In this document: one piece after another, positions 1 through 64,000 of the stretch
Layout of the letters: every line of letters starts with the position of its first letter
Position numbering within the stretch: the first letter of the stretch is position 1
Source: Shouchella oshimensis
Lineage (GTDB): Bacteria > Bacillota > Bacilli > Bacillales > Bacillaceae_D
DNA: 64,000 nt
Assembly: GCF_002019765.1 (NCBI RefSeq)
Contig: NZ_KV917380.1
Location: 672,707 to 736,706, forward strand
Direction: 5' to 3'
The notes under the pieces: model-generated
What the model was told of the DNA's origin: nothing
Seen by the model: only the letters and a program-made list of their open reading frames with translations
Database searches by the model: none
Program-made: the position numbers and the translations under genes

Positions 1-151
1 GTAAATCCATATCTGTAAAGCTAATCGTAAGAGCAATAATGATTGGTAATACGGCGAACAATAGGAGCAACAGAACGGCCGGAGCAATAAAGACGTAAGG
101 GGCACTTTGGCGCTTTCCTTCTCTAGATGGTTTTTTTCGTACCAACTCCAT
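1..151 (-). CDS. Sugar ABC transporter permease (5' part, cut by window edge)
   Basis: This is the first 50 codons of an inner-membrane permease subunit for a carbohydrate ABC importer. The ATG at 151-149 directly follows the TAA stop of the binding-protein gene, so the two are translationally linked. The visible protein has a basic N-terminus followed by a long hydrophobic segment (starting APYVFIAPAVLLLLFAV) and then a TISFTDMDL-type stretch. That order is typical of the first transmembrane helix of MalF-like permeases. The assignment rests mainly on this hydrophobic pattern and on the binding protein next door. The remainder lies outside the window. Confidence 0.75.
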   Translation of the reverse strand, partial: MELVRKKPSREGKRQSAPYVFIAPAVLLLLLFAVLPIIIALTISFTDMDL

Positions 152-1393
152 TTAGTTTTCCTCCTCTTCCTCATCGGTCACAATCATTGGTTCTATCCGG
201 GATCGAAAGTCCTTTATTTCTTCTTCAATCGTGTAATCAGCTCTTGTAATCCGTTGTTCAGATCGTTTCCATTCATCATTGATTCGATTCCAATTTAAGA
301 CTTGCGGTTGAGCACGTGAATGTTGCAGTTGCTCATAATAGGTATAGAGGCGTTCATCCTCTTGTAGGGCAGGGTCTTCCCAAGCATCAACTCGAGGTGG
401 TAACACACGGACGTCCTTGAAGTAATCGATTTGTGTTTGACGATCTGAGAGGTAGGAAAGAAACGCCACTGCTTCATCTGGATGTTCTGTCCATTCGAAG
501 ATCGCCATGTTTGAACCACCAATGACGGACGTATTGTTTTCTTTACTCGGCATTAATTTTGTATCCCACTCTTCAAATTCTGGATAATTATCAATCAATT
601 GTTGATATCGGAATGGAGGCTCAAAAAACATTGGCTGAATCCCGTCAACAAACGACTGCATCGGATCTAATCCTAGTCCAAGAGGAGCAAGATCCTCTTT
701 AAAGAAACGTGTGTAATAAGTAACTGCTTCAACAAAAGCAGGATCAGAGAAATCAACGCCTTTATCCGTCGTTTCAAACTCGACGCCGTTCTGCCAGGCA
801 AAGATGTACGGAAGAGTGTCGTCGTTTTCAGGTAATGTCATAGCATATAAGCCGTCTCCTCGATCATATAACGCTTTTGAAGCTTCATACAATTCCTCCC
901 ATGTGTCTGGACCTTCTGGAAAGCCGACATCAGCTAACAAGTCTGTCCGATAAAAGAGGACGCGTGTTTCTACATACCAAGGAACGGCAACTAATTCACC
1001 GTTGTAGATAGTAGAATCAACGGCACCTTCAAAAAAATGATCAGAATCTAAATTTGGATAGTCCTCAACGTACTCATCTAAAGGTAAAAACGAACCAGTA
1101 CTTGCAAAGTCAGCCATATAGGATGTACCCATTTGAACCACGTCAGGACCGCTACCGGAGGCAACGGCAGTGAGTAGGTTATCGTAAATATTTCCCCACG
1201 GAATGGCTTGAAGATTGACTTTTACGCCTGGGTGTTGCTGTTCAAACTGCTGAATATACCCTTCATTAACAAGTTGCTCTGCTTCCCAACCGATTGCCCA
1301 AACATCTAATGTAACGCCGTCTTCTTCACCATCTGAACATCCTACTAGTCCCATAGAAAGAAGCAACGGTAGTGCACCTAAACTTTTCCGCAT
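152..1393 (-). CDS. Extracellular sugar-binding lipoprotein (family 1 SBP)
   Basis: This is the substrate-binding lipoprotein of a sugar ABC importer, 413 residues. The N-terminus MRKSLGALPLLLSMG is a signal peptide ending in the lipobox LVGC, with Cys19 as the lipid-anchored residue. The mature part has the family-1 pattern, including a QQFEQQHPGVKV segment near the start and a conserved GSGPDVVQMG motif. The ATG at 1393 was chosen over an in-frame start at 1423 because AAAGGAG lies 8 bases upstream and the signal peptide then begins correctly. The gene sits 16 bases after the GH3 gene and abuts the permease. The substrate is not readable from sequence; a glucoside or oligosaccharide is inferred from the GH3 neighbour. 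Confidence 0.9.
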   Translation of the reverse strand: MRKSLGALPLLLSMGLVGCSDGEEDGVTLDVWAIGWEAEQLVNEGYIQQFEQQHPGVKVNLQAIPWGNIYDNLLTAVASGSGPDVVQMGTSYMADFASTGSFLPLDEYVEDYPNLDSDHFFEGAVDSTIYNGELVAVPWYVETRVLFYRTDLLADVGFPEGPDTWEELYEASKALYDRGDGLYAMTLPENDDTLPYIFAWQNGVEFETTDKGVDFSDPAFVEAVTYYTRFFKEDLAPLGLGLDPMQSFVDGIQPMFFEPPFRYQQLIDNYPEFEEWDTKLMPSKENNTSVIGGSNMAIFEWTEHPDEAVAFLSYLSDRQTQIDYFKDVRVLPPRVDAWEDPALQEDERLYTYYEQLQHSRAQPQVLNWNRINDEWKRSEQRITRADYTIEEEIKDFRSRIEPMIVTDEEEEEN

Positions 1394-1409
1394 AAGTGAT
1401 TCTCCTTTT

Positions 1410-3572
1410 TTAAGACTTAACAAGTGAGAAGGTTAACGTATTTTCCTGCTCACAAACACTGCTCCCATTTACATAAACACGAAATTGGCCAGAATCACTC
1501 GCATACGTTAAATCGCTATGGTAGTACTGCAACATATCATGAGTAATTTCGAATGTGATAGTTCTTGTTTCCCCTGGAGAAAGGGTAATTTTTTGAAAGC
1601 TTTTTAGTTCTTTAACCGGTCTAACTACTTCTCCAACCAGATCCTGAATATAGAGCTGGACTGTTTCAACCCCATCGATTTTACCAGTGTTTGTCACATC
1701 TACAGAGACGGTTAAACTGGCTGAACCATCCCATTCTACTGCTGATAGCGATCGGTTGCTATAACTGAACGATGTATAACTTAAGCCATAACCAAATGGA
1801 TACAAAGGTTCATTTGGAATGTCGATGTAGCGTGAAAAGAAACGCTCATTGCTTCCAGGAGGTAGTGGCCGTCCAGTTTGATAAGCATTGTAATAAACAG
1901 GAATTTGACCAGTAGCTCTTGGGAAAGACATGGTTAGTTTTCCGCTAGGATTAACTTCTCCAGATAGAAGGGCAACAGCAGCTTGTGCACCTTCTGAACC
2001 AGGATGCCAGCATTCTAATATGGCGTCAGCGTATGGTTCTAATTCAGTTAAATCCAGTGGACGAGCATTAAATAATGCGACGATGACAGGTTTCCCGGTT
2101 TCTTTTGCTAACCGGGCTAACTCGATTTGACATGGTGCTAGAGTGATAGAGGATCGGCTTCTCCCTTCTCCACTACGATCTTTTCCTTCTCCTAAAGCAA
2201 GAACTAGGCAGTCTGCTTGCTCCATTACCATGGTCGCTTCCGTAAGAAGTGCTTCATCTCGTTCATAAAGGTGAGAACCTGTTGCGTACATGGCATGTGC
2301 AAAGTGTCCTTGAAAAGCTTGTTTCAGTGTAGTCGTCTGGTCTGGTTTACCGAAAATTGACCATTCTCCCAGTAGATCTTGATTATCTGCATAAGGACCA
2401 ATTAATGCGACGGTTGTCTCTTTAGTTAGAGGAAGGACGTTATCATTCTTTAGTAAGACCATACTTTTTTCTGCGACGGTTTGTGCAAAAGCATGATGTG
2501 AAGGGTGTCCAACAATCGCTTGTTCCTTCTGAGGACTCACGCCACGATAGGGATCTTCAAATAAACCTAGCTCATTCTTTAATTGTAAGACGCGCAAAAC
2601 GGCTTCATCGAGTAAGGCTGAATCTATGGCGTGTTTATCTAGTAATGCTGCTAACGAATGGGTATAAGCTAAACTCATCATGTCAATATCCACACCAGCT
2701 TCTAGCGCTTTTTTAGCCGCTTCGGCTTCGTTTTCCGCGACGCCATGCGGGATCAGTTCCTGAACGGCGCCAAAATCTGAGATGATCACACCGTCAAACT
2801 GTAACTCTCCTCTTAATAAATCCCGAAGTAAGGCGGAGTTCGCAGTAGCTGGAATTGAATGAACTGTATTAAATGCCGTCATCACTAACTTAACCCCAGC
2901 ATCTAAGGCGGCTTCATAAGCAGGAAGATGTTTGTCTCGAAGCTCTCTTTCTGATAAGTCAACGGTATTATAATCACGTCCACCTTCAGCTAAGCCATAC
3001 GCGGCAAAATGTTTCACACAAGCACCAACACGATCTTTAGCGATAAGAGAGCCTTCGCCTTGAAGCCCGCGAACAGTGGCTGCTGCGAATAAACCGTTTA
3101 AAAATGGATCTTCACCGGTTGATTCCATAACTCGACCCCATCGTGGATCACGTACTAAATCAGCCATAGGAGCAAAGCTAATGTGGAGGCCAGCACTGGC
3201 TGCTTCTTTAGCTGAAATCGTTTGCAATTTTTCGATTAAGTCCGGCTCCCACGTTGCGCCAAGTCCAAGAGGAATAGGGAAGATGGTTTCGTACCCGTTA
3301 ATCACATCTGCCATAAACAATAATGGAACTCCTAAACGGCTTTTCTTTAAATGTTCACGTTGAATGGCCGCTAACTTTGTTGCTCCAGCTACACCAAGCA
3401 CAGATCCGCTTTGTTTAATCATCTCCTCATCAACAGGAAATTCAATTCGACCTGTTACTGGGGTACTGTCCTCTTGTTCAGAGTAAAATGCCCCAGCAAA
3501 TTGAGTAAGCTGTCCAACTTTTTCAGCTGTTGTCATCTCTTGTAATAGCGCTTGTAATTGTTCTTCTGTCAT
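1410..3572 (-). CDS. Glycoside hydrolase family 3 beta-glycosidase
   Basis: This 720-residue enzyme hydrolyses terminal beta-linked sugars (beta-glucosidase or beta-xylosidase type). The N-terminal barrel carries DPRWGR (142-147), KHFAAYG (187-193) and the nucleophile motif ISDFG with Asp266. An alpha/beta sandwich domain follows, with a fibronectin III-like domain at the C-terminus, as in BglX-type enzymes. No signal peptide is visible, so it is probably cytoplasmic and acts on imported oligosaccharides. It is the first gene of the operon with the binding protein and permease, and LacI-type operators lie just upstream. Exact substrate is unknown. Confidence 0.93.
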   Translation of the reverse strand: MTEEQLQALLQEMTTAEKVGQLTQFAGAFYSEQEDSTPVTGRIEFPVDEEMIKQSGSVLGVAGATKLAAIQREHLKKSRLGVPLLFMADVINGYETIFPIPLGLGATWEPDLIEKLQTISAKEAASAGLHISFAPMADLVRDPRWGRVMESTGEDPFLNGLFAAATVRGLQGEGSLIAKDRVGACVKHFAAYGLAEGGRDYNTVDLSERELRDKHLPAYEAALDAGVKLVMTAFNTVHSIPATANSALLRDLLRGELQFDGVIISDFGAVQELIPHGVAENEAEAAKKALEAGVDIDMMSLAYTHSLAALLDKHAIDSALLDEAVLRVLQLKNELGLFEDPYRGVSPQKEQAIVGHPSHHAFAQTVAEKSMVLLKNDNVLPLTKETTVALIGPYADNQDLLGEWSIFGKPDQTTTLKQAFQGHFAHAMYATGSHLYERDEALLTEATMVMEQADCLVLALGEGKDRSGEGRSRSSITLAPCQIELARLAKETGKPVIVALFNARPLDLTELEPYADAILECWHPGSEGAQAAVALLSGEVNPSGKLTMSFPRATGQIPVYYNAYQTGRPLPPGSNERFFSRYIDIPNEPLYPFGYGLSYTSFSYSNRSLSAVEWDGSASLTVSVDVTNTGKIDGVETVQLYIQDLVGEVVRPVKELKSFQKITLSPGETRTITFEITHDMLQYYHSDLTYASDSGQFRVYVNGSSVCEQENTLTFSLVKS

Positions 3573-3599
3573 CTGTACACCTCATAAGCGAGTAATAAA

Positions 3600-3669
3600 G
3601 TGAAACGTTTCACCTAATGGCAAAAAAATATAAAAATAGTGTGTATGTGAAAATTGTAACGTTTCACTA
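3600..3669 (-). promoter_or_regulatory. LacI-family operators upstream of the GH3 operon
   Basis: A perfect palindrome GTGAAACGTTTCAC lies at 3600-3613. A second, imperfect site with core GTAACGTTTCAC lies at about 3656-3667. Both have the central CG and AAACGTTT core typical of LacI/CcpA-type sites and lie 28-100 bases upstream of the GH3 start. The adjacent lacI-type gene is the likely regulator, but CcpA could also bind. Confidence 0.75.
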
Positions 3670-3725
3670 ACTGTGAATGACACTAGTATACGACTTAAGT
3701 AAAATAGAATGCAAGAGAAAATTTT

Positions 3726-3758
3726 AAGAGCCTCTAACCGTTGTTTGTAGAGGCTCTT
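3726..3758 (-). terminator. Intrinsic terminator at the lacI 3' end
   Basis: A perfect 11-bp inverted repeat (AAGAGCCTCTA at 3726-3736, complement at 3748-3758) overlaps the stop codon of the LacI-type gene. A T-run follows on the plus strand (TTTT) and an AAAATTTT tract on the minus strand. It separates the regulator gene from the operon it probably controls. Confidence 0.75.
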
Positions 3759-4705
3759 TTCATTAATGTTGTTGGAATGAGAGAATGGTGTGCTTCCTTA
3801 TTAGTCATTAAAGCCATTAAGACTGTTGCGGCTTCGTTGCCCCATGATCTAGTGGAATAATCAACTGTTGTTAGAGGTGGTGTAACATATTGACTTAATA
3901 AATTATTGTCAAATCCTGCTAGCCTAATTTGATCTCCTATCACAAAGCCATGTTCCTGGAACAACCGCTGCATACCTACTGCAGTACTGTCTGAAAGGGC
4001 AAAAACGTTAACAGGTTCTCCTGTCCATTCTTTCATAATCAGTTCCGCTGCTTCTAGTCCACCATCTAGCTCAAATTCTCCTGTGAGGATCTGAACAGAG
4101 TGAGGAGGTGGTGAATGCTGAATCACTTTTTGAATGGCTTTCAGCCGTTCCTGACTGTCGAAGTTGTCTTGATTTCCGGTAACAATATACGTTTTTGCCG
4201 CAGGGAAGGTGAGCAAATGCTCAATCATTTGTGTCGCACCTCTTTGATTATCAAGCAGTACTTGGCGTACATTTTTATGGTAAAACAAACGATCCAATAC
4301 GACCATCTTTTTGCCTGCATCGGCTAGTTGCATCATTTCATCAGAGGTAATTAAATCATCCATAATAATGCCGCCATCAACCGACCCATCAGCTAAAGAA
4401 TCTGTGGCGTTTTCACCTGTACAAACAACGGTATCAAATCCAGCTTCGGCGCTTGTTTCAATAATGCCAGCAAGAATATCCCCAAAGAAAATCCCTTTGT
4501 TTTCTTTTATGAACACGCCTACTTTTTTCGTTTTTCTCGCTTTAAGGGTTCGGGCTGCAGCGTTTGGGCGGTAATTTAGCTCTGCTGCTACCTGTTTAAT
4601 ATGCTCCGTTGTCTTTTTAGAAATTTTCGGGTTGTTGTTTAATGCATAAGAGACGGAAGTCATAGAGACGCCCGCCTTTTTTGCAATGTCTCGAATACTT
4701 ACCAT
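3734..4705 (-). CDS. LacI-family transcriptional regulator
   Basis: This is a 323-residue sugar-responsive repressor. The N-terminal helix-turn-helix reads SIRDIAKKAGVSMTSVSYAL, followed by the hinge helix segment NAAARTLKARKTKKVGV and a periplasmic-binding-protein-like effector domain. The ATG at 4705 has GGAGG 8-9 bases upstream; a GTG at 4720 in the same frame overlaps that ribosome site and was rejected. It lies directly upstream of the GH3 sugar-uptake operon, on the same strand but behind its own terminator. The operators at 3600-3669 make it the likely local regulator. The inducer is unknown. Confidence 0.92.
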   Translation of the reverse strand: MVSIRDIAKKAGVSMTSVSYALNNNPKISKKTTEHIKQVAAELNYRPNAAARTLKARKTKKVGVFIKENKGIFFGDILAGIIETSAEAGFDTVVCTGENATDSLADGSVDGGIIMDDLITSDEMMQLADAGKKMVVLDRLFYHKNVRQVLLDNQRGATQMIEHLLTFPAAKTYIVTGNQDNFDSQERLKAIQKVIQHSPPPHSVQILTGEFELDGGLEAAELIMKEWTGEPVNVFALSDSTAVGMQRLFQEHGFVIGDQIRLAGFDNNLLSQYVTPPLTTVDYSTRSWGNEAATVLMALMTNKEAHHSLIPTTLMKRASTNNG

Positions 4706-4868
4706 GAGCTGTTCCTCCACCTGAATTGTATTGCTTTCTATGTTACAGGAGTTTGAAAGGTTGTCAATGGAGGTTCAAAGGTTGAAAAAGCTTTAAGTGT
4801 TTAGTAAGTTGAAGGCGTATGAAAAGGGGATCAAAAGCGAGACAGCCACGGTTTTGTATAAGAAAGAA

Positions 4869-5145
4869 GAGGCTGGGACAAAAGTAGATAGACAGACCAA
4901 AATGACGAACATTCCTGAAAATAGGAACGTTCGTCGTTTGTTTTATATGATAATTAGCGGAAGGAGAATCCGAAGACTCCTGGGGGGATCAGCACGTGTC
5001 TGAAGACTCTGGGGTGGTGGTTTTCCAGGGAGGAGGCTGAGGCCGTGTCGCCGGAAAGCGAAGGGATTCTCCTGTAGCGGTGCTACTCAGCATATTTTAG
5101 ACTATTCGTCTTTTCAAATACTACTTTTCGTTATGTCCCAGCCTC
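4869..5145 (+). repeat. GAGGCTGGGACA-bounded element, copy 1
   Basis: This 277-bp element starts with GAGGCTGGGACA and ends with its complement TGTCCCAGCCTC. The inverted ends extend into AAAAGTAG on both sides if a five-base TAACG indel is allowed at the left end. Inside are a 13-bp hairpin (4904-4916 with 4923-4935) and several GC-rich stems. Two further copies in inverted orientation occur at 12740-13014 and 59424-59698. It carries no transposase and resembles a miniature inverted-repeat element. It occupies most of the 619-base gap between the LacI-type gene and the dehydrogenase gene. The rest of that gap (5146-5275) shows nothing recognisable. Confidence 0.85.
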
Positions 5146-5275
5146 GTTTAATTTATTGTTTTCATGCTTATCTTTTTCGAAAAACAGAATAAAAGCTGGT
5201 AACAACATGACCGGTGATTATTCAGAAGGAATGTTAGGGGAGGCTAGGAGTTGGTTAGGGCGTGACATTTGCCTT

Positions 5276-5316
5276 AAAAAACAAGCTTGTTGATGTATTT
5301 TCGAACACCAACAAGC
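5276..5316 (-). terminator. Terminator of the dctM-rraA-rpiR-dehydrogenase operon
   Basis: An inverted repeat with arms ACAAGCTTGTTG and CAACAAGCTTGT is followed on the minus strand by a run of Ts (5280-5276). It lies 9 bases after the dehydrogenase stop codon and closes the operon. Confidence 0.8.
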
Positions 5317-5324
5317 TTGTTTGT

Positions 5325-6197
5325 TTAGATGGAGTAAAGCTCTAAGACTTCTTTCCAGTTAGCAAATGATTCTTTCTCAGGGTGATTCTTGACGATTCCA
5401 GCTAACTCTACAAGTCTTTCTTTTGAGGCATGGCTTAAATCTGAGTTTATGCCAGCTTCTTGTAACATGGCAATCGAACTGTTTAATTCAAATGCTCTTC
5501 TCTCTGCATGAACAGCACTCCCTGTTACAAGACGATTCAATGTATCAACAAACGGTTGGCGATTCATTGTTTCCTCTAAGGAACTTATCACTTCATCCGA
5601 TATATGATACGCTTCAGCGGCTTCCAATGTTTCAAGGTATAAGCCGACAAGCCCTTTCATGAAAATACTGCGAACAAGTTTAATAGCGGAAGCATCACCA
5701 GCCTTGTTTCCAACTGCTTTGATAGACATGTGAAGAGGGGACATTTTGGCAATGAACTCATTCGTCCCTGTTCCACTTGCAGCTATCGGTACTTTATGTT
5801 GATACACGGGTAAAGGACCTAGCATAGCGGCATCGACAAATTTAATGTGCTTCTGCTCAAGGTTTTGTTGCACTTGTTGCTTAATAGCAGGGCTTGAAGC
5901 TGAAACATCAACGTAAAGAAAGGACTCATTTTGAATTTCAGCGCATACAGCTTCGTTTACTTCCACTGCTTTACTGGCAGGTACTGCTACGAATAGTACG
6001 TTTACCTCTTTAATCAGTTCTTTTATCGATTTGACTAAACTAACGCCTGTTTGTTCTGCACGTTCTTTGATGGTCTGGCCAAACGTTTCATGGTCAATCA
6101 TAACGTCGTACGCACGAATGGACGTTACTCCTTCTTCTTTTAGTCCTTTTGCTAATTCGTAAGCTGCTTCACCAAAGCCTAAAAAATGTACGTTCAT
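5325..6197 (-). CDS. NAD(P)-dependent dehydrogenase, 3-hydroxyisobutyrate/6PGDH-like with DUF1932 domain
   Basis: This is a 290-residue cytoplasmic oxidoreductase. The N-terminus FLGFGEAAYELAKGL is a degenerate GxGxxA-type Rossmann nucleotide-binding motif, and VNVLFVAVPASKAVEV continues the fold. The C-terminal helical part (SAIKLVRSIFMKGLVGLYLETLEAA) matches the DUF1932 pattern seen in hydroxyacid dehydrogenase relatives. The start at 6197 has AAGGAT 8 bases upstream, while the ATG at 6206 overlaps that site. It is the last gene of the dctM-like operon, so oxidation of an imported hydroxyacid is a reasonable inference. The substrate cannot be read from the sequence. Confidence 0.82.
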   Translation of the reverse strand: MNVHFLGFGEAAYELAKGLKEEGVTSIRAYDVMIDHETFGQTIKERAEQTGVSLVKSIKELIKEVNVLFVAVPASKAVEVNEAVCAEIQNESFLYVDVSASSPAIKQQVQQNLEQKHIKFVDAAMLGPLPVYQHKVPIAASGTGTNEFIAKMSPLHMSIKAVGNKAGDASAIKLVRSIFMKGLVGLYLETLEAAEAYHISDEVISSLEETMNRQPFVDTLNRLVTGSAVHAERRAFELNSSIAMLQEAGINSDLSHASKERLVELAGIVKNHPEKESFANWKEVLELYSI

Positions 6198-6223
6198 TAA
6201 AATCATCCTTCGTTAAATAAAAA

Positions 6224-7084
6224 TTAGTTATTCTTTTTTTCAATATGGTAGTTCATAGATGTAAGCACATTGTTTACTTCACTTAAGCGCTGCTTCACAC
6301 GTTCGGAGTCTGATAGAGCTAATGCGCTAATTAAATAGTCAACAAGAAAGAAAGAGGATACGACCGAATTGTGAGAAGATATGCTCTCTGCTGGACAGAT
6401 TAAGTGCGCATCTGCATAAGCAAGTAATGGTGATGAAAATTTGTCTGTAATGACAACGACTGATGCTCCATTTTTTTTAGCTTGATCAGCGTAATGCATC
6501 AACCTAGCCCCATACCGCGCAAAACTAACGACGATGAGGACATCCTCTTTAGAAAAAGAAATCACGTCGTCCACCCAATCGCTTGAATCTGCAAGAGTAA
6601 GCTTGGTATTCCCGAACATTCGATTTAAGTTGTGCGATAAATATTGTGCTACTGGTAACCCACTACGAACACTCGTGCAGAAAACATTGGTTGCTTTTTT
6701 TATGAGTGATTCAACTTGTGAAAGATTTGTTTCCATATTAATCTGATTGGCTTGTTGTATTTGTGCTAGCTGCAAGTCATAGTGATTTAACCACCTTTCG
6801 TTTTGAGAAAAAGTGGTTAGATTTTTTTCTAATCTCGTGTGCGGAGTACTCTCTTCTTTTAAAAGAAGTTGTAAATTCTTTTGGAACTCGGAGTATCCTG
6901 AAAACCCTACACTCGACATTAACCGCATGACAGTAGTGGTACTCGTTCCAACTTCCTTTGATAGTTCTTCAACGGTCATAAAGCCAACATCGTTGTAGTG
7001 GCTAAGAATAAAATCGACAACTAATTTCTGTGAACGTGGTAAAGATGAAATGTTTTCTTTTAATCTATCTAAAGGGTTTTTCAT
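6224..7084 (-). CDS. RpiR-family (MurR/RpiR) transcriptional regulator
   Basis: This 286-residue regulator has an N-terminal HTH (MTVEELSKEVGTSTTTVMRLMSSVG region) and a C-terminal SIS sugar-phosphate-binding domain, visible as VFCTSVRSGLPVAQYL and VLIVVSFARYG followed by ASVVVITD. RpiR proteins usually sense phosphosugars or related acids. The gene lies inside the operon with the DctM-like transporter and the RraA-like enzyme. The paired GTAAT-N4-ATTAC sites upstream of the operon (9444-9486) are plausible targets. An inverted repeat with a long spacer (about 7099-7160) lies between rraA and this gene. Whether it matters is unclear. Confidence 0.9.
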   Translation of the reverse strand: MKNPLDRLKENISSLPRSQKLVVDFILSHYNDVGFMTVEELSKEVGTSTTTVMRLMSSVGFSGYSEFQKNLQLLLKEESTPHTRLEKNLTTFSQNERWLNHYDLQLAQIQQANQINMETNLSQVESLIKKATNVFCTSVRSGLPVAQYLSHNLNRMFGNTKLTLADSSDWVDDVISFSKEDVLIVVSFARYGARLMHYADQAKKNGASVVVITDKFSSPLLAYADAHLICPAESISSHNSVVSSFFLVDYLISALALSDSERVKQRLSEVNNVLTSMNYHIEKKNN

Positions 7085-7173
7085 AACAGTACACTCCTAA
7101 GGGACATAGTCTTTATTTAAAATCATATCGAACATTAAATAGAGTGTCTATGTTCCCTTTAGAAGAGACCGTT

Positions 7174-7824
7174 TTAAATTGATTTTAACCAAGCAGGCTT
7201 AATTTGACCTTTAGCGATTTTCTTTAATCGTTCTGCTTCATATTGAGCCTTTTCTTCAGCGCGCTGAAGTGCTCCTTCTACTTCTTCTCGTGGTAATACG
7301 ATCACACCATCTGCATCGCCCATAATAAAATCTCCAGGTTGGATCGCTAGTCCTCCACATCGAGTAGGCGCATTAACATGACCTGGTCCGTTTTTTTCTG
7401 GTCCGCCAGGTACTGCCCCTCGACTAAATACTGGAAGTGTAGATTTTGCTAGTGTAGAGAAGTCACGAACAAAGCCGTCAATGACAAAGCCATTTAAGTG
7501 CAACGCTTCAGCTGCTGCTGCCATTAATTCGCCAATAACGGCACGTTTATCGTAGCCATTAGCATTTACAACAAGTACATGACCAGGCTGGGAATGATAG
7601 ATTGCGTGATGAACAGCTAAATTATCTCCGCTTTTTACATCAATCGTTACAGCCGCACCTACTAATACACTGTCAATATGACATGGTTTAATAGAGTGCT
7701 CCATTTCGATTGGTCTATCCATTACATCACTTAATAAAGTGGTACTTACTTTTTTTGCTCGTTCCACCCACTCTTCTGGTAACAACTCGGGTGCTTGGTC
7801 TAAAACGATGTTCGTAGTACTCAT
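7174..7824 (-). CDS. RraA-family protein (HMG/oxaloacetate aldolase-like)
   Basis: This 216-residue protein belongs to the RraA/dimethylmenaquinone methyltransferase-like fold. Many members are 4-hydroxy-4-methyl-2-oxoglutarate or oxaloacetate aldolases. Diagnostic segments are TTLLSDVMDRP near the N-terminus, GVAVTIDVKSGDNLAVH-like strands, the central LVVNANGYDKRAVIGELMAAAA motif, GFVIDGFVRD, and FIMGDADGVIVLP. The start at 7824 has GGAAGG nine bases upstream; an ATG at 7833 overlaps the preceding stop and is the alternative. Its operon partners suggest a catabolic role on an imported organic acid rather than RNase E control, which does not apply in Bacillus. Confidence 0.85.
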   Translation of the reverse strand: MSTTNIVLDQAPELLPEEWVERAKKVSTTLLSDVMDRPIEMEHSIKPCHIDSVLVGAAVTIDVKSGDNLAVHHAIYHSQPGHVLVVNANGYDKRAVIGELMAAAAEALHLNGFVIDGFVRDFSTLAKSTLPVFSRGAVPGGPEKNGPGHVNAPTRCGGLAIQPGDFIMGDADGVIVLPREEVEGALQRAEEKAQYEAERLKKIAKGQIKPAWLKSI

Positions 7825-7829
7825 GTTAG

Positions 7830-8054
7830 TCATCCTTCCGTGTTCTTCTTTTTAGTATAAGAAAGTAAATAACCAGAAAAAGCAGCAATCGATGTTACAA
7901 AAAAGACGGTGCTAGCCAGATTTTGATCAAGGCCGATAACCCAATTCCCTTTTGCAACGACTAAGCCAAGTAATTGGCCAAGAACGAGTACAGATCCTAA
8001 TAGAATAAATAAAGTTACAGAACATATGAAAATGATCATCAATACTTTTCTCAT
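7830..8054 (-). CDS. Small two-helix membrane protein linked to the DctM-like transporter
   Basis: This is a 74-residue protein with two hydrophobic segments (about 5-30 and 43-66) and a basic C-terminal tail SYTKKKNTEG. A strong AGGAGG ribosome site precedes the ATG. It lies 12 bases after the DctM-like transporter and its stop overlaps the possible rraA start, so it is certainly in the operon. It is much shorter than a normal DctQ small permease (about 160 residues, four helices). It may be a reduced accessory subunit of the transporter. No family was recognised. Confidence 0.75.
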   Translation of the reverse strand: MRKVLMIIFICSVTLFILLGSVLVLGQLLGLVVAKGNWVIGLDQNLASTVFFVTSIAAFSGYLLSYTKKKNTEG

Positions 8055-8066
8055 CTTAAACGCCTC

Positions 8067-9416
8067 CTATAAAGGAATTGGCAGTATGCCCATTCCAATC
8101 AACCAACTAATAATTAATAATGGAATTGTGTAATAAATTAGTAAAGGAATGTATGTTTTCTCAGCTCCGATTTTTGCCATTCCGGTGGCTACATAGATAG
8201 GTCCTGAGGTCGGCGTACTTCCTTCAGTTGCACCAAACATCATAATGGTAACGACTGCAAGTAATGGATCAACGCCAACAGCGGTAAGAGCGCCAAATGA
8301 TGCAAGACCAATTGTTGCTATTGTTGCCGATGTTGCTAATGGTGTTGCCACTAATGTAATAACAATCCCGACAATCGCAATCATAAGCCATTTTGGAACA
8401 GCAAAAGATGTCATGAGTGCTTGTAATTGCTCTGTTAGCCCAATTTCATTTAAAACGGCGCTAGTGGCGAAGGTGAAAATTAAAACAGGCCCAATGACAA
8501 AGTATGAGGGAGCTGTTTTCTCGAAAAATCGACCCCACTCTTTTTTTCCTTTAGGTAGATGGTTACGTCCAACGACGAGGGTGAAAAGAATCATAAAGAC
8601 TGGCACCCAAACAATAAAGGAAATCGCGTCCATTGCTGACTGTCCAACACCCTCTAATGAAATAAACCAATTCGCAAGAGGACCAAAATTAATAAGAAGT
8701 GGAACAATAATACCTAAAAATATAAGTAATGACGTCCAACCAGCTCGAAACGAAGTTCCAATTGGTTGAATTAAATCTGGATGCACTGGTTGAATGTTAT
8801 AGCGCTTCGTCATGATAAAGACGACGAGTACTCGATGAACCAATGCATAAAGGCCAGCAACGTAAAGAGCAATAAATAAACTACTTTGACCAACACTAGC
8901 AGCCACTGGTGCAAACCCTAACATAATAAACATCGTGGAGTTAGGGGGGATAATACTACCGAACCCAGAATTTCCAGCGACGATTGATGCTGCATGTTCT
9001 TTTCTCCAGCCAGAACGTTCCATCCAAGGAATGGTGATAGAGCCTGTCGTTGCAGCAATTCCTGAACCTGACCCTGCTACAAGTGCGAATAAACCAGAGC
9101 CAAAGGTGTTCACATAAGCGGCTCCCCCAGGTAACCGTCCAATTAATGAATTAAGGATCTGAATAATTCGTCCGATAAGCCCAGTATGATTAATAAGCTG
9201 TGCCATGAAGATAAATGCTAATGACGCAAAAACGACTTCATGTGTAAGCCCTCTCATTAAACTGGGAAGAAATAATTCAAATGCTCGGTCGCCTGCAAAT
9301 AATAATGTTGTTATAAAGCCTAATATCATGGCTTCGCCAATATTTCGTTTTGTGAAAATCGCCCAAATCAAAATAATAACGATGAATGATATAAGTGCCC
9401 ACACTGCCATCCCCAT
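8067..9416 (-). CDS. DctM-like (TRAP-type) large permease
   Basis: This is a 449-residue, very hydrophobic transporter with about a dozen membrane segments. The GSGSGIAATTGSITIPWMERSG segment followed by SIVAGNSGFGSIIPPNSTMFIMLG matches the first signature of tripartite DctM permeases. The second half repeats it as VITLVATPLATSATIATIGLASFG and ATEGSTPTSGPIYVATG. No DctP binding protein or full DctQ lies nearby; only a 74-residue membrane protein follows. GGAGG precedes the start. It is the first gene of the operon with RraA, RpiR and a dehydrogenase. A carboxylate or sugar acid is the likely cargo. Confidence 0.82.
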   Translation of the reverse strand: MGMAVWALISFIVIILIWAIFTKRNIGEAMILGFITTLLFAGDRAFELFLPSLMRGLTHEVVFASLAFIFMAQLINHTGLIGRIIQILNSLIGRLPGGAAYVNTFGSGLFALVAGSGSGIAATTGSITIPWMERSGWRKEHAASIVAGNSGFGSIIPPNSTMFIMLGFAPVAASVGQSSLFIALYVAGLYALVHRVLVVFIMTKRYNIQPVHPDLIQPIGTSFRAGWTSLLIFLGIIVPLLINFGPLANWFISLEGVGQSAMDAISFIVWVPVFMILFTLVVGRNHLPKGKKEWGRFFEKTAPSYFVIGPVLIFTFATSAVLNEIGLTEQLQALMTSFAVPKWLMIAIVGIVITLVATPLATSATIATIGLASFGALTAVGVDPLLAVVTIMMFGATEGSTPTSGPIYVATGMAKIGAEKTYIPLLIYYTIPLLIISWLIGMGILPIPL

Positions 9417-9443
9417 TTCGTTATCCTCCTCGAAGAAGTTAAA

Positions 9444-9486
9444 GTAATATTCATTACCTATAAAATAAAAAGGTAATAAATATTAC
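9444..9486 (-). promoter_or_regulatory. Paired GTAAT-N4-ATTAC operators upstream of the DctM operon
   Basis: Two palindromes, GTAATATTCATTAC (9444-9457) and GTAATAAATATTAC (9473-9486), are spaced 29 bases centre to centre, about three helical turns. The second is close to TGTAATTAAATTACA, the known site of the RpiR-family regulator HexR. They lie 28-70 bases upstream of the operon that carries an rpiR-type gene. Binding is inferred. Confidence 0.65.
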
Positions 9487-9760
9487 ATTTTGATCATTCT
9501 AACATTGATTTGTTTTCGTGTAAACGCATACATATAATTTTTTTAATTTTACAGAACAAGAGGGGATAATCACAAGGTGGAATTGCACTTCACAGTATAG
9601 TAACCAGATTAAAGAGAATGGTCTTTATTGAACGTGAGGTTGATTGTTCTCTAATGACAGTAGAAATAGATGCCCCAACACTCGTTGATATACGTAACGA
9701 GTTGGGGAGGGGTCAACACGAATTTGCTAGGAGGAGAACGGAGTAGTTATGCAAGTATGA
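9487..9760. other. Non-coding gap before the Nudix gene
   Basis: No gene was found here. It may hold the promoter of the leftward DctM operon. A hairpin with arms CCCCAAC..CTCGTT and AACGAGTTGGGG (9673-9707, two-base bulge) could end Nudix transcription, but no T-run follows on either strand. Confidence 0.5.
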
Positions 9761-10174
9761 CTAAAAGACAACAAGAAATGGTTGTTTTGTTGGATCAAGA
9801 CAGTATTCAATCCGTTCCTTGAAATTGCGATACGTAACCATATTTAAGGCATCTTCAATCGGAAAAAAACCAACTTCAAGGGCTTCTGGGGTTGTGGTCA
9901 ATTTCCCACCTATAACGTTAGCTAAATAGAGTGTGTTGCAGATCGAATCAGTCGTATTTTGGAAAATGCCGCAAAATTTGGAGATTTCCACGTCCAATCC
10001 AGTTTCTTCTTTGGTTTCTCGAACCGCTTCGTCTATCAACGATTCACCTTCTTCTACCTGTCCACCAGGAAATTCCCATCCTCGCTTCGGTCCTTTAATG
10101 AGTAATAGTTCTTGCTTTTTGTTTAAGACAATTGTTGCAGAAGAAAGGATATGTTTCGGCGTTTTAGAATTCAT
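9761..10174 (-). CDS. Nudix hydrolase
   Basis: This 137-residue hydrolase of nucleoside diphosphate-linked substrates contains a complete Nudix box, GGQVEEGESLIDEAVRETKE followed by ETGL, which fits GX5EX7REUXEEXGU. The lead-in GPKRGWEFPGG is typical of the family. The ATG has AAAGGAG 7 bases upstream. It stands alone between two non-coding gaps. The substrate cannot be predicted; the protein has no additional domain. Confidence 0.92.
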   Translation of the reverse strand: MNSKTPKHILSSATIVLNKKQELLLIKGPKRGWEFPGGQVEEGESLIDEAVRETKEETGLDVEISKFCGIFQNTTDSICNTLYLANVIGGKLTTTPEALEVGFFPIEDALNMVTYRNFKERIEYCLDPTKQPFLVVF

Positions 10175-10263
10175 AATCGGCTCCTTTGTACGAATATCAG
10201 GTGGAGGCAGAGTGCTTGCCTATCGTTACCTCTATACATGGTTTCGTTTTTTAATTTGAAAAT

Positions 10264-10296
10264 CCTCTAGGTTAGTCGAACCTAGAGGCGTTTTTT
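10264..10296 (+). terminator. Strong plus-strand terminator with no obvious upstream gene
   Basis: A perfect 10-bp stem, CCTCTAGGTT (10264-10273) with AACCTAGAGG (10279-10288), is followed by TTTTTT. The only gene to its left is on the opposite strand, so it may act as an attenuator for the small gene at 10383 or end an antisense transcript. Confidence 0.75.
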
Positions 10297-10382
10297 GGTA
10301 GAGTAGCCATAGAGGTTTCGTTAATGTGAAGAAGGTGAAACATCAAAGAGAGACATACGTAGAAAGGAATAGGGGGACAGCA

Positions 10383-10607
10383 ATGAAATCATACGTATTA
10401 TTTATCATCACATTTAGTATACTTATGTATCTTTTTCACGTGTTATCAGGCTATTTACTGACCGTTGCTTATATGGCGGAATGGGTAAATCCAGCATTAG
10501 GAACGGCTTATTATCCATTCATTCAATTGGTAACAGGCGTTTTAGCGGCGACTGTCGCTTATGGGTTGATTCAAGTAAGGAATGGTAAAAAAGAAGTGAC
10601 TAGCTGA
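10383..10607 (+). CDS. Small membrane protein of unknown function
   Basis: This is a 74-residue protein with two hydrophobic segments (about 3-26 and 36-62) and a charged tail QVRNGKKEVTS. The ATG at 10383 has AGGGGG 6 bases upstream. An earlier in-frame ATG at 10326 would add a charged 19-residue extension without a ribosome site and was rejected. The family was not recognised. It lies alone after a terminator hairpin. Confidence 0.65.
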   Translation: MKSYVLFIITFSILMYLFHVLSGYLLTVAYMAEWVNPALGTAYYPFIQLVTGVLAATVAYGLIQVRNGKKEVTS

Positions 10608-10646
10608 AGGAATGAAATAGGAATGCGACAATTGTCGTATTCCTAT

Positions 10647-11087
10647 TTACGTTGCGTGGGGCTCTTGAACTTTCTTTAACAATTCGTGTAATTGCTTTAA
10701 TTCGTCACTTGTTAAGTGATTAAAATAAGCGGCTTGCTGCTGCTCTTGCTGAGGCACGATGTCGTCGTATAACTGTTTACCCTTTTCTGTTAAAGACAAG
10801 TATTTTGAGCGTTTCTCTTTTTCCCGTTTAATCCAACCGTGCTCTTCCATTTTCGCTAAAAGCTTTGTAATATTTCCTTTTGTTACAAGGAGAGAATGAG
10901 CTAGATCTAACTGAGATAGACGCTTATTCGCTCCGATATGAACGAGCACATCAAATTGGGCAACGGTTAAGCCCCATTCCTTAAGAAACGTGTTTGATTG
11001 CTTTAGGCTATGATGGTAAGTCCGAGATAATCTGAACCAGACGAGAAGCGCAAGAACATCTTCTCTTGATTTATTCTTTTGTTTCAT
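10647..11087 (-). CDS. mhqR: MarR-family regulator, MhqR-like
   Basis: This 146-residue winged-helix repressor has the MarR core: FNHL-type C-terminal helices, the recognition helix LAHSLLVTKGNITKLLAKMEE, and the wing KREKEKRSKYLSLTEKG. In Bacillus, MhqR controls hydrolase (mhqD) and ring-cleaving dioxygenase genes in response to quinones. Here the same two enzyme types flank it: its ATG overlaps the stop of the hydrolase gene (ATGA), and a dioxygenase is divergently transcribed. A perfect palindrome at 11726-11751 is the probable operator. The MhqR identity is inferred from this context. Confidence 0.82.
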   Translation of the reverse strand: MKQKNKSREDVLALLVWFRLSRTYHHSLKQSNTFLKEWGLTVAQFDVLVHIGANKRLSQLDLAHSLLVTKGNITKLLAKMEEHGWIKREKEKRSKYLSLTEKGKQLYDDIVPQQEQQQAAYFNHLTSDELKQLHELLKKVQEPHAT

Positions 11088-11698
11088 AAAGCACCACCAT
11101 AATTAGATTCCCACCATTTTGTGGCTTCTTCGATATCTGCATTCGTTAACGCATGTCCGTAGTCGGTTAACGAGAGTTTTGTTTCTGCGCCGAATTGGTT
11201 CAGTTGTGTTTGTAACGCAAAGGCTTCTCCAGGCGGAACGAGCGTATCAGTAGCTCCTGCTGAAATAAAAATCTTTGTATGTGATAATGGAACCTCTTTC
11301 GGGTTTTGGAACAGGTTGCTTGGATGAAACAATATGGCGCTCGTATAGTCCTGGGGGTACATTAGTAGCAGACTAGTGGCAACGTTCGCACCGTTTGAGT
11401 AGCCAATGAGATGGCACTTACCATGAGGAGCTTCATTCTCAGCTAAAATCGCGTCAATGGTTTGATGAATCCGTTCTGTGCGGTAGCTAATGTCTTTGTA
11501 ATTAAACGCTCCTTCAACGGGACGAGAGAAATAACGAAATCCTTTTCCATCACGTATTTCCCCACGTAGACCGATAACAGAAAACGAAACATCTAAGTCG
11601 CCAGCAATGTCAAGTAAATCTGACTCTCTTCCTGCACTACCATGAAGTAAAATAAACGTATCGGTGGATGTTTGACTACGATGGAAAAAATAATGCAT
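11084..11698 (-). CDS. mhqD: Alpha/beta hydrolase (MhqD-like carboxylesterase)
   Basis: This 204-residue serine hydrolase has the nucleophile elbow GYSNGANVA (Ser in GxSxG), the oxyanion segment LLHGSAGRESDLL, an acidic ISAGATDTLVPP turn, and the catalytic His in DYGHAL. Length and pattern fit the MhqD/phospholipase-carboxylesterase group implicated in quinone and electrophile detoxification. GGAGGG lies 6 bases before the ATG. It shares a transcript with the MarR regulator and faces the dioxygenase gene across a palindromic operator. Confidence 0.85.
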   Translation of the reverse strand: MHYFFHRSQTSTDTFILLHGSAGRESDLLDIAGDLDVSFSVIGLRGEIRDGKGFRYFSRPVEGAFNYKDISYRTERIHQTIDAILAENEAPHGKCHLIGYSNGANVATSLLLMYPQDYTSAILFHPSNLFQNPKEVPLSHTKIFISAGATDTLVPPGEAFALQTQLNQFGAETKLSLTDYGHALTNADIEEATKWWESNYGGAL

Positions 11699-11725
11699 GG
11701 TAACCCTCCTAACTAAATTGACTCT

Positions 11726-11751
11726 TTAACAGTTTACTTGTAAACTGTTAA
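11726..11751. promoter_or_regulatory. MarR-type operator between mhqD and the dioxygenase
   Basis: A perfect palindrome with 12-base arms (left arm TTAACAGTTTAC, right arm GTAAACTGTTAA, two-base centre) sits in the divergent promoter region. Its position lets a repressor control both directions at once. The adjacent MarR-type gene is the obvious candidate. Confidence 0.8.
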
Positions 11752-11781
11752 TAAATCAAGAGAACAAAGGGAGTGACATGT

Positions 11782-12729
11782 ATGAAGCTTCATGGTCATC
11801 ATCACGTATCGTCTTTAACGGCAAATGCGGAACGAAACTTAGCATTTTACAGAAACATTCTAGGGATGAAATTAGTAAAAAAAACGGTTAACCAAGACAA
11901 CACGTCGAATTATCATTTGTTTTATGCAGATGCAAAAGGATCTCCAGGTACAGAAGTAACCTTCTTTGAGATTCCATTATTGGCACAGAGAAGGGAAGGC
12001 ACAAACCGGATTTACGAAATTGGACTACTTGTTTCCTCGAGGGAATCGCTACAGTTCTGGTTAGAACGTTTTAAAGCGTATCAAGTAGAGCATGAAGACA
12101 TACGTGATCGGAACGGTGTACTTGTTTTGCCTTTCCAAGATCCAGATGGTCATCGTATGAGTCTCATTGTTGATGAAAGTGCCGCGCCTGTTCTTGAAAA
12201 TGGAACCGATGATGTGCCTGGTGAGCATGCGATTATCGGTCTTGGACCAGCAACGTTACAAGTTCGCTATGCAGAACCGACGGCTCAAGTGCTGACCGAT
12301 GTACTTGGTTACACAAAAAGCGGTCATTATAAGAATGGTGAATATGCGGTTCATGTTTTTCAAGTTGGGGAAAGTGGCCTTGCTGGTGAGATTCATGTTG
12401 AAGAGAATAAAGACTTACCGAAAGCGCGTGAGGGAAGAGGAAGTGTTCATCACATCGCTTTTCGTGTAAAAACAGAAGAAGAGCTTCACCAATGGGTGGA
12501 ACATATTGAGAAGGAAGGGTTTACGACATCCGGTTTTGTTGATCGTTATTATTTCAAGTCACTGTACTTCAGAGAGCCGAACGGTATTCTTTATGAATTA
12601 GCAACAGATGGACCTGGTTTTGACATTGATGAATCGGTAGAAGACTTTGGAAAGGCACTTTCACTGCCACCGTTTCTTGAGCCGAAGCGTAAAGACATTG
12701 AAGCAAAATTAAAGCCTTTACGAACGTAA
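11782..12729 (+). CDS. Ring-cleaving dioxygenase (VOC/glyoxalase superfamily), MhqA/E/O-like
   Basis: This 315-residue metalloenzyme of the vicinal-oxygen-chelate fold has two repeated halves. The N-terminal half opens LHGHHHVSSLTANAERNLAFY with a metal-ligand His and includes FQDPDGHRMSLI. The C-terminal half contains GSVHHIAFRVKTEEELHQWVE and YFREPNGILYELATDGPGF with a metal-ligand Glu. B. subtilis MhqA, MhqE and MhqO have this size and are induced by catechol and methylhydroquinone. The ATG at 11782 has AAAGGGAG 8 bases upstream; the GTG at 11773 overlaps that site. Confidence 0.9.
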   Translation: MKLHGHHHVSSLTANAERNLAFYRNILGMKLVKKTVNQDNTSNYHLFYADAKGSPGTEVTFFEIPLLAQRREGTNRIYEIGLLVSSRESLQFWLERFKAYQVEHEDIRDRNGVLVLPFQDPDGHRMSLIVDESAAPVLENGTDDVPGEHAIIGLGPATLQVRYAEPTAQVLTDVLGYTKSGHYKNGEYAVHVFQVGESGLAGEIHVEENKDLPKAREGRGSVHHIAFRVKTEEELHQWVEHIEKEGFTTSGFVDRYYFKSLYFREPNGILYELATDGPGFDIDESVEDFGKALSLPPFLEPKRKDIEAKLKPLRT

Positions 12730-12739
12730 TAGAAGGGTC

Positions 12740-13014
12740 GAGGCTGTGACATAACGAAAAGTCGTATTTGAAAAGACGAATAGTCTAAACTATTCTGAGT
12801 AGCACCGCTACAGGATAATCCTTCGCTTTCCGGGGACACGGCTTCAGCCTCCTCCCTGGAAAACCGCCACTTCAGAGTCTTCAGACACGTGCTGATCCCC
12901 CAGGAGTCTTCGGATTCTCCTTCTGCTCATTTTCATATAAAACAAACGACGAACGTTCCTATTTTCAGGAATGTTCGTCATTTTGGTCTGTTGATCTACT
13001 TTTGTCCCAGCCTC
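12740..13014 (-). repeat. GAGGCTGGGACA-bounded element, copy 2
   Basis: This 275-bp copy is in the opposite orientation to copy 1. Its left end carries one change (GAGGCTGTGACATAACG) and its right end is TTTTGTCCCAGCCTC. The internal 13-bp hairpin is at 12948-12960/12967-12979. It fills the gap between two convergent genes and begins 11 bases after the dioxygenase stop. Short ORFs read through it but are not believed to be genes. Confidence 0.87.
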
Positions 13015-13024
13015 GTTTTTTTCG

Positions 13025-13726
13025 TTATAGCTCGTTAAGATCAATCGCTTCTAACGGTTGTTCAGATAGCTTGCCATCAATTAAACGCACATCGTATGCA
13101 TGGACATTTGGTCGAGAGCGTACGATTGTGTGTAACGTCCCATCACGATAATGCAAACCAACTCCATCATCTGCGGCAATCCCCCCTTCGATTTTTTTCG
13201 TGCGGATAAACTGGTGAAACAGAGGCCTTCGCTCGTGTTCTCCGTCGTAGTGAGGGGCGTGACTTCCAGGTAAGAAGCCTAACCCTTTTACCGGTTCTAA
13301 CCCTTCACCGTATGAATCTGTAATTCCATATTCAAACCAACAGATTGAGCCTGCGCTTAATCCTGCCAAAATGGTTCCATTCTCATAGGCTTCTTTTAAA
13401 TAGATATCGATTCCCCAATGCTTCCACAATAGTAGTAAATTAACCGTATTTCCTCCACCTACATAGACAATATCTTTTTCTAGGATAAAGGAACGTAGAT
13501 CACGTGTCGGTGGTTTAAACAAGGATAAATGCGAAGGGGTGCACGTTTTTTTACGAAACGCATGATAAAAACGTTCAATATACGTAGCGGAATCTCCGCT
13601 TGCTGTTGGAAGAAAGCAGACTTTAGGTGAAGAGGCATCAGCTTGCTTCAATAAATAATCATCAAGTAGAGGGTTTTCAGGTTCCATTGAAAAGCCTCCA
13701 CCCCCAAGTGCAATCAGCTGCTTCAT
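13025..13726 (-). CDS. Peptidase E / S51-family peptidase-like protein
   Basis: This 233-residue cytoplasmic serine peptidase homologue has the family start IALGGGGFSMEPENPLLDDYLL. The motif GNTVNLLLLWK precedes the nucleophile motif LAGLSAGSICWFE (Ser in GxSAGS), and APHYDGEHERRP contains a conserved His-Asp pair. S51 enzymes cleave Asp-X dipeptides or cyanophycin-type peptides; which applies here is not clear. The ribosome site is weak. The 3' end lies 11 bases from repeat copy 2. Confidence 0.88.
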   Translation of the reverse strand: MKQLIALGGGGFSMEPENPLLDDYLLKQADASSPKVCFLPTASGDSATYIERFYHAFRKKTCTPSHLSLFKPPTRDLRSFILEKDIVYVGGGNTVNLLLLWKHWGIDIYLKEAYENGTILAGLSAGSICWFEYGITDSYGEGLEPVKGLGFLPGSHAPHYDGEHERRPLFHQFIRTKKIEGGIAADDGVGLHYRDGTLHTIVRSRPNVHAYDVRLIDGKLSEQPLEAIDLNEL

Positions 13727-13865
13727 ACGGTAGACCCATTCGATTGTTGGGAAAGTAGCACTTCTGGCGTATTTCTTTAAAGGTGTGAGATTAATGAAGA
13801 TTGTCCCCTCTTTAACGAGTACAAATCATGCTTCAATAGCAATTTGAAAAAAAGGAGGTGTGGCT

Positions 13866-13982
13866 TTGTCTTCTTATGAAGCATTAAATCTTATGATTAC
13901 GATTGGTGCGACTGTCTCTTCATTTGTGATCTCGCTTCTCATGCTCGTTCTCTCACTTGTGCTTCTGAAAAAAGGGAAATGA
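13866..13982 (+). CDS. Holin-like toxin, TxpA/BsrG-type (type I toxin candidate)
   Basis: This 38-residue peptide has a single hydrophobic helix. Its N-terminus, MSSYEALNLMITIG, closely matches the start of B. subtilis TxpA (MSTYESLMVMIGF) and BsrG (MTVYESLMIMINFG), and it ends in a basic tail LLKKGK. The TTG start has AAAGGAGGTG 6 bases upstream. A terminator follows at 14030-14064. TxpA-like peptides insert in the membrane and are silenced by an antisense RNA overlapping the 3' end. A candidate antisense promoter is present at 14069-14097. No phage genes lie nearby. It is too short for routine gene calling. Confidence 0.75.
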   Translation: MSSYEALNLMITIGATVSSFVISLLMLVLSLVLLKKGK

Positions 13983-14029
13983 TTGAGTTTTTTTGATTCA
14001 TTTTCTTCCGCTATTGAAAAATGATTTGG

Positions 14030-14064
14030 CCCCTTATTAAATACGGAAAAAATAAGGGGTTTTT
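14030..14064 (+). terminator. Terminator after the toxin-like gene
   Basis: A stem of CCCCTTATT (14030-14038) with AATAAGGGG (14051-14059) is followed by TTTTT. It ends the toxin transcript roughly 80 bases after its stop codon, which leaves a 3' region available for antisense pairing. Confidence 0.85.
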
Positions 14065-14068
14065 ATGT

Positions 14069-14097
14069 AGCGTATAGTGAGTAGGCTAATCGGTCAA
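14069..14097 (-). promoter_or_regulatory. Possible antisense RNA promoter facing the toxin gene
   Basis: On the minus strand TTGACC (14097-14092) is followed by TATACG after 15 bases, or TACGCT after 17. Transcription would enter the toxin terminator and 3' region from the opposite side, as with the RatA antitoxin RNA of txpA. The spacing is not ideal and the site could be chance. Confidence 0.4.
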
Positions 14098-14162
14098 GGT
14101 TGTAAAATAATGCTCGCTTTCCCTGAGTGCTACCATATAATAAGAGAAAGGAGTTGAGCAAA

Positions 14163-15353
14163 TTGTTAGAAGCAAAAGGAGCGTATAATAGCGCAAAGAT
14201 CTTTACACATTCCATTGATTCTACTGCTATGGATCAAATTGTTGAATTGTGTAATCAATCGTTTGTTGAAGGGTCCACGATACGCATTATGCCAGATACC
14301 CATGCAGGTGTAGGCTGTACAATTGGAACAACGATGACCATTAAAGATAAGGTTGTCCCTAATCTAGTAGGTGTTGATATTGGCTGTGGGCTCGAAGTAG
14401 CTATAATGGATAAGCATAAAGACGAGGTCAACTTTGATCAGCTTGACGATGTGATTCGCACAAAGGTTCCACACGGGTTTAACGTCCGTTCCGAGCAAAA
14501 TAGACATTCCTTTATTGAACAAATTGATTTTTCAGCTATTCGAGCTCCGTTCAATGAGAACCGAGCTTTAAATAGTATTGGTACATTAGGTGGAGGCAAT
14601 CATTTTATCGAGCTAAATGAGTATGAGGATAAGATTGCCCTGGTTATTCATTCTGGATCTAGAAATTTAGGTAAACAAGTAGCTGAACATTATCAAAATC
14701 GTGCTTATGATGAGTTAATGACGCAAAAGCAAGAGCGGGATACACTCATTGAACAGTTAAAGCAAGAAAACCGCAATCATGACATTCAAGCGGCTCTTTC
14801 AGCGTATAAGCGTCCTACGATAAAAAAGGATTTAGCTTATCTCGAAGGAGAAGGGTTTAACGATTATATGCATGATATGGGTATGGCGCAACGGTATGCA
14901 CTGATGAATCGAAAAGCAATGGTAGATGAGATTATAAAAGGAATGGGTTGGACGCTTTCACACTCCTTTACGACCATTCATAATTATATTGATTTGGAGC
15001 AAAAGATTTTGCGGAAAGGGGCAATTTCGGCCCAAAAAGGTGAGCGAGTTATTATTCCATTAAATATGCGCGATGGCAGCATACTTGCGACTGGTAAAGG
15101 AAACAAAGATTGGAATTATTCCGGGCCACACGGAGCAGGTCGTTTAATGAGTAGAAGGAAAGCGAAAGATACTTTACATTTAGATGAGTTTAAAGAGACT
15201 ATGACAGGTATATGGACAACTTCTCTATCAGAAGAAACAATTGACGAAGCACCAATGGTGTATAAACCGATGAAAGACATTTTGGAACAGATTCAAGATT
15301 CTGTTGAAGTTCAACATATTATCAAGCCTCTGTACAATTTTAAAGCAAAATAA
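14163..15353 (+). CDS. rtcB: RtcB-family RNA ligase
   Basis: This 396-residue GTP- and Mn-dependent ligase joins RNA 2',3'-cyclic phosphate or 3'-phosphate ends to 5'-OH ends. Visible motifs are DTHAGVGCTIG, NLVGVDIGCGLE (metal-binding Cys), GTLGGGNHFIEL, VIHSGSRNLGK, HSFTTIHNYI and GPHGAGRLMSRRKA, which holds the region of the guanylylated His. The TTG at 14163 has GAAAGGAG 9 bases upstream and gives the usual N-terminus (LEAKGAYNSAKIF). The upstream ATG at 14127 has no ribosome site. It is a single gene with its own terminator. Confidence 0.93.
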   Translation: MLEAKGAYNSAKIFTHSIDSTAMDQIVELCNQSFVEGSTIRIMPDTHAGVGCTIGTTMTIKDKVVPNLVGVDIGCGLEVAIMDKHKDEVNFDQLDDVIRTKVPHGFNVRSEQNRHSFIEQIDFSAIRAPFNENRALNSIGTLGGGNHFIELNEYEDKIALVIHSGSRNLGKQVAEHYQNRAYDELMTQKQERDTLIEQLKQENRNHDIQAALSAYKRPTIKKDLAYLEGEGFNDYMHDMGMAQRYALMNRKAMVDEIIKGMGWTLSHSFTTIHNYIDLEQKILRKGAISAQKGERVIIPLNMRDGSILATGKGNKDWNYSGPHGAGRLMSRRKAKDTLHLDEFKETMTGIWTTSLSEETIDEAPMVYKPMKDILEQIQDSVEVQHIIKPLYNFKAK

Positions 15354-15388
15354 AAGCTCACTTGGAATCGTCCAAATGAGCTTTTTTT
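15352..15388 (+). terminator. rtcB/lysE convergent terminator
   Basis: The stem AAAAGCTCA-c-TTGGA pairs with TCCAA-a-TGAGCTTTT and is followed by further Ts. It overlaps the rtcB stop codon and reaches the stop codon of the convergent LysE-type gene, so it probably serves both directions. Confidence 0.8.
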
Positions 15389-16016
15389 ATACGAATAACT
15401 GAATACCATGTATGGCAAAGTAAACCCCAAAAGCAACGAGGGAAAGACCTGATAATAAGGCAATCGCTTTTAGTGTCGCCGGTCTGAGGAATCTTCTTCC
15501 ACCGCTAGTCATTGAAGCAACAAACAAGTCCCACATGGTTAAGCCGATAAAAATCATGCATGTATAGAGAAGGAGCTGTTGATTTGTCGCTGTCTCTGCT
15601 GTTTTCACCATGATCGAACCGTAAATGCCGAGCCAGAACATAATCGACATTGGATTAGAGATAGAAATAAGAAAGCCGTTAAAGAAGCAGTGAATGAGGG
15701 TATCTCTATGACGGTTCTCAATAATAGAAAAACGATTTGACCGCATCATTCCTTCAATACCTGAATAAAAAAGAACAAAGGCGCCAAATAACCAGAGGAA
15801 CGATTGAATAAAAGGGGCGTCAATAAATCGTTGTAAGCCAAAGTAGACACATGCCATAAACGTTGCATCTGCAAATAGACTGCCAATTCCCACCATCCAA
15901 GAATGCATAAAGCCATTTTGAATACCTTTTTCAATTCTTGCGGCATTAACAGGACCTATTGGTGCACCTAAGCTTATACCTAGAAGAAGATAACTGAATA
16001 CGATACTCAACACCAT
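15387..16016 (-). CDS. LysE-family amino-acid exporter
   Basis: This is a 209-residue inner-membrane exporter with about six hydrophobic segments. The start LGISLGAPIGPVNAARIEKGIQNG is the LysE/RhtB signature (GxxxGPxN). Later segments include GFLISISNPMSIMFWLGIYG, the typical NP motif, and the C-terminal LSLVAFGVYFA. The family exports basic or neutral amino acids or related metabolites. GGAGG lies 9 bases before the ATG. It is a single gene. Confidence 0.9.
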   Translation of the reverse strand: MVLSIVFSYLLLGISLGAPIGPVNAARIEKGIQNGFMHSWMVGIGSLFADATFMACVYFGLQRFIDAPFIQSFLWLFGAFVLFYSGIEGMMRSNRFSIIENRHRDTLIHCFFNGFLISISNPMSIMFWLGIYGSIMVKTAETATNQQLLLYTCMIFIGLTMWDLFVASMTSGGRRFLRPATLKAIALLSGLSLVAFGVYFAIHGIQLFV

Positions 16017-16139
16017 GTTTACTCACCTCCTTGTCCACTATATGAACAAGACAATAGGAACATGATTAATTCTCATCTTTTGCGTTCCTTTTTTCCATCA
16101 GCTAGAATGAAACAAATGAAGAAATGGGAGTGAAGGTAG

Positions 16140-16856
16140 ATGCAATCGATTAAAGGAAAAGTAGCCCTTATTACAGGTGCAGGAAGAGGAATTGGGCGAT
16201 CTACTGCTATTGCTTTTGCAAAAGAAGGTATCCACGTAGGGCTAGTGGGGCGTACAGTTGAAAACTTGCAAAACGTTGCAGATGAATTAAAAGAATACGA
16301 TGTGAACGTCGCTATTGCCGCTGCGTCAATTGAAGAATTGGACTCCATCACGAAGGCTGTAGAGCAGGTTCGTGCTGAATTAGGGCCAATTGATATTCTT
16401 GTCAACAACGCGGGAATCTCTAAGTTTGGTGGCTTTATGGACTTAACCCCTGAGGATTGGACAAACATTATTGATGTCAATGTGAAAGGGGTCTATTACA
16501 CCACCCGTGCTGTCTTACCAGAAATGGTAGAACGTCAAACAGGTGACATCATTATGATCGCATCTACTGCGGGACAAAAAGGTGCGCCAGCAACGAGTGC
16601 CTATACTGCATCAAAAGCAGCTGTTATTGGTTTAAGTGAATCGTTAATGATGGAAGTTCGTAAACAGAATATCCGGGTAACGACTTTAACGCCAAGTACA
16701 GTCGCCACAGATATGGCAAAAGAGCTTCAATTAACAGACGGGAATCCTGAGAGCGTGATGCAACCAGAAGACATGGCTGATTTAATGGTGGCACAGCTCA
16801 AACTTCATCCCCGTGTCGTGCTTAAGCACGCAGGCTTATGGTCAAATAATCCATAA
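16140..16856 (+). CDS. Short-chain dehydrogenase, FabG-like 3-oxoacyl reductase
   Basis: This 238-residue NADPH-dependent reductase has the glycine motif [14 protein letters not shown], the structural NNAG motif in [10 protein letters not shown], catalytic Ser in [11 protein letters not shown], and Tyr/Lys in [13 protein letters not shown]. The C-terminus is shorter than in true FabG and lacks a neighbouring acp or fabD, so it is more likely a paralogue with its own substrate than the essential fatty-acid enzyme. It stands as a single gene. Confidence 0.92.
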
Positions 16857-16962
16857 AAATAACGGAACACAGCTTAACGGTCGTGTTTTTTTAGTGGAAT
16901 TTGGATAATCTCTCCAGTTATAATGAAGCAAAAAGAGGATTTGTTTAAAGAGGAGAGATTTG

Positions 16963-17967
16963 ATGCAAGCCATTTGGGCAGAGGACAATATGGGAATTTC
17001 TTTGGAATCAGCTACAGACACAACCGTGCGGGAGGCAGAAGAACGACTTGGAGTCGTATTACCTCTTACATATGTAGCGTTAGTTAAGGTACAAAACGGT
17101 GGATCTCTCACAGCAAATGCAGTTCCATCCCCTTCCAAAGATATACAAGAACCGTATATAGAGGTAGAAGAACTCTTTGGCATTGGTGATGGTGGCATTT
17201 ATGACTCACCTTATTTAATTAAAGAATGGGATCTGCCAGCAGGCATTGTCCTTTTTTCTGGGACGGGTCATTCGTGGCTAGCATTTGATTATCGTCAAAC
17301 GAAAGAGAACCCACCAATCGTTTATTTTGAAGTGGATGCAGAGACTATGGAGTATCCTCTAGCAGATCATTTCGATGCCTTCTTAGAAATGTTGTGTGTG
17401 GAAGAAGGAGAGGAATGGGAGGATGCAGATGATGAAGATGAGATACTAACTCATCAAGCTTTTGAAGCATTACTGAAAGAAAAGAATAGTGAGAAACTCA
17501 GAAATGCAATTGAACGTACATTGCAATTTGAAATGGATTATGAGTGGTTAGGAAACATTTACTTAAAGCTAAGTACATATCCAACCCATAGCATTCGCGC
17601 AAAAATAGCGAATCAAATATGGAGTATGAAATCGGCTTTTTTAGATGAGAATGTTTTGGCAAAACTTGTTCAAGTTTTTAAAGAAGACGCTAACCAAGAA
17701 GTACAGGCATATGCTGAATTGCTTGAAGAAAAAATAAACTGGTCTTATCATCAATGGCTGTCAAACCTTGATGGAACTGGTACGAGTCCCTTAGTATATG
17801 ATCAAAAACGTATCATTCATGTTTATAAAGACGAGGGTGCTTGGATAGTAGAAATAGAAGGAAAAGACCTTGAGCAACGATACTCTTCAAAAGAGAAATT
17901 GCTTGATGAGTTTAAATTAAATGGTTTAACAATTGAACAAGTTTGGGAACGAATGGCATTGTTATAG
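16963..17967 (+). CDS. SMI1/KNR4 (SUKH) family protein
   Basis: This is a 334-residue protein with an N-terminal SUKH domain (about 10-145): TTVREAEERLGVVLPLTYVAL, VQNGG, ELFGIGDGG, IVLFSGTGHSWLAFDY and the DHFDAFLEML end. A helical C-terminal half of unknown function follows an acidic linker (GEEWEDADDEDE). Many SUKH proteins are immunity partners for polymorphic toxins, but no toxin gene is seen nearby. ATG 16963 has AGGAGAG 6 bases upstream. The membrane protein 18 bases downstream is probably co-transcribed. Confidence 0.85.
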   Translation: MQAIWAEDNMGISLESATDTTVREAEERLGVVLPLTYVALVKVQNGGSLTANAVPSPSKDIQEPYIEVEELFGIGDGGIYDSPYLIKEWDLPAGIVLFSGTGHSWLAFDYRQTKENPPIVYFEVDAETMEYPLADHFDAFLEMLCVEEGEEWEDADDEDEILTHQAFEALLKEKNSEKLRNAIERTLQFEMDYEWLGNIYLKLSTYPTHSIRAKIANQIWSMKSAFLDENVLAKLVQVFKEDANQEVQAYAELLEEKINWSYHQWLSNLDGTGTSPLVYDQKRIIHVYKDEGAWIVEIEGKDLEQRYSSKEKLLDEFKLNGLTIEQVWERMALL

Positions 17968-17985
17968 AAAGGGAGGGAGTATGTG

Positions 17986-18255
17986 ATGAAGCATGAGCAA
18001 TTAGTTTATGGCTATGTTTTATTCGGTGCGGGTGTTGTGTTATTCGGAATGATGCATCTTGCCATTGCGTTAACAATGCCGGCTAACATTAATTCTGACT
18101 GGAAACTTTCAAATAGTTTATCGAACATTAGTGGCTGGATACCGTACAGTTTGAGCATCATCTTAATGGTATTAGGGCTTGTCATTATTCTGACGTATGC
18201 GTACATGAATTGGCTCTATAGCGAGGAAAAAGAAGAAGAGAAGCATGGGGAATGA
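17986..18255 (+). CDS. Small membrane protein downstream of the SUKH gene
   Basis: This is an 89-residue protein with two hydrophobic segments (about 8-30 and 49-74) separated by a polar NINSDWKLSNSLSNISGW stretch, and an acidic, charged tail (SEEKEEEKHGE). GGGAGGG precedes the ATG at 17986. It is tightly coupled to the SUKH gene and ends before a bidirectional terminator. The family was not recognised. Confidence 0.7.
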   Translation: MKHEQLVYGYVLFGAGVVLFGMMHLAIALTMPANINSDWKLSNSLSNISGWIPYSLSIILMVLGLVIILTYAYMNWLYSEEKEEEKHGE

Positions 18256-18259
18256 AAAA

Positions 18260-18290
18260 AGCGGCAGGGTCTTTAAACCTACCGCACAAT
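18260..18290. terminator. Bidirectional terminator
   Basis: GCGGCAGG pairs with CCTACCGC (one mismatch), with T-rich tracts on both sides: TTTTT after the hairpin on the plus strand and TTTTTT on the minus strand. It separates the convergent small membrane gene and the nucleotidyltransferase gene. Confidence 0.75.
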
Positions 18291-18292
18291 TT

Positions 18293-19489
18293 TTAAGAGG
18301 AGAACCGTGTTCTTGCTTCTTCTAAACTATCTTGTCCTGTTTTGTTTTTCACTGGCAAAAATTCGTTTTCTCGATCCACTTGGAAAATGGACATGCTTGA
18401 AGCGAGTGGAAACACATCGAAATAAAACAATTCTAGCTTATACCCGTTCGGTTCCACTGGATCTATCTTAGTCCCGTCCGTTGCAATCGATGGGATTTTT
18501 TTGTGTGCTAAATGATAGGGGAGTGAAGCGTCAGCCGTACGATCAAGAAAGTCGCGCTTGAACAGATGGATGCCAATATTCGCATCTTGAAGAAGAGGAT
18601 GATGGCGCTCTTCTTCTGTTAACTCAGAGTATTCAATAACCGCAGGCTTCCCGTCTCGTTGACCCAGCACCCCAACCTTCTCACTTGGCGCAACCTTTTT
18701 AACGGACTTAGTAGAAATGTCCGCCCCATCTCGATCCGCATATCCAATAAAAAGAGGGTCCGCTACTTGCACCAGTGCATTATCAATGTTGTTGAAGAAA
18801 ATCCATTCAATTCCGTTCGTTTTCATTTCCTTCAGAATACCGGCTTTTTTCAGAGAAGCAAAAACGCCACCGTTTCCGTTAGGGGCCTGAAAGATCTGTC
18901 CCTTATCAGCAAGAATGATTTTGCCTTCTGGAGTGATTGCTGGGCTTACATCCTGTATGAAAAACGTAACTTGTTCCTTTTTTAGTCCAAAATAATGGTT
19001 GTCGGCAAAATAAGTTCGCGTATCTGCATCATTTATTGGACTCGTCATAATGTACCAAGGAATCTGCACGTGCGCCTCTTGCTGCTGTGCTTGAATCTGT
19101 TGCGCTTGAAGAGCAAACAAAGATGTTTCCGGATTGTCATCCATCGTCACGGTTCCTTTAGGACCGTCGTGACCTAATCGTGTTCCCTGACCTCCAGCAA
19201 GTAAAACGACTGCTACTCTTCCTTGTGAAAGCAATGAAACACCTCTATTGTAAAGCTGTGTTTTTTCTTTTTCTGTTAAATCAAATGCCGGTTGACTTGG
19301 GAGAGCAGTTATTGACGTACTTGTCTGTTTACTCTTAGCAGCCATCTTTGGCATATGGCTTAGATCCAAATGATCAATTTGTTCCAATAGCGTTTGCTGT
19401 TCACGTTCGTTCAATTCATGATAAAAGTCCAACAAATGTTCTTGATGATATGTTGAGACTTTCTTATGTATGGCTTCATAGGTCACCAT
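18293..19489 (-). CDS. UDP-sugar pyrophosphorylase (UDPGP type 1 family)
   Basis: This 398-residue nucleotidyltransferase makes a UDP-sugar from UTP and a sugar-1-phosphate. The nucleotide-binding loop VVLLAGGQGTRLGHDGPKG is intact. GWIFFNNIDNALVQVADP-like and KVGVLGQRDGKPAVIEYSEL segments, and YKLELFYFDVFPL near the C-terminus, match the eukaryote-type UDP-GlcNAc/UDP-Glc pyrophosphorylase group found in some Bacillaceae. AGGAGG lies 8 bases upstream. It is a single gene, so the pathway is uncertain (wall polymers are one possibility). Confidence 0.88.
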   Translation of the reverse strand: MVTYEAIHKKVSTYHQEHLLDFYHELNEREQQTLLEQIDHLDLSHMPKMAAKSKQTSTSITALPSQPAFDLTEKEKTQLYNRGVSLLSQGRVAVVLLAGGQGTRLGHDGPKGTVTMDDNPETSLFALQAQQIQAQQQEAHVQIPWYIMTSPINDADTRTYFADNHYFGLKKEQVTFFIQDVSPAITPEGKIILADKGQIFQAPNGNGGVFASLKKAGILKEMKTNGIEWIFFNNIDNALVQVADPLFIGYADRDGADISTKSVKKVAPSEKVGVLGQRDGKPAVIEYSELTEEERHHPLLQDANIGIHLFKRDFLDRTADASLPYHLAHKKIPSIATDGTKIDPVEPNGYKLELFYFDVFPLASSMSIFQVDRENEFLPVKNKTGQDSLEEARTRFSS

Positions 19490-19564
19490 TCTCAGGACCT
19501 CCTTCTGTCACTTATCCGTTCTTATCCTAGCATATTCTCTGTTCATTACCCACTCTTATCACCC

Positions 19565-19591
19565 AAAAAACCTCTGACAATCTGTCAGAGG
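19565..19591 (-). terminator. Terminator of the bmrCD operon
   Basis: CCTCTGACA (19571-19579) pairs with TGTCAGAGG (19583-19591) and six Ts follow on the minus strand. It lies 6 bases after the bmrD stop codon. Confidence 0.9.
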
Positions 19592-19597
19592 TAGACG

Positions 19598-21589
19598 TTA
19601 ACTTGCTTGACCTTGCTGTAGTTTATACATTTGCGCATAAACCCCTTTACGATTCAATAATTCTTCATGTGTGCCTTGCTCTCGAATTTCTCCTTTATCA
19701 AGTACGATAATTTGATCGGCATCCTGAATAGTTGATAAGCGGTGTGCGATAACAAATGTTGTGCGATTCTGCTTTAATGTCTGCATTCCTTTTTGAATAA
19801 GCAGTTCTGTCTCGGTATCAATGCTTGAAGTCGCCTCATCCAAAACAAGAATGGCGGGATTTGCTAGAAGTGCACGGGCAAACGATATGAGCTGACGCTG
19901 ACCGCTGGACAAGGTACTTCCTTTTTCGGTGACGTGTTCATCTAACCCATTCTTGTTAAATAGATCGGTACCACCAACGAGGTGAACGGCTGCTTCAATC
20001 TCTTTTCTCGTAGCATCTGGTTTGCCATAGGCAATATTTGATGCAATGGTTCCAGAAAACAAGTAGGGTTCTTGCAAGACGATGCCCATATGAGAGCGCC
20101 ATGCTTGTGGAGAATGATGCTTTGTATCAATACCATCAATTTTAATGGTTCCGTTAGTAGGGTCATAGAAACGGAACAATAAATTCATGATCGAACTTTT
20201 TCCTGAGCCTGTATGACCTACGAGAGCAATCGTTTCTCCTGGTTTAGCATGAAAAGATAGTTGTTTTAAGACAGGCTCCCCTTCTATATAGGCAAACTGG
20301 ACGTTTTGAAATGAAACATCTCCATTTGGTCTAGGAATGGTTGCTTCATCAACATCCTCTCCATCTTCATCCAGAAGTTCAAATACCCTTGCACCAGCCG
20401 CTCTTGCTTGTTCTAAATTAGCTAGTTGATTCATTACTTGATTGACTGGTTCGAATAGACGGTTTATATAATCAACGAACGCATATAAGACACCAAGTGT
20501 AATAAGCCCGGCAGTCCCACCACTAATCCACCAGATTAAGGTGACAAAGACAATGTTTTTTACAACGAACGTTAGGTTATGAGAAGTTAAAGAATTTAGG
20601 TTCAGTAGCTTTGCCTGATAGCGATAATGTGCCTGATTTAACTCCTCAAAGGATTCGAACTGTTGCTTCTCTTGGTTAAATGCTTGGATCATTTTCATGC
20701 CATGTACATTTTCATTCATCGAAGCATTAATCTCTGCGTTTTTTGCACGGATCGATCGGTTCAATCCAGCTGCAAATTTCCGATAAAGTTTAAACCAAAT
20801 AAATAAAATCGGAAGGAGCGCAAGGGTCATAAAGGCAAGACGGCTGTCTAATAAAAATAGCGCCACATAAATACCAATAATGTAAATGAAGCTCGAAAAG
20901 AATGTTGCCAATACGGTCATATAAAGCTCTCGAACGGCTTCTGTATCATTTGTAATCCGAGCAACAATTTTTCCGGCTGGCTGGTGATCGAAATAACGCA
21001 CTGGTACTTTCGAAAGCTGGTTGAATACATCAACGCGCATCCGTTGAATAATTTTATGAGCGGCTTTTTTTAAATAAAAGTTTTGACCGTAATGAAAAAA
21101 GGACGCAACGAACACAATTCCTAAATAAAGTAAAAGCCAGCGAATGATGAAGTGTATCTCAGGCTCGTAAAATGCTAAAACCTCTTGTGGATCGAGAGAG
21201 GCTGCTTCTGTTGTATATGTTCCGTCGTGTCGATCTACTGTCAGTGTACCGTCTTGATAAAGTCGTTCCCCATCAGTTGGAACAGGTGAAGTCGTAAAGT
21301 AAAATCGGGTCCCAATTTGTAGAATTTGAACTTCTTCCCCTCGCCATGCATCATTTTCTAAATAAGCATCGCGGGTATAATAGGTGCCGTTATAGACAAC
21401 AGACTGATCGTGTTGTTCACTTTCATACCAAGGTTGTTCAATTCCGGAGATATGCCGATCAATAATCGTTTTAGCAATGAACGGACCTGTTAACTCAACT
21501 GCTACAGCAATGGAAAGCATCAAGAGGGCAATGAGTATCGTCCCTTTACTCGTTAGTGCGTAACGAGCTAGTCGTTTTTCTGTACTCAT
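19598..21589 (-). CDS. bmrD: Multidrug ABC exporter half-transporter, BmrD-like
   Basis: This 663-residue protein has a transmembrane domain (about 1-380) fused to an ATPase domain. An unusual 90-residue hydrophilic insert (about 40-125) lies between the first two helices, as in B. subtilis BmrD. The ATPase has Walker A GHTGSGKSS, signature LSSGQRQ, and a consensus Walker B glutamate (LVLDEATSS). Its ATG overlaps the bmrC stop codon (ATGA). In the heterodimer, BmrD supplies the catalytically competent residues. Known substrates of the B. subtilis pair are drugs; here this is inferred. Confidence 0.9.
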   Translation of the reverse strand: MSTEKRLARYALTSKGTILIALLMLSIAVAVELTGPFIAKTIIDRHISGIEQPWYESEQHDQSVVYNGTYYTRDAYLENDAWRGEEVQILQIGTRFYFTTSPVPTDGERLYQDGTLTVDRHDGTYTTEAASLDPQEVLAFYEPEIHFIIRWLLLYLGIVFVASFFHYGQNFYLKKAAHKIIQRMRVDVFNQLSKVPVRYFDHQPAGKIVARITNDTEAVRELYMTVLATFFSSFIYIIGIYVALFLLDSRLAFMTLALLPILFIWFKLYRKFAAGLNRSIRAKNAEINASMNENVHGMKMIQAFNQEKQQFESFEELNQAHYRYQAKLLNLNSLTSHNLTFVVKNIVFVTLIWWISGGTAGLITLGVLYAFVDYINRLFEPVNQVMNQLANLEQARAAGARVFELLDEDGEDVDEATIPRPNGDVSFQNVQFAYIEGEPVLKQLSFHAKPGETIALVGHTGSGKSSIMNLLFRFYDPTNGTIKIDGIDTKHHSPQAWRSHMGIVLQEPYLFSGTIASNIAYGKPDATRKEIEAAVHLVGGTDLFNKNGLDEHVTEKGSTLSSGQRQLISFARALLANPAILVLDEATSSIDTETELLIQKGMQTLKQNRTTFVIAHRLSTIQDADQIIVLDKGEIREQGTHEELLNRKGVYAQMYKLQQGQAS

Positions 21590-23328
21590 GACATCGCCTC
21601 TTTCTCTTGACTCGTTTGGTTCTGAACTTGTTCAGCGTACCAGCCACCTTGCTTTAGTAGTGTTTCATGGGTTCCTCGCTCTTTAATGGTTCCGTTTTCT
21701 AACACAATGATTTCATCTGCATGTTCAACGGCAGACATTCGGTGACTCGTAATAATGGTTGTTTGATTCGAGCGGTCCCGTTGAATGTTTTCAACAATGC
21801 GAGCTTCTGTTTTTGCATCGACTGCCGACAAGGAATCATCCAAGATGAGAAGTTCCGGATTTTTTGCCAACGCTCTGGCGATGGAGATACGCTGCTTTTG
21901 ACCCCCTGATAAGGAAACACCATTTTCACCAACGAGAGTATCTAATCCATTCGGTAAAAAGGCAAGATCTTGGTCAAATGCAGCTGTGTGAATCACTTGA
22001 TGTAAGTGCGTGTTACTTGTATCGTTTGCTGCTATTAATATATTTTCCTTGACGGTCTTTGAAAGCAGCACATGGTCTTGAGGCACATAACCAACCAAAT
22101 GACGAATCGCCTCTTGGCTAAGGTCATTAGCTGAATGATTACCAAACAACAGTCCCTCATTTCCAGGTGGATAATACTTTAAAAATTGCTTGACTAAAGT
22201 AGATTTTCCACTTCCAGTTTTTCCAACAATACCGATTGTTGTCCCTTTGTGAACGGTGAGGTTGATCTGTTGAAGTTGATTCACCGTTGAATTTGGATAA
22301 GAGAACGAATAATCTTTTAAGCGAACGGGAAGGGAAGCAACGAGCTCATTAGATGGTAACGAGACAGACTTCGAAACAGATAAGGTCTCGTTGACTCGTT
22401 CGTAAGAGGCACTACCACGCTGCATAATGTTAACAAGCTCTCCAATGGCAAACATCGGCCAAATTAACATACCAAGATAAATATTAAACGTGACAATTTG
22501 CCCCAGTGTTAATTGCTGATTAAACACTAAAAATGCACCGTAGCCTAAACCAATGACATAGCTTAAACCGACAACAACAGTAATAATTGGATCAAAAAAT
22601 GATTCAATTCGAGCGACTTGAATGTAGCGGTTGTAAACATCAAGGCTTTTGTTCTCGAATTGTGCTTCGTCTTTACGCTCACTTCGAAAGGCGCGAATGA
22701 CTCGCATGCCTGCAACGGATTCAAGAACGCGGTCATTTAAATCTCCAAATGCTTCTTGGGCTTTTGTAAATCGAGTATGAATCTTGTTCCCAAGTATGGT
22801 TACAGTAATGGCGATAATGGGCAATGGGGCTACCGCTGCAAGGGTTAACCGCCAATCAATAAGCCACGTCATAGCAATAAGAATAATAGCCATAAACATA
22901 ATCGAATCAATTAAAGTAAGTATGCCGAAACCAGCCGTCATCGAAATGGCTTTCATATCGTTTGTGCCACGTGCTAGCAAATCGCCTGTTTTCCGTTTCT
23001 CATAGAAGGATGGGTCCATTTGAAACAAGTGCTTCATAAAACGGCTACGGAGCTGGCGTTCAAGAATAAATGCCCCACCAAACAACTGTCGCATCCAAAT
23101 ATAGCTTAATCCGTAGCTAATGAGAATAACAGCAAGCAAGATAACGATTAGGGTGCTGGCGTAGCTTAGTGATAAGGCTCCTCTTTGAAACGCGTCAACG
23201 GCTCTACCAATTAAAAGAGCCGGCGTCAGCTCAAAGATACTGACTACCAATAGTAAACTAATAGCGATAACGTAGCGTTTTTTCTGTTCTTTAAAAAACC
23301 AGCTTAATTGTTTTAATACGCGAAACAT
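21586..23328 (-). CDS. bmrC: Multidrug ABC exporter half-transporter, BmrC-like
   Basis: This 580-residue protein has six membrane helices plus an ATPase with Walker A GKTGSGKSTL, signature LSGGQKQRIS, and Walker B LLILDDSLSAVD. There the catalytic Glu is replaced by Asp, the degenerate site expected of BmrC in a heterodimeric exporter. It pairs with the 663-residue BmrD-like protein encoded immediately downstream. The 5' region (23329-23660) holds two leader peptides and an intrinsic terminator, so expression is probably controlled by ribosome stalling. The ribosome site at the start codon itself is weak (AGTGG). Confidence 0.92.
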   Translation of the reverse strand: MFRVLKQLSWFFKEQKKRYVIAISLLLVVSIFELTPALLIGRAVDAFQRGALSLSYASTLIVILLAVILISYGLSYIWMRQLFGGAFILERQLRSRFMKHLFQMDPSFYEKRKTGDLLARGTNDMKAISMTAGFGILTLIDSIMFMAIILIAMTWLIDWRLTLAAVAPLPIIAITVTILGNKIHTRFTKAQEAFGDLNDRVLESVAGMRVIRAFRSERKDEAQFENKSLDVYNRYIQVARIESFFDPIITVVVGLSYVIGLGYGAFLVFNQQLTLGQIVTFNIYLGMLIWPMFAIGELVNIMQRGSASYERVNETLSVSKSVSLPSNELVASLPVRLKDYSFSYPNSTVNQLQQINLTVHKGTTIGIVGKTGSGKSTLVKQFLKYYPPGNEGLLFGNHSANDLSQEAIRHLVGYVPQDHVLLSKTVKENILIAANDTSNTHLHQVIHTAAFDQDLAFLPNGLDTLVGENGVSLSGGQKQRISIARALAKNPELLILDDSLSAVDAKTEARIVENIQRDRSNQTTIITSHRMSAVEHADEIIVLENGTIKERGTHETLLKQGGWYAEQVQNQTSQEKEAMS

Positions 23329-23367
23329 GTCTATCCACTTCTTTCCTCACTTAGTCCAACAATGGAG

Positions 23368-23436
23368 CTACCCGCCTTCTAGCTCTCCAGTATCCAATAG
23401 CAGCGGGATGTACACATGTAATAATAAGGTATTCAC
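23368..23436 (-). CDS. Second leader peptide of bmrCD (22 codons)
   Basis: This short reading frame starts with GTG at 23436, 7 bases after a perfect AGGAGG. It encodes a leucine-rich peptide beginning MNTLLLHVYIPLLLD. It ends at a TAG inside the hairpin GGAGCTA/TAGCTC(T)C (23364-23388), 39 bases before the bmrC start. It lies after the terminator hairpin, so it could act on bmrC translation. The peptide itself was not recognised. Confidence 0.55.
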   Translation of the reverse strand: MNTLLLHVYIPLLLDTGELEGG

Positions 23437-23475
23437 ATTTTGTCCTCCTGAAAAAATAGTCTTTATCTTTTTTAG

Positions 23476-23511
23476 CATAAAAAAAGACGCACGGTTACGC
23501 CGCACGTCTTT
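23476..23511 (-). terminator. Leader terminator (attenuator) upstream of bmrC
   Basis: On the minus strand AAAGACG..CGG pairs with CCG..CGTCTTT (23511-23483, two central mismatches), followed by seven Ts. It lies between the two leader peptides, 155 bases before bmrC, so bmrCD transcription requires read-through. Confidence 0.8.
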
Positions 23512-23559
23512 CCTCCATATGCAATCGGCACTCGTATCGAGTCCCGAGAAAAAGCAAGG

Positions 23560-23640
23560 TTATAAATTCTCTATACCTTGTAGACGAGACTCGCAGGCTA
23601 TTCGGTTTACGTAAACGGATCCTCTATTTAGTAAAAGCAC
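23560..23640 (-). CDS. First leader peptide of bmrCD (26 codons), BmrB-like in position
   Basis: This short frame runs from a GTG at 23640, with AAAAAGGAG 9 bases upstream, to a TAA at 23560. It encodes a peptide beginning MLLLNRGSVYVNR and ending QGIENL. Codons 17-19 (GAG TCT CGT) can pair with the later CGGGACTCG. The 3' end forms a CAAGGTATA/TATAaCCTTG hairpin around the stop codon. B. subtilis bmrCD is controlled by the translated leader bmrB through drug-stalled ribosomes; this leader occupies the same position but its sequence was not recognised. Confidence 0.6.
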   Translation of the reverse strand: MLLLNRGSVYVNRIACESRLQGIENL

Positions 23641-23833
23641 AGGTCTCATCTCCTTTTTCAAAAGTATAAAGCTGTATTTATCTTACTCGAAAAGTTGATT
23701 GATATGCAAGAAAATTTTAAAAGTAATGGAATAGAGTTATTGGTTGAACGTATAGGAAGATGCTCATGATCGCGTCCTTTATTTATGCTATATTTAGATT
23801 GCTAGAATAGATTGAAAAAGGAGAATGGTCAGA

Positions 23834-24124
23834 ATGAATGAACCTAGGTATACATGGCGTTCCTATTCACTAGTAGTAGTTAGTATTCTTGTAACTCTTG
23901 CTATGTTTCTGTTAGATCCGATTGCTTCAGCGACAAACGAAGGAGCAAGTCTTCCGATGATGGTGTTTATCTTTATTGGTACACTTGTAAGCGTTATCGG
24001 CATCATCTTTGTTATCCTATCAAAAAAGGAGCAATCAAAGGTAGCCCTTATTGCTTTAGCCATTACTTTATTTAATTGTGGTGTCATTGCTTTCTTTTTG
24101 TTTGTTGGTTTGATGTATACGTAA
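23834..24124 (+). CDS. Membrane protein of unknown function (three helices)
   Basis: This is a 96-residue protein with three hydrophobic segments (about 10-32, 40-62 and 71-94) and almost no soluble part. The ATG at 23834 is 10 bases after AAAGGAG; an ATG at 23825 sits only two bases from that site and was rejected. It lies 25 bases before the transglutaminase-like gene and is probably co-transcribed. The family was not recognised. Confidence 0.7.
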   Translation: MNEPRYTWRSYSLVVVSILVTLAMFLLDPIASATNEGASLPMMVFIFIGTLVSVIGIIFVILSKKEQSKVALIALAITLFNCGVIAFFLFVGLMYT

Positions 24125-24149
24125 TGGAAAGAGAAAGGAGAAGAGTTTG

Positions 24150-25208
24150 ATGGAAAAAGTGTTAGTACTTGAAACAAACAATCAATTATCACAATTAAAA
24201 CTCCCTCTCTATCACCCTACCGAAAGTGAACTATTAGGGTTGTATCAATATGTTGTAAATCAAGTTCATTTGGAAAGTTTGAGTGAACTTGAGCAATTTC
24301 TAGCAATTATGAATTGGGTACATAAGCGATTTGAACACAATGGATTTAACAATGGAGATCACTTAACATCATTGGAACTGTTGAAGCGAGCTGAGAAAGG
24401 GGAGAACTTTCGTTGTGCTGAATATGCAAGAATAACGAGGGATTTACTACTTGCGTTTGGTTATGTTGCTAGAGTTATTCGAGTTTTGAGTGAGAATGCT
24501 GATTATGGTGGTGTAGGTCAATCGCATGTTTGTTCAGAAGTTTGGTCTACTGAACAAGAAAAGTGGATTTTCTTAGATACGCAATGTAATGTATATGCCT
24601 CAATGAATGAAACGCCTCTCAGCTACTATGAACTGATTCAAACACTTGAACATGCCTCAATTCATTGTTTATTAGAAAAAGGCGTTTCTGAAACTGTCTA
24701 TAAGAGGTTTATAAGTGTCTATCAAGGCTATGTAACCACAGATGCGCAATTAGATGGAAAAATCATAGACTTCGTTCTACACCTGAAAGGTAAAAGACAA
24801 CTTTTGGCATTCCAAGCAATGCAACTGTCAAATGCAGTTTACACGCAGTTAGTTGAAGACATATATGGCGATCCAACAAAAACATCGATTATCTTCGAAT
24901 ATAAAGAGCAAGTCAATCCTGAAAAGGTTATAAAAGAACATGGGTTGAACGGTTCTACCACAATAGCTGATCAGTTGCATTTGTTTAGGGCTGAACCTAA
25001 TTTCAAGCTTGTCTTCCATACGGTTAATCCAATGCACAATTATTTTAAAGTATGGTTCAATCAAGATTCCGAGAGGGAACTACAGCATAATCAACTGGAC
25101 TGGCATTTAGAAAAAGGTACGCATAGCATACGGGTGCAATCTGTTCATTCTAGCGGAGTAGCAGGGACGGTGACGAAAATGGTGATACGATTTGGTGAGG
25201 ATATGTAG
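24150..25208 (+). CDS. Transglutaminase-like domain protein
   Basis: This is a 352-residue protein. A central transglutaminase-like fold (about 50-160) shows a plausible Cys-His-Asp triad: Cys in ENFRCAEYARITRDLLLAFG, His in GQSHVCSEVWS, and Asp in WIFLDTQCNVYA. The C-terminal half (about 170-352) is beta-rich and unassigned. There is no signal peptide. AAAGGAG lies upstream of the ATG at 24150. A protease or amidase role is possible, but the substrate is unknown. Confidence 0.8.
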   Translation: MEKVLVLETNNQLSQLKLPLYHPTESELLGLYQYVVNQVHLESLSELEQFLAIMNWVHKRFEHNGFNNGDHLTSLELLKRAEKGENFRCAEYARITRDLLLAFGYVARVIRVLSENADYGGVGQSHVCSEVWSTEQEKWIFLDTQCNVYASMNETPLSYYELIQTLEHASIHCLLEKGVSETVYKRFISVYQGYVTTDAQLDGKIIDFVLHLKGKRQLLAFQAMQLSNAVYTQLVEDIYGDPTKTSIIFEYKEQVNPEKVIKEHGLNGSTTIADQLHLFRAEPNFKLVFHTVNPMHNYFKVWFNQDSERELQHNQLDWHLEKGTHSIRVQSVHSSGVAGTVTKMVIRFGEDM

Positions 25209-25272
25209 AGCCAAGTGTATTCGTTAAAAAAGCTACAGAAGATTGATCAAACAAACTTGTGAGGAGAAGTAT

Positions 25273-25776
25273 ATGAAGAAAATTGTATTAATTGGCTGCG
25301 GTGGTGCTGGCAAATAAACATTAGCAAGAAAGATGGGTGAGAGATTAAAGATTCGTGTCCATCACTTAGATACGCTTCATTGGAAACCTAATTGGGAAAT
25401 GACAGCTCGAGAAGAGCAAGAAGCAATACAACGAGCCCTTACGGAAGAAGAAGAATGGATTATGGATGGTCATTATGGCTCGACGTTACCCATTCGATTA
25501 AAAGCTTGTGACACGATCGTTTTTTTAGATATGCCAAGAACCCTTTGCATATACCGCGCTATAAAGCGATTTCTTACATATAGAAACAAGACACGACCAG
25601 ATATGAGGGAGGGGTGTGAAGAAAAACTAGATCTCCCCTTTTTGAAGTGGATATGGGATTTTCCGAAACATAAAAAGCCACAAGTCTTAGAAGAGGTTCG
25701 TCGTTATTCAGAAGGGAAGCGTGTCCTTGTTTTACGGTCACGGAAAGAAGTACAGCAATTTGTAAGCCAATTATAG
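25273..25776 (+). pseudogene. Adenylate-kinase-like P-loop ATPase (FlaR-type), nonsense in Walker A
   Basis: The reading frame opens with MKKIVLIGCGGAGK at 25273 behind GAGGAG, then hits TAA at 25315-25317, then continues in frame TLARKMGERLKIRVHHLDTLHW to the end at 25776. The stop replaces the Ser of GxGGAGKST (one-base change, for example TCA to TAA). The rest matches the small adenylate-kinase-like topology-modulation ATPases (FlaR-related), including MDGHYGSTLPIRL and TIVFLDMPRTLCIYRA. Without the P-loop the product would be inactive. A sequencing error is the alternative. Confidence 0.85.
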
Positions 25777-25785
25777 GAGGAAGCG

Positions 25786-26241
25786 ATGATACGACTTGCC
25801 ACAAGAGCGGACATCCCCCAGCTTATAAAGATGCGTTGGGATTTTACAATTGAACATGATGATTCTAAGAGTAACGAATCTTTTCAACTGTTTCAACAAG
25901 AATGTGATGCATTTTTAATGGAGGCATTGGAAGAGGATCGTTGGTTTATTTGGGTTTTTGAAGAAAATGGTGAGTTGGTTTCTCATATTTATACAGAACT
26001 TGTTCATAAAGTGCCAAGGCCAGGGCGTGTCACCTATCCATTTGTTTTTATGACAAACGTGTACACTATTCCAAAAGCGAGAGGAAACGGAGTAGGGACT
26101 CGACTGTTAAAAAAGGTAAATGAATGGGTGGGGACAAATAAGTATGAGTTTGCGATTGTGTGGCCGAGTGACGAATCAATTCCCTATTACAAAAGGAACG
26201 GCTATCATACTTGTACAGAACCGCTTGCGTTCAATCCTTAA
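25786..26241 (+). CDS. GNAT-family N-acetyltransferase
   Basis: This is a 151-residue acetyl-CoA-dependent transferase. The acetyl-CoA loop is visible as IPKARGNGVGTRLLKKVNEW, and the C-terminal strand motif as YKRNGYHTCTEPLAF. AGGAGG lies 5 bases before the ATG. It follows the broken ATPase gene by 9 bases and belongs to a run of four tightly spaced genes (25273-27216). The acetyl acceptor cannot be predicted. Confidence 0.9.
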   Translation: MIRLATRADIPQLIKMRWDFTIEHDDSKSNESFQLFQQECDAFLMEALEEDRWFIWVFEENGELVSHIYTELVHKVPRPGRVTYPFVFMTNVYTIPKARGNGVGTRLLKKVNEWVGTNKYEFAIVWPSDESIPYYKRNGYHTCTEPLAFNP

Positions 26242-26258
26242 TAGATTAGGAGAATAGG

Positions 26259-26807
26259 ATGAAAAAGGTTGTTTGGCAAAACACGGAACATGTGGGGCTT
26301 GAATACTTATTTATGAAGAAAGGGAGTGTAGAGATAAACATAGAAAGTACAGTGATTCAAACCGGTCAAGATACTTCTTTTTGTTTAGAATATGCTGTTA
26401 CTCTTTCGCATGGTTGGGAAGTGAGAAAGATTGACTTAAAGGAGAAAGGAACAGTGAGCTTCCTTACACTTTCGACGAATGGACAAGGTAGATGGTTTGA
26501 CAAGAACGGACAAACGATTCAGTCATTGGAAGGGGCAAGAGACATAGATTTGTCCTGTACACCTTTTACAAATACCCTACCAATTAATCGTAACGAATGG
26601 ACAATAAATGAACCCGTCGATTTAGAGGTTGTCTATATTGATAGAAAAATGAATTTCAGGAAACGAAATCAACGCTATACATTAGTTGAAGAAGGAGAAC
26701 AAAGAACGTTCAAATACCAAAGTGGTTCTTTTACGACTGTTTTTACAGTGGATTCTTTTGGATTTATCACGAGTTATCCAGGCTTTTTCAAACAGTTAAA
26801 CCGTTAG
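26259..26807 (+). CDS. Putative glycolipid-binding domain protein
   Basis: This is a 182-residue soluble protein. The pattern (VVWQNTEHVGLEYLFMKK start, WEVRKIDLK, LTLSTNGQGRWFDKNGQ, ARDIDLSCTPFTNTLPINR, LEVVYIDRKMNFRKRNQRY, TVDSFGFITSYPGFFKQL) matches the bacterial glycolipid-binding-like (DUF1089) family. Members occur in many Firmicutes and actinobacteria, and their biochemical role is not firmly known. It is flanked by two GNAT genes at 17- and 13-base gaps. Confidence 0.8.
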   Translation: MKKVVWQNTEHVGLEYLFMKKGSVEINIESTVIQTGQDTSFCLEYAVTLSHGWEVRKIDLKEKGTVSFLTLSTNGQGRWFDKNGQTIQSLEGARDIDLSCTPFTNTLPINRNEWTINEPVDLEVVYIDRKMNFRKRNQRYTLVEEGEQRTFKYQSGSFTTVFTVDSFGFITSYPGFFKQLNR

Positions 26808-26820
26808 GAGGGAGAGACGA

Positions 26821-27216
26821 ATGATTACAATAAAAGTGGGTGAAATGATTACGCCACAGCAATTGGCTTCTGTCTTTCAACGATCAACCATTAACCGACC
26901 TTTAGAAGACTTGAATCGTCTAGAGGAAATGCTCAAATATGGAAATTTGCTTGTCACTGCTTGGGACGGAGAAAAGCTTATAGGTGTTGCACGAAGTTTA
27001 ACGGATTATGCATATTGTTGTTATTTATCGGACCTTGCTGTGGATACAGCTTATCAATTTCAAGGGATCGGTCGTCAACTAGTTGATAAAACAAAGGATG
27101 AAATAGGGGAAAATGTCACACTACTGCTAAGGGCATCAGTGGAAGCTATGGATTATTATCCGAAGCTAGGTTTTGAGCAGATCGAGAATGGTTTTGCAAT
27201 TCCAAGGAAAGCTTAG
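26821..27216 (+). CDS. GNAT-family N-acetyltransferase
   Basis: This 131-residue, single-domain acetyltransferase contains LSDLAVDTAYQFQGIGRQLVDK, a clear acetyl-CoA-binding loop (Q-x-x-G-I-G), and the late motif AMDYYPKLGFEQIENGF. AGGAGGG precedes the start. It is the last gene of the four-gene group begun by the broken FlaR-type ATPase. The substrate is unknown. Confidence 0.9.
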   Translation: MITIKVGEMITPQQLASVFQRSTINRPLEDLNRLEEMLKYGNLLVTAWDGEKLIGVARSLTDYAYCCYLSDLAVDTAYQFQGIGRQLVDKTKDEIGENVTLLLRASVEAMDYYPKLGFEQIENGFAIPRKA

Positions 27217-27234
27217 CTGCAAATCAAGTTAGTA

Positions 27235-27402
27235 AATAAGCAGGGTAGAAGTGGATCGCCTTGACTATAGTACGCTATTCGTTTAGTAGAAAGAAAGGAA
27301 AGAATCGCAACCGCCGTAAGGAGAATAACAATGCCTAAGCGTACCCGAAATGGTTCCAACTACAGCTCCACCAAAATAGTAGGCTCTTTCTGTATCATAC
27401 GC
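27235..27402 (-). pseudogene. Remnant of an MFS transporter C-terminus
   Basis: On the minus strand, AYDTERAYYFGGAVVGTISGT is followed in another frame by LGIVILLTAVAILSFLSTKR, which resembles the last two helices of a major facilitator exporter. No start codon, no upstream part and a frame change between the two pieces indicate decay. It is the only recognisable content of the 390-base gap 27217-27606, whose remainder shows nothing clear. Confidence 0.45.
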
Positions 27403-27606
27403 CTATTGAATAATAGACTCCAATGAGGTTTTTCGAAAAGTCATGCGGAAATGGTCGTTAGCAGAAACGTTTGCAATTCATACACATTATTTACAATTTA
27501 TATAATCGTTTTACATGATGTTCATTCCTACTTCATATGGCTTCTTTATTCTTAAAAGAACCAATTCTATTAATGAATAGTGAAGACTGTGAACGGAGGG
27601 TTATTA

Positions 27607-28500
27607 ATGCATTACGTATCTATTATTGAAATTGGTTCTACTTCAATAACGTGTACGATTTGTAAGAAGGAAAAAGGATTATGGTGCACGGTTGCACGGA
27701 AAAAAGCACAAGTACAATTAGTGGATCGGCTCACTCGCCAATCAATCTTGCTAGATCGAGGGATAAAGAAGATTAGTTGGGCGCTACAGCAGTTTAAAAA
27801 AGTTGAAGAGGCGTACGTATGTCGAGGTTCCTTTGTTTTTGCCACAGGTGTATTGAGGTTGGCTAAAAATAGATTCGCTATTGTTGAGGAAATAAAAAAG
27901 AAGCTCCATATTACGATTCATATTTTGTCAGGACATGTTGAGGCAGCCCTTGGCTACCTTGCTTTAAAAGACAAAACGGTGCTTGATCAAGGTGTACTTG
28001 TAGATACGGGTGGGGCAAGTACAGAATTAACAGTGATCTCACAGTCAAGGCCAGCTTTTTTTCATAGTTACTCATTTGGAGCATCCACGTTAAGTAAACA
28101 ATTCTTCCATCAGACGAGTGTCGATTGGCGCTACTTCGTCGATCAACTAAAAGAAAACCTGCAATGGACGATGCAGAAGATGCTAAACACAGAGTCTTTC
28201 TCTACGTTAGTTACTATTGGTGATCCACATTATTTCTTGCAAATTAAAGAGACAGAGGAAGTTTTATCAGGAGGCGACCTTAGGCAACAGCTCCTTGAGT
28301 TAGTAGAAAAGGATGATGAATCGTATCGTCATTTAGGATGGATTCCGAAGCATCGCATGCCCTCTTTTAAAGGAGGGCTTCTACCATTGTTAGCTGTTAT
28401 AGAGGTATTTCCTATTACCAGCATATTATGTAAGCAACTAACCATTACTGAAGGGATCATCACTGCTTTAAACGTAAAAACGAACACGCTATCCTTGTAA
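27607..28500 (+). CDS. Ppx/GppA-family phosphatase-like protein
   Basis: This is a 297-residue protein of the sugar-kinase/actin-like ATPase fold. The N-terminal YVSIIEIGSTSITCTI has a Gly-Ser-Thr-Ser phosphate loop; GVLVDTGGASTELTVISQ is the second phosphate motif, and SGHVEAALGYLAL matches the GxxEA region. Ppx/GppA enzymes hydrolyse polyphosphate or pppGpp. The protein is about the size of the minimal two-domain form and lacks an HD domain. ATG 27607 has GGAGG 8 bases upstream. The substrate is uncertain. Confidence 0.82.
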   Translation: MHYVSIIEIGSTSITCTICKKEKGLWCTVARKKAQVQLVDRLTRQSILLDRGIKKISWALQQFKKVEEAYVCRGSFVFATGVLRLAKNRFAIVEEIKKKLHITIHILSGHVEAALGYLALKDKTVLDQGVLVDTGGASTELTVISQSRPAFFHSYSFGASTLSKQFFHQTSVDWRYFVDQLKENLQWTMQKMLNTESFSTLVTIGDPHYFLQIKETEEVLSGGDLRQQLLELVEKDDESYRHLGWIPKHRMPSFKGGLLPLLAVIEVFPITSILCKQLTITEGIITALNVKTNTLSL

Positions 28501-28554
28501 AGAAACAAGTGGGTTTTGTCTTATGCAGTGAAAACTAGAATAAGGGGTGATGGA

Positions 28555-29361
28555 ATGATACAGCACAATAGATTAGATGTGAAAACAGTGGAAAGACTAG
28601 CAGAAAACGTAAAGCCAGAGGACGATTATTTATTTTTCACCTATCTATCCATGCGTCGGCATGAAGCCTCTTTCTTTGGTCAATTTGTAAACGAAAGACT
28701 AACCGGCGTTCTTGCTTATACTGACAAGTTATCGTTTCCGGCGTTTGCTTTTTATGGTCTTGATGATAAAGAACTTCATCTTGACTTACTCGTATCGTAT
28801 GTGAGAAAAGAACTGAATCTTCATGAAGGAATTGTGGGTGGTACGATCTTATCTGATGTAGATTTAGCTTTATTCCAAGCAGCACAACTTACTGTGAATG
28901 AGCCAGTAGCTTTTATTACCATGAAGCATGAAGACGATCAAAAATTATTAAAAGGAGACTTGATTGAGCAGATAACAGAAAGTGAATGGGAAGCGTGTGC
29001 TAGGTTTTTAGCTGAAAACGGAATGAACTACTTCGCGGAAAGAGAATTACAGCGCTATCCGTTTTATGCTATTCGTGAGGGAGAACATTACGCAGCGGTT
29101 GGGGGATTTCATTTTTATAACGAGGTGTTGGTAGAGTTAGGAAACATTGTAACCGAGCCTTCTTTTCGAGGGAAAGGCTATGCTAAAGCAATAACGAGTA
29201 CGTTAACACGTGTTGGAAAAGCCTGTTCACCAAACGTGTACTTATCTGTTTTCGCTCAGAATACGATCGCCATTCATGTTTACAAACAGCTCGGATTTAG
29301 AGTCGTTTCTAACAAGTGGATAACTGATTTTTCTTTAGATGCGTATTCAATTGTTAAATAA
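28555..29361 (+). CDS. GNAT-family N-acetyltransferase, two-part
   Basis: This is a 268-residue protein. The C-terminal half (about 140-268) is a GNAT domain: NEVLVELGNIVTEPSFRGKGYAKAITSTLT, with the RGKGYA acetyl-CoA loop, then SVFAQNTIAIHVYKQLGFRVV. The N-terminal half is a diverged domain of unknown role. ATG 28555 has AAGGGGTG five bases upstream; the TTG at 28516 lacks a site. It is a single gene downstream of the Ppx/GppA-like gene. Confidence 0.82.
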   Translation: MIQHNRLDVKTVERLAENVKPEDDYLFFTYLSMRRHEASFFGQFVNERLTGVLAYTDKLSFPAFAFYGLDDKELHLDLLVSYVRKELNLHEGIVGGTILSDVDLALFQAAQLTVNEPVAFITMKHEDDQKLLKGDLIEQITESEWEACARFLAENGMNYFAERELQRYPFYAIREGEHYAAVGGFHFYNEVLVELGNIVTEPSFRGKGYAKAITSTLTRVGKACSPNVYLSVFAQNTIAIHVYKQLGFRVVSNKWITDFSLDAYSIVK

Positions 29362-29376
29362 CGCACTTAATATTTA

Positions 29377-29476
29377 TGTTATAATCGTCATAATCTTTCA
29401 AATGAGGTGAATACATGTTGTTTTATTACGGTCGAGGTATCTGTCATTCGGGCTAGAAAAAAACTCGTACTAGCCG
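29377..29476 (+). promoter_or_regulatory. Extended -10 promoter and leader-peptide hairpin of the methyltransferase gene
   Basis: An extended -10 promoter, TG-T-TATAAT (29377-29385), precedes a 13-codon frame (29415-29456, beginning MLFYYGRGICHSG). AGGTG lies 6 bases before its ATG. Its last bases form a stem, GGCTAG (29451-29456) with CTAGCC (29470-29475). A second weak stem AAAGG/CCTTTTT follows. GTATC within the leader can pair with GATAC in that second stem, so alternative foldings exist. Confidence 0.5.
29415..29456 (+). CDS. 13-residue leader peptide upstream of a methyltransferase gene
   Basis: This short frame, ATG to TAG, encodes MLFYYGRGICHSG. It has its own ribosome site (GAGGTG) and promoter, and ends exactly at the base of a hairpin stem. 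It lies 83 bases before the methyltransferase start. Its arrangement is like that of translated leaders that sense ribosome-targeting drugs. The peptide was not recognised. Confidence 0.5.
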   Translation: MLFYYGRGICHSG

Positions 29477-29539
29477 CAAAGGGATACGTCTGCCTTTTTA
29501 AACAATGAAAACCACATATAATTGAAAGGTGTTATGAAT

Positions 29540-30289
29540 ATGAACAATCAAGATTTAAAACGTTTATACAATCATGTTGGAAAAGAAATTGGATGGGATT
29601 TCACACGCGTTCATGCTGTCTCTTCAGGAGTGAAATGGGATTTTTATAAATTGGTTCGAGACTTTTGTTCGCCTGATGATATGCTGCTTGATTTAGGTAC
29701 AGGTGGAGCCGAACAAGTATTAACATTGGCCGATGCTGTTGCCAGGATCGATGCTGTTGATAACGCACCGGAAATGGTGAGAACAGCAGAGAGAAATATC
29801 CGGCACTCTAAGAATAGAAACGTCTTTTCACATTGCTTGGACAACAAGGATATTGGAGAATTAAATCGATACTACGATCTCGTTACTTGTCGTCATGCAC
29901 CATTTGATGTACAAGAGCTTAAGACGGTTATGAAAGAGGGGGCTGTCTTTATGACTCAGCAAGTGAGCGAAGGCGACAAACAAAATCTAAAAGAATGGTT
30001 TAATCGAGGACAAGCGTTTACCATTGTAGACGGAACGTTGCAAGATCGTTATGTGAAGGAGCTTCAAACTGCTGGCTATAAACATGTTCAGGCGTATAAT
30101 TATGATGCCATTGAATATTATCAAACAGAAAATGACTTAGCGTTTTTACTAGAACACACTCCAATACTAGGGGCGTTCGGAAAAGATAAGAGAGAGTACG
30201 AACAACTACATGCTTTTTGTGAACAGTACCAAACCGATCAAGGAATAAAAACCAATTCAAAACGGTTTATGATTGTAGCAATACGCTAA
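29540..30289 (+). CDS. Class I SAM-dependent methyltransferase
   Basis: This 249-residue methyltransferase has motif I DMLLDLGTGGAEQVLTLAD, motif II RIDAVDNAPEMVRTAERNI and the YDLVTCRHAPFDV post-I strand. The C-terminal part is long and unassigned. The ATG at 29540 has AAAGGTG 8 bases upstream; two earlier in-frame starts do not. It is preceded by a translated leader, which suggests induction by ribosome stress and makes an rRNA or drug target conceivable. The methyl acceptor is not known. Confidence 0.85.
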   Translation: MNNQDLKRLYNHVGKEIGWDFTRVHAVSSGVKWDFYKLVRDFCSPDDMLLDLGTGGAEQVLTLADAVARIDAVDNAPEMVRTAERNIRHSKNRNVFSHCLDNKDIGELNRYYDLVTCRHAPFDVQELKTVMKEGAVFMTQQVSEGDKQNLKEWFNRGQAFTIVDGTLQDRYVKELQTAGYKHVQAYNYDAIEYYQTENDLAFLLEHTPILGAFGKDKREYEQLHAFCEQYQTDQGIKTNSKRFMIVAIR

Positions 30290-30298
30290 AAGCCTGGA

Positions 30299-30322
30299 TG
30301 CGCCTTTATAGGCGCATTTTTT
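30299..30322 (+). terminator. Terminator after the methyltransferase gene
   Basis: TGCGCCT pairs with AGGCGCA across a TTAT loop, followed by six Ts. It lies 10 bases after the stop codon. Confidence 0.88.
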
Positions 30323-30343
30323 CAAATGGAAAAGAGGGAAACG

Positions 30344-30748
30344 ATGTATTACCAAACAACGTTGGATGGAATAACAGCTGAAATGTTAATCGTTTTTTTG
30401 ACGATTGGGGAAAAAACTACCCTACTCCTGAAAAACATCTAGAATGACTGCAAAAAAGCACGTATATCGTTCTTTCTTGGGACAGAAGATCAGCGTGTTG
30501 TAGGTTTTATTACTGTTGTAAGTGATGGTGTTCTTGCTGCATACATACCTTTTTTAGAAGTGTTACCTGAATATAAACATCAAGGAATTGGGAAAACGCT
30601 TGTCACACGAATGTTAGAGGGATTAAGGGATTATTATGTGGTAGATTTGTGCTGTGAGGACGATTTAGTGGGCTTTTATCAATCCTTTCAAATGGCAAAG
30701 GGAAATGGCATGATGATTAGGCACTATCGTAATCAAGCAGGTAAGTAG
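30344..30748 (+). pseudogene. Broken GNAT acetyltransferase gene
   Basis: Behind GAGGGAAACG an ATG at 30344 starts MYYQTTLDGITAEML. The likely protein then continues in a second frame (NRFFDDWGKNYPTPEKHLE), is stopped by a TGA, and moves to a third frame for the complete acetyl-CoA-binding half (FLEVLPEYKHQGIGKTLVTRML). At least two frameshifts and a nonsense codon separate the parts. The last 62 codons remain open and might be translated, but a working enzyme is unlikely. Confidence 0.8.
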
Positions 30749-30860
30749 CAACAGGTCACCTTTCGTAATTAAACGTTTGATTAAATAGAGTCATCATACA
30801 TATGACAGGATTGGAAGATGTTTGAAGCAATAGACAGCCACACTTGATAGGAGGAAAGAC

Positions 30861-31994
30861 ATGCACAATGATGTTATTATTATTGGCGCTGGCTCAATGG
30901 GGATGGCTGCGGGCTATTTTCTAGCGAAAAGTGGAAAGAGAACGCTTTTATTAGACGCAGAGAATCCTCCTCATCAGCGTGGAAGTCACCATGGTGAAAC
31001 AAGAATGATTCGACATGCTTATGCAGAAGGAGAACAGTACGTCCCTTTTGTAAGGAGAGCGCAATCGTTATGGTACGAGCTCGAACGAGAGAGTGGAAAA
31101 GAAATTTTTCTTAAAACAGGTGTACTTAGCGTTGGAAAGGAAACAGGATCATTTATTCAAGAAACGATGAAAAGTGCAGAACATTATGAGTTACCGTTAC
31201 AAATATTAAATCCTAGAGATCTACATAATCGTTTTTCAGGTATATATGTTCCAAATGAATCAATTGGCTGTTTTGAGTCAGAATCTGGAGTTCTGAAGTG
31301 TGAAGATAGCATCACTGCTTATGAAGCATTAGCTAAACACTATGGTGCAACGCTTTTAACAGGGTGCAAGGTAAACGGTATCACGTTAAACGATCAGGAG
31401 GCCCAAGTTCATACAGTTGATGAAACCTACACTGCCCATTCAGTCATTCTTTCAGCTGGAGCATGGTCAGGCTCGTTGCTCGATAGAATCGGTTTGAAAC
31501 TGCCACTTACCCCTTTAAGAAAAACGTTCGCTTGGTTTCATGCAGATGAACGGATTTACGGTAAGGACACTTTTCCTGCATTTGCTTATGAATCACCTAA
31601 TGGTTTGTACTATGGGTTTCCGAGTATTGAAGGTGCTGGCTTGAAAGTCGGACGTCATGACGGGGGCATACCCATTCATCCAGACGAACAAATGGCTCCA
31701 TTTGGAACGTTTTCCGAAGACGAGGCAGACTTGCGTACCTTTGTACATCGACATATACCAAATGTTGGAAATATGGCTTATGGGAAAACCTGCATGTATA
31801 CGATGACACCGGACGATCGATTTATTATTGACCGGCACCCTCACTATAAGAATCTTTATGTTGCCGCAGGTTTTTCAGGCCATGGCTTTAAATTTAGTAG
31901 TGCAGTTGGACAAGCCTTAAGTCAACTTGTATGTTCAGGCGAGACAGAGATCGATATTTCGGCGTTTTCCTTAAATCGTTTTGAAAGAGAATAA
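30861..31994 (+). CDS. solA: Monomeric sarcosine oxidase / N-methyltryptophan oxidase family FAD enzyme
   Basis: This 377-residue flavoenzyme oxidises N-methyl amino acids, releasing formaldehyde and hydrogen peroxide. The FAD dinucleotide motif VIIIGAGSMGMAAGYFLAKSG opens the protein; PHQRGSHHGETRMIRHAYAEG matches E. coli SolA closely. Cys in GKTCMYTMTPDDRFIIDRHP is the residue to which FAD is covalently bound in this family. The C-terminal GHGFKFSSAVGQALSQL completes the pattern. Sarcosine, N-methyltryptophan or another secondary amine could be the substrate. AGGAGG lies upstream; it is a single gene. Confidence 0.85.
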   Translation: MHNDVIIIGAGSMGMAAGYFLAKSGKRTLLLDAENPPHQRGSHHGETRMIRHAYAEGEQYVPFVRRAQSLWYELERESGKEIFLKTGVLSVGKETGSFIQETMKSAEHYELPLQILNPRDLHNRFSGIYVPNESIGCFESESGVLKCEDSITAYEALAKHYGATLLTGCKVNGITLNDQEAQVHTVDETYTAHSVILSAGAWSGSLLDRIGLKLPLTPLRKTFAWFHADERIYGKDTFPAFAYESPNGLYYGFPSIEGAGLKVGRHDGGIPIHPDEQMAPFGTFSEDEADLRTFVHRHIPNVGNMAYGKTCMYTMTPDDRFIIDRHPHYKNLYVAAGFSGHGFKFSSAVGQALSQLVCSGETEIDISAFSLNRFERE

Positions 31995-32300
31995 GGCTTG
32001 CGCTGGGGGTATTTCATTGGCCATGTAAGAGAATGCAAATGGAGTTCTTTCTATTAAATCGGTGGCATGTCGTGTTTACACAAAATAAGATTTGGTGTTC
32101 ATCACTGGATTGTAAATGAAGAGAAGCGTCGGTTTTTATTACTAGTAAGTTATGGAAATGGTATAGCTCAGAAAGTGCGCCATTGCACCGAAGTCTGATC
32201 GCATCGGTTTCGTTAACCAGCTGTCAGATCTTTTTTTTGCTTGTATAGAGAACGTACATTCTCATATACTGAATGAACGAATGAAAGGTGGTGCGAATGG
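31995..32300. other. Non-coding gap with a weak terminator-like stem
   Basis: No gene was found. TCTGA (about 32193) and TCAGA (about 32223) could pair before a run of eight Ts at about 32229-32236, a weak terminator for the upstream oxidase. The rest, up to the ribosome site at 32283-32293, shows nothing recognisable. Confidence 0.4.
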
Positions 32301-32720
32301 GTGAGTAGAAACGCGAGCGATGAACTTGATTTTAATCACTTACTTACTGTGAAAACAGAACCCGTTTTACTTTTACGTACGTATATATTTACTACCCTCG
32401 CAAAGAAGATTTTAGTGAAAGAACAGACTAAGTTCCTGAAACGGGAGATAAACGTGATGTTTCCAGAAGCATATGTAAGAGTCATTCAACAAGCGCTTCT
32501 TCTTTTAAACAAAGATTTGTTAAAGACGAAAGCTCTAATGAGAGAACGGCACATGACTGTTGATCTGAAGCCAAAGATGAAAGCGGATCGTACGTTTACT
32601 TATGCATGTTATGTTCAAGGGAAGACGATTTATACTGGAGGACCTTCCTATCGATTAAAAAGTGAAGTCATGCGTTATGTTATCTTTTATTTGAATGAAA
32701 CAAAAGAAGAACAGCTATAG
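32301..32720 (+). CDS. Hypothetical protein
   Basis: This is a 139-residue soluble, basic protein with no recognised domain. The GTG start has GAAAGGTGGTG 7-8 bases upstream; the overlapping ATG at 32296 is out of frame and stops at once. A central helical part rich in Leu and Lys (VIQQALLLLNKDLLKTKAL) is followed by a beta-like part (FTYACYVQGKTIYTGGPSYRL). It ends 6 bases before a convergent small gene. Confidence 0.65.
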   Translation: MSRNASDELDFNHLLTVKTEPVLLLRTYIFTTLAKKILVKEQTKFLKREINVMFPEAYVRVIQQALLLLNKDLLKTKALMRERHMTVDLKPKMKADRTFTYACYVQGKTIYTGGPSYRLKSEVMRYVIFYLNETKEEQL

Positions 32721-32726
32721 AGGAAG

Positions 32727-32957
32727 TTAATAATGTTCGAGTGGTCTTTTCTGCAATAATGTTTCTTCTAATGTATAGTTCTGACAATCTCGTTTAATAT
32801 CTTCTAAGTATGTATGGATAAACTCCCACTCATAACCAAAGTCATAAAGTATTTCTTCTAAATTAACGCCTTCGTACAATACCGTTCTCAATTTTACCTT
32901 AATTCCATAAAGCTTTGTTTCGCCTGAATTCATTTTCAATTCGTACACGTTCCGCAC
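32727..32957 (-). CDS. Hypothetical protein
   Basis: This is a 76-residue soluble protein starting from GTG with AAGGAG 8-9 bases upstream. The composition is ordinary and slightly acidic with several tyrosines (YEGVNLEEILYDFGYEWEF); no family was recognised. It is convergent with the 139-residue gene, with only six bases between the stop codons. Confidence 0.6.
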   Translation of the reverse strand: MRNVYELKMNSGETKLYGIKVKLRTVLYEGVNLEEILYDFGYEWEFIHTYLEDIKRDCQNYTLEETLLQKRPLEHY

Positions 32958-33193
32958 GTTATCACTCCTTGTTTAACGGTTTATCTCTACTCTCTTATAC
33001 CCAAAGGGATGGAGAGTAAATCTGTTTTTTTTGAAAAAACTAGGTGTTGCGCCTCATAAATTTGCTGAAATCAACAAAAACTATGGGACGAAAGGTCGGT
33101 CTAAGAATGTTTAGATTTAAAAATAGGGGGTAAATTTAAACCGTATCTATTCTTGCAAGATGGATGTTAGGTATGTATATAGGAGGTGAGACA

Positions 33194-33739
33194 ATGAATG
33201 GCGTTCTTAGGTTTTTTGTCGCTCTATTTGCGTTAATCACTTTAGTAGTGTCCATAGGTATTATTCTTCAAATAACGGACGTCTACAATGTCTTTGATGA
33301 GATTCTTGCATTAGGCGAACCCTATTTTTGGGTATTAATTGGAATCTTTTCCTTCCTAGTTTTGATATCGTTAATTTTATTCATCGCTAGCTTTAGAAGA
33401 AGTGAAAGTGAAATTGACTCTTATCATGTCTCTACGGAAATAGGAGAGATTGGCATTTCGAAGCAATCAATTGAATCCACAGCATTAAAAAGCGCTCGAA
33501 CCCTTGATGGTATGCGTTCATTAGAGATACGCTCTCGCATCTCTAGGGATTCAAATCGTGTATCATTAGACATCACATATACGCCATTTGGTCCAAATCC
33601 TGTTCAACAAAATGCGAAAGAGTTACAGGATCGCGTAAAAAAAGATTTAGAATCTTGGTTAGAAGTAGCTGTATCTGAAGTAAGGGTGTTTGTGAAACAG
33701 AGTCAGCCAAATCAAAATAAGCGGCAACGTGTTATTTAA
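33194..33739 (+). CDS. amaP: Alkaline shock response membrane anchor AmaP
   Basis: This 181-residue membrane protein tethers Asp23-type proteins to the cytoplasmic membrane. Two N-terminal helices (about 2-25 and 43-66, RFFVALFALITLVVSIGII and FWVLIGIFSFLVLISLILFI) are followed by a soluble domain with a VSLDITYTPFGPNPVQQNAK stretch and a basic end. The ATG at 33194 has GGAGGTGAGACA directly upstream. It heads the three-gene cluster with a DUF2273 protein and an Asp23/Gls24 protein, the standard Firmicutes arrangement. Confidence 0.92.
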   Translation: MNGVLRFFVALFALITLVVSIGIILQITDVYNVFDEILALGEPYFWVLIGIFSFLVLISLILFIASFRRSESEIDSYHVSTEIGEIGISKQSIESTALKSARTLDGMRSLEIRSRISRDSNRVSLDITYTPFGPNPVQQNAKELQDRVKKDLESWLEVAVSEVRVFVKQSQPNQNKRQRVI

Positions 33740-33750
33740 GGAGGGTGCGC

Positions 33751-33960
33751 ATGAATCCAGAAACGTTAAAACGGTATCGTGGACGTATAGTCGGTCTTGT
33801 GATTGCAGCGGTGTTCAGTGTTCTCTTTTTTACCATTGGCTTTTGGTACACTGTTGCCGTTGGCATATTTATCACCATTGGTTTTTTAGTAGGGAAATGG
33901 GCAGACGGAGACCTGAATGCTTCAGCCTATCTTGATGCCCTTTTTAGTAAACGACAGTAA
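33751..33960 (+). CDS. DUF2273 small membrane protein
   Basis: This is a 69-residue protein with two adjacent hydrophobic helices (GLVIAAVFSVLFFTIGFW and AVGIFITIGFLVGKW) after a short basic segment (TLKRYRGR). GGAGG precedes the ATG. Its position between amaP and asp23 is the conserved context of the DUF2273 family, thought to assist the envelope-stress complex. Its exact role is unknown. Confidence 0.9.
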   Translation: MNPETLKRYRGRIVGLVIAAVFSVLFFTIGFWYTVAVGIFITIGFLVGKWADGDLNASAYLDALFSKRQ

Positions 33961-33983
33961 ATCCAAATAAGGAGATGATTTGA

Positions 33984-34457
33984 ATGAGCACAACAAATGT
34001 TAAATCAACAACAAAAACAGATGAAACGTATATGCAGGAAAAAAGAGAACAGGAAGAAAAGAATAAAAACCGCGATCGCTTAACCTATGATACAGAAGTC
34101 ATTAAGAAAATTACTGCAATCGCAACAATGAAAGCCGACGGTATTTTAGGTATGAGCGGTTCATTCTTTTCGAGCATCAAAGAAACATTTGGTGGTGACG
34201 AAGACATTACAAAAGGAATCAGTGCTGATGTAGGTGAGAAACAAGCAGCGATTGATTTAGAAGTTTATGTGGAGTATGGGAAGGAAATCCCTAAAATTTA
34301 TCAATCCATAAAAAGAGAAGTGGCAGAGAATATTAAAACAATGACAGGTTTAGAACTTGTTGAATTTAATATGAATGTTGCGGATGTTTTTACAAGAGAA
34401 GAATTTAAAGATGGAAATGGAACGAAAAATCGCACCAATAGTGACCGAGTAGAATAG
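33984..34457 (+). CDS. asp23: Asp23/Gls24-family envelope stress protein
   Basis: This is a 157-residue cytoplasmic, membrane-associated protein. The core domain contains VIKKITAIATMKADGILGMSG, AAIDLEVYVEYGKEIPKIY and VAENIKTMTGLELVEFNMNVADV, all typical of the Asp23/Gls24 fold. Long charged ends flank it (the first 38 residues are rich in Lys, Glu and Thr). It is the last gene of the amaP cluster. In S. aureus the homologue is one of the most abundant stress proteins and is alkali-induced. Confidence 0.93.
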   Translation: MSTTNVKSTTKTDETYMQEKREQEEKNKNRDRLTYDTEVIKKITAIATMKADGILGMSGSFFSSIKETFGGDEDITKGISADVGEKQAAIDLEVYVEYGKEIPKIYQSIKREVAENIKTMTGLELVEFNMNVADVFTREEFKDGNGTKNRTNSDRVE

Positions 34458-34467
34458 TTGTGAAAGG

Positions 34468-34497
34468 GACTGTCGACAATAGTTGACAGTCTTTTTT
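34468..34497 (+). terminator. Terminator of the amaP cluster
   Basis: GACTGTC (34468-34474) pairs with GACAGTC (34485-34491), followed by TTTTTT. It lies 11 bases after the asp23 stop codon. Confidence 0.87.
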
Positions 34498-34536
34498 ATT
34501 TACAGCTATTCAAGGTTCGTGTATACTTCTTTTAAT

Positions 34537-34560
34537 GATTGATTGGTTAATCAATCGTCA
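34537..34560 (+). promoter_or_regulatory. TetR-type operator upstream of the TetR gene
   Basis: GATTGATT-GGTT-AATCAATC (34537-34556) followed by GTCA contains the sequence GATTGGTTAATCAATCGTCA. It differs by one base from the site before the MFS gene at 35201. It lies immediately before the ribosome site of the TetR gene, consistent with autoregulation. Confidence 0.8.
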
Positions 34561-34574
34561 AAGGAGTGTGACAG

Positions 34575-35174
34575 ATGCCTCTATCAGATGGTCAACGAGA
34601 AAGCATGAAGAAAAAGCGAGCAGCTATCCTTACTGCTGCCACCAATTTATTTGCTACCTTGGGGTTTGAAGGGACAACAATAAAAAAAGTATCAGAAGCG
34701 GCAAATGTTAGTTTTGGAAGTGTATTTACTTATTTTAAAGATAAAGAAACTTTATTTTATGCTGTAGTTGTGGAACCAATTGACATATTTAAAGAAGAAG
34801 TTTTATCTTTTAACCCCTATGCAGAAGAGCCTGTAGTTGAGTTAAAAAAGATGATTCACACGCATATTGACTTATACGCCCGGCTTCAAGATTATTTAAC
34901 TATTGTTGTTCAAATTATCGGTCAGTATCAAAAATACCCAGATATGTTTGCTAAACTAGATGAGTTTAACGATGAATTTTGTGAACGAGTCAAAATACTA
35001 GTAGAGAATGGACAGAAAACAAATGTACTAGTCAAGCAAGATTCGATGACTGTGGCAACCATGTATACGAGCTTGTTAACTGGACTTCGCATCAATACGA
35101 CTGACTCAAGATACAGTAGTTTTTGGGAACCATTTAAGCACTCGGCTATACAGTTATTTGGACCTATAAAGTAA
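34575..35174 (+). CDS. TetR-family transcriptional regulator
   Basis: This is a 199-residue repressor with an N-terminal HTH, AAILTAATNLFATLGFEGTT then IKKVSEAANVSFGSVFTYFKDKE, and a divergent ligand domain. GGAG lies upstream of the ATG. The next gene is an MFS transporter, and both genes are preceded by the same GATTGAT/ATCAATC palindrome, so it very likely controls itself and the transporter. The ligand is probably a toxic compound exported by the pump. Confidence 0.9.
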   Translation: MPLSDGQRESMKKKRAAILTAATNLFATLGFEGTTIKKVSEAANVSFGSVFTYFKDKETLFYAVVVEPIDIFKEEVLSFNPYAEEPVVELKKMIHTHIDLYARLQDYLTIVVQIIGQYQKYPDMFAKLDEFNDEFCERVKILVENGQKTNVLVKQDSMTVATMYTSLLTGLRINTTDSRYSSFWEPFKHSAIQLFGPIK

Positions 35175-35198
35175 TAGGTTCGTTTTTCTACATTAAAA

Positions 35199-35218
35199 AC
35201 GATTGATTAATCAATCGT
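35199..35218 (+). promoter_or_regulatory. TetR-type operator upstream of the MFS gene
   Basis: ACGATTGATTAATCAATCGT is a perfect 20-base palindrome, 20 bases before the MFS start and just upstream of AAAGGAG. It repeats the motif found before the TetR gene, so one regulator should bind both. Confidence 0.85.
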
Positions 35219-35237
35219 CAATAAAGGAGATGTACGT

Positions 35238-36503
35238 TTGTCCTCATTTCGTTCCTTTTCTCAAACCATTCAAATTCGGTTATTATTAATGTTTATGGCA
35301 AAATTAACAACGATGATGGTTATTCCCTATTTAATTATTTATTTTTCTGCAAAGTTGGGTGTTATTACAAGTGGATTTATGTTAATAGCTGTTATTATGG
35401 CAAGTGTTGCGGGCGCAATGATAGGAGGACCTGCAGCAGACCGATTTGGTAGAAAAAAACTCATTCTTTTGTTCGAAAGTATAATTATTATTAGCTATTT
35501 AGGTGCAGCATTGTCTAATGGATCGTGGGGGACGTCGGCGTTAGCAACATTTTTATTTTTTCTTATGGCCCAATTTAGTACGGGAGCTGTTAATCCTATT
35601 TATCAAGCATTAATTCTTGATTGCAGTCAGCCTAATGAAAGACAAGAAATTTATACCTATTCATACTGGCTAGGCAATATCAGTGTCGCCATCGGCAGTT
35701 TATTAGGAGCTATGCTGTTTAATAAATTTTTATTTTTCTTATTACTTTCCGTTGCATGTACAAGTTTAGTTGCTGTGATTGTAACCATCTTTTTTATACA
35801 AGAAACGATGCCAAGAAAAACTGAATTGCGTCATACCTCCAAAAAGTTAGCTTGTCGAAAAAAGCTTGCTAAGCGCTTAGGAGAGAGGGGGTTTTTGACC
35901 TTCTGCTTTGCTAGTTTGCTTGTTGTTGCAATGGAAGAGCAGCTCACGAACTATTTAGGAATTCGATTTGTACAAGAGATTCAAAAAGGGGAAGGGGTAT
36001 TGATACTTCTTTCTACTGAAGCAAGTGGAATAGAAATGCTTGGGTTGTTAAAGGTTGAGAATACGGTAATTGTCATTCTGTTCACACTCGGTATTGCAAA
36101 GTGGACAAAAAAGTGGTCTCCTTATGTGACGTTGCTTGGTGGGGTGTTCTTATTTTTTATAGGTTACATTACTCTAAGTATAAGTACGACACCATTTATA
36201 CTAATAATCGGAATGTTTATTGCGTCAATTGGTGAAGTGCTTTATATGCCCATAAAGCAGACGATGTTAGCAACCATCGTTCCAGATCATGCACGTAGTA
36301 CCTATATGAGTTGGTATCAAATTGCTTTATTACTTGGTGTTTGTAGCGCAGGAGCTTTTCTGGTGATAAGCCATTGGTTATCCTTTACTACCATGACGTT
36401 CTTATTCTGTTTAATAGGTTTGGGAAGTGTCATTCTTTTCTATCGATTTATTCAAAACATGGATGAGGAAAGGAAAGACAATCGTTTTCGACAAGAAGTT
36501 TAG
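35238..36503 (+). CDS. MFS transporter, probable drug exporter
   Basis: This is a 421-residue, twelve-helix major-facilitator protein. The loop 2-3 motif appears as GGPAADRFGRKKLILL. The TTG start at 35238 has AAAGGAG 8 bases upstream. A central cytoplasmic loop (about 190-215) is basic (PRKTELRHTSKKLACRKKLAKRL). It forms a regulatory pair with the TetR gene through the shared operator. The substrate is not predictable from sequence. Confidence 0.9.
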   Translation: MSSFRSFSQTIQIRLLLMFMAKLTTMMVIPYLIIYFSAKLGVITSGFMLIAVIMASVAGAMIGGPAADRFGRKKLILLFESIIIISYLGAALSNGSWGTSALATFLFFLMAQFSTGAVNPIYQALILDCSQPNERQEIYTYSYWLGNISVAIGSLLGAMLFNKFLFFLLLSVACTSLVAVIVTIFFIQETMPRKTELRHTSKKLACRKKLAKRLGERGFLTFCFASLLVVAMEEQLTNYLGIRFVQEIQKGEGVLILLSTEASGIEMLGLLKVENTVIVILFTLGIAKWTKKWSPYVTLLGGVFLFFIGYITLSISTTPFILIIGMFIASIGEVLYMPIKQTMLATIVPDHARSTYMSWYQIALLLGVCSAGAFLVISHWLSFTTMTFLFCLIGLGSVILFYRFIQNMDEERKDNRFRQEV

Positions 36504-36554
36504 GGTCATGCTGAAGTGGGAATGATACTAAAAAATCGGAAGGATTGAATAAGT

Positions 36555-36740
36555 ATGAAAGGGATGATTAAAGGAGTAGGGGCTCTTTTCTTATGTGTGG
36601 TACTGGCTTATCTTTTTTCTTACGCGACAACCTTTACAGGCATGCTTCCTATGCTCGTCATTTTAAGTGTTTGTGGAGGCATAATGGGAATGTTCGCTTT
36701 GCTTGAATTGTTAAAAGACCATGTAGATACAGAGAGCTAA
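36555..36740 (+). CDS. Small membrane protein
   Basis: This is a 61-residue protein with two hydrophobic segments (about 6-27 and 31-52) and an acidic end KDHVDTES. GGAAGG lies about 11 bases upstream of the ATG. It follows the MFS gene by 51 bases and is closed by a hairpin with Ts (about 36742-36775). The family was not recognised. Confidence 0.65.
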   Translation: MKGMIKGVGALFLCVVLAYLFSYATTFTGMLPMLVILSVCGGIMGMFALLELLKDHVDTES

Positions 36741-36826
36741 AGAAGCCTCCGAAAAGGGAAGCTTCCTTTTTTATGTCTTTTTTATAGTTGTTTAGGCGTC
36801 TCACACATTGTTCTATTATTTTCCTT

Positions 36827-36856
36827 TTGCTTGTATGTTAAGGATTCTCCTATAAT
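36827..36856 (+). promoter_or_regulatory. Promoter of the CAP-domain gene
   Basis: TTGCTT and TATAAT are separated by 18 bases, about 90 bases before the CAP-domain gene start. The -10 box is perfect. It is a plausible vegetative SigA promoter. Confidence 0.6.
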
Positions 36857-36942
36857 GAAGACGTAAAGGTTTGAAGTAAACTAAGGTTGGTTACCTTTAC
36901 TAGTAGAGAATAAGTATGATTGAAAAATAAGGGCGTGACCGT

Positions 36943-38049
36943 ATGAGACGATTACTGGTATGTGTTGTTATAGTGATCATTGCCTATAGTACACGAGAAT
37001 TTTGGTTTGAACCGACAAAGAAAGCTTTAGCTTCATCTGTTGATTCGATTCAAGAGTGGAGTGGAGATACAACCTTTGATTTTTCCTTTGAATTTGTAGA
37101 CGATTTTCTCCGTGCTGTTTTGCCTGTTGAAGAACAACCTGAAGAAGAAGCAGTTGCAGTTGAAGCCCCAGCACCAGACCTTGTAACTCCTGAAGATACG
37201 TTCTTTTCCGTTCATAATATAGAGCTAGGTGATACGAAACAAGAAGTAGAAGAAGAGGTTGGAGAGCCAAAACGGGTGACTGTAAATGAGTACGGGTTAG
37301 AGTGGTATGCGTATCATTCAGATTATCAGAATTTCTTTATGGTTTCTTATAATGAGAATGACCTCGTAAAAGGTCTTTATACGAATCAAGACTTACTTGC
37401 ATCAGAGAGCGGTATCACATATGGTACTCCCCAACAGGTTGTGCGAGAGCAATTAGGGGAGCCGATTGATGTTCTACGCAAGGGACTGTTTTCTTATAAA
37501 TTGAACGAAGAAGAAGCGTATGATTTGTTCGAGCTTGAAGACAGTTATGTGACGATGTTTTATGATGAACATCAAGATCTGACTGTGACAGGGATTCAGA
37601 TTATGGATCATGATGTTGAACAAGATAAACGTTCGCTGTACGCAGATGAAGATGAGGCATTACGTGATGGATTCGAATATCAACTTTTTGATGTGATGAA
37701 TGCAGAAAGAGTAGCGCATGGTTTGCCGATTCTGGTGTGGGCTGAAGATGTGCGCTATACAGCAAGGAAACATAGTGCTGACATGGCAGAAAAACGTTAC
37801 TTCGATCACACTAATTTAGAGGGGCAGTCTCCTTATGATCGCATGCAGGAAGATGGCATTCGCTTTAGGACCGCTGGTGAAAACCTTGCAATGGGGCAGT
37901 TCAGTAGTATCTATGCCCATGAAGGATTAATGAATTCACTTGGACACCGTGAAGCGATTTTAAACGCCCAATTTGAAAATGTAGGAATTGGCGTTGCTTT
38001 TGGGGAAGAAGGCCAACCGTTCTTCACTGAAAAATTTTATACAAGATAA
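36943..38049 (+). CDS. ylbC: CAP/SCP-domain secreted or anchored protein, YlbC-like
   Basis: This is a 368-residue protein. One N-terminal hydrophobic segment (LLVCVVIVIIAYSTREFW) serves as signal or anchor. An acidic spacer (EEQPEEEAVAVEAPAP) leads to a CAP-associated domain (about 85-215, FFSVHNIELGDTKQEVEEEV) and a C-terminal CAP domain (about 240-368) with HSADMAEKRYFDHTNLEGQSP, GENLAMGQFSSIYAHEGLMN and GHREAILNAQFENVGIGVAF. B. subtilis YlbC has this two-domain layout. CAP proteins act outside the cell; their Bacillus function is not established. Confidence 0.88.
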   Translation: MRRLLVCVVIVIIAYSTREFWFEPTKKALASSVDSIQEWSGDTTFDFSFEFVDDFLRAVLPVEEQPEEEAVAVEAPAPDLVTPEDTFFSVHNIELGDTKQEVEEEVGEPKRVTVNEYGLEWYAYHSDYQNFFMVSYNENDLVKGLYTNQDLLASESGITYGTPQQVVREQLGEPIDVLRKGLFSYKLNEEEAYDLFELEDSYVTMFYDEHQDLTVTGIQIMDHDVEQDKRSLYADEDEALRDGFEYQLFDVMNAERVAHGLPILVWAEDVRYTARKHSADMAEKRYFDHTNLEGQSPYDRMQEDGIRFRTAGENLAMGQFSSIYAHEGLMNSLGHREAILNAQFENVGIGVAFGEEGQPFFTEKFYTR

Positions 38050-38050
38050 G

Positions 38051-38082
38051 AAGCTATGGATTTCCCTATCCATAGCTTTTTT
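38051..38082 (+). terminator. Terminator of the CAP-domain gene
   Basis: AAGCTATGGA pairs with TCCATAGCTT and Ts continue to 38082. It starts immediately after the stop codon. Confidence 0.9.
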
Positions 38083-38189
38083 GTGTGGGAATCTGTTTTT
38101 AAATTGTTATGAAATAAGATGAATGCTAAAAGAACGATTTAGTAAAACAGTAAGTAAGGCTAGAGAGAAGCGGACTCCTGATCTTGCTG

Positions 38190-38218
38190 TTGACAGATAC
38201 TTTCTTAAGTTATATGGT
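38190..38218 (+). promoter_or_regulatory. Promoter of the GntR-ABC operon
   Basis: A perfect -35 TTGACA (38190-38195) and TATGGT (38213-38218) are spaced by 17 bases, 39 bases before the GntR start. The region between -10 and the start codon (TTAGTTACATAAGTAATG) is the likely regulator site but has no clear palindrome. Confidence 0.75.
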
Positions 38219-38256
38219 TAGTTACATAAGTAATGAACCCCGGAGGTTTAAACGAC

Positions 38257-38631
38257 ATGGTATTTTCTTTTTCCGGTGATCAACCGATTTTCAGGCAACT
38301 AACTGTTCGGATAGCAAATGAGATTGTTAGTGGGGCGTTAAAAGAAGGGGATCAAATTCCTTCCACAAATGAATTTGCGAAGCAATTACAGATTAATCCG
38401 GCAACTGCAGCGAAAGGCATTAACTTATTGGTTGACCAAAAGATTTTATATAAAAAGAGAGGAATTGGTATGTTCGTAGCGGAAGGTGCAAGAGCTAAGC
38501 TTATACAGGAAAGGCAAGAATCGTTTAAACAGAACTACATTATACCGTTGTTAGACGAGGCTACGCAGATCGATTTAAGTGATGAGCACATTAAACAACT
38601 AATTGATAATGAGAGGAGCAGACGTAAATGA
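38257..38631 (+). CDS. GntR-family regulator, YtrA type
   Basis: This 124-residue repressor has a winged-helix domain (FRQLTVRIANEIVSGALKEG, then DQIPSTNEFAKQLQINPATAAKGI) and a short helical tail only. This small form is the YtrA subfamily, which typically represses adjacent ABC-transporter genes. ATG 38257 has CGGAGG 9-10 bases upstream. Its last four bases overlap the ATPase start (ATGA), so the operon is translationally coupled. Confidence 0.92.
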   Translation: MVFSFSGDQPIFRQLTVRIANEIVSGALKEGDQIPSTNEFAKQLQINPATAAKGINLLVDQKILYKKRGIGMFVAEGARAKLIQERQESFKQNYIIPLLDEATQIDLSDEHIKQLIDNERSRRK

Positions 38632-39497
38632 ATATTTCATTAAATCAAGTAAGAAAACAGATAAAAGGGCAAGAGATACTAAGAAATATGAACATAACGA
38701 TTGACAAAGTAGGCATATACGCAGTCCTCGGACCCAATGGTGCAGGGAAAACGACGTGTATGCATGTCATGGCAGGGTTAGCAAATTGGGATAGCGGTAC
38801 TGTAGAAGTATATGGTGCCAGCCCTTTTGATAATGCTTCTATTTTACATCACATCTGTTTTATTCAAGAAAGCGATAATTTCAAACCAACGCTTAAAGTT
38901 AAAGATGTTTTAAAACAGATAGAGGCCTTTTATCCAAATTTAAATCAAGAACTACTGCATCGTCTTGTGAAAGAGTATGATTTACCGTTAAACAAACGTT
39001 TAATTGAATTATCAAAAGGGATGAATTCAGCTCTAAATATGAGTATTGGCTTAGCCAGCCGAGCGCCATTAACAATCTTTGACGAACCCTATATAGGTAT
39101 GGACGCGACGGCGAGAAAAAAGCTATACAAAGAGATTATTGAAGACTACGTCGACTATCCTCGGATCATTTTATTTTCAACACACTTCATTGAAGAAACG
39201 GAAAGCATTTTTGAGCACGCTATCATTGTGAATCATGGTCAAGTGTTATTACAAGAGCCAGTTGAAGAACTTGCTGAGAGAGCCTTACGTATTACAGGTC
39301 CTACGGAGGCGATGAAAACAATAAATCGTTCAGTCTATAAAATCATATCTGAAGATTCGTTTTTGTCTGAATCGACAGTAGCGATATTGTTGGATAAGGG
39401 TCAGGAGCTGGCGTTACCAATGAACTGTAGCGTCCAACCATTATCGCTTCAAGAGTTCTTTATTGACTACACAGCAAAGGAGAGGTCGTTCGTATGA
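38628..39497 (+). CDS. ABC transporter ATP-binding protein
   Basis: This is a 289-residue ATPase with Walker A GPNGAGKTTCMH, Q-loop CFIQESDNF, signature ELSKGMNSALNM, Walker B LTIFDEPYIGMD and H-loop FSTHFIEE. The C-terminal part is a short additional domain. It overlaps the GntR gene upstream and the membrane protein downstream by four bases each. It probably powers a small exporter or lantibiotic-stress type ABC system like YtrBC. The substrate is unknown. Confidence 0.92.
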   Translation: MNISLNQVRKQIKGQEILRNMNITIDKVGIYAVLGPNGAGKTTCMHVMAGLANWDSGTVEVYGASPFDNASILHHICFIQESDNFKPTLKVKDVLKQIEAFYPNLNQELLHRLVKEYDLPLNKRLIELSKGMNSALNMSIGLASRAPLTIFDEPYIGMDATARKKLYKEIIEDYVDYPRIILFSTHFIEETESIFEHAIIVNHGQVLLQEPVEELAERALRITGPTEAMKTINRSVYKIISEDSFLSESTVAILLDKGQELALPMNCSVQPLSLQEFFIDYTAKERSFV

Positions 39498-40177
39498 ATC
39501 AACTAATGGTACTCAATAAACTCATTCTCTCAGATATGTTAAAAGGCTTCCTTTATTTTTGGTTCATGCTTTTAGGCTTTTTACTTTTAGGCTACACAAT
39601 TGCTTGGTTTATAAATGGTACAACGATTATATTATTTGTATGGCCCATATTCCTTGTATGGCTATGTGCCAACAGCTTTCAACTGACGAAAAATAATCTT
39701 GAATATGCATTAAAACTAGGAGCAACACGCTCTCAATTCTTTTTCTCTAGTTTGATTATTCTTCTAGCGGCCATTCTAATAGGTCAATGTCTCCATCGGC
39801 TTTATCTTGTTATATTACCGGCGATCAGTAGCGTATTTTCACTTGAAAATGTGACACTTGTCGGTTTCCAAGAACTATTACCTGAGCTTACATTCATACA
39901 TGGAATAGGATACGATATCACGTTTGCTGTTCTTTTAGCTGGCCTTTTCTATTTATTCGGGACGGTGCGTTTTCGTTATGGAATGATGCCTCTTTACGTT
40001 GCGCTTGCTGTTATGGGCCTTTTGCTATTAATCCCTTTGGTGAGAGAAGCGAGTATGAAGTGGTTTACTCAGCTATATGACGGGAAGTTTCTTGAATCCT
40101 TTTTCTTACTCGCTCTCATTGGTGTGGTGACATTTAGTGCTAGTCACCCGTTGTTAAAACGCATGACACTTCGCTAA
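39494..40177 (+). CDS. ABC transporter membrane protein
   Basis: This is a 227-residue permease-like protein with about six hydrophobic segments (FLYFWFMLLGFLLLGYTIAW; TIILFVWPIFLVWLCA; FFFSSLIILLAAILIGQ and others). It has no recognised family signature. It is coupled by a four-base overlap to the ATPase gene and is the last gene of the operon. It is presumed to be the membrane partner of that ATPase. Confidence 0.85.
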   Translation: MNQLMVLNKLILSDMLKGFLYFWFMLLGFLLLGYTIAWFINGTTIILFVWPIFLVWLCANSFQLTKNNLEYALKLGATRSQFFFSSLIILLAAILIGQCLHRLYLVILPAISSVFSLENVTLVGFQELLPELTFIHGIGYDITFAVLLAGLFYLFGTVRFRYGMMPLYVALAVMGLLLLIPLVREASMKWFTQLYDGKFLESFFLLALIGVVTFSASHPLLKRMTLR

Positions 40178-40182
40178 AAAGT

Positions 40183-40203
40183 AAAGTGATATCAACACTT
40201 TTT
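40183..40203 (+). terminator. Possible weak terminator of the GntR-ABC operon
   Basis: AAAGTG (40183-40188) pairs with CACTTT (40196-40201), and Ts run to 40203. The six-base stem is AT-rich, so termination may be incomplete. The remaining gap to 40374 holds a small hairpin AGGAA/TTCCT and no gene. Confidence 0.5.
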
Positions 40204-40374
40204 GTGCTCGTTTTTTTGATTATCGCATGTTAGTAGCTAAACGAATAAAAAAAGAGAATAGACAGGAGGAAGTCGGGTGCTTCCTTTCAAGAGGGGGTCT
40301 TTTTCTATTTACAGTACAATTGATTAAGGAGAATAATCGTGTGAAAATGGAGTAGAGAGATTGGAGGGGCTGGT

Positions 40375-41112
40375 ATGTTTTTACGAAATATTACAATTCA
40401 GCATGATCGTATTGCATCGTACAACGTGTACCCGTTTTCTATTCCGTTTGTAAAGCGGACGGATGAACTGAAAATTGAAGCACCGATTACGTTTTTTGTT
40501 GGGGAAAATGGTTCAGGCAAATCAACGTTATTAGAAGGGATTGCTGATAAATGTGAGTTTAACACGGCTGGTGGAAGTCGAAACAACGTGTATGACCTTC
40601 ATGCTTCTGAATCTTCACTTGGCGACTATTTACGGTTATCGTGGCTACCTAAAGCAACAAAAGGATTCTTTTTCAGAGCTGAGTCTTTTTTTCACTTTGC
40701 CTCTTATTTAGACAGTCATCCTGAAGCCCTTAACGCGTATGGAGGCAAATCGCTTCATCATCAATCACACGGAGAATCGTTTTTCTCCCTCTTTGCAAAT
40801 CGGTTTGGACAGAAAGGAATTTATTTATTAGATGAGCCTGAAGCAGCTCTTTCTCCACAGCGGCAGCTTTCGTTTTTGCGTATACTGCATGATTTAACAA
40901 AGAAGGGACAGTGCCAATTTATCATTGCAACACATTCTCCTATCTTACTTGGATTTCCGAATGCTGCTATTTTTCATTTCGGTGAAGAGTCAATAAAAAA
41001 AGTTGAGTATGAAGAGACAAATGCCTATGCGGTGACACGTTCCTTTTTGCAACATCGGAAGACAATGCTTGAGGAACTATTACGTGATGATGAAGAAGAG
41101 AGTCAGGAATGA
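40375..41112 (+). CDS. Stand-alone ATP-binding protein (AAA/ABC-type ATPase)
   Basis: This 245-residue ATPase shows Walker A FVGENGSGKSTLLEGIA, Walker B GIYLLDEPEAALSPQRQLSF and the H-loop IIATHSPILLGFP. The signature is SHGES rather than LSGGQ, which places it with the SMC/OLD-type or 'predicted ATPase' group rather than transporters. No membrane gene is linked. GGAGGGG precedes the ATG. Its cellular role is unknown. Confidence 0.85.
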   Translation: MFLRNITIQHDRIASYNVYPFSIPFVKRTDELKIEAPITFFVGENGSGKSTLLEGIADKCEFNTAGGSRNNVYDLHASESSLGDYLRLSWLPKATKGFFFRAESFFHFASYLDSHPEALNAYGGKSLHHQSHGESFFSLFANRFGQKGIYLLDEPEAALSPQRQLSFLRILHDLTKKGQCQFIIATHSPILLGFPNAAIFHFGEESIKKVEYEETNAYAVTRSFLQHRKTMLEELLRDDEEESQE

Positions 41113-41117
41113 CCCTC

Positions 41118-41405
41118 TTATAAGTGAAAGGTGAATTCAATAAATGCTGCTAGAACTGGAATAGAAAAGAAACCTAGCGTAAGGATCAAAACGGACAAGA
41201 CTAGTAAACCGCTGCTTGGGCGCCGTAGTTGCATAAAGGTAGACGCAATGATGATCATGAGATAGAGGACAAGCAACGTAATCCAAACGCTTGGTACCGG
41301 TGCTACATAAATGTTACTAGGATAATAGAGTGCTGTTAGGCCAATCACAAGGGCAAGTACAGCAAGTAAACCGTGAAGTATAATAGATGTTAAACGTAAA
41401 GCCAT
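41118..41405 (-). CDS. Small membrane protein
   Basis: This is a 95-residue protein with three hydrophobic segments (about 7-30, 39-58 and 66-90). GGAGGG lies 6-7 bases before the ATG at 41405; an earlier in-frame ATG at 41438 overlaps no site. It is convergent with the ATPase gene, 5 bases away. The family was not recognised. Confidence 0.68.
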   Translation of the reverse strand: MALRLTSIILHGLLAVLALVIGLTALYYPSNIYVAPVPSVWITLLVLYLMIIIASTFMQLRRPSSGLLVLSVLILTLGFFSIPVLAAFIEFTFHL

Positions 41406-41487
41406 TTCATTCCCTCCAAGAAGACGACTGATCTTCATTGTAAGGGGAACTTACATTTTTTTCAATTGCTAGTAAGAGGGTGATAAG

Positions 41488-41982
41488 ATGCACATAAGGA
41501 CAATTGAGCTAAAAGACGCTGAGAACTATTTAGCACTAAGTAAACGTATCGATTCCTCGGGCTATATGTTGTTTGAACCTGAAGAAAAAAACATTTCAAT
41601 CGCGAAACAACAGGAAATGATTGAACAAATCATCCAAACCAAAACCACCGAATTATTTGTGGCTGAAGTAGACGAAAGCTTAATTGGCTTTATCATGGCG
41701 ATTGGTGGGACAGTAAAGCGTAAACGTCACTCTGCCTACATTGTAATCGGTGTTGATGAACCATTTCGTGGCAAAGGAGTAGCAACGAAATTATTTAAAC
41801 GGTTATTCGAATGGGCGAAAGAGATGAAGCTAACTCGATTGGAGTTAACGGTTATGAAAACCAACACAGAAGCCTATCGACTGTACCGCAATTTAGGATT
41901 TACGGTTGAAGGGGAAAAGATCCATTCCTTACTAGTGGATGGAAAGCCTGTGAATGAATATTACTTATATAAACTACTATAA
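41488..41982 (+). CDS. GNAT-family N-acetyltransferase
   Basis: This 164-residue acetyltransferase has AYIVIGVDEPFRGKGVATKL as its acetyl-CoA-binding strand and loop (RGKGVA), then LELTVMKTNTEAYRLYRNLGF with the late motif B. The pattern is that of RimJ/RimL-like or generic amino-acceptor acetyltransferases. AGAGGG precedes the start. It lies 14 bases before a methyltransferase gene and may share its transcript. Confidence 0.9.
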   Translation: MHIRTIELKDAENYLALSKRIDSSGYMLFEPEEKNISIAKQQEMIEQIIQTKTTELFVAEVDESLIGFIMAIGGTVKRKRHSAYIVIGVDEPFRGKGVATKLFKRLFEWAKEMKLTRLELTVMKTNTEAYRLYRNLGFTVEGEKIHSLLVDGKPVNEYYLYKLL

Positions 41983-41996
41983 ATAGGGGGACTTTC

Positions 41997-42713
41997 ATGA
42001 TTCCTTTAGTCTATGATCAACTGAATCACTTTGGTAAAGATGACGAATTTATTCTTGCTTTATTAGAAAAAGTCAATGTTCAGGTAGTAGCTGATTTAGG
42101 ATGCGGTACAGGGCGGTTAACGGTTCATTATATAGAAAGAGGTTATGATGTAACAGGAATTGATCCGAATGAAGAAGCGCTTGCTTATGCCAAAAAGAAA
42201 TGGCGAGGAAAAGAGGTACAGTGGGTTCTTGGTGATAGCTCGATGTTAAAAAAAGAAACATATGATGCAGTTGTATTAACAGCAAATGTGTCCCAAGTTT
42301 TTCTTACTGAGGAAAGCTGGGAGAAAATGCTCCAAGATGCCTATCGTGGGCTGAAAAAGGGAGGTCATCTTATTTTTGATACACGTAATCCCGAAGCAAA
42401 GGTATGGGAACAGTGGGAACAAGATGATACGCCGGATTTCGCTGTTCATGAACAGACAGGGGAGCCATTAGAAATTTGGACGACTTATGATGGATTTATT
42501 GATGATGTTTATACCTTTTATGAAACGGTAAAAGGGGCTCAATCTGGAGAGGTGTATGTAACCGAACAAATGAAGCTGACGTTCAGAAGTCATGAAACGT
42601 TGCGGCAGTCATTGCATCAGGCGGGTTTTTCTTCGGTATACAGCTACGGTGACTGGGAATTTAAAAAAGCAACCCCGTCAAGCTCATCCTTTATCTTTCA
42701 TGGAATAAAATAA
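41997..42713 (+). CDS. Class I SAM-dependent methyltransferase
   Basis: This is a 238-residue methyltransferase with motif I VVADLGCGTGRLTVHYIERG, motif II VTGIDPNEEALAYAKKKW, and YDAVVLTANVSQVFLTEESW as the post-I segment. A second half of beta strands completes the fold. The target is unknown. The gene follows the GNAT gene closely and precedes the T-box leader of the MFS gene, from which a separate promoter (42718-42746) starts. Confidence 0.88.
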   Translation: MIPLVYDQLNHFGKDDEFILALLEKVNVQVVADLGCGTGRLTVHYIERGYDVTGIDPNEEALAYAKKKWRGKEVQWVLGDSSMLKKETYDAVVLTANVSQVFLTEESWEKMLQDAYRGLKKGGHLIFDTRNPEAKVWEQWEQDDTPDFAVHEQTGEPLEIWTTYDGFIDDVYTFYETVKGAQSGEVYVTEQMKLTFRSHETLRQSLHQAGFSSVYSYGDWEFKKATPSSSSFIFHGIK

Positions 42714-42717
42714 TGTC

Positions 42718-42746
42718 TTTACTTTATTCAGAAAAATACCTATAAT
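42718..42746 (+). promoter_or_regulatory. Promoter of the T-box/MFS transcript
   Basis: TTTACT (42718-42723) and a perfect TATAAT (42741-42746) are spaced by 17 bases, placing transcription start at about 42753, just before the T-box leader. Confidence 0.75.
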
Positions 42747-42754
42747 AAAAAAAC

Positions 42755-43064
42755 GAAACAAGCGACGATGAGAAGAGTACTTGTGCACAAGCATAACAGA
42801 GAACTCCTGATGGTGGGAATGGAGAATGTAATGGCGCAAGGAAACAAGTCTCTGAGCTGTACAAAGGATCTTTCATTTCAACTGAAAGTGATGGTGTGCC
42901 GGGTTCTCCCGTTATTGAGATAGAGTATAACCATTCATGTGAATGGCGTACTTGAAAAGGTTGTTGTAGCGATACAGCAGCAAACTGGGGTGGCACCGCG
43001 AAACTTCTAACAATCCGAAGTCTCGCCCCCAAGGTTAAGAACCTTGGGAGGTGAGACTTTTTTT
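42755..43064 (+). promoter_or_regulatory. T-box riboswitch controlling an MFS transporter
   Basis: The leader starts with GACGATGAGAAGAGTA (42764-42779), the usual stem I start with an AGTA loop-E half. It contains the T-box CTGGGGTGGCACCGCG (42985-43000) and ends in a long terminator (43019-43058 plus Ts). The specifier-loop 3' side reads GGAAACAAG, giving CAA (Gln) if aligned like glyQS, with ACA or AAC possible. The variable T-box base is C, which pairs with a tRNA whose discriminator base is G. The downstream MFS gene is the target. Confidence 0.9.
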
Positions 43065-43098
43065 CGTTGTTCAAAAAAACGATTAGGAGTGGTGCTAC

Positions 43099-44307
43099 AT
43101 GAACTGGAAAGCCCCTATACTTTTGTTAGTTGGTGTTGGAATTTCAAATATTGGTGCGTGGGTTTACCTACTTGCTTTAAATTTAACGGTATTAACCATG
43201 ACAGGGAATTCACCTTTAGCAGTTGGAATTCTGTATTTACTAATCCCAATGGCCACCCTTTTAACTGATGTGTGGGCAGGTTCGTATATTGATCGGTTAA
43301 ACAAACGAACGCTAATGATCATATTAGATATTGTGCGTGCATGCTTGATCTTCTGTCTACCATTTTTGGATTCATTGGTATTCATCTATCTACTTGTTTT
43401 GTTGATTAATATGGGTAGTTCAATGTTTGAATCAACATCAATTGTCTATATGACAAAGTTAATCCCGAAAGAGAATAGGCAGCGTTTCAACTCATTGCGA
43501 AATTTCATTCAGTCCAGTGGCTTTTTACTCGGACCCTCAATCGCAGGGATGCTTTTTATTGTTAGTTCAGCCAATATGGCTATTTTTGTGAATGCGATTG
43601 CCTTACTCGTATCAGCGTTTGTCATTATGCTACTTCCTAATCTTGATTCCAAAGATGAAGAAGTGGTCTATGAAAGAGTAACGCTTCCCGTCATAAAGGA
43701 AGATTGGAAAATGGTTGTGGCTTTTGGGCGTAAACATACACATGTGACGTGGGTGTATCTCTTATTTGGCGGGTTTGTTGTTTTTTTAGCAGGGATTGAT
43801 TCCATAGAAGCGGCATTTGCAAGGACGGTGCTACTATTATCTGAAAGTACGTATGGCTTCCTAGTCGCCATTGCTGGTCTAGGAATGGTCGTGAGTTCAC
43901 TTTTGAATGCTTGGTTTGCGAAGAAGCTCAAGATAAATATATTAATGGGCATTGGTGCAGTAGTTGCGCCAATTGGCTATTGTATTTTTGCATTTTCCCA
44001 CACATTTCTTATAGCTTCACTGGGTGTTTTCATCGTGACATTTGCTATTACATTCGCCAATATAGGGTTTCTCACTTTTTACCAGCGTCATATTCCGCTA
44101 TCAATTATGGGACGGTTTACGAATCTTGTTGGTATGGTCGAGGCGGTGTTAACGATTGTGGCAGTTGCATTAATCGGTACTTTTGCAGAATGGAGTGCTA
44201 TTCGTCCTGTCTATATTTTTAGTTCGGCTATGTTTCTCGTCTTTGGCTGCTACATGTATATGGTTGTGATGAATAAAGGGAAAAAATCGTACTATGAGAA
44301 TGAATAG
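43099..44307 (+). CDS. MFS transporter under T-box control
   Basis: This is a 402-residue, twelve-helix transporter. The family loop appears as AGSYIDRLNKRTLMIILDIV, and the protein resembles MFS members of the DHA3 drug-exporter type. TAGGAG precedes the ATG 11 bases after the gene's T-box terminator. Control by uncharged tRNA suggests that the real cargo is an amino acid, peptide or amino-acid-related compound rather than a drug. Its own hairpin terminator follows. Confidence 0.88.
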   Translation: MNWKAPILLLVGVGISNIGAWVYLLALNLTVLTMTGNSPLAVGILYLLIPMATLLTDVWAGSYIDRLNKRTLMIILDIVRACLIFCLPFLDSLVFIYLLVLLINMGSSMFESTSIVYMTKLIPKENRQRFNSLRNFIQSSGFLLGPSIAGMLFIVSSANMAIFVNAIALLVSAFVIMLLPNLDSKDEEVVYERVTLPVIKEDWKMVVAFGRKHTHVTWVYLLFGGFVVFLAGIDSIEAAFARTVLLLSESTYGFLVAIAGLGMVVSSLLNAWFAKKLKINILMGIGAVVAPIGYCIFAFSHTFLIASLGVFIVTFAITFANIGFLTFYQRHIPLSIMGRFTNLVGMVEAVLTIVAVALIGTFAEWSAIRPVYIFSSAMFLVFGCYMYMVVMNKGKKSYYENE

Positions 44308-44350
44308 CCTAAGGAATAGTTATAATGAAACAAAGCTTGTTTAACGATAA

Positions 44351-44392
44351 AGTACCATAGGCTGCTTAACTAGCAGCCTATGGTACTTTTTT
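44351..44392 (+). terminator. Terminator of the MFS gene
   Basis: A 16-base stem, AGTACCATAGGCTGCT with AGCAGCCTATGGTACT, is followed by TTTTT. The minus-strand side also ends in T-rich sequence, so it may serve the convergent transporter gene as well. Confidence 0.93.
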
Positions 44393-44412
44393 AAGTGAAC
44401 AGTCCGTGTAAA

Positions 44413-45807
44413 TTAAAAAAACAAGACGGCGAAAAGGGTTGAAACGATCAATCCGATGATAACCGGAAGAAAGCAAACTCGAACGATTTCCTGTGCTGGT
44501 ACCCGTGATACACCAGCAACTGCTACTAGGGAAGACCAGGCAATCAGCGTACCACCACCAACCCAAACTGCCCCCATTTGTCCAATGGCCGCTAAAGTGA
44601 CTGGGTCCATCCCAGATACTGGACCGAGAGCACCAGCAAGTGCGCCTGTAAGGGGTAGGCCAGAAAAGCCAGATCCATCGAGACCTGTGATCATCCCAAT
44701 TAGTAAAATACCAAACGCCGTCCAACCACCGGATTCTGGAATGAACGGTTGACCAGCTGAGACCAGTTCAAAAAGAAAAGCTGGTGAAGCATCTGTTTGC
44801 AAAATAGCCGACGAAAAGTCACTACTTCCTAAAAAGAAAAATCCTGCAATGGGAATAACTGGTCCCATTGCCCTAAAGGCAAATAAGAATCCGTCTACAA
44901 GATGATCACTTACAGAATCAAACACTTGCTTTGGTTTATGAACGAGACTCGTTAAAATGAGTAAGAGTAATGCTAATCCTCCTATTAAAGCAGCCCCTGC
45001 ACCGCCTTCTAAAGACAAGTTAGTGAAAAAGGCTGTATAGAGCATATAGCCAACAACTAAAAGAAAGCATAGTGGCACAACAATGGCAAAAAGCTTTGAT
45101 TTCCACGTGACTTGTACGTCAGTTTTTATTTGAGTAACGCCCTGCATCCATTTCGTTAAATGACGGTCGTCTTTTCGCTTAATGTGCCGTCTAAGAAATA
45201 AATAAGCAAGGAGGATGGCGGTGATTCCTGTAAGGAGAGAAAGAATCAGTGCTTGATCCGCAACCGCCTGCACCTCAACACCAGCCGCTGTAGCACTAAG
45301 CATTGGTGCAATTTGAATCATATAGTCAGAAGAGAGTGCCATCCCTTGCCCCGCCAAAACAATTGCCGCAGCACCAGCAATAGGTGGGAGACCAGCACGT
45401 ATAGCAACAGGTAGTAGCAGCGCCCCGACTAATGGAACTGCTGGCGTTGGCCAAAAGAATAATGAAATGATATACGTAACGAGTATAATAATAAGATACG
45501 AGATATGACCGTTAATCATGATTTTCCCAATCGGTTGAATCATTTGTTTGTTCGCACCGATGGCTTCAAGTCCTTGTAAAAGAGCAGACATGACGGCAAT
45601 GATGAGGAAAATACTGAATAGCTCACCTGCCGCAATAAGGCTAGCTGAGAAAACCGTTTGGACACCAGTAGTGATAGCACCTGTATAGGCGACCCCTAGT
45701 AGAAACGTCATAATAATGGCAGGGACAACGACATTTTTTCGAAAAAGCATGGTGCCAATAATGAGTAACATGCCAAAGAGATAAAGCCAATGTGGAAGCG
45801 TCAACAC
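44413..45807 (-). CDS. Multi-pass membrane transporter, YhfA-like
   Basis: This is a 464-residue very hydrophobic protein with about twelve membrane segments. Distinctive stretches are ISLFFWPTPAVPLVGALLLP, AGAAAIVLAGQGMALSSDYM and MITGLDGSGFSGLPLTGAL, which recall uncharacterised transporters such as B. subtilis YhfA in the ion-transporter superfamily. The start codon is uncertain: GTG at 45807 lies directly after AAGG, and no nearby alternative is clearly better. No partner gene indicates the cargo. Confidence 0.75.
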   Translation of the reverse strand: MLTLPHWLYLFGMLLIIGTMLFRKNVVVPAIIMTFLLGVAYTGAITTGVQTVFSASLIAAGELFSIFLIIAVMSALLQGLEAIGANKQMIQPIGKIMINGHISYLIIILVTYIISLFFWPTPAVPLVGALLLPVAIRAGLPPIAGAAAIVLAGQGMALSSDYMIQIAPMLSATAAGVEVQAVADQALILSLLTGITAILLAYLFLRRHIKRKDDRHLTKWMQGVTQIKTDVQVTWKSKLFAIVVPLCFLLVVGYMLYTAFFTNLSLEGGAGAALIGGLALLLLILTSLVHKPKQVFDSVSDHLVDGFLFAFRAMGPVIPIAGFFFLGSSDFSSAILQTDASPAFLFELVSAGQPFIPESGGWTAFGILLIGMITGLDGSGFSGLPLTGALAGALGPVSGMDPVTLAAIGQMGAVWVGGGTLIAWSSLVAVAGVSRVPAQEIVRVCFLPVIIGLIVSTLFAVLFF

Positions 45808-45957
45808 CCTTCATCAGAGTCCTTTCTACAATAAAGTTGTTGCTGTAGCATATGCATGTGCCTAGAGTGGGGTGCAGTATGTACGGAAATAGCAAATAAG
45901 GTGCTTGTGCTATAATATAGTAGAAAAGGGTAAAAAGGTAAAAAAGTGGGTGGTAGT

Positions 45958-46146
45958 ATGAAAGAATGGTCTACTGTTTCGATTATTCTAAGTGGTCTCG
46001 TTTTCTCTATTAGTATCGTTCTTCTTTTGATTTGTTCCTCTTATCTTTTTAATACGGAACGAATAATCGTATTCGAAGTCCTCTTAGGAGTACTAGCGTT
46101 TGTTTTTTTTACTAGCGCAAGCTTCATTAAGAAAAAGCTGAATTGA
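45958..46146 (+). CDS. Small membrane protein (62 residues)
   Basis: This protein has two hydrophobic segments (about 6-28 and 34-56) and a basic end KKKLN. The ATG at 45958 is preceded by GGGTGGT; an earlier in-frame ATG at 45946 has no site. A terminator follows directly. The family was not recognised. Confidence 0.62.
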   Translation: MKEWSTVSIILSGLVFSISIVLLLICSSYLFNTERIIVFEVLLGVLAFVFFTSASFIKKKLN

Positions 46147-46152
46147 AAAAGT

Positions 46153-46179
46153 GAAGTGCTTCTGCGGCACTTTTTTTTT
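46153..46179 (+). terminator. Terminator
   Basis: GAAGTGC pairs with GGCACTT across a short loop, followed by seven or more Ts. It lies just after the small membrane gene. Confidence 0.85.
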
Positions 46180-46252
46180 GATGCCATTGTTTAGTTTGAA
46201 CCGATTGTGTGCCGAATAACGTATGATACGTAATGATAGAGGGGGGATGGAC

Positions 46253-46639
46253 ATGTATGATAGTTTTGAAACCGGAGGGGACTGGTTTTTCTCATTATTT
46301 CCGGTGGTGTTTTTCTGTATTTTTGCGATTGTCCTAGTCGTTTTTATTAGTGTAGGTGTTAGAGGGTTAAAAGAATGGAACACAAACAATCAATCTCCTA
46401 AGTTACGAGTAGACGCAATTGTCACAACAAAGCGATCTGACGTTCGTCAGGGAACGTCTCATCATCATGAGCATTCCTCGTACCGTGCTTCCACTTTTTA
46501 TTATGCCACCTTCCAATTTGAGAGTGGGGACCGGTTAGAGTTTTCTTTAACGAGTAGTCAGTATGGATTACTTGCCGAAAGAGACGTTGGGACACTAACA
46601 TTTCAAGGCACACGTTTTCTAAGTTTCGAAAGACGTTGA
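46253..46639 (+). CDS. DUF2500 domain protein
   Basis: This is a 128-residue protein with one N-terminal hydrophobic segment (FFSLFPVVFFCIFAIVLVVFI) and a soluble domain. That domain carries the DUF2500 pattern: KLRVDAIVTTKRSDVRQG, a His-rich stretch (SHHHEHSS), TFYYATFQFESGDRLEFSL and GLLAERDVGTLTFQGTRF. ATG 46253 has AGAGGGGGG 6 bases upstream. It is probably exposed outside the membrane; the function is unknown. Confidence 0.85.
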   Translation: MYDSFETGGDWFFSLFPVVFFCIFAIVLVVFISVGVRGLKEWNTNNQSPKLRVDAIVTTKRSDVRQGTSHHHEHSSYRASTFYYATFQFESGDRLEFSLTSSQYGLLAERDVGTLTFQGTRFLSFERR

Positions 46640-46670
46640 CAATAATAAGCCTTTGCTGCAAAAGCTCATG

Positions 46671-46700
46671 AAAGAGGCCGATGGATTCATCGGCCTCTTT
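46671..46700. terminator. Bidirectional terminator (DUF2500 / trpEG)
   Basis: AAAGAGGCCGATG (46671-46683) pairs perfectly with CATCGGCCTCTTT (46688-46700). It separates the convergent DUF2500 and trpEG genes and abuts the trpEG stop codon. Confidence 0.88.
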
Positions 46701-46701
46701 G

Positions 46702-48867
46702 TTATACGCATAATTTTGCCATGACGTTTTGAATAAGCTGCAAGCCAACTTCTCCAGACTTGCTTAGTATGGATTCAGGATGAAATTGAACCCCTGCAAT
46801 TGGTAGATGTTTATGCTGAATGGCCATTGGGATATGGTCAGTAGTGGTTGCCTCTAAGCGTAGGCAATCTGGCAGCGTTTTGGCGTAAATGGAATGATAG
46901 CGACCAACACTAATTTGTTTTGGGACATTGCTAAACAGTCCATCTCTCTGTTGAACAAATACGTCTGATTGTTCGCCATGGGACGGCGTTTCAAGCAGGC
47001 CGAGCTCACCTTTAAAGTGTTCAACAATGCCTTGGAAGCCTAAGCAAACGCCGAAGATCGGTATGTCTTTTTCTACACAAAGAGCAATGGTGTCTGAGAG
47101 TCCGAAGCGTTTAGGTGTTCCGGGACCAGGAGACAGCACGACTAAATCATATGAATTCCGTTCTAAAAAATCTTGTGCATAAATGGACCGTGTTGTTGAA
47201 ACGGTTGCACCTGTTTGCTTGAAATAACTACCTAGGGTATGAACAAACGAATCCTCATGATCAACAATAAGGACGCGTTTGCCTTTACCAGATTGCTGGA
47301 AAACATGTGGTGTTCTTGGTTCATGGTTTTGTGGCGATACGGCTTCCGCCAGCGCGGAAACTTTCACGAGTGTTTCTTCTTCCTCTTCTTCCGGGTCAGA
47401 AGTGTGCAAAAGCGTTGCGCCAACGCGTAACGTTGCAGTATTGTTTTTAATTGCTGTAGTCCGTAAGGTTAAGCCTGTATTAAGGTCACCGTTAAAAGCG
47501 AACCAGCCAACTGCACCTCCATACCATCCCCGGGGCGTCTCTTCATTTTTTTCAATCCAGCGTAATGCCTCAATTTTTGGAGCCCCTGTAACGGTTACGG
47601 CCCACATATGCGTCATAAACGCATCTAAGGCGTCGTATTCTTCACGCATTTCACCGACTATGTGATCGACTGTATGAAAAAGTCGCGCATAGGTTTCGAC
47701 TTGCCTGCGTCCAATTACTTCTATAGAGCCTGGTAAGCAAATACGTGCTTTATCATTCCGATCAACGTCTGTGCACATCGTTAGTTCGGTTTCATCTTTT
47801 TTCGAGTTTAGCAGTTTTTTAATATTTTGTGCGTCTTCAAGTGGGTCTTTTCCACGGCGAATGGTTCCAGATATGGGGCAGGTTTCTACCTGTTGCCCTT
47901 GCACGCGGACAAACATTTCTGGTGAGGCTCCAACAAGGTACTCTTCACCTAAATTAATAATAAAGCCATACGGACTTGGGTTAATGTCGCGTAGTTGTTG
48001 AAAAACTTCTGAAGGTGTTAAGACAAGTGATTTTTCAAGCACTTGGGTTGGCACTACTTCAAACAAGTCGCCTGCGTGAAAAGAAGGAATGGCCTTCTTA
48101 ACAAGATCAGCGTAATAACCCTTTTTATAAGGTGTTTCCCGTGTGAGGGTTCCTCGTTCATATGGTTTAAACTGACCTGTTCTTTCTAAGTGATTCGTCG
48201 ATTTCTTATTAAATTGGACGTCATAAGAAAGGGTATAGGCGATTGATAAATGATGGTCTACAATGGTTAATTCATCAGGTAAATAGAGAACGAGATCCTT
48301 TTGGTCGTCTGGGCGTTTTTTTTCTTTCGCAAGCTGTTCAAATTGATAGATAAGGTCAAACCCGAATGCACCATATAAACCGAAAAATTGATCTTCATCG
48401 GAAGCAAATAGTTGTTTCAGTTCTCGAATAATGTGAAAGATGGAAGGTTGTTTGGTGCGGTCTTCCTCATTTTGTATGGCTGCTGTAGCCGGGATCGTTC
48501 CGTGTAGGCTCGTTTGTTGGTCATTAAAGCCCCGAATAAAATCAAAACGACTGTTTGAAAAATGAGTACGAACCAGTTCTAATAGAAATTCGCCTCGTTC
48601 GTTAAGTGCATTAATGGAATAACGGTTATTTGAAAAGCTTATTTCGAGTGGGGGACGTAAAAAGGCAACATCCCATCTTGAATAACGCCCTGTAAATTCA
48701 AAGCTACTTGAAAAAACAGCGCCTTTTACAGCATCTATTTCTGGCAAAATGTCTGTGTCAATTTTGGTTGGGGAGACGGTCTCAATTCTTCTTGTAACGA
48801 GAATGTCTCCGTCTGTAATGTAGTGTTTTGTTTTTTCATTTGTTTTCAATGTGGAAAGAATACTCAC
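46702..48867 (-). CDS. trpEG: Fused anthranilate synthase TrpE-TrpG
   Basis: This 721-residue enzyme makes anthranilate from chorismate and glutamine, the first step of tryptophan synthesis. The N-terminal TrpE part (about 1-500) contains LFEVVPTQVLEK, PYGFIINLGEEYLVGASPEM, CPISGTIRRGKDPLED, DVDRNDKARIC, VTVTGAPKIEAL and GWYGGAVGWFAFNGDLNTGL. The TrpG part (about 525-721) has VLSPGPGTPK, the nucleophile motif FGVCLGFQGI and catalytic His/Glu in GVQFHPES. B. subtilis has separate trpE and trpG/pabA; this fusion is the rhizobial/azospirilla-like TrpE(G) type. No other trp genes are adjacent. GTG start with AAGGAGG. Confidence 0.92.
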   Translation of the reverse strand: MSILSTLKTNEKTKHYITDGDILVTRRIETVSPTKIDTDILPEIDAVKGAVFSSSFEFTGRYSRWDVAFLRPPLEISFSNNRYSINALNERGEFLLELVRTHFSNSRFDFIRGFNDQQTSLHGTIPATAAIQNEEDRTKQPSIFHIIRELKQLFASDEDQFFGLYGAFGFDLIYQFEQLAKEKKRPDDQKDLVLYLPDELTIVDHHLSIAYTLSYDVQFNKKSTNHLERTGQFKPYERGTLTRETPYKKGYYADLVKKAIPSFHAGDLFEVVPTQVLEKSLVLTPSEVFQQLRDINPSPYGFIINLGEEYLVGASPEMFVRVQGQQVETCPISGTIRRGKDPLEDAQNIKKLLNSKKDETELTMCTDVDRNDKARICLPGSIEVIGRRQVETYARLFHTVDHIVGEMREEYDALDAFMTHMWAVTVTGAPKIEALRWIEKNEETPRGWYGGAVGWFAFNGDLNTGLTLRTTAIKNNTATLRVGATLLHTSDPEEEEEETLVKVSALAEAVSPQNHEPRTPHVFQQSGKGKRVLIVDHEDSFVHTLGSYFKQTGATVSTTRSIYAQDFLERNSYDLVVLSPGPGTPKRFGLSDTIALCVEKDIPIFGVCLGFQGIVEHFKGELGLLETPSHGEQSDVFVQQRDGLFSNVPKQISVGRYHSIYAKTLPDCLRLEATTTDHIPMAIQHKHLPIAGVQFHPESILSKSGEVGLQLIQNVMAKLCV

Positions 48868-49034
48868 ACTAAAAAACCTCCTTTGTATACGTTTGTATAC
48901 AGAGAAAGCATCAGCAAATAAACAGGGGTATGCCCTTTTTATAATCGTTTGCTCTACTCATCTCTGCTCTTCTCACTAAACTCTACTCAACTAGTTCTCT
49001 ACATAAAACACATTTATGCTTGTTACACATTCTA
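48868..49034 (-). promoter_or_regulatory. trpEG leader with TRAP-type GAG/UAG repeats and SD-covering hairpin
   Basis: A promoter is proposed with TAGAAT (49034-49029) and TTGTAA 17 bases upstream of it. On the RNA strand, 48999-48952 carries ten GAG or UAG triplets spaced mainly by two bases, the pattern bound by the tryptophan-activated TRAP protein (MtrB). Downstream, TTTCTCTGTATAC can fold with GTATACAAAGGAG across AAAC and so cover the ribosome site. CAGAGA and AGCAAA inside the repeats can pair with TCTCTG and TTTGCT to prevent this. TRAP itself is not encoded in the window. Confidence 0.75.
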
Positions 49035-49078
49035 TTACAGGTATGACGGAATTACAAGAAATGTTTTATGAAAAAGGG

Positions 49079-49128
49079 TTGTCAACGTTAGGTAACTGCT
49101 GTATTATAAATCGTAATCATTACGATTT
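49079..49128 (+). promoter_or_regulatory. zagA promoter with Zur box
   Basis: TTGTCA (49079-49084) and TATTAT (49102-49107) are spaced by 17 bases. A perfect 21-base palindrome at 49108-49128, with core TCGTAATCATTACGA, follows immediately. It matches the Bacillus Zur consensus (AAATCGTAAT-N-ATTACGATTT), so zinc should repress this promoter. Confidence 0.93.
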
Positions 49129-49149
49129 GATAAAAGGAGATGCTAATAA

Positions 49150-50343
49150 ATGAAAAAAATACCAGTGACAGTGTTAAGTGGTTACCTTGGTTCAGGTAAA
49201 ACCACCTTATTAAATTATATTCTACATAATCGAGATGGCTTAAAAGTAGCTGTTATTGTAAATGATATGAGTGAGGTAAATATTGATTCTGAACTCGTGG
49301 AAAAGCAAGGAGGATTCTCAAGAACAGATGAGAAGCTCGTAGAACTATCCAATGGGTGCATCTGTTGTACATTACGTGAGGATCTTTTAGTAGAAGTTGA
49401 GCGTCTTTCTAAGCAAGGAGACATCGACTACATCGTAATTGAATCCTCAGGGATTAGTGAACCGATACCTGTTGCACACACATTTAGTTACGTAGATGAA
49501 GAATTAGGGATAGACCTTAGCCGTTTTTGTACGTTAGATACAATGGTGACCGTTGTCGATGCAAATCGTTTCTGGCATGACTTTGAATCTGGTGAATCGT
49601 TGTTAGAGCGGAAGCAAGAAGTAGGCGAAGAGGATTACCGAGAGGTTGCCGACTTACTTATTGATCAAATTGAATTTTGTGATGTGCTCGTTCTTAACAA
49701 ATGTGACCTTGTTTCAGAAGAGCAGCTCTTGCAACTAGAACAGGTTCTTAAGAAGCTACAACCAGAAGCAAAGCTACTGCGTTCGACTCGATCTGAAGTT
49801 CCGATTAAGGAGGTTTTAAATACAGGATTGTTTGACTTTGACAAAGCGAGCGAGTCTGCTGGTTGGTTAAAGGAATTAGAGCTTGGACCAGAAAATCATA
49901 CGCCGGAAACAGAGGAGTATGGAATCTCTTCCTTTGTGTTTGAAAGCAAACGACCGTTTCATGCAGAACGACTGGATAAATGGTGTGAGTCTATGCCCCA
50001 ATCAATTGTTCGTGCAAAGGGTATTGTTTGGTGTGCGACAAGAAATGACTATGCTTTATTATTTTCTCAAGCTGGTTCGTCTGTATCGATTGAACCTGTA
50101 ACGTACTGGGTAGCGGCTTTACCTAAAGAGCAGCAACAACAAATTCTAGCAGTAAATAAAGAAGTAGCAAAAGACTGGGACACAACCTTTGGCGATCGCC
50201 ATACGAAGGTGGTTCTTATTGGAATGGGAATGAATAAAGAAGACATTCTTAAAGAGTTAGAGGAGTGTCTTTTAACGGAAGAGGAATATCAACAAGATTG
50301 GAACACTCTCCCTGACCCATTTGATTGGGTTATTCAACAGTAG
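49150..50343 (+). CDS. zagA: COG0523 zinc metallochaperone ZagA (YciC)
   Basis: This is a 397-residue GTPase of the G3E family that delivers zinc under zinc starvation. Walker A is in VLSGYLGSGKTTLLNYIL; the metal-binding CxCC motif is NGCICCTLRE; SSGISEP and LVLNKCDLV are further GTPase motifs, with NKxD intact. The C-terminal domain (about 260-397) carries the CobW-C-type strand set. A perfect Zur box lies at the promoter. In B. subtilis the orthologue supplies zinc to GTP cyclohydrolase. RBS AAAAGGAG. Confidence 0.95.
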   Translation: MKKIPVTVLSGYLGSGKTTLLNYILHNRDGLKVAVIVNDMSEVNIDSELVEKQGGFSRTDEKLVELSNGCICCTLREDLLVEVERLSKQGDIDYIVIESSGISEPIPVAHTFSYVDEELGIDLSRFCTLDTMVTVVDANRFWHDFESGESLLERKQEVGEEDYREVADLLIDQIEFCDVLVLNKCDLVSEEQLLQLEQVLKKLQPEAKLLRSTRSEVPIKEVLNTGLFDFDKASESAGWLKELELGPENHTPETEEYGISSFVFESKRPFHAERLDKWCESMPQSIVRAKGIVWCATRNDYALLFSQAGSSVSIEPVTYWVAALPKEQQQQILAVNKEVAKDWDTTFGDRHTKVVLIGMGMNKEDILKELEECLLTEEEYQQDWNTLPDPFDWVIQQ

Positions 50344-50389
50344 CCAAACGCTATGAAAGAAGAAGGTCGAAGATCGAAACAAAGAGGGA

Positions 50390-50420
50390 AAAAGCGGGTG
50401 ACAAGGGATCATCCGCTTTT
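50390..50420. terminator. zagA/CDF convergent terminator
   Basis: AAAAGCGG (50390-50397) pairs with CCGCTTTT (50413-50420). T-rich tracts follow on the minus strand (TTTTTCCC) and partially on the plus strand. It separates the convergent zagA and cation-efflux genes. Confidence 0.7.
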
Positions 50421-50425
50421 CCTAT

Positions 50426-51310
50426 TTATTCGTGATTGGTTTTTCCTTCTGGTTCAACGTGCACATGAACATCAATGGTTCGGTGTTTTTCTGTAATTTG
50501 ATCTTCTACAATGGTCGATACATCGTGGGCCTCTGTAAAGGTGAGCGAATGATCAAGCTGAATAACTAAATCGACAATTAAATTACTTCCATAATAGCGT
50601 GCTTTTACGTCTGTCACGTAATTTACTTTTGCAACAGCAAGAGCTGTCTCTTTTATATCATCTAATGTTTGATCGTCAACGCCATCGGTAAGGGATAGAG
50701 AAGATTTTGAGAAGATCCCCCAGGCTGTGTGACAAATAATGACACCAACAACAAAAGCAAGCAACGGATCTAGCCACGGTAGCCCAAATTGGGAACCAAT
50801 AATCCCTAGTGTTGCGCCTGCGCTAACGAGGGCATCTGATAAATTATCTTTAGAAACAGACTCGACGGCGTGACTATTAATGCGTTTTGCTAATTTTCGT
50901 GTATAGAGATAGACGGCAAACATGACAACAAAACCAAAGGCGCCGACCCAGGCTGCAATGACGTTAGGAGGTTCAGTTGTACCTGTGAAAGCAGAAGTAA
51001 CGGCGTCAATCATTACTTGAATACCGACGACCATAATGATGAAGGATGCGACGAGAGAAGCAACTGTTTCTGCTTTCCAGTGACCATAGGGATGATCCTT
51101 ATCTGGCGGTTTTTGTGACACTCTGAGTCCAATTAAAACGGCAATGGCAACAACAACGTCTGTTACGTTATTAAGACCGTCTGCACGTAAAGCAACTGAA
51201 CCAGCGTAAATCCCCATTGTTAGTTTTAAAATAGCGAGAATGATATAAGCCACTAAGCTGACTTGAGCACCTCGTTCTCCCTGCTTTAATTCCTTGTATC
51301 TTTCCTCCAT
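50426..51310 (-). CDS. Cation diffusion facilitator family transporter
   Basis: This is a 294-residue divalent-metal exporter. Six membrane helices are expected; the metal-site motif DGLNNVTDVV lies in helix 2, with KDHPYGHWKAE as the conserved loop. A second site, KDNLSDALVSAG, lies in helix 5. The C-terminal cytoplasmic domain contains VDVHVHVEPEG with metal-ligand His residues. Zn, Fe or Mn are possible. It lies beside the zinc chaperone gene but on the opposite strand, behind a shared terminator. No Zur-like site was seen before it. Confidence 0.93.
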   Translation of the reverse strand: MEERYKELKQGERGAQVSLVAYIILAILKLTMGIYAGSVALRADGLNNVTDVVVAIAVLIGLRVSQKPPDKDHPYGHWKAETVASLVASFIIMVVGIQVMIDAVTSAFTGTTEPPNVIAAWVGAFGFVVMFAVYLYTRKLAKRINSHAVESVSKDNLSDALVSAGATLGIIGSQFGLPWLDPLLAFVVGVIICHTAWGIFSKSSLSLTDGVDDQTLDDIKETALAVAKVNYVTDVKARYYGSNLIVDLVIQLDHSLTFTEAHDVSTIVEDQITEKHRTIDVHVHVEPEGKTNHE

Positions 51311-51735
51311 TACGTGCCCTCCTATAAAGCAATAGTATGACTATAGCAAGGAGGTTCCATGTGGGTCTACAGAAATCTTTTTTGGTCATACTAAAGTTCT
51401 TGCCTATTAGGAATAAAGTTGCACATGGGAAAATGCTTTTATATCAACGCTTTTGAACGATCATAAAGGCACTTAGGCATCAGTAAGGGAAAGTTTTTTG
51501 TAGGAAAATTATTTTTCCTTCATAAAAGAGACAACTTTTTTTTCATTGAAAAACATGCTTGGTTTGACAGATGTCGAGAGAGGTTAGGCAGTTGCTCGAT
51601 AGCTTCAGATTAGAGTTCAGATTATGTGACAACGTAATCTTTAGGGAAGAATCTAGTGAAACTTCATGCAGATTACACACTTTTCTTGTAAACTAAGTGT
51701 AAGAGGTCTGATTAGAAAGGAAGGTCAGAGTAAAA
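51311..51735. other. Non-coding gap, no gene identified
   Basis: This 425-base region contains the CDF ribosome site (51315-51322 region) and an AT-rich inverted repeat, AGGAAAA/TTTTTCCT, near 51500. It leads to the ribosome site AAGGAAGG at about 51719 for the lipoprotein gene. A TTGACA occurs near 51568, but no well-placed -10 box was found. Nothing else is recognised. Confidence 0.5.
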
Positions 51736-52212
51736 GTGAAACCGCTATTAATAGGGGGATTAATTGTTTTATTAGTACTTAGCGGCTGTATGCAAGGTAA
51801 GCAGGAAGAGTGGAGTGTACCAGATCTTGTTGATGTGGATATCCAAGTGGAGGAGCATATTCCTGCAGACTCTAAAACTGTGCTACGTGCATATGTTACC
51901 CAAGGTGAAGAAGATGTAGATGATGCAGAGGAAGTTGTGTTCGAAGTATGGAAAGACCAAGAACGAGATGCTGGAGAGCTTATTGAAGGCACACTAGATG
52001 CTGACGGAGTCTATGCCATTCCTTATGAGTTTGGTGAAGATGGGATCTACATTGTACAGACCCATGTTACAGCAAGGGATCTGCATGTGATGCCTACTCA
52101 GATGATCATTGTTGGCGATGTTTCAGAAGATGAAATTGAAGCCTTTCACAACGCAGGCAACACGCAAATAAATGAAGAACAAAGTCCGTTTCATGATTCG
52201 GAAGAAGAATAA
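51736..52212 (+). CDS. FixH/YtkA-like lipoprotein
   Basis: This 158-residue lipoprotein has signal peptide LLIGGLIVLLVLSGC with lipobox Cys18. The mature part is a beta-sandwich of the YtkA-like type (WSVPDLVDVDIQVEEHIPAD, VVFEVWKDQERD, GVYAIPYEFGEDGIYIVQTHVTARDLHVMPTQM). It ends in an acidic tail (HDSEEE). The GTG start is preceded by AAGGAAGG at a distance. Such proteins occur on the outer membrane face near copper or respiratory functions; no such partner lies here. Confidence 0.82.
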   Translation: MKPLLIGGLIVLLVLSGCMQGKQEEWSVPDLVDVDIQVEEHIPADSKTVLRAYVTQGEEDVDDAEEVVFEVWKDQERDAGELIEGTLDADGVYAIPYEFGEDGIYIVQTHVTARDLHVMPTQMIIVGDVSEDEIEAFHNAGNTQINEEQSPFHDSEEE

Positions 52213-52216
52213 GAAA

Positions 52217-52253
52217 CCCCTCCTTAACTAGTTCTAGCTAAAAGAAGGAGGGG
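52217..52253. terminator. Bidirectional terminator (YtkA-like / scr operon)
   Basis: CCCCTCCTT (52217-52225) pairs with AAGGAGGGG (52245-52253), loop 19 bases. A short T-rich tract follows on the minus strand (TTTCTT) and TCTT on the plus strand. It closes the scr operon and the convergent lipoprotein gene. Confidence 0.78.
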
Positions 52254-52262
52254 TCTTCCTTG

Positions 52263-53726
52263 TTAGGAGAGGCTCCAATGGGTTCCGTTTACATGTACGG
52301 TTCCTTTTTCAGCAAAGGCCTGAAAACCTGTTGATACGTCTTGAGGGAAAATACGGCTTGTTAAAACAACCTCGCCATCATTCACAAAAAGTTCGACAGA
52401 TGATGTGTCAACAAATACATGAAGCGATAAAAGGTCACTGCTTTCTAATAAAACAGATCGAGTGGTTCCATATGTTTGTGCGGGCACTTGACCTGATTGG
52501 CCTCTATCCAAGGTTAAAAGGCGGCTTTCTCGGTTGTAAGTTAGGGTTGTTTTTTCGACATCACTTGTACGAAAGGAAATGCCGTAGGACTCTGCTTGTA
52601 TGGCGTCGAATGTTAAGATCATTTCATAGGCCGTACCGGCTTCCGTATAAAAATTTCCAATTACATCACAAAAGCTAAATTGCTCCCCTCTAAGCTTCGT
52701 TAGTTCACGGATGGGTTTTTGAATGAGCTTGTCTTCTTTTACGGATATTTCTCTCGGTAGTGTTAAACAATGAGCCCAGTCATAGGGATCAGTCGGGTAC
52801 TCAATGTCAGGGAGTCCCATCCAACCAACTAGTATTCTACGACCGTCAGGTGTCATGGTAGATTGCGGTGCGTAAAAATCAAAGCCTGCATCTAACTCAT
52901 AAAAAAGGTTGTGGCTAAAATGACCTGTTGTGACATCAAGCGGTTGGCCAATTAGGTAGCCTGATTGGTAAATGTTTTGGTAATGAAAACCTACGGGCTC
53001 CAATCCTTGTGGTGAAAAGATAAAGATTCCTTTTCCGTCAAGCTCAAAGTAATCAGGACATTCCCACATATAGCCAAAATCAGTTAGTTCTGTTTGAATT
53101 TCCCCTACTAACGACCAATTCTCTAGATCACTTGAATGATAAAGTAGTGCGGCCCCGGTTTTGGTCTCTCGCTGTGCCCCTATGACGAAGTAGAAATCAT
53201 CCCCCACTTGCCAAACTTTAGGGTCTCGAAAATGTTCTGTATACCCTTTTGGCGAACCAATTAAAAGAGGGGTAGGGTGCTTGCTAATGGAACCATGTTC
53301 ATCCATGATGGCTAATGCTTGATTTGGAATACGCTCCCAATCTGCTGTGCGTTGATTCCCAGTATAGAATAAATAAAGCTTATTTTTGTGAACAATTCCA
53401 CTACCTGAATAGGCTCCATGACTCTCATATGAGCGATCCGGTTCAATGGCAAGACCTCTCTCTTCCCAGTGAACAAGGTCTGGTGAAACAACGTGGTACC
53501 AGTGCTTTAGCCCATGAACAGCCCCATAAGGGAACCATTGATAAAACAAATGATACATCCCGTTATAATAGCTAAACCCATTCGGATCATTTAGCAAACC
53601 TGTAGGGGGCTGAATGTGATAGTGCTGCCTCCAGGGTGAATGGCTGACCGTCTCATGCAATTTGGTTTCTTCCTTTTTGCTCATTTGACTATATGCACGA
53701 TAGCGGTTTTCATTTGTCCATTTCAT
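52263..53726 (-). CDS. scrB: Sucrose-6-phosphate hydrolase (GH32)
   Basis: This 487-residue enzyme splits sucrose-6-phosphate into glucose-6-phosphate and fructose. The GH32 motifs are complete: PPTGLLNDPNGFSYYNGMYHLFYQW (nucleophile Asp in NDPNG), EHFRDPKVWQ (transition-state Asp in RDP), and MWECPDYFELDG (acid/base Glu in ECP). A C-terminal beta-sandwich domain follows. The ATG at 53726 or GTG at 53732 could start it; AAGGAG precedes both. It lies 16 bases after the PTS gene and closes the scrR-scrA-scrB operon. Confidence 0.95.
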   Translation of the reverse strand: MKWTNENRYRAYSQMSKKEETKLHETVSHSPWRQHYHIQPPTGLLNDPNGFSYYNGMYHLFYQWFPYGAVHGLKHWYHVVSPDLVHWEERGLAIEPDRSYESHGAYSGSGIVHKNKLYLFYTGNQRTADWERIPNQALAIMDEHGSISKHPTPLLIGSPKGYTEHFRDPKVWQVGDDFYFVIGAQRETKTGAALLYHSSDLENWSLVGEIQTELTDFGYMWECPDYFELDGKGIFIFSPQGLEPVGFHYQNIYQSGYLIGQPLDVTTGHFSHNLFYELDAGFDFYAPQSTMTPDGRRILVGWMGLPDIEYPTDPYDWAHCLTLPREISVKEDKLIQKPIRELTKLRGEQFSFCDVIGNFYTEAGTAYEMILTFDAIQAESYGISFRTSDVEKTTLTYNRESRLLTLDRGQSGQVPAQTYGTTRSVLLESSDLLSLHVFVDTSSVELFVNDGEVVLTSRIFPQDVSTGFQAFAEKGTVHVNGTHWSLS

Positions 53727-53742
53727 AAACACTCATACTCCT

Positions 53743-55152
53743 TCATGCTTGTTCAATCTCTTCTTTTTTCTTATCACTATAACCAAAGAGCCAAGTTAAT
53801 CCAAAGGCTACTCCAGCCGCAATGATGTTCGCTAAGATATAGAATAAAATTTGTCCGTTAAGGTAGAGTAACGTTCCAGGTAGAACAGTGATGGCCATAC
53901 CCGTACCAGCTAATCCTACAAGTGAAGCGAAGAAGCCACCTGCACCACCTCCGATAAGGCCCATTACAAAAGGTTTTCCATAACGTAGATTAACACCAAA
54001 GATAGCAGGTTCAGTTATACCAAGAAAAGCGGAAAAAGAGGATGGGAGCGCAAGTGCTTTTAACTTTTTACTGCGTGTTTTTAAACCAACTGCAAGTGCA
54101 GCCCCTGCTTGAGCAGCAATTGCCGCAGTAATGATGGCATTAAAAGGGTTTGCTCCTAATTGATCAAGAAGCTGTACTTCTAGAAAGTTAAAAATATGAT
54201 GTACACCAGTAATAACAATTAATTGGTGAAAGAAGCCTATAATTAATCCGCTAATGCCGAATGGAACGTCAAGTAAAAAGAGTACACCAGTCATGACAAT
54301 TTGTTCTACTGCACCAAAGACAGGACCAATTACAAATAAAGCTAAGGTAATCATAATGAATAATGTTAAGAAGGGTGTTAAAATAAGATCAAGTGCCTCA
54401 GGAACTCGTTTACGAATAGCAATTTCCAATTTTGCACCTAAGAATCCAGCAATAAACGCTGGTAAAACAGATGATTGATAGCCACTAACTTCAATAAGTC
54501 CAAAGAACGTAATTGGATCAGCAGAGCCATCTCCAACTGCCCATGCATTAGGTAATGCAGGATTCACAAGCATAAGTCCCAATACGATACCAATAACCGG
54601 GCTACCGCCAAATACACGAAATGCAGACCAAGCAATCAGTGCAGGTAAGAAGGCAAAAGCTGTGTCTGTTAGGATCTCTGTAAACAGAAGAAAATTCTCA
54701 GGGATGGTTTCTGCCGTTAATCCAAACCATCCTAAGACTTGATCCTGCATAAATAACCCTCGCACGCCCATGAAAAGACCTGTAGCGACAAGAACAGGGA
54801 TGATCGGTACAAACACATCTCCAAACGTGCGTATCATCCGTTGAAACCAGTTACCTTGATTGTTCTTTTCTTTCTTTTGATCTTCTTTCGTGGAGCCGCT
54901 AACACCTAATTTTTCGATTTTCTCATAGATTTGATTGACTGTTCCGGTACCGAGAATAATTTGATATTGCCCGGAATGAAAATAGGCTCCTTTTACTTTA
55001 TCAATACCCTCAACAGTCTCTTTCTCGATCTTTTCTTCGTCATATACCATAATTCGGAGTCGAGTTGCACAATGAGCAATCGACTTTATATTTGTTTCAC
55101 CACCAACAGCGGCGATAATGGCTTCTGCAATTTCACGATTATTATTTTTCAA
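53743..55152 (-). CDS. scrA: Sucrose-specific PTS enzyme IIBC
   Basis: This 469-residue protein imports and phosphorylates sucrose. The IIB domain is at the N-terminus (about 1-90), with the phosphorylated Cys in IAHCATRLRI and YHSGQYQIILGTGTV-like continuation. A linker follows and a IIC domain (about 105-460) has about ten helices, including PAIFGVNLRYGKPFVMGLIG. No IIA domain is present, as in B. subtilis SacP, so a general IIA(Glc) must serve it. The TTG start has AAGGAG 10 bases upstream. The cargo is supported by scrB downstream. Confidence 0.92.
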   Translation of the reverse strand: MKNNNREIAEAIIAAVGGETNIKSIAHCATRLRIMVYDEEKIEKETVEGIDKVKGAYFHSGQYQIILGTGTVNQIYEKIEKLGVSGSTKEDQKKEKNNQGNWFQRMIRTFGDVFVPIIPVLVATGLFMGVRGLFMQDQVLGWFGLTAETIPENFLLFTEILTDTAFAFLPALIAWSAFRVFGGSPVIGIVLGLMLVNPALPNAWAVGDGSADPITFFGLIEVSGYQSSVLPAFIAGFLGAKLEIAIRKRVPEALDLILTPFLTLFIMITLALFVIGPVFGAVEQIVMTGVLFLLDVPFGISGLIIGFFHQLIVITGVHHIFNFLEVQLLDQLGANPFNAIITAAIAAQAGAALAVGLKTRSKKLKALALPSSFSAFLGITEPAIFGVNLRYGKPFVMGLIGGGAGGFFASLVGLAGTGMAITVLPGTLLYLNGQILFYILANIIAAGVAFGLTWLFGYSDKKKEEIEQA

Positions 55153-55193
55153 GACAAAAACGCTCCTTATAAAAAACTTAAAAAAGTTAGTTC

Positions 55194-56198
55194 TTATTTA
55201 TGATTGTGATGGGAAGAACGAAGGATTAACTCCGTTTCAAACCGGTATGGTTTGTTTCTTGGCTGTCCCAATTCAATTTGTTCTAAGAGTTCTGTTGCCG
55301 CTGCTGCACCAATTTGTTCGACTGGTTGTTTGATAACGGTTAACGGTGGTGAGGTGATTTCTGCCCACCTATAATCGTCGAAACCAATAATAGCGACGTC
55401 ATCTGGCACAGCTATGTCGTTCTCTGTTAAATAGGTCATCGCACCAACACTCATTAAATTATTTGCGACAAATAGTGCTGATGCGTTGGTTGTGCCTAGT
55501 AAATGTTCACAGCCTTTGTAACCACTTTCAAATTTAGAATTTCCATTGTAGATTAGGTTAGTCGAAAACGGAAGGCCATGCTTGGCTAGAGCCAATTTGT
55601 AGCCTTTTATACGGTCTTTTGTTGTGCTTAAAGAATGAATACCTGTAATAAGCCCTATGTTCTGATGACCACTTTGAATGAATTGTTCAATTGCCATTTG
55701 AACTCCTTTTTCGTTATCAACAACGATGGAACTTTGATTCGTTTCCTCTGGCAGTCGGTCGATAAAAACAATTGGCAAATCATCAGGAATGTCCCAGGCA
55801 ATCTCGCTATAATGCTTTGCGCTTGATGCAATAATAAGCCCTGAAACTTGCTGAGAAATAAACGCTTGAATTTTTTTGCGTTCTGTTTCGATGTCTTCAT
55901 TTGTATTGCCAACTAATAATTGATACTGTTGTTCGCCTAGAACGGATTCGATCTCTTTAACAACGGAAGTAAAAAAGTGGTTTCCGATATCTGGAAGAAC
56001 AATACCGATGGTAGACGTTTTTTGACTTCGTAAAGTTTTTGCTGCGAAATTTGGTGTATAGCCAAGGTTTTTCATTGCTTGTTTAACACGAATGGTTGTG
56101 GATTCAGCAACAAAACGAGTACCATTTACAACATGGGACACAGTTGCAGTGGACACAGACGCTTCCTTAGCCACATCTTTAATACTTACACGGCTCAT
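55194..56198 (-). CDS. scrR: LacI-family sucrose regulator ScrR
   Basis: This is a 334-residue repressor. The HTH reads SIKDVAKEASVSTATVSHVV and the hinge region LGYTPNFAAKTLRSQKTSTIGI; the effector domain has IGLITGIHSLSTTKDRIKGY and IIGFDDYRWAEITSPPLTVI. AAAGGA lies upstream of the ATG. It is the first gene of the scr operon, and two overlapping LacI-type sites (56226-56251) lie just before it, so it represses itself and scrAB. The inducer is presumably sucrose, fructose or a phosphate ester. Confidence 0.9.
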   Translation of the reverse strand: MSRVSIKDVAKEASVSTATVSHVVNGTRFVAESTTIRVKQAMKNLGYTPNFAAKTLRSQKTSTIGIVLPDIGNHFFTSVVKEIESVLGEQQYQLLVGNTNEDIETERKKIQAFISQQVSGLIIASSAKHYSEIAWDIPDDLPIVFIDRLPEETNQSSIVVDNEKGVQMAIEQFIQSGHQNIGLITGIHSLSTTKDRIKGYKLALAKHGLPFSTNLIYNGNSKFESGYKGCEHLLGTTNASALFVANNLMSVGAMTYLTENDIAVPDDVAIIGFDDYRWAEITSPPLTVIKQPVEQIGAAAATELLEQIELGQPRNKPYRFETELILRSSHHNHK

Positions 56199-56225
56199 GT
56201 GATTAAATTCCTTTCTTAACGAATA

Positions 56226-56251
56226 CGTAATCGTTTGCGTAAGCGTTTACG
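56226..56251 (-). promoter_or_regulatory. Tandem LacI-type operators before scrR
   Basis: CGTAATCGTTTGCG and CGTAAGCGTTTACG overlap by two bases in tandem, 12 bases apart. The second is palindromic (CGTAA/TTACG) around a GCGT centre. The sites lie 28-53 bases upstream of scrR. Confidence 0.75.
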
Positions 56252-56324
56252 TATACTACTATACCTAATTTTATTAAAATGTCAAAGGATGAATAAAACG
56301 CTAACCAACTAATTGAGGGAAGTG

Positions 56325-56353
56325 AAAAAAGGTAGACTCTCTTTGGAATCTAC
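56325..56353 (-). terminator. Terminator of eutH
   Basis: GGTAGATTC pairs with GAGTCTACC (one mismatch) on the minus strand, followed by six Ts (56330-56325). It lies 27 bases after the eutH stop codon. Confidence 0.85.
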
Positions 56354-56379
56354 CTCATCGATCGTGAACTAATGTAATC

Positions 56380-57474
56380 CTATGGATTCGGTTTTAGTGT
56401 GTTGTTATTGCGTTCAACAATAAGCGCAATAAAGACAGCACTTCCTCCGCCAATAAGTTTTCCGATGATCATCGGGACGACCATACTTTGATCAACACTG
56501 GCGGTAAAACCGAGATGCCCGCCTAAAACAAACGCGCCGGACACCATAAAGGACGTTGCAACTACTTTACTCTTCACAGACATGTCTTTTAATAAGCTAA
56601 AAGCAGGTATAGCATGGGCTAACGAAGTGATCATTGCCGTAATGGCAGCACCTTCGAGTGAGAATCGTTGTCCTACACGGGCAAATAGGGGCTGACATAC
56701 TTGCTTTAAAAAAGCGACAAAAGGAAATGCGCCTGCAAGAACTACCGCAATCGCTCCGACAATCAACAAACCTTCTTCGAACGAAGCAAGTTTAGGATGA
56801 ATGTTGTATCCAGAAAGATGAGTGATGGCAGCAAGAGCTAAACCAAGCACCCCTACCGTTTGAATGGCTTTGCCAAATAATAAAAATAACGTAATAGAGG
56901 TTTTTGAATAAAAGCGTAATGCATACATGACAATGCACGAAAAAATCGTAGGAATTAGTAAGTTTTGCAGCATCATCCATGGAGCCATTCCTGCAGTTAG
57001 TCCACCAATAAAACAACCGAGAGGAACAGTACTTAATCCAATTAGCATGCCTTTTGCAAGTGCAGGTTGATCACCTGTTTCGACCATGCGTAATGCAATG
57101 GGAATTGTAAAGACAATCGTTGGACCGAGCATCGTCCCTAAAAAGACCCAAGAAAAACGCGCTGCGTCTGTATCAATACCCATCTCCTGTGCGAGGGCAT
57201 AGCCACCCATATCAAGTGCGAGAATGGTATTGGCAAATGATGAGGGGTCTGCACCGACTGCTAGATAGAGTGGTGAGATAACGGGGGTTAGCCACTGGGC
57301 AGCAAGTGGCGCAATGGTTATAATGCCAATCATGGCTAGCGCAACCTGCCCCATGCTCATGATGCCGTGTTGGAATTCATTCCCCAGACCAAACCGATTA
57401 CCTAAACACCAGTCAATTGCGCCGAGTGCAATAAAAAAGGCGAGAATTATCATAATCCACTCATGTATCGTCAT
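56380..57474 (-). CDS. eutH: EutH-like transporter
   Basis: This 364-residue membrane protein matches ethanolamine uptake protein EutH, with about ten helices: MTIHEWIMIILAFFIALGAIDW, SMGQVALAMIGIITIAPLAA, PSSFANTILALDMGGYALAQEMG, GAAITAMITSLAHAIPAFSLL. The start at 57474 is chosen because it begins the family N-terminus; an in-frame ATG at 57507 would add charged residues. The ribosome site is weak for both. No eutABC or microcompartment gene is nearby, so it stands as an orphan transporter. Confidence 0.9.
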   Translation of the reverse strand: MTIHEWIMIILAFFIALGAIDWCLGNRFGLGNEFQHGIMSMGQVALAMIGIITIAPLAAQWLTPVISPLYLAVGADPSSFANTILALDMGGYALAQEMGIDTDAARFSWVFLGTMLGPTIVFTIPIALRMVETGDQPALAKGMLIGLSTVPLGCFIGGLTAGMAPWMMLQNLLIPTIFSCIVMYALRFYSKTSITLFLLFGKAIQTVGVLGLALAAITHLSGYNIHPKLASFEEGLLIVGAIAVVLAGAFPFVAFLKQVCQPLFARVGQRFSLEGAAITAMITSLAHAIPAFSLLKDMSVKSKVVATSFMVSGAFVLGGHLGFTASVDQSMVVPMIIGKLIGGGSAVFIALIVERNNNTLKPNP

Positions 57475-57913
57475 TCTACAAAATCCAATCTCTTTTTCTT
57501 TAAACATATCAAGATTCTTTCAAGGAGACAACCTGTCCTTTACTGATGTTCATATGCACACTTAAAAAAAGGGACAATCTTCTCATGCAAGTAAACTCTT
57601 TTACCATGATCCCTTTACACATTTTTACATAAAAAAGGGTGAAATTTTTGTGGAAAACAGGTTTAGAGTGTAAAGAAAGCGGCTATTAAATGGACAACGA
57701 ATCATAGGCATGCCTAAGATTTGTTTCTCCCCCTTCCTTTATGAATATATATACACACTGAACCGCACTTCCCCCTTGAGTGCGGTTCGCTCGTTGTGTC
57801 CTATAGCTTTATATGACGTGCGTATGATTGGACGTCTTTTTGGGCGGTCTTTCGTTGCATTTTCAAAAGGAGACAAGTACACTTATCAAGTAGAAACTAG
57901 AAGAAAAGACGTG
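57475..57913. other. Gap before the DUF1904 gene with one hairpin
   Basis: No gene is supported. A perfect 9-bp stem, AACCGCACT (57762-57770) with AGTGCGGTT (57779-57787), could be a terminator without Ts or an operator. An open frame runs from 57710 into the DUF1904 gene, but its first 68 codons resemble no protein. Confidence 0.5.
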
Positions 57914-58249
57914 ATGGGGTTGCCATATTTACGCTTTACAGGTTTTTCGTCCGAGCGACTACAAGCACTTGCACCAGTTGTTATTGATGTATTCTCGGAA
58001 ATCGTCCATATCTCAAAAGAAAAAGTGAAAATTGAGAGGAGCACCTTAGAACCAATTTTGAATGTTCCTCTTACAATAGAAATTCGAATGTTTTCCAGAG
58101 CTCAATCGGTCCATGACCAGATAGCGAGCAATTTAGCCGCACTTTTACGTGAGGAAGGATTTGAAACAGTTCATATTTATTTTCTAATCCTTTCACCAGA
58201 ATTGTATTATAAAGATGGTGTTCCGATAAAACCAATAACAGAAAGCTAG
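57914..58249 (+). CDS. DUF1904 family protein
   Basis: This is a 111-residue protein. The DUF1904 pattern is visible: LPYLRFTGFSSERLQALAPVV, VDVFSEIVHISKEKVKIERS, VPLTIEIRMFSRAQSVHDQI, and HIYFLILSPELYYKDGVP. These proteins are small tautomerase-like folds of unknown function. Start choice is uncertain (ATG 57914, GTG 57911, TTG 57920); the ATG gives the expected family length. It is a single gene with a strong terminator. Confidence 0.75.
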   Translation: MGLPYLRFTGFSSERLQALAPVVIDVFSEIVHISKEKVKIERSTLEPILNVPLTIEIRMFSRAQSVHDQIASNLAALLREEGFETVHIYFLILSPELYYKDGVPIKPITES

Positions 58250-58264
58250 GATAAATCGTTTTAG

Positions 58265-58297
58265 AAAAAAAGATGCGCTAACACGCATCTTTTTTTG
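58265..58297 (+). terminator. Terminator after the DUF1904 gene
   Basis: AAAAAAGATGCG pairs with CGCATCTTTTTT across CTAACA. Further Ts follow. It lies 15 bases after the stop codon. Confidence 0.92.
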
Positions 58298-58416
58298 TTG
58301 TCAATAAAGTGACTACTTTTTGTTAAAACGGGTAATGGAGCTATAACAAGTTAAATGAAGCATCGTACTACATGGTTCGCAGCGCACACTCACTAGATAG
58401 AGAGAGGAAGTGGCGT

Positions 58417-59307
58417 ATGAAAGAATATGGTTTTATGATTCTTGGAACGTTTTTCTTTGCTTTTTCAGTCGCTATTTTTGCGATGCCAAATGGATTAGCA
58501 GAAGGTGGTATTCCAGGTCTCGCGCTTTTACTGTACTACAGTATTGGTTGGTCTCCTTCATTTGTCACTCTACTTGCAAATGGCTTAATCTTACTGATTG
58601 GCTACCGGTATTTACCGCGAACAATGATTGTAAAATCAATAGTGACAATTCCACTGTTTTCATTGTTTTTATACGTGCTTGAAGATAAGAGTGGACCCGT
58701 TCATGACCCTCTTCTTGCTGCACTTTACACTGGCGTGTTTACTGGAATTGGATTCGGGTTTGTTTTTCGTTCAGGTAGTACCACAGGTGGTTCTTCTACG
58801 ATTGCTCGAATGGTAAACCATAAATTGGGCTGGGAATTAACAGGTACTAATTTTGTACTCGATGCCGCGATTGTGGTAGGGGGAATTTTTGTCATTGGCC
58901 CAGTTCAAACGTTGTATACGGTGGTGGCGTTGTTTATTGGTAAAAAGGTAACCGATTATGTATTAGAAGGTTTCGAATCTAAAAAAGTCGTGCATATTTT
59001 CTCTAGTTCGTATGAAGCAGTGGCAAAAAGCGTTCGTACCAATTTAGGGGCGCATACAACTATTTTGCAGGGGAAGAATGATGAAAATGGAATGGATGAG
59101 CATTTAATTTATGTATCTGTGTCCAAACAACAGCTTTTTTATTTGAAAAAATTGATCCGAGATGTTGATGAGAACGCCTTTACCGTTGTTCATACGGTTA
59201 AAGATGTGAGTGGTGGTTCGTTTTCAAAAGCGCATTATCCAACGCAAAAAACGTTTAGTAGTGCAAAGAAAGAAAAGCAATACTACAAAAACCAAGCAGA
59301 GGAGTAA
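58417..59307 (+). CDS. YitT-family membrane protein
   Basis: This is a 296-residue protein with five or six helices in the first 190 residues (FMILGTFFFAFSVAIFAMPN, GIPGLALLLYYSIGWSP, GVFTGIGFGFVFRSGSTTGGSSTIA). A C-terminal cytoplasmic DUF2179 domain follows (VVHIFSSSYEAVAKSVRTNL, HLIYVSVSKQQLFYLKKLI). This is the standard YitT architecture in Bacillus. The ATG at 58417 has GAGAGGAAG 8-11 bases upstream. The function of the family is not established. A 36-codon basic gene follows. Confidence 0.9.
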   Translation: MKEYGFMILGTFFFAFSVAIFAMPNGLAEGGIPGLALLLYYSIGWSPSFVTLLANGLILLIGYRYLPRTMIVKSIVTIPLFSLFLYVLEDKSGPVHDPLLAALYTGVFTGIGFGFVFRSGSTTGGSSTIARMVNHKLGWELTGTNFVLDAAIVVGGIFVIGPVQTLYTVVALFIGKKVTDYVLEGFESKKVVHIFSSSYEAVAKSVRTNLGAHTTILQGKNDENGMDEHLIYVSVSKQQLFYLKKLIRDVDENAFTVVHTVKDVSGGSFSKAHYPTQKTFSSAKKEKQYYKNQAEE

Positions 59308-59313
59308 TCGATT

Positions 59314-59424
59314 ATGGAACGAAAAACAAAACGAGAGCGTTGCAGAGATCATCGGCATTTAATGAATCGTGTAAAGCGATTGTGTGATTGGCGTGAAGAA
59401 GACGAAAATCGGTTAAGACGGTAG
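59314..59424 (+). CDS. 36-residue basic peptide gene next to repeat copy 3
   Basis: This short frame starts with ATG 59314, with AGAGGAG about 8 bases upstream, 7 bases after the YitT stop. It encodes a strongly basic peptide beginning MERKTKRERCRDHRHLMNR. Its TAG stop uses the first base of the GAGGCTGGGACA element, so the insertion may have shortened a longer gene. Composition is unlike a normal random frame, but no homologue was recognised. Confidence 0.4.
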   Translation: MERKTKRERCRDHRHLMNRVKRLCDWREEDENRLRR

Positions 59425-59698
59425 AGGCTGGGACATAACGAAAAGTCGTAGTTGAAAAGACGAATAGTCCAAAATATGCTGAGTAGCATCGCTACAGGAG
59501 AATCCTTCGCTTTCCGGGGACACGGCCTCAGCCTCCTCCTTGGAAAACCGCCACTCCAGAGTCTTCGGACACGTGCTGATTCCCCAGGAGTCTTCGGATT
59601 CTCCTTCCGCTCATTTTCATATAAAACAAACGACGAACGTTCCTACTTTCAGGAATGTTCGTCATTTTGGTCTGTCTATCTACTTTTGTCCCAGCCTC
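59424..59698 (-). repeat. GAGGCTGGGACA-bounded element, copy 3
   Basis: This 275-bp copy has the same orientation as copy 2 and near-perfect ends (GAGGCTGGGACATAACG and TTTTGTCCCAGCCTC). The bases TA flank it on both sides, a possible two-base target duplication. The 13-bp internal hairpin (GACGAACGTTCCT/AGGAATGTTCGTC) is present. It lies between the YitT gene group and a lipoprotein gene. Confidence 0.88.
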
Positions 59699-59705
59699 TA
59701 TTTTT

Positions 59706-60209
59706 TTAATCATAGCCACCCACTGCTTCGGGTAAGGACTGGTAGGCTTCGCTCGGATAAATGATGTCATCATGAACCTTATGCATAAACCCTTCCCATT
59801 CTTCTAGCGCCTTATTTGAGCAGCTACTATCCCAAGATAGGGTGTATTTTTCTTCATCTGCAATCAAATAGAGTTCATAAGAGTGAAACGGTTCGCTACA
59901 AGGGGAGGATGCTTTTTTACTTTGTCTTGGAAGATCCAATATGTTGAGCTGCTTAAATTGCTGATAAAAAAAAGCAAGCTCTTCTTCTGCCCACAAGAAA
60001 GAGGTTGTTTCTGTTCCTGCCGTAACTAAATCTTTTGTAAAAGTTCCATCAATGGTATTGATCTCATTAAACGTTTGAGGACTCACTCCATAGGCTAGGC
60101 GAAAATTGAAATCCTCGGGCTGTTCTTCTGGTAATGTGTCTCCAGACAATCTGTTATCTGAACAACCAGCTAGCCCTACTAATAATAGCAAAAACCAGGT
60201 TCCCTTCAC
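59706..60209 (-). CDS. Lipoprotein of unknown function
   Basis: This is a 167-residue protein with signal peptide MKGTWFLLLLVGLAGC (lipobox Cys16) and a mature domain without recognised family. A C-terminal stretch CSEPFHSYELYLIADEEKYT, then WDSSCSNKALEEWEGFM, holds two cysteines that could form a disulfide. GAGGGGG lies 8 bases before the GTG start. It ends in the 7-base gap next to repeat copy 3. Confidence 0.78.
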   Translation of the reverse strand: MKGTWFLLLLVGLAGCSDNRLSGDTLPEEQPEDFNFRLAYGVSPQTFNEINTIDGTFTKDLVTAGTETTSFLWAEEELAFFYQQFKQLNILDLPRQSKKASSPCSEPFHSYELYLIADEEKYTLSWDSSCSNKALEEWEGFMHKVHDDIIYPSEAYQSLPEAVGGYD

Positions 60210-60385
60210 ATTGAATTCCCCCTCTATTTAGACTTTATTTTACCACTACTAAACAGAATGGTGTGTCATTTATCCTATTTGTTGGAAAGGAACGAATCTT
60301 CTATGGTGGCAGGGTGCAGATGAAACGGTGATCGTAGTATACTAGCCGTACACTCCAAAGGAATTGGTAGTACAGGGGGGATTTC

Positions 60386-62569
60386 ATGACAACTGTTATA
60401 TTAGCAGAAAAACCTGACCAAGCGAGAAGCTATGCAGCGGTTTTTAAGCAAACGACAAAGCAGAAAGGCTATATTACGATTCAAGATCCACGCTTTTTTA
60501 AAGGGGAAGCCATTATGACATGGGGAATCGGTCATTTAGTCGAGCTTTGTTTACCAGGTCACTATAAAAAAGAATGGAAACGTTGGAACTTAGCAAATCT
60601 GCCTATTTTACCTGAACAAGTAGAATTTCAAGTTCCTCGTAGCAAGCAAGAACAGTTCAACATAGTCAAGAATTGGCTAAAGAAAGCAACAACGATTATT
60701 ATCGCTACAGATCCAGACCGTGAAGGTGAAAATATTGCTCGGTCGATTATAAAACAAGCAGGAGTACGTAACCATGTTCCTATTAAGCGACTATGGATTA
60801 ATTCGCAGGAAAATGACGTCGTACGCGAAGGGTTTCTTCAGCTACAGCCCGGCGAAAAATTCTTACCAATGTACGAGGAGGCAAAAGCGAGGCAGGTGGC
60901 GGATTGGTTAGTGGGAATGAACGCGAGTCCGTTGTATTCATTGTTACTTCAAACGAAAGGAGTGCAAGATACCTTTTCCGTTGGTAGGGTACAAACGCCG
61001 ACCCTTTACTTAATCTATTTGCGACAAAAGGAGATTGAGGCATTTGTGTCGGAGCCGTTCTTTGAATTAAAGGCGAACGTGGATGCCAGTAGAGGTACCT
61101 TTCAAGCATCCCATAAACAGCGTCTGAAAACAAAAGAAGATGTCACAACGTTATTAGAGAAGCATGGGATAAAAGGGAAGACGCCAGGTGTTATTTCTGA
61201 GTTAACGAAGAAAAATAAGGAAGTTCCTTCTCCTTTGCTTCATAGTCTCTCAACGTTGCAGGCAACTGCGAACCGTATATGGAAATATAGTCCGTCCACA
61301 GTACTAAAGATTATGCAAAAGCTGTATGAGAAAAAATGGCTAACCTATCCAAGAACCGAATCGAATCATATTACACAAGCAGAGTTTAGTTATCTACGAA
61401 AAAACGTAACTGGCTATCAGCAACTTTTAGAAAGTCCATTTGAACCAGCATATCTCTATCCACGAAAGCGCTATGTAAACGATGCTAAAGTACAGGAACA
61501 TTATGCTATTATACCAACAAAAAAAATACCAACTGCCAGCCAAGTAGAAAAACTTCGTCAAGATGAGCGAAACCTTTACTTGGAAGTAGTGAAGACAACC
61601 TTAGCCATGTTTGCACCTCCTTATAAAGTGGAGGAGACAAAAGTAACGGTTGATGTACAAGGCTTGGCGTTTCATACAACGGGTAAGATCGAGCAAGCTT
61701 TAGGGTGGAAAGAATTGTTTCAAAGTAGCAAATCTAAGAAGAAAGAAGACGAACAAGTTTTGCCTCCTCTAGAAAAAGGAGAACCAATTCAGGCGATGGT
61801 TAAAGCGAAAGAAGGAAAAACTCAACCTCCAGCATATTATACAGAAGGACAGCTTATTCCACTTATGAAAACAGCTGGTAAATTTGTAGAAGACGAAGAA
61901 GAACAAGCGATTCTCAACGAAGTAACTGGAATTGGTACAGGGGCTACACGAGCAAATATTATTGAAACACTAAAAAGTCGAGAGTACATTACGATCAATA
62001 AAAATAGCGTTTATGTTACCCCTAAAGGCAAAATCCTTTGTGAAGCTGTAGAAGGCAATTTATTAAGCAAGGCGGAAATGACAGCTCAATGGGAACTATT
62101 TTTGCGGAAAATTGGACAAGGAGAAAAGGATAGCGCAACATTTATTTCCAACATTCATACGTATATTCATCGACTGTTAACGGATGCACCGAGTCATGTG
62201 AAGACAATGAAATTAGACACCTCTACCATCGACACGAGTGAAAGTGCAGGTATAGGCCCATGTCCACTTTGTGGGGCGGCGGTTGTACAAAGAGGACCTG
62301 TGTTCGCTTGCTCTAAGTCAAAGGAGAACAATTGCAAGTTTGTGATCGTCAAAAGACTAGCAAAAAAGACCTTAACAGAAGGGATGGTAAAACGTCTACT
62401 GACGAAAGGTGAAACAGCTGTATTAAAAGGCTTCAAAAGTAAGGCAGGTAAATCGTTTTCTGCAGCACTTGTGTTAAAGGAAGGGAAAGTTGAATTTGAT
62501 TTTACCAAAAAACCAACGTATCGAAAGAAGAATCGTACAAACATCAAGTCTTCTCAAGCAAAAGGTTAA
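60386..62569 (+). CDS. topB: DNA topoisomerase III
   Basis: This is a 727-residue type IA topoisomerase. The Toprim domain begins VILAEKPDQARSYAAVF and includes IIATDPDREGENIARSI (acidic triad). The active-site Tyr is in LTYPRTESNHIT, preceded by LQATANRIWKYSPSTVL. A zinc-ribbon-like Cys cluster occurs near the C-terminus (GPCPLCGAAVVQRGP, FACSKSKENNCKF), as in B. subtilis TopB. GGGGGG lies 4-8 bases before the ATG. It decatenates DNA intermediates. Confidence 0.95.
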   Translation: MTTVILAEKPDQARSYAAVFKQTTKQKGYITIQDPRFFKGEAIMTWGIGHLVELCLPGHYKKEWKRWNLANLPILPEQVEFQVPRSKQEQFNIVKNWLKKATTIIIATDPDREGENIARSIIKQAGVRNHVPIKRLWINSQENDVVREGFLQLQPGEKFLPMYEEAKARQVADWLVGMNASPLYSLLLQTKGVQDTFSVGRVQTPTLYLIYLRQKEIEAFVSEPFFELKANVDASRGTFQASHKQRLKTKEDVTTLLEKHGIKGKTPGVISELTKKNKEVPSPLLHSLSTLQATANRIWKYSPSTVLKIMQKLYEKKWLTYPRTESNHITQAEFSYLRKNVTGYQQLLESPFEPAYLYPRKRYVNDAKVQEHYAIIPTKKIPTASQVEKLRQDERNLYLEVVKTTLAMFAPPYKVEETKVTVDVQGLAFHTTGKIEQALGWKELFQSSKSKKKEDEQVLPPLEKGEPIQAMVKAKEGKTQPPAYYTEGQLIPLMKTAGKFVEDEEEQAILNEVTGIGTGATRANIIETLKSREYITINKNSVYVTPKGKILCEAVEGNLLSKAEMTAQWELFLRKIGQGEKDSATFISNIHTYIHRLLTDAPSHVKTMKLDTSTIDTSESAGIGPCPLCGAAVVQRGPVFACSKSKENNCKFVIVKRLAKKTLTEGMVKRLLTKGETAVLKGFKSKAGKSFSAALVLKEGKVEFDFTKKPTYRKKNRTNIKSSQAKG

Positions 62570-62802
62570 AATAACAGAGCAAATGAGAGATTTATGTTGT
62601 CGCTGTCAGTGACTCTGAACAGTGCCGATCAACCTGTCGTCATATAATAATCGATAGTTGACGATGAATGTGCAAGTCAGTGGAAGGGGAAGGGTGTAAG
62701 GTAGCTCTGACCCTTCGCCAACAAGTATGAGTGAGCTTAACGATCACCCCTCAATAGGAGAGTAAGGGGGTGAAGACTGCCTTCGTTGAGAAAAAGAGGG
62801 TG
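62570..62802. other. Unannotated gap with strong inverted repeats
   Basis: No gene was found in these 233 bases. GAAGGGT/ACCCTTC (about 62684-62723) and CACCCCT/AGGGGGTG (about 62745-62773) form two stems, which looks like structured RNA or the remnant of a mobile element. No known RNA family was recognised, and no clean terminator is seen. Confidence 0.4.
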
Positions 62803-63255
62803 CTAGACTCGTTCTTTTAAGGCAACGGAAAATTGTTGGGCAAAGTGGCGACACGCCTCTATTTCTTCCTCATTTTTTGGTTCAAATTCGTTTTTAAATC
62901 CGCTACAAACAAGGACAGCCCCCGCTTTTTTTAGTGTTTTTTCAAATATGTGCACAGCCTCACAATAGGACGGGTAATTCCGATCACCTGAACCAAAGAC
63001 AGCAGCAGGTATACGAGATAAGTCAACATGGACAAGTTCTTCCTCAAACTCTTCCACTTCGTAAGGCAAATCTCCATCTCCCCACGTATAACTTCCGAGA
63101 ATGATTCCGGTGAAATCGGTGAGCTTCTCCACTTCATAGCCATCCATTTCCTCCATAACAACCTCAATTTCTTCTTTTTCAAGTTCCTTTTTTATGATGA
63201 TGGCCATGTCTTCGGTATTTCCAGACATAGAAGCATATAGTAAGCAAATGCGCAT
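62803..63255 (-). CDS. Flavodoxin
   Basis: This 150-residue FMN protein transfers electrons in place of ferredoxin, often under iron limitation. The FMN phosphate loop is LLYASMSGNTEDMA; GSYTWGDGDLPYEVEEF and VFGSGDRNYPSYCEAV are the two isoalloxazine loops. AAAGGAG lies upstream of the ATG at 63255. A Fur-type sequence lies at 63290-63314 in the promoter region, so it is probably iron-repressed. The adjacent siderophore-binding gene fits the same regulon. Confidence 0.93.
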   Translation of the reverse strand: MRICLLYASMSGNTEDMAIIIKKELEKEEIEVVMEEMDGYEVEKLTDFTGIILGSYTWGDGDLPYEVEEFEEELVHVDLSRIPAAVFGSGDRNYPSYCEAVHIFEKTLKKAGAVLVCSGFKNEFEPKNEEEIEACRHFAQQFSVALKERV

Positions 63256-63289
63256 GATCTTCACTCCTTTAGTGTATATCTTAGATAAT

Positions 63290-63314
63290 AAATGATAGTG
63301 ATAATCATTTTCAA
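63290..63314. promoter_or_regulatory. Fur box upstream of the flavodoxin gene
   Basis: AATGATAGTGATAATCATTT (from 63291) followed by TCA contains the two halves TGATAAT and ATTTTCA of the 7-1-7 Fur motif (TGATAAT-N-ATTATCA) with two mismatches. It lies 35-60 bases before the flavodoxin start. Confidence 0.75.
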
Positions 63315-63473
63315 TTAGTTTTTTGGATTTTTTAGAGTCAAACGAAAAAAAGTGTTTATAGATTATTTCAGTATTTTATTTGTTGCGGCACTTATTGAAT
63401 GAAAACGAGAAGATCAGGAGGGGTGAGGTAGTACATAAAGATAAAAAATAATGTAAAACGTTCAAACTAGTAA

Positions 63474-63535
63474 TTGACAATGAGATTCATTATCAATATC
63501 ATAAGACTTAAATGAAATTGATTCTCATTATCGTT
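63474..63535 (+). promoter_or_regulatory. Promoter with Fur boxes before the siderophore-binding gene
   Basis: TTGACA (63474-63479) and TATCAT (63497-63502) are spaced by 17 bases. A Fur-like TGAGATTCATTATCA fills the spacer (63481-63495), and a second, TTGATTCTCATTATC, lies at about 63518-63532. Two Fur boxes at a promoter suggest tight iron repression. Confidence 0.85.
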
Positions 63536-63548
63536 GGGGGTTTTGAAA

Positions 63549-64000
63549 ATGAAACTGCGCTCGTTTGTCTTTTTCCTATTCGGGTTGCTTCTAGTCGGAT
63601 GTCAAGCAACGAATGCTGACAGTGAACAAGCAAGTCACGGGGTGACGGATATCGCCCATCGTTCCATCCAATTTGCTCAAGTTCCTGAACGAATTGCAGT
63701 GTTAGGAAATGGGGAGCTTGATATTGTGTACGCACTGGAACAAGAAGTTGTAGCACGACCAACAAGTCAGGGTCAACCCGTTGTAGCAGAGGCTGACCAA
63801 GCAGAGCAAATTGGCTCCTATCATGAAGTGGACATCGAACGACTAACGCTTACTCAGCCAGATGTTGTATTCGCAAATGATCCAATGAATCAAAAAGACG
63901 TAACTGCTATTGAGGGGACTGGAGCTGAGGTAGTGCTAACAAGAGCCAATTCAATTAACGATATTAAAGCCCAAATTACGTTGATTGGAGAGGTTGTACA
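63549..64000 (+). CDS. Iron-siderophore ABC transporter binding lipoprotein (3' end outside the window)
   Basis: This is the first 150 codons of a lipoprotein that captures ferric siderophores. The signal peptide FVFFLFGLLLVGC ends in lipobox Cys18. The mature part has VPERIAVLGNGELDIVYALEQ and LTQPDVVFANDPM, the typical pattern of FhuD/BtuF-like binding proteins. GGGGG lies about 8 bases before the ATG. Two Fur boxes precede it. The permease and ATPase genes would be expected beyond the window. Confidence 0.88.
   Translation, partial: MKLRSFVFFLFGLLLVGCQATNADSEQASHGVTDIAHRSIQFAQVPERIAVLGNGELDIVYALEQEVVARPTSQGQPVVAEADQAEQIGSYHEVDIERLTLTQPDVVFANDPMNQKDVTAIEGTGAEVVLTRANSINDIKAQITLIGEVV

Follow-up and report, generated by a model that had tools for sequence, protein, structure and literature searches.

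Translation of trpE in Bacillus subtilis is controlled by TRAP (Du and Babitzke 1998; Merino et al. 1995, as cited in PMC4347634), through a leader that carries a triplet array and a 5' stem-loop and in which an alternative pairing hides the ribosome site once TRAP is bound. The 5' stem-loop of the B. subtilis trp leader has been mapped, and the attenuator of this leader is described as being itself a weak terminator (PMC3913778). TRAP also represses translation of tryptophan genes outside the main operon, at trpG and trpP, where its reported action is a direct block of the ribosome site (PMC4347634), and a 12-subunit TRAP (PDB 3ZZL) has been described in B. halodurans, in which the ring size is attributed to residues 15, 71 and 72 and the leader has 19 NAG triplets (PMC3184956). 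Other Gram-positive trp leaders are T-boxes, which sense uncharged tRNA. Among the literature matches listed, titles and abstract starts revealed no paper on a TRAP leader before a fused trpEG gene, much of the TRAP literature lying outside this scope; the sole paper among them joining TRAP, trpEG and leader (PMC3464598) employs these terms with unrelated meanings.

The window considered here is a stretch of 64,000 nucleotides of Shouchella oshimensis, which lies in a genome of 4.06 Mb in one contig and contains, on the minus strand, the gene trpEG (Table 1). The leader of this stand-alone fused gene is considered, with good confidence, as a translational switch controlled by TRAP, on the basis of the triplet array, the TRAP gene, the hairpins, their conservation and the computed refolding; TRAP would bind the leader, in response to tryptophan, and the effect would be exerted at the level of translation. 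It is a variant of the known B. subtilis trpE switch, with which it shares the array, the 5' stem-loop and the alternative pairing, and from which it differs in that the gene is a stand-alone fused trpEG instead of the trpE of trpEDCFBA, no attenuator is recognisable, the array is of a 5+5 type with a 1-base spacer, and the TRAP protein resembles the 12-mer type. To what is known from B. subtilis are thereby added the stand-alone fused gene, a wide conservation, an exchange with T-box control and the question of the 12-mer.

The fused nature of the gene, as given in the initial annotation, was confirmed by profile search, the product exceeding the NCBIfam cut-offs of both PRK13566 and TIGR01815. 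Its closest named relative is the gene of Shouchella miscanthi (95% identity), the Shouchella group being the former Bacillus clausii group. A trpE-family search of the genome gave two matches, trpEG and the gene at 16477-17805. The latter is below every NCBIfam cut-off and was taken as pabB because a pabA/trpG gene (PRK07649) and an aminodeoxychorismate lyase gene (PRK07650), both over cut-off, come next in the same row; trpEG is very likely the sole anthranilate synthase of the genome. A likely trpEG promoter was located by consensus scan, its spacing suggesting an RNA start near 49020; as the scan returned 3 sites where shuffles gave 6.4 on average, the promoter match alone says little. Between this promoter and a divergent CobW/ZigA-like GTPase gene (49150-50343) lies a 21-bp inverted repeat, AAATCGTAATCATTACGATTT (49108-49128, plus strand), which we take to resemble a Zur box. 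One of its bases is changed in S. miscanthi, and it was not found in the related genome G004, where 7 kb were searched with at most 4 mismatches.

Table 1. Features of the trpEG leader and of the second array (positions in the window, except where a locus or contig is named; L, locus; G, genome; SD, Shine-Dalgarno sequence)
Feature	Position	Strand	Basis
Candidate trpEG promoter, TTGTAA-17-TAGAAT	49029..49057	-	consensus scan, 9/12 matches
5' stem-loop GCAUAAA-loop-UUUAUGU, directly ahead of the array	49001..49019	-	minimum-energy fold
TRAP-type array, ten (G/U)AG triplets, spacers 3,2,2,2,1,2,2,2,2	48952..48999	-	sequence, chain scan, pattern search, shuffles
Competing (anti-sequestering) helix CAGAGA (48966-48961)/UCUCUG (48905-48900) + AGCAAA (48953-48948)/UUUGCU (48918-48913)	48900..48966	-	minimum-energy fold
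Small hairpin around AGGGCAUACCCCU, between the array and the anti-SD strand	48918..48944	-	folds, both states
SD-blocking hairpin UUUCUCUGUAUAC-AAAC-GUAUACAAAGGAG, then GUUUUUU (U6 at 48876-48871)	48878..48907	-	fold, shuffles
SD AAAGGAGG of trpEG	48877..48884	-	sequence; 9 bases ahead of the GTG start
trpEG, fused anthranilate synthase, 721 aa	46702..48867	-	NCBIfam; GTG start at 48867
Second TRAP-type array, before trpD	L085:9086-9427 (G000:C1 about 1994585-1994926), also L134, L135, L136		

The ten GAG/UAG triplets with mostly two-base spacers indicated in the initial annotation were found as stated on the minus strand, where they read GAG aac TAG tt GAG ta GAG tt TAG t GAG aa GAG ca GAG at GAG ta GAG. 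TRAP leaders were defined as having about 9-11 (G/U)AG triplets with spacers of 2-3 nt, and the array corresponds to this definition with the exception of one spacer of 1 nt, which divides it into 5+5, so that the longest runs are 5 and 5 when only spacers of 2-3 are admitted. The 1-base spacer breaks the register of the array and is a point against the TRAP reading; the leaders of S. miscanthi and G004 (by eye in G004) likewise have a single-base spacer at this place, five triplets from the 3' end. The best six minus-strand triplet chains listed for the window are all inside this array, and the longest chain on the plus strand has 3 triplets. When the 157-nt leader was dinucleotide-shuffled 20,000 times, no chain exceeded 7 triplets; with the GA-rich array shuffled alone, 7/20,000 shuffles attained 10. 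Two matches to (KAGNN)x5 were found in the whole genome, one in the trpEG leader and one some 350 bp ahead of trpD, and the control pattern, read backwards, gave one. The four-triplet pattern gave 10 matches, 6 of which are within the trpEG and trpD leaders (control: 6), and none of the ten is at the pabA/trpG gene. The array has eight GAG/UAG and two AAG triplets in S. miscanthi and nine perfect GAG/UAG triplets in G004; in these close relatives (trpEG genes 95% and 79% identical, respectively) the letters of the helices are kept and so is the array, though with fewer perfect triplets, and the loss of repeats and helices that the initial annotation would have counted as a refutation was not observed.

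Upstream of the array, as in the B. subtilis trpE-type switch, the leader has a 5' stem-loop, which was absent from the first description of the leader and is added here. In B. subtilis, such a stem-loop beside the array aids the binding of TRAP, and it probably would do so here. S. miscanthi and G004 retain the stem, both partners having changed at three of its pairs (A-U to G-C, U-A to C-G and A-U to G-C), its register being placed by hand because MAFFT misplaced the stem. With three distinct sequences, this covariation is suggestive.

The SD hairpin with one mismatch described in the initial annotation is present: a fold energy of -12.0 kcal/mol was computed for the 44 nt that end at the SD, and 2/300 shuffles were equally stable. 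The competing helix, also described there, was recovered in the minimum-energy fold but is no better than chance as a bare duplex (72/500 shuffles as stable for the own leader; 12/43 array leaders at the 5% level), any CU-rich strand being able to pair with an array so rich in GA, and on this count the duplex was rejected as independent proof. The fold of the whole leader is only moderately better than that of shuffles (z -1.87, 8/200). The letters of both arms of the SD hairpin and of both competing stems are invariant in three distinct Shouchella leaders. At the place of the small hairpin around AGGGCAUACCCCU, a hairpin with altered letters is found in S. miscanthi and G004.

In the minimum-energy fold of the free leader, the 3' triplets pair with UUUGCU..UUUCUCUG. 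Blocking the array, a check that the initial annotation had proposed, moves the SD into the hairpin: the probability that the SD is in the hairpin passes from 0.00 (free) to 0.99 (blocked) in the own leader, with 0/200 shuffles changing as much, from 0.08 to 0.99 in S. miscanthi (1/200 shuffles) and from 0.16 to 0.98 in G004 (4/200 shuffles), the shuffles being made on the stretch between array and SD (200 per leader). By computation, the SD hairpin and the array structure are thus mutually exclusive. The measure depends on the ends chosen for the RNA, since with 30 nt more of 5' sequence and any pairing counted the own free SD is already 0.61 paired.

According to the proposed mechanism, TRAP would be empty at low tryptophan, the 3' triplets would pair with the strand just named, the SD would be free and anthranilate synthase would be made. 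At high tryptophan, TRAP-tryptophan would wrap the ten triplets and release the anti-SD strand, which would then pair with the SD and block trpEG initiation. The presence of mtrB, the conserved letters of the helices and the computed refolding support the initial proposal, and this leader probably works as a TRAP SD switch of the B. subtilis trpE type.

The alternative that survives best, though we hold it to be rather improbable, is that TRAP acts mainly on transcription, the polymerase stopping in the leader either hairpin-free or through the SD hairpin and the following U6 (GGAGGUUUUUU) as a weak terminator, in which case one hairpin would be both terminator and SD blocker. A transcriptional effect is conceivable because TRAP needs no attenuator hairpin to halt transcription, which in B. 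subtilis it is described as doing even with the attenuator deleted (PMC3913778). Moreover, all three distinct Shouchella leaders, as well as that of L039 (Anaerobacterium), have a run of six U after the SD, which is found in none other of 48 leaders. On the other hand, the stem is A-U rich with a mismatch, no run of at least 4 U is found between SD and start codon in 44/48 leaders, and the scan of the minus strand between 46600 and 49300 listed no intrinsic terminator, neither at the SD hairpin nor at the AGGGCAUACCCCU hairpin, in line with the absence of a clear classical terminator in the initial annotation. The arrangement of the B. subtilis trp attenuator, a terminator with U-rich tail opposed to an antiterminator, was not found in the leader, and the SD hairpin with U6 is considered as a weak candidate terminator.

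The translational switch was further examined in relatives, which are not independent samples. A total of 47 related loci were collected, and the upstream DNA was covered for 46 of them (L036 left out); a triplet array of score at least 4, a cut-off chosen by the author, precedes trpEG at 41/46. With this cut-off, 43/48 leaders pass, the leaders of L052 and L053, which are the same as that of L002, being counted once. Array-bearing loci belong to Shouchella, Paenibacillus, Saccharibacillus, Brevibacillus, Fictibacillus, Cohnella, Sporolactobacillus, Terrilactibacillus, Pullulanibacillus, Caenibacillus, Hydrogenibacillus, the clostridium Anaerobacterium and one further Bacillota genome. If the reading is true, TRAP control extends to the stand-alone fused anthranilate synthase in twelve genera.

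In 23/43 array leaders, the fold of the stretch ahead of the SD ranks within the best 5% of shuffles, vs 0/5 leaders without an array. At this level the SD hairpin is found in 0/9 Saccharibacillus leaders, and it was consequently rejected as a universal trait of array leaders. A switch was considered as clear when the probability of the SD in the hairpin was at most 0.5 free and at least 0.8 blocked; this was the case in only 11/43 array leaders, so that equilibrium folding shows no refolding in most of the group, and the thermodynamic switch was likewise rejected as a universal feature. In many Paenibacillus leaders, the SD hairpin is predicted to form whether TRAP is bound or not.

Thirteen leaders (Paenibacillus, Brevibacillus, Fictibacillus, Cohnella), chosen because they carry the strand CCTGTTCTCCTCT, have this strand invariant with varying loop and flanks. 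Its complement is found in the SD AGAGGAGG and, in six leaders, also in GAGAACAGG within the array, and its invariance matches, at the level of sequence, what is expected of a strand with two partners. The array of six Paenibacillus leaders (L004, L005, L010, L014, L015, L042) contains GAGAACAGG as the exact complement of the anti-SD CCTGTTCTC, and the same six leaders have CAG where a triplet is expected. In the cross-family MAFFT alignments of SD hairpins the arms are partly out of register, for which reason no covariation count was drawn from them.

The many array-bearing relatives without predicted refolding bear on a second alternative, by which TRAP would block ribosomes through its own bulk, or act through RNA decay, instead of refolding the leader. 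This is a markedly less probable explanation than an effect on transcription. It is in keeping with B. subtilis trpG and trpP, where TRAP is described as blocking the ribosome sites directly (PMC4347634); here, unlike in these genes, the array ends 67 nt before the SD, so that there is no overlap and direct blocking is unlikely, and the refolding signal in Shouchella is strong.

The gene of TRAP itself, mtrB, whose presence in the genome the initial annotation had proposed to check, was found at 1986483-1986686 (E 6.2e-39, above cut-off); its product is the NCBIfam MtrB equivalog over cut-off, and the gene adjoins folE, as in B. subtilis. The search for mtrB was extended to relatives: from the 47 loci plus L054, 32 were selected (the array-less L048 not among them), and 29 genomes were searched (L010, L023 and L025 left out), 26 of which carry the gene, including 25/25 of the array-bearing genomes searched, with mtrB frame-broken in one of them (L047). 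The three genomes without mtrB (L026, L032, L043) each have an Rfam T-box before trpEG, and these are the only T-boxes among the 21 trpEG loci scanned with Rfam; T-box leaders of the Gram-positive trp type thus also stand before fused trpEG genes. Since mtrB is present in all array-bearing genomes searched and a T-box is found where it is missing, there is strong evidence, on comparative sequence grounds, that the arrays before trpEG serve TRAP. If this is true, control by TRAP and control by a T-box can be compared within one gene family as they occur in nature.

A third possibility, that the array is no site for TRAP and that trpEG is under a T-box, Zur or no regulator, is scarcely credible: the Zur-box-like palindrome of the shared upstream region, which differs by one base in S. 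miscanthi, speaks in its favour, but G004 has kept the leader and not the palindrome, the Rfam scan of the window gave no family at gathering score and no T-box (RF00230) match, and the array tracks mtrB.

Some loci were noted apart. Paenibacillus curdlanolyticus (L040) is an exception and speaks against the TRAP reading, as it has mtrB and a trpEG leader without array or T-box. In L048, neither an array nor an Rfam match was found before trpEG. In Terrilactibacillus sp. S3-3 (L047), mtrB lies over two frames (G147:C1:1715243-1715438), which could be a sequencing error, and the trpEG leader has an array of 8 triplets.

The initial annotation considered the spacing of the array as suited to an 11-subunit ring, which is doubtful, because the own TRAP is nearest to the 12-subunit B. 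halodurans protein, and PMC3184956 favours 12-mers in B. clausii and Paenibacillus. The best matches of the own TRAP among solved chains are two 168-residue tandem MtrB chains, followed by 3ZZL, the B. halodurans structure. With the B. subtilis numbering of PMC3184956 applied by eye, the own protein has Arg15, Asp71 and Thr72; the Asp and Thr are shared with B. halodurans TRAP, whose position 15 is Lys, and 12-mers were judged likely in that paper for the TRAP of B. clausii and Paenibacillus from Lys15 and Thr72. These residues would point to a 12-mer, and an 11-mer fit deduced from the triplet count is unsupported by the TRAP sequence. With ten triplets here, against the 19 of B. halodurans, and a TRAP of 12-mer type, the relation of ring size to triplet number becomes directly testable, if the reading is true. 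Anti-TRAP (PF15777) was not found in the genome by a model which, as the control matched 4/14 genomes (3 over cut-off), is partly unspecific.

The second array of the genome concerns the remainder of the pathway. Fused trpEG was found in 4/13 Shouchella genomes; in 8 others, a trpE-like match is located directly before trpD by coordinates (five loci read), and the remaining one has no trpD at the cut-off used. In the four trpEG-bearing genomes, trpD is instead preceded by a separate array and, after it, by a frame of 60-62 codons that overlaps the start of trpD with its stop; the amino acids of this frame are diverged with a conserved start region (three of the four translated). The start codon of this frame is in a hairpin, paired at 0.71-0.84 in the free leader and at 1.00 with the array blocked, and its SD is unaffected by the blocking (about 0.17 both ways). 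The array and the frame look like a TRAP-controlled leader peptide coupled to trpD, and we infer that trpE was lost from the trpD operon in the trpEG-bearing Shouchella. If so, a split tryptophan pathway is kept under one regulator by two separate arrays. At 10 other trpEG loci, the first downstream same-strand frame of at least 100 codons was never trpD.

A more general picture can be proposed only tentatively, and is in our view rather doubtful as a whole: in Bacillales, the stand-alone trpEG would have a portable TRAP leader that switches translation, mostly with a 12-subunit TRAP, and for which a T-box would be swapped in by genomes lacking mtrB; in Shouchella, the trpE of the operon would have given way to a gene of this kind, the TRAP array left behind would control trpD via the leader peptide of 60-62 codons, and the hairpin at the trpEG SD, with its U6, would be at once SD blocker and terminator. 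In the own genome, the gene ahead of the trpD array is aroH, which encodes chorismate mutase.
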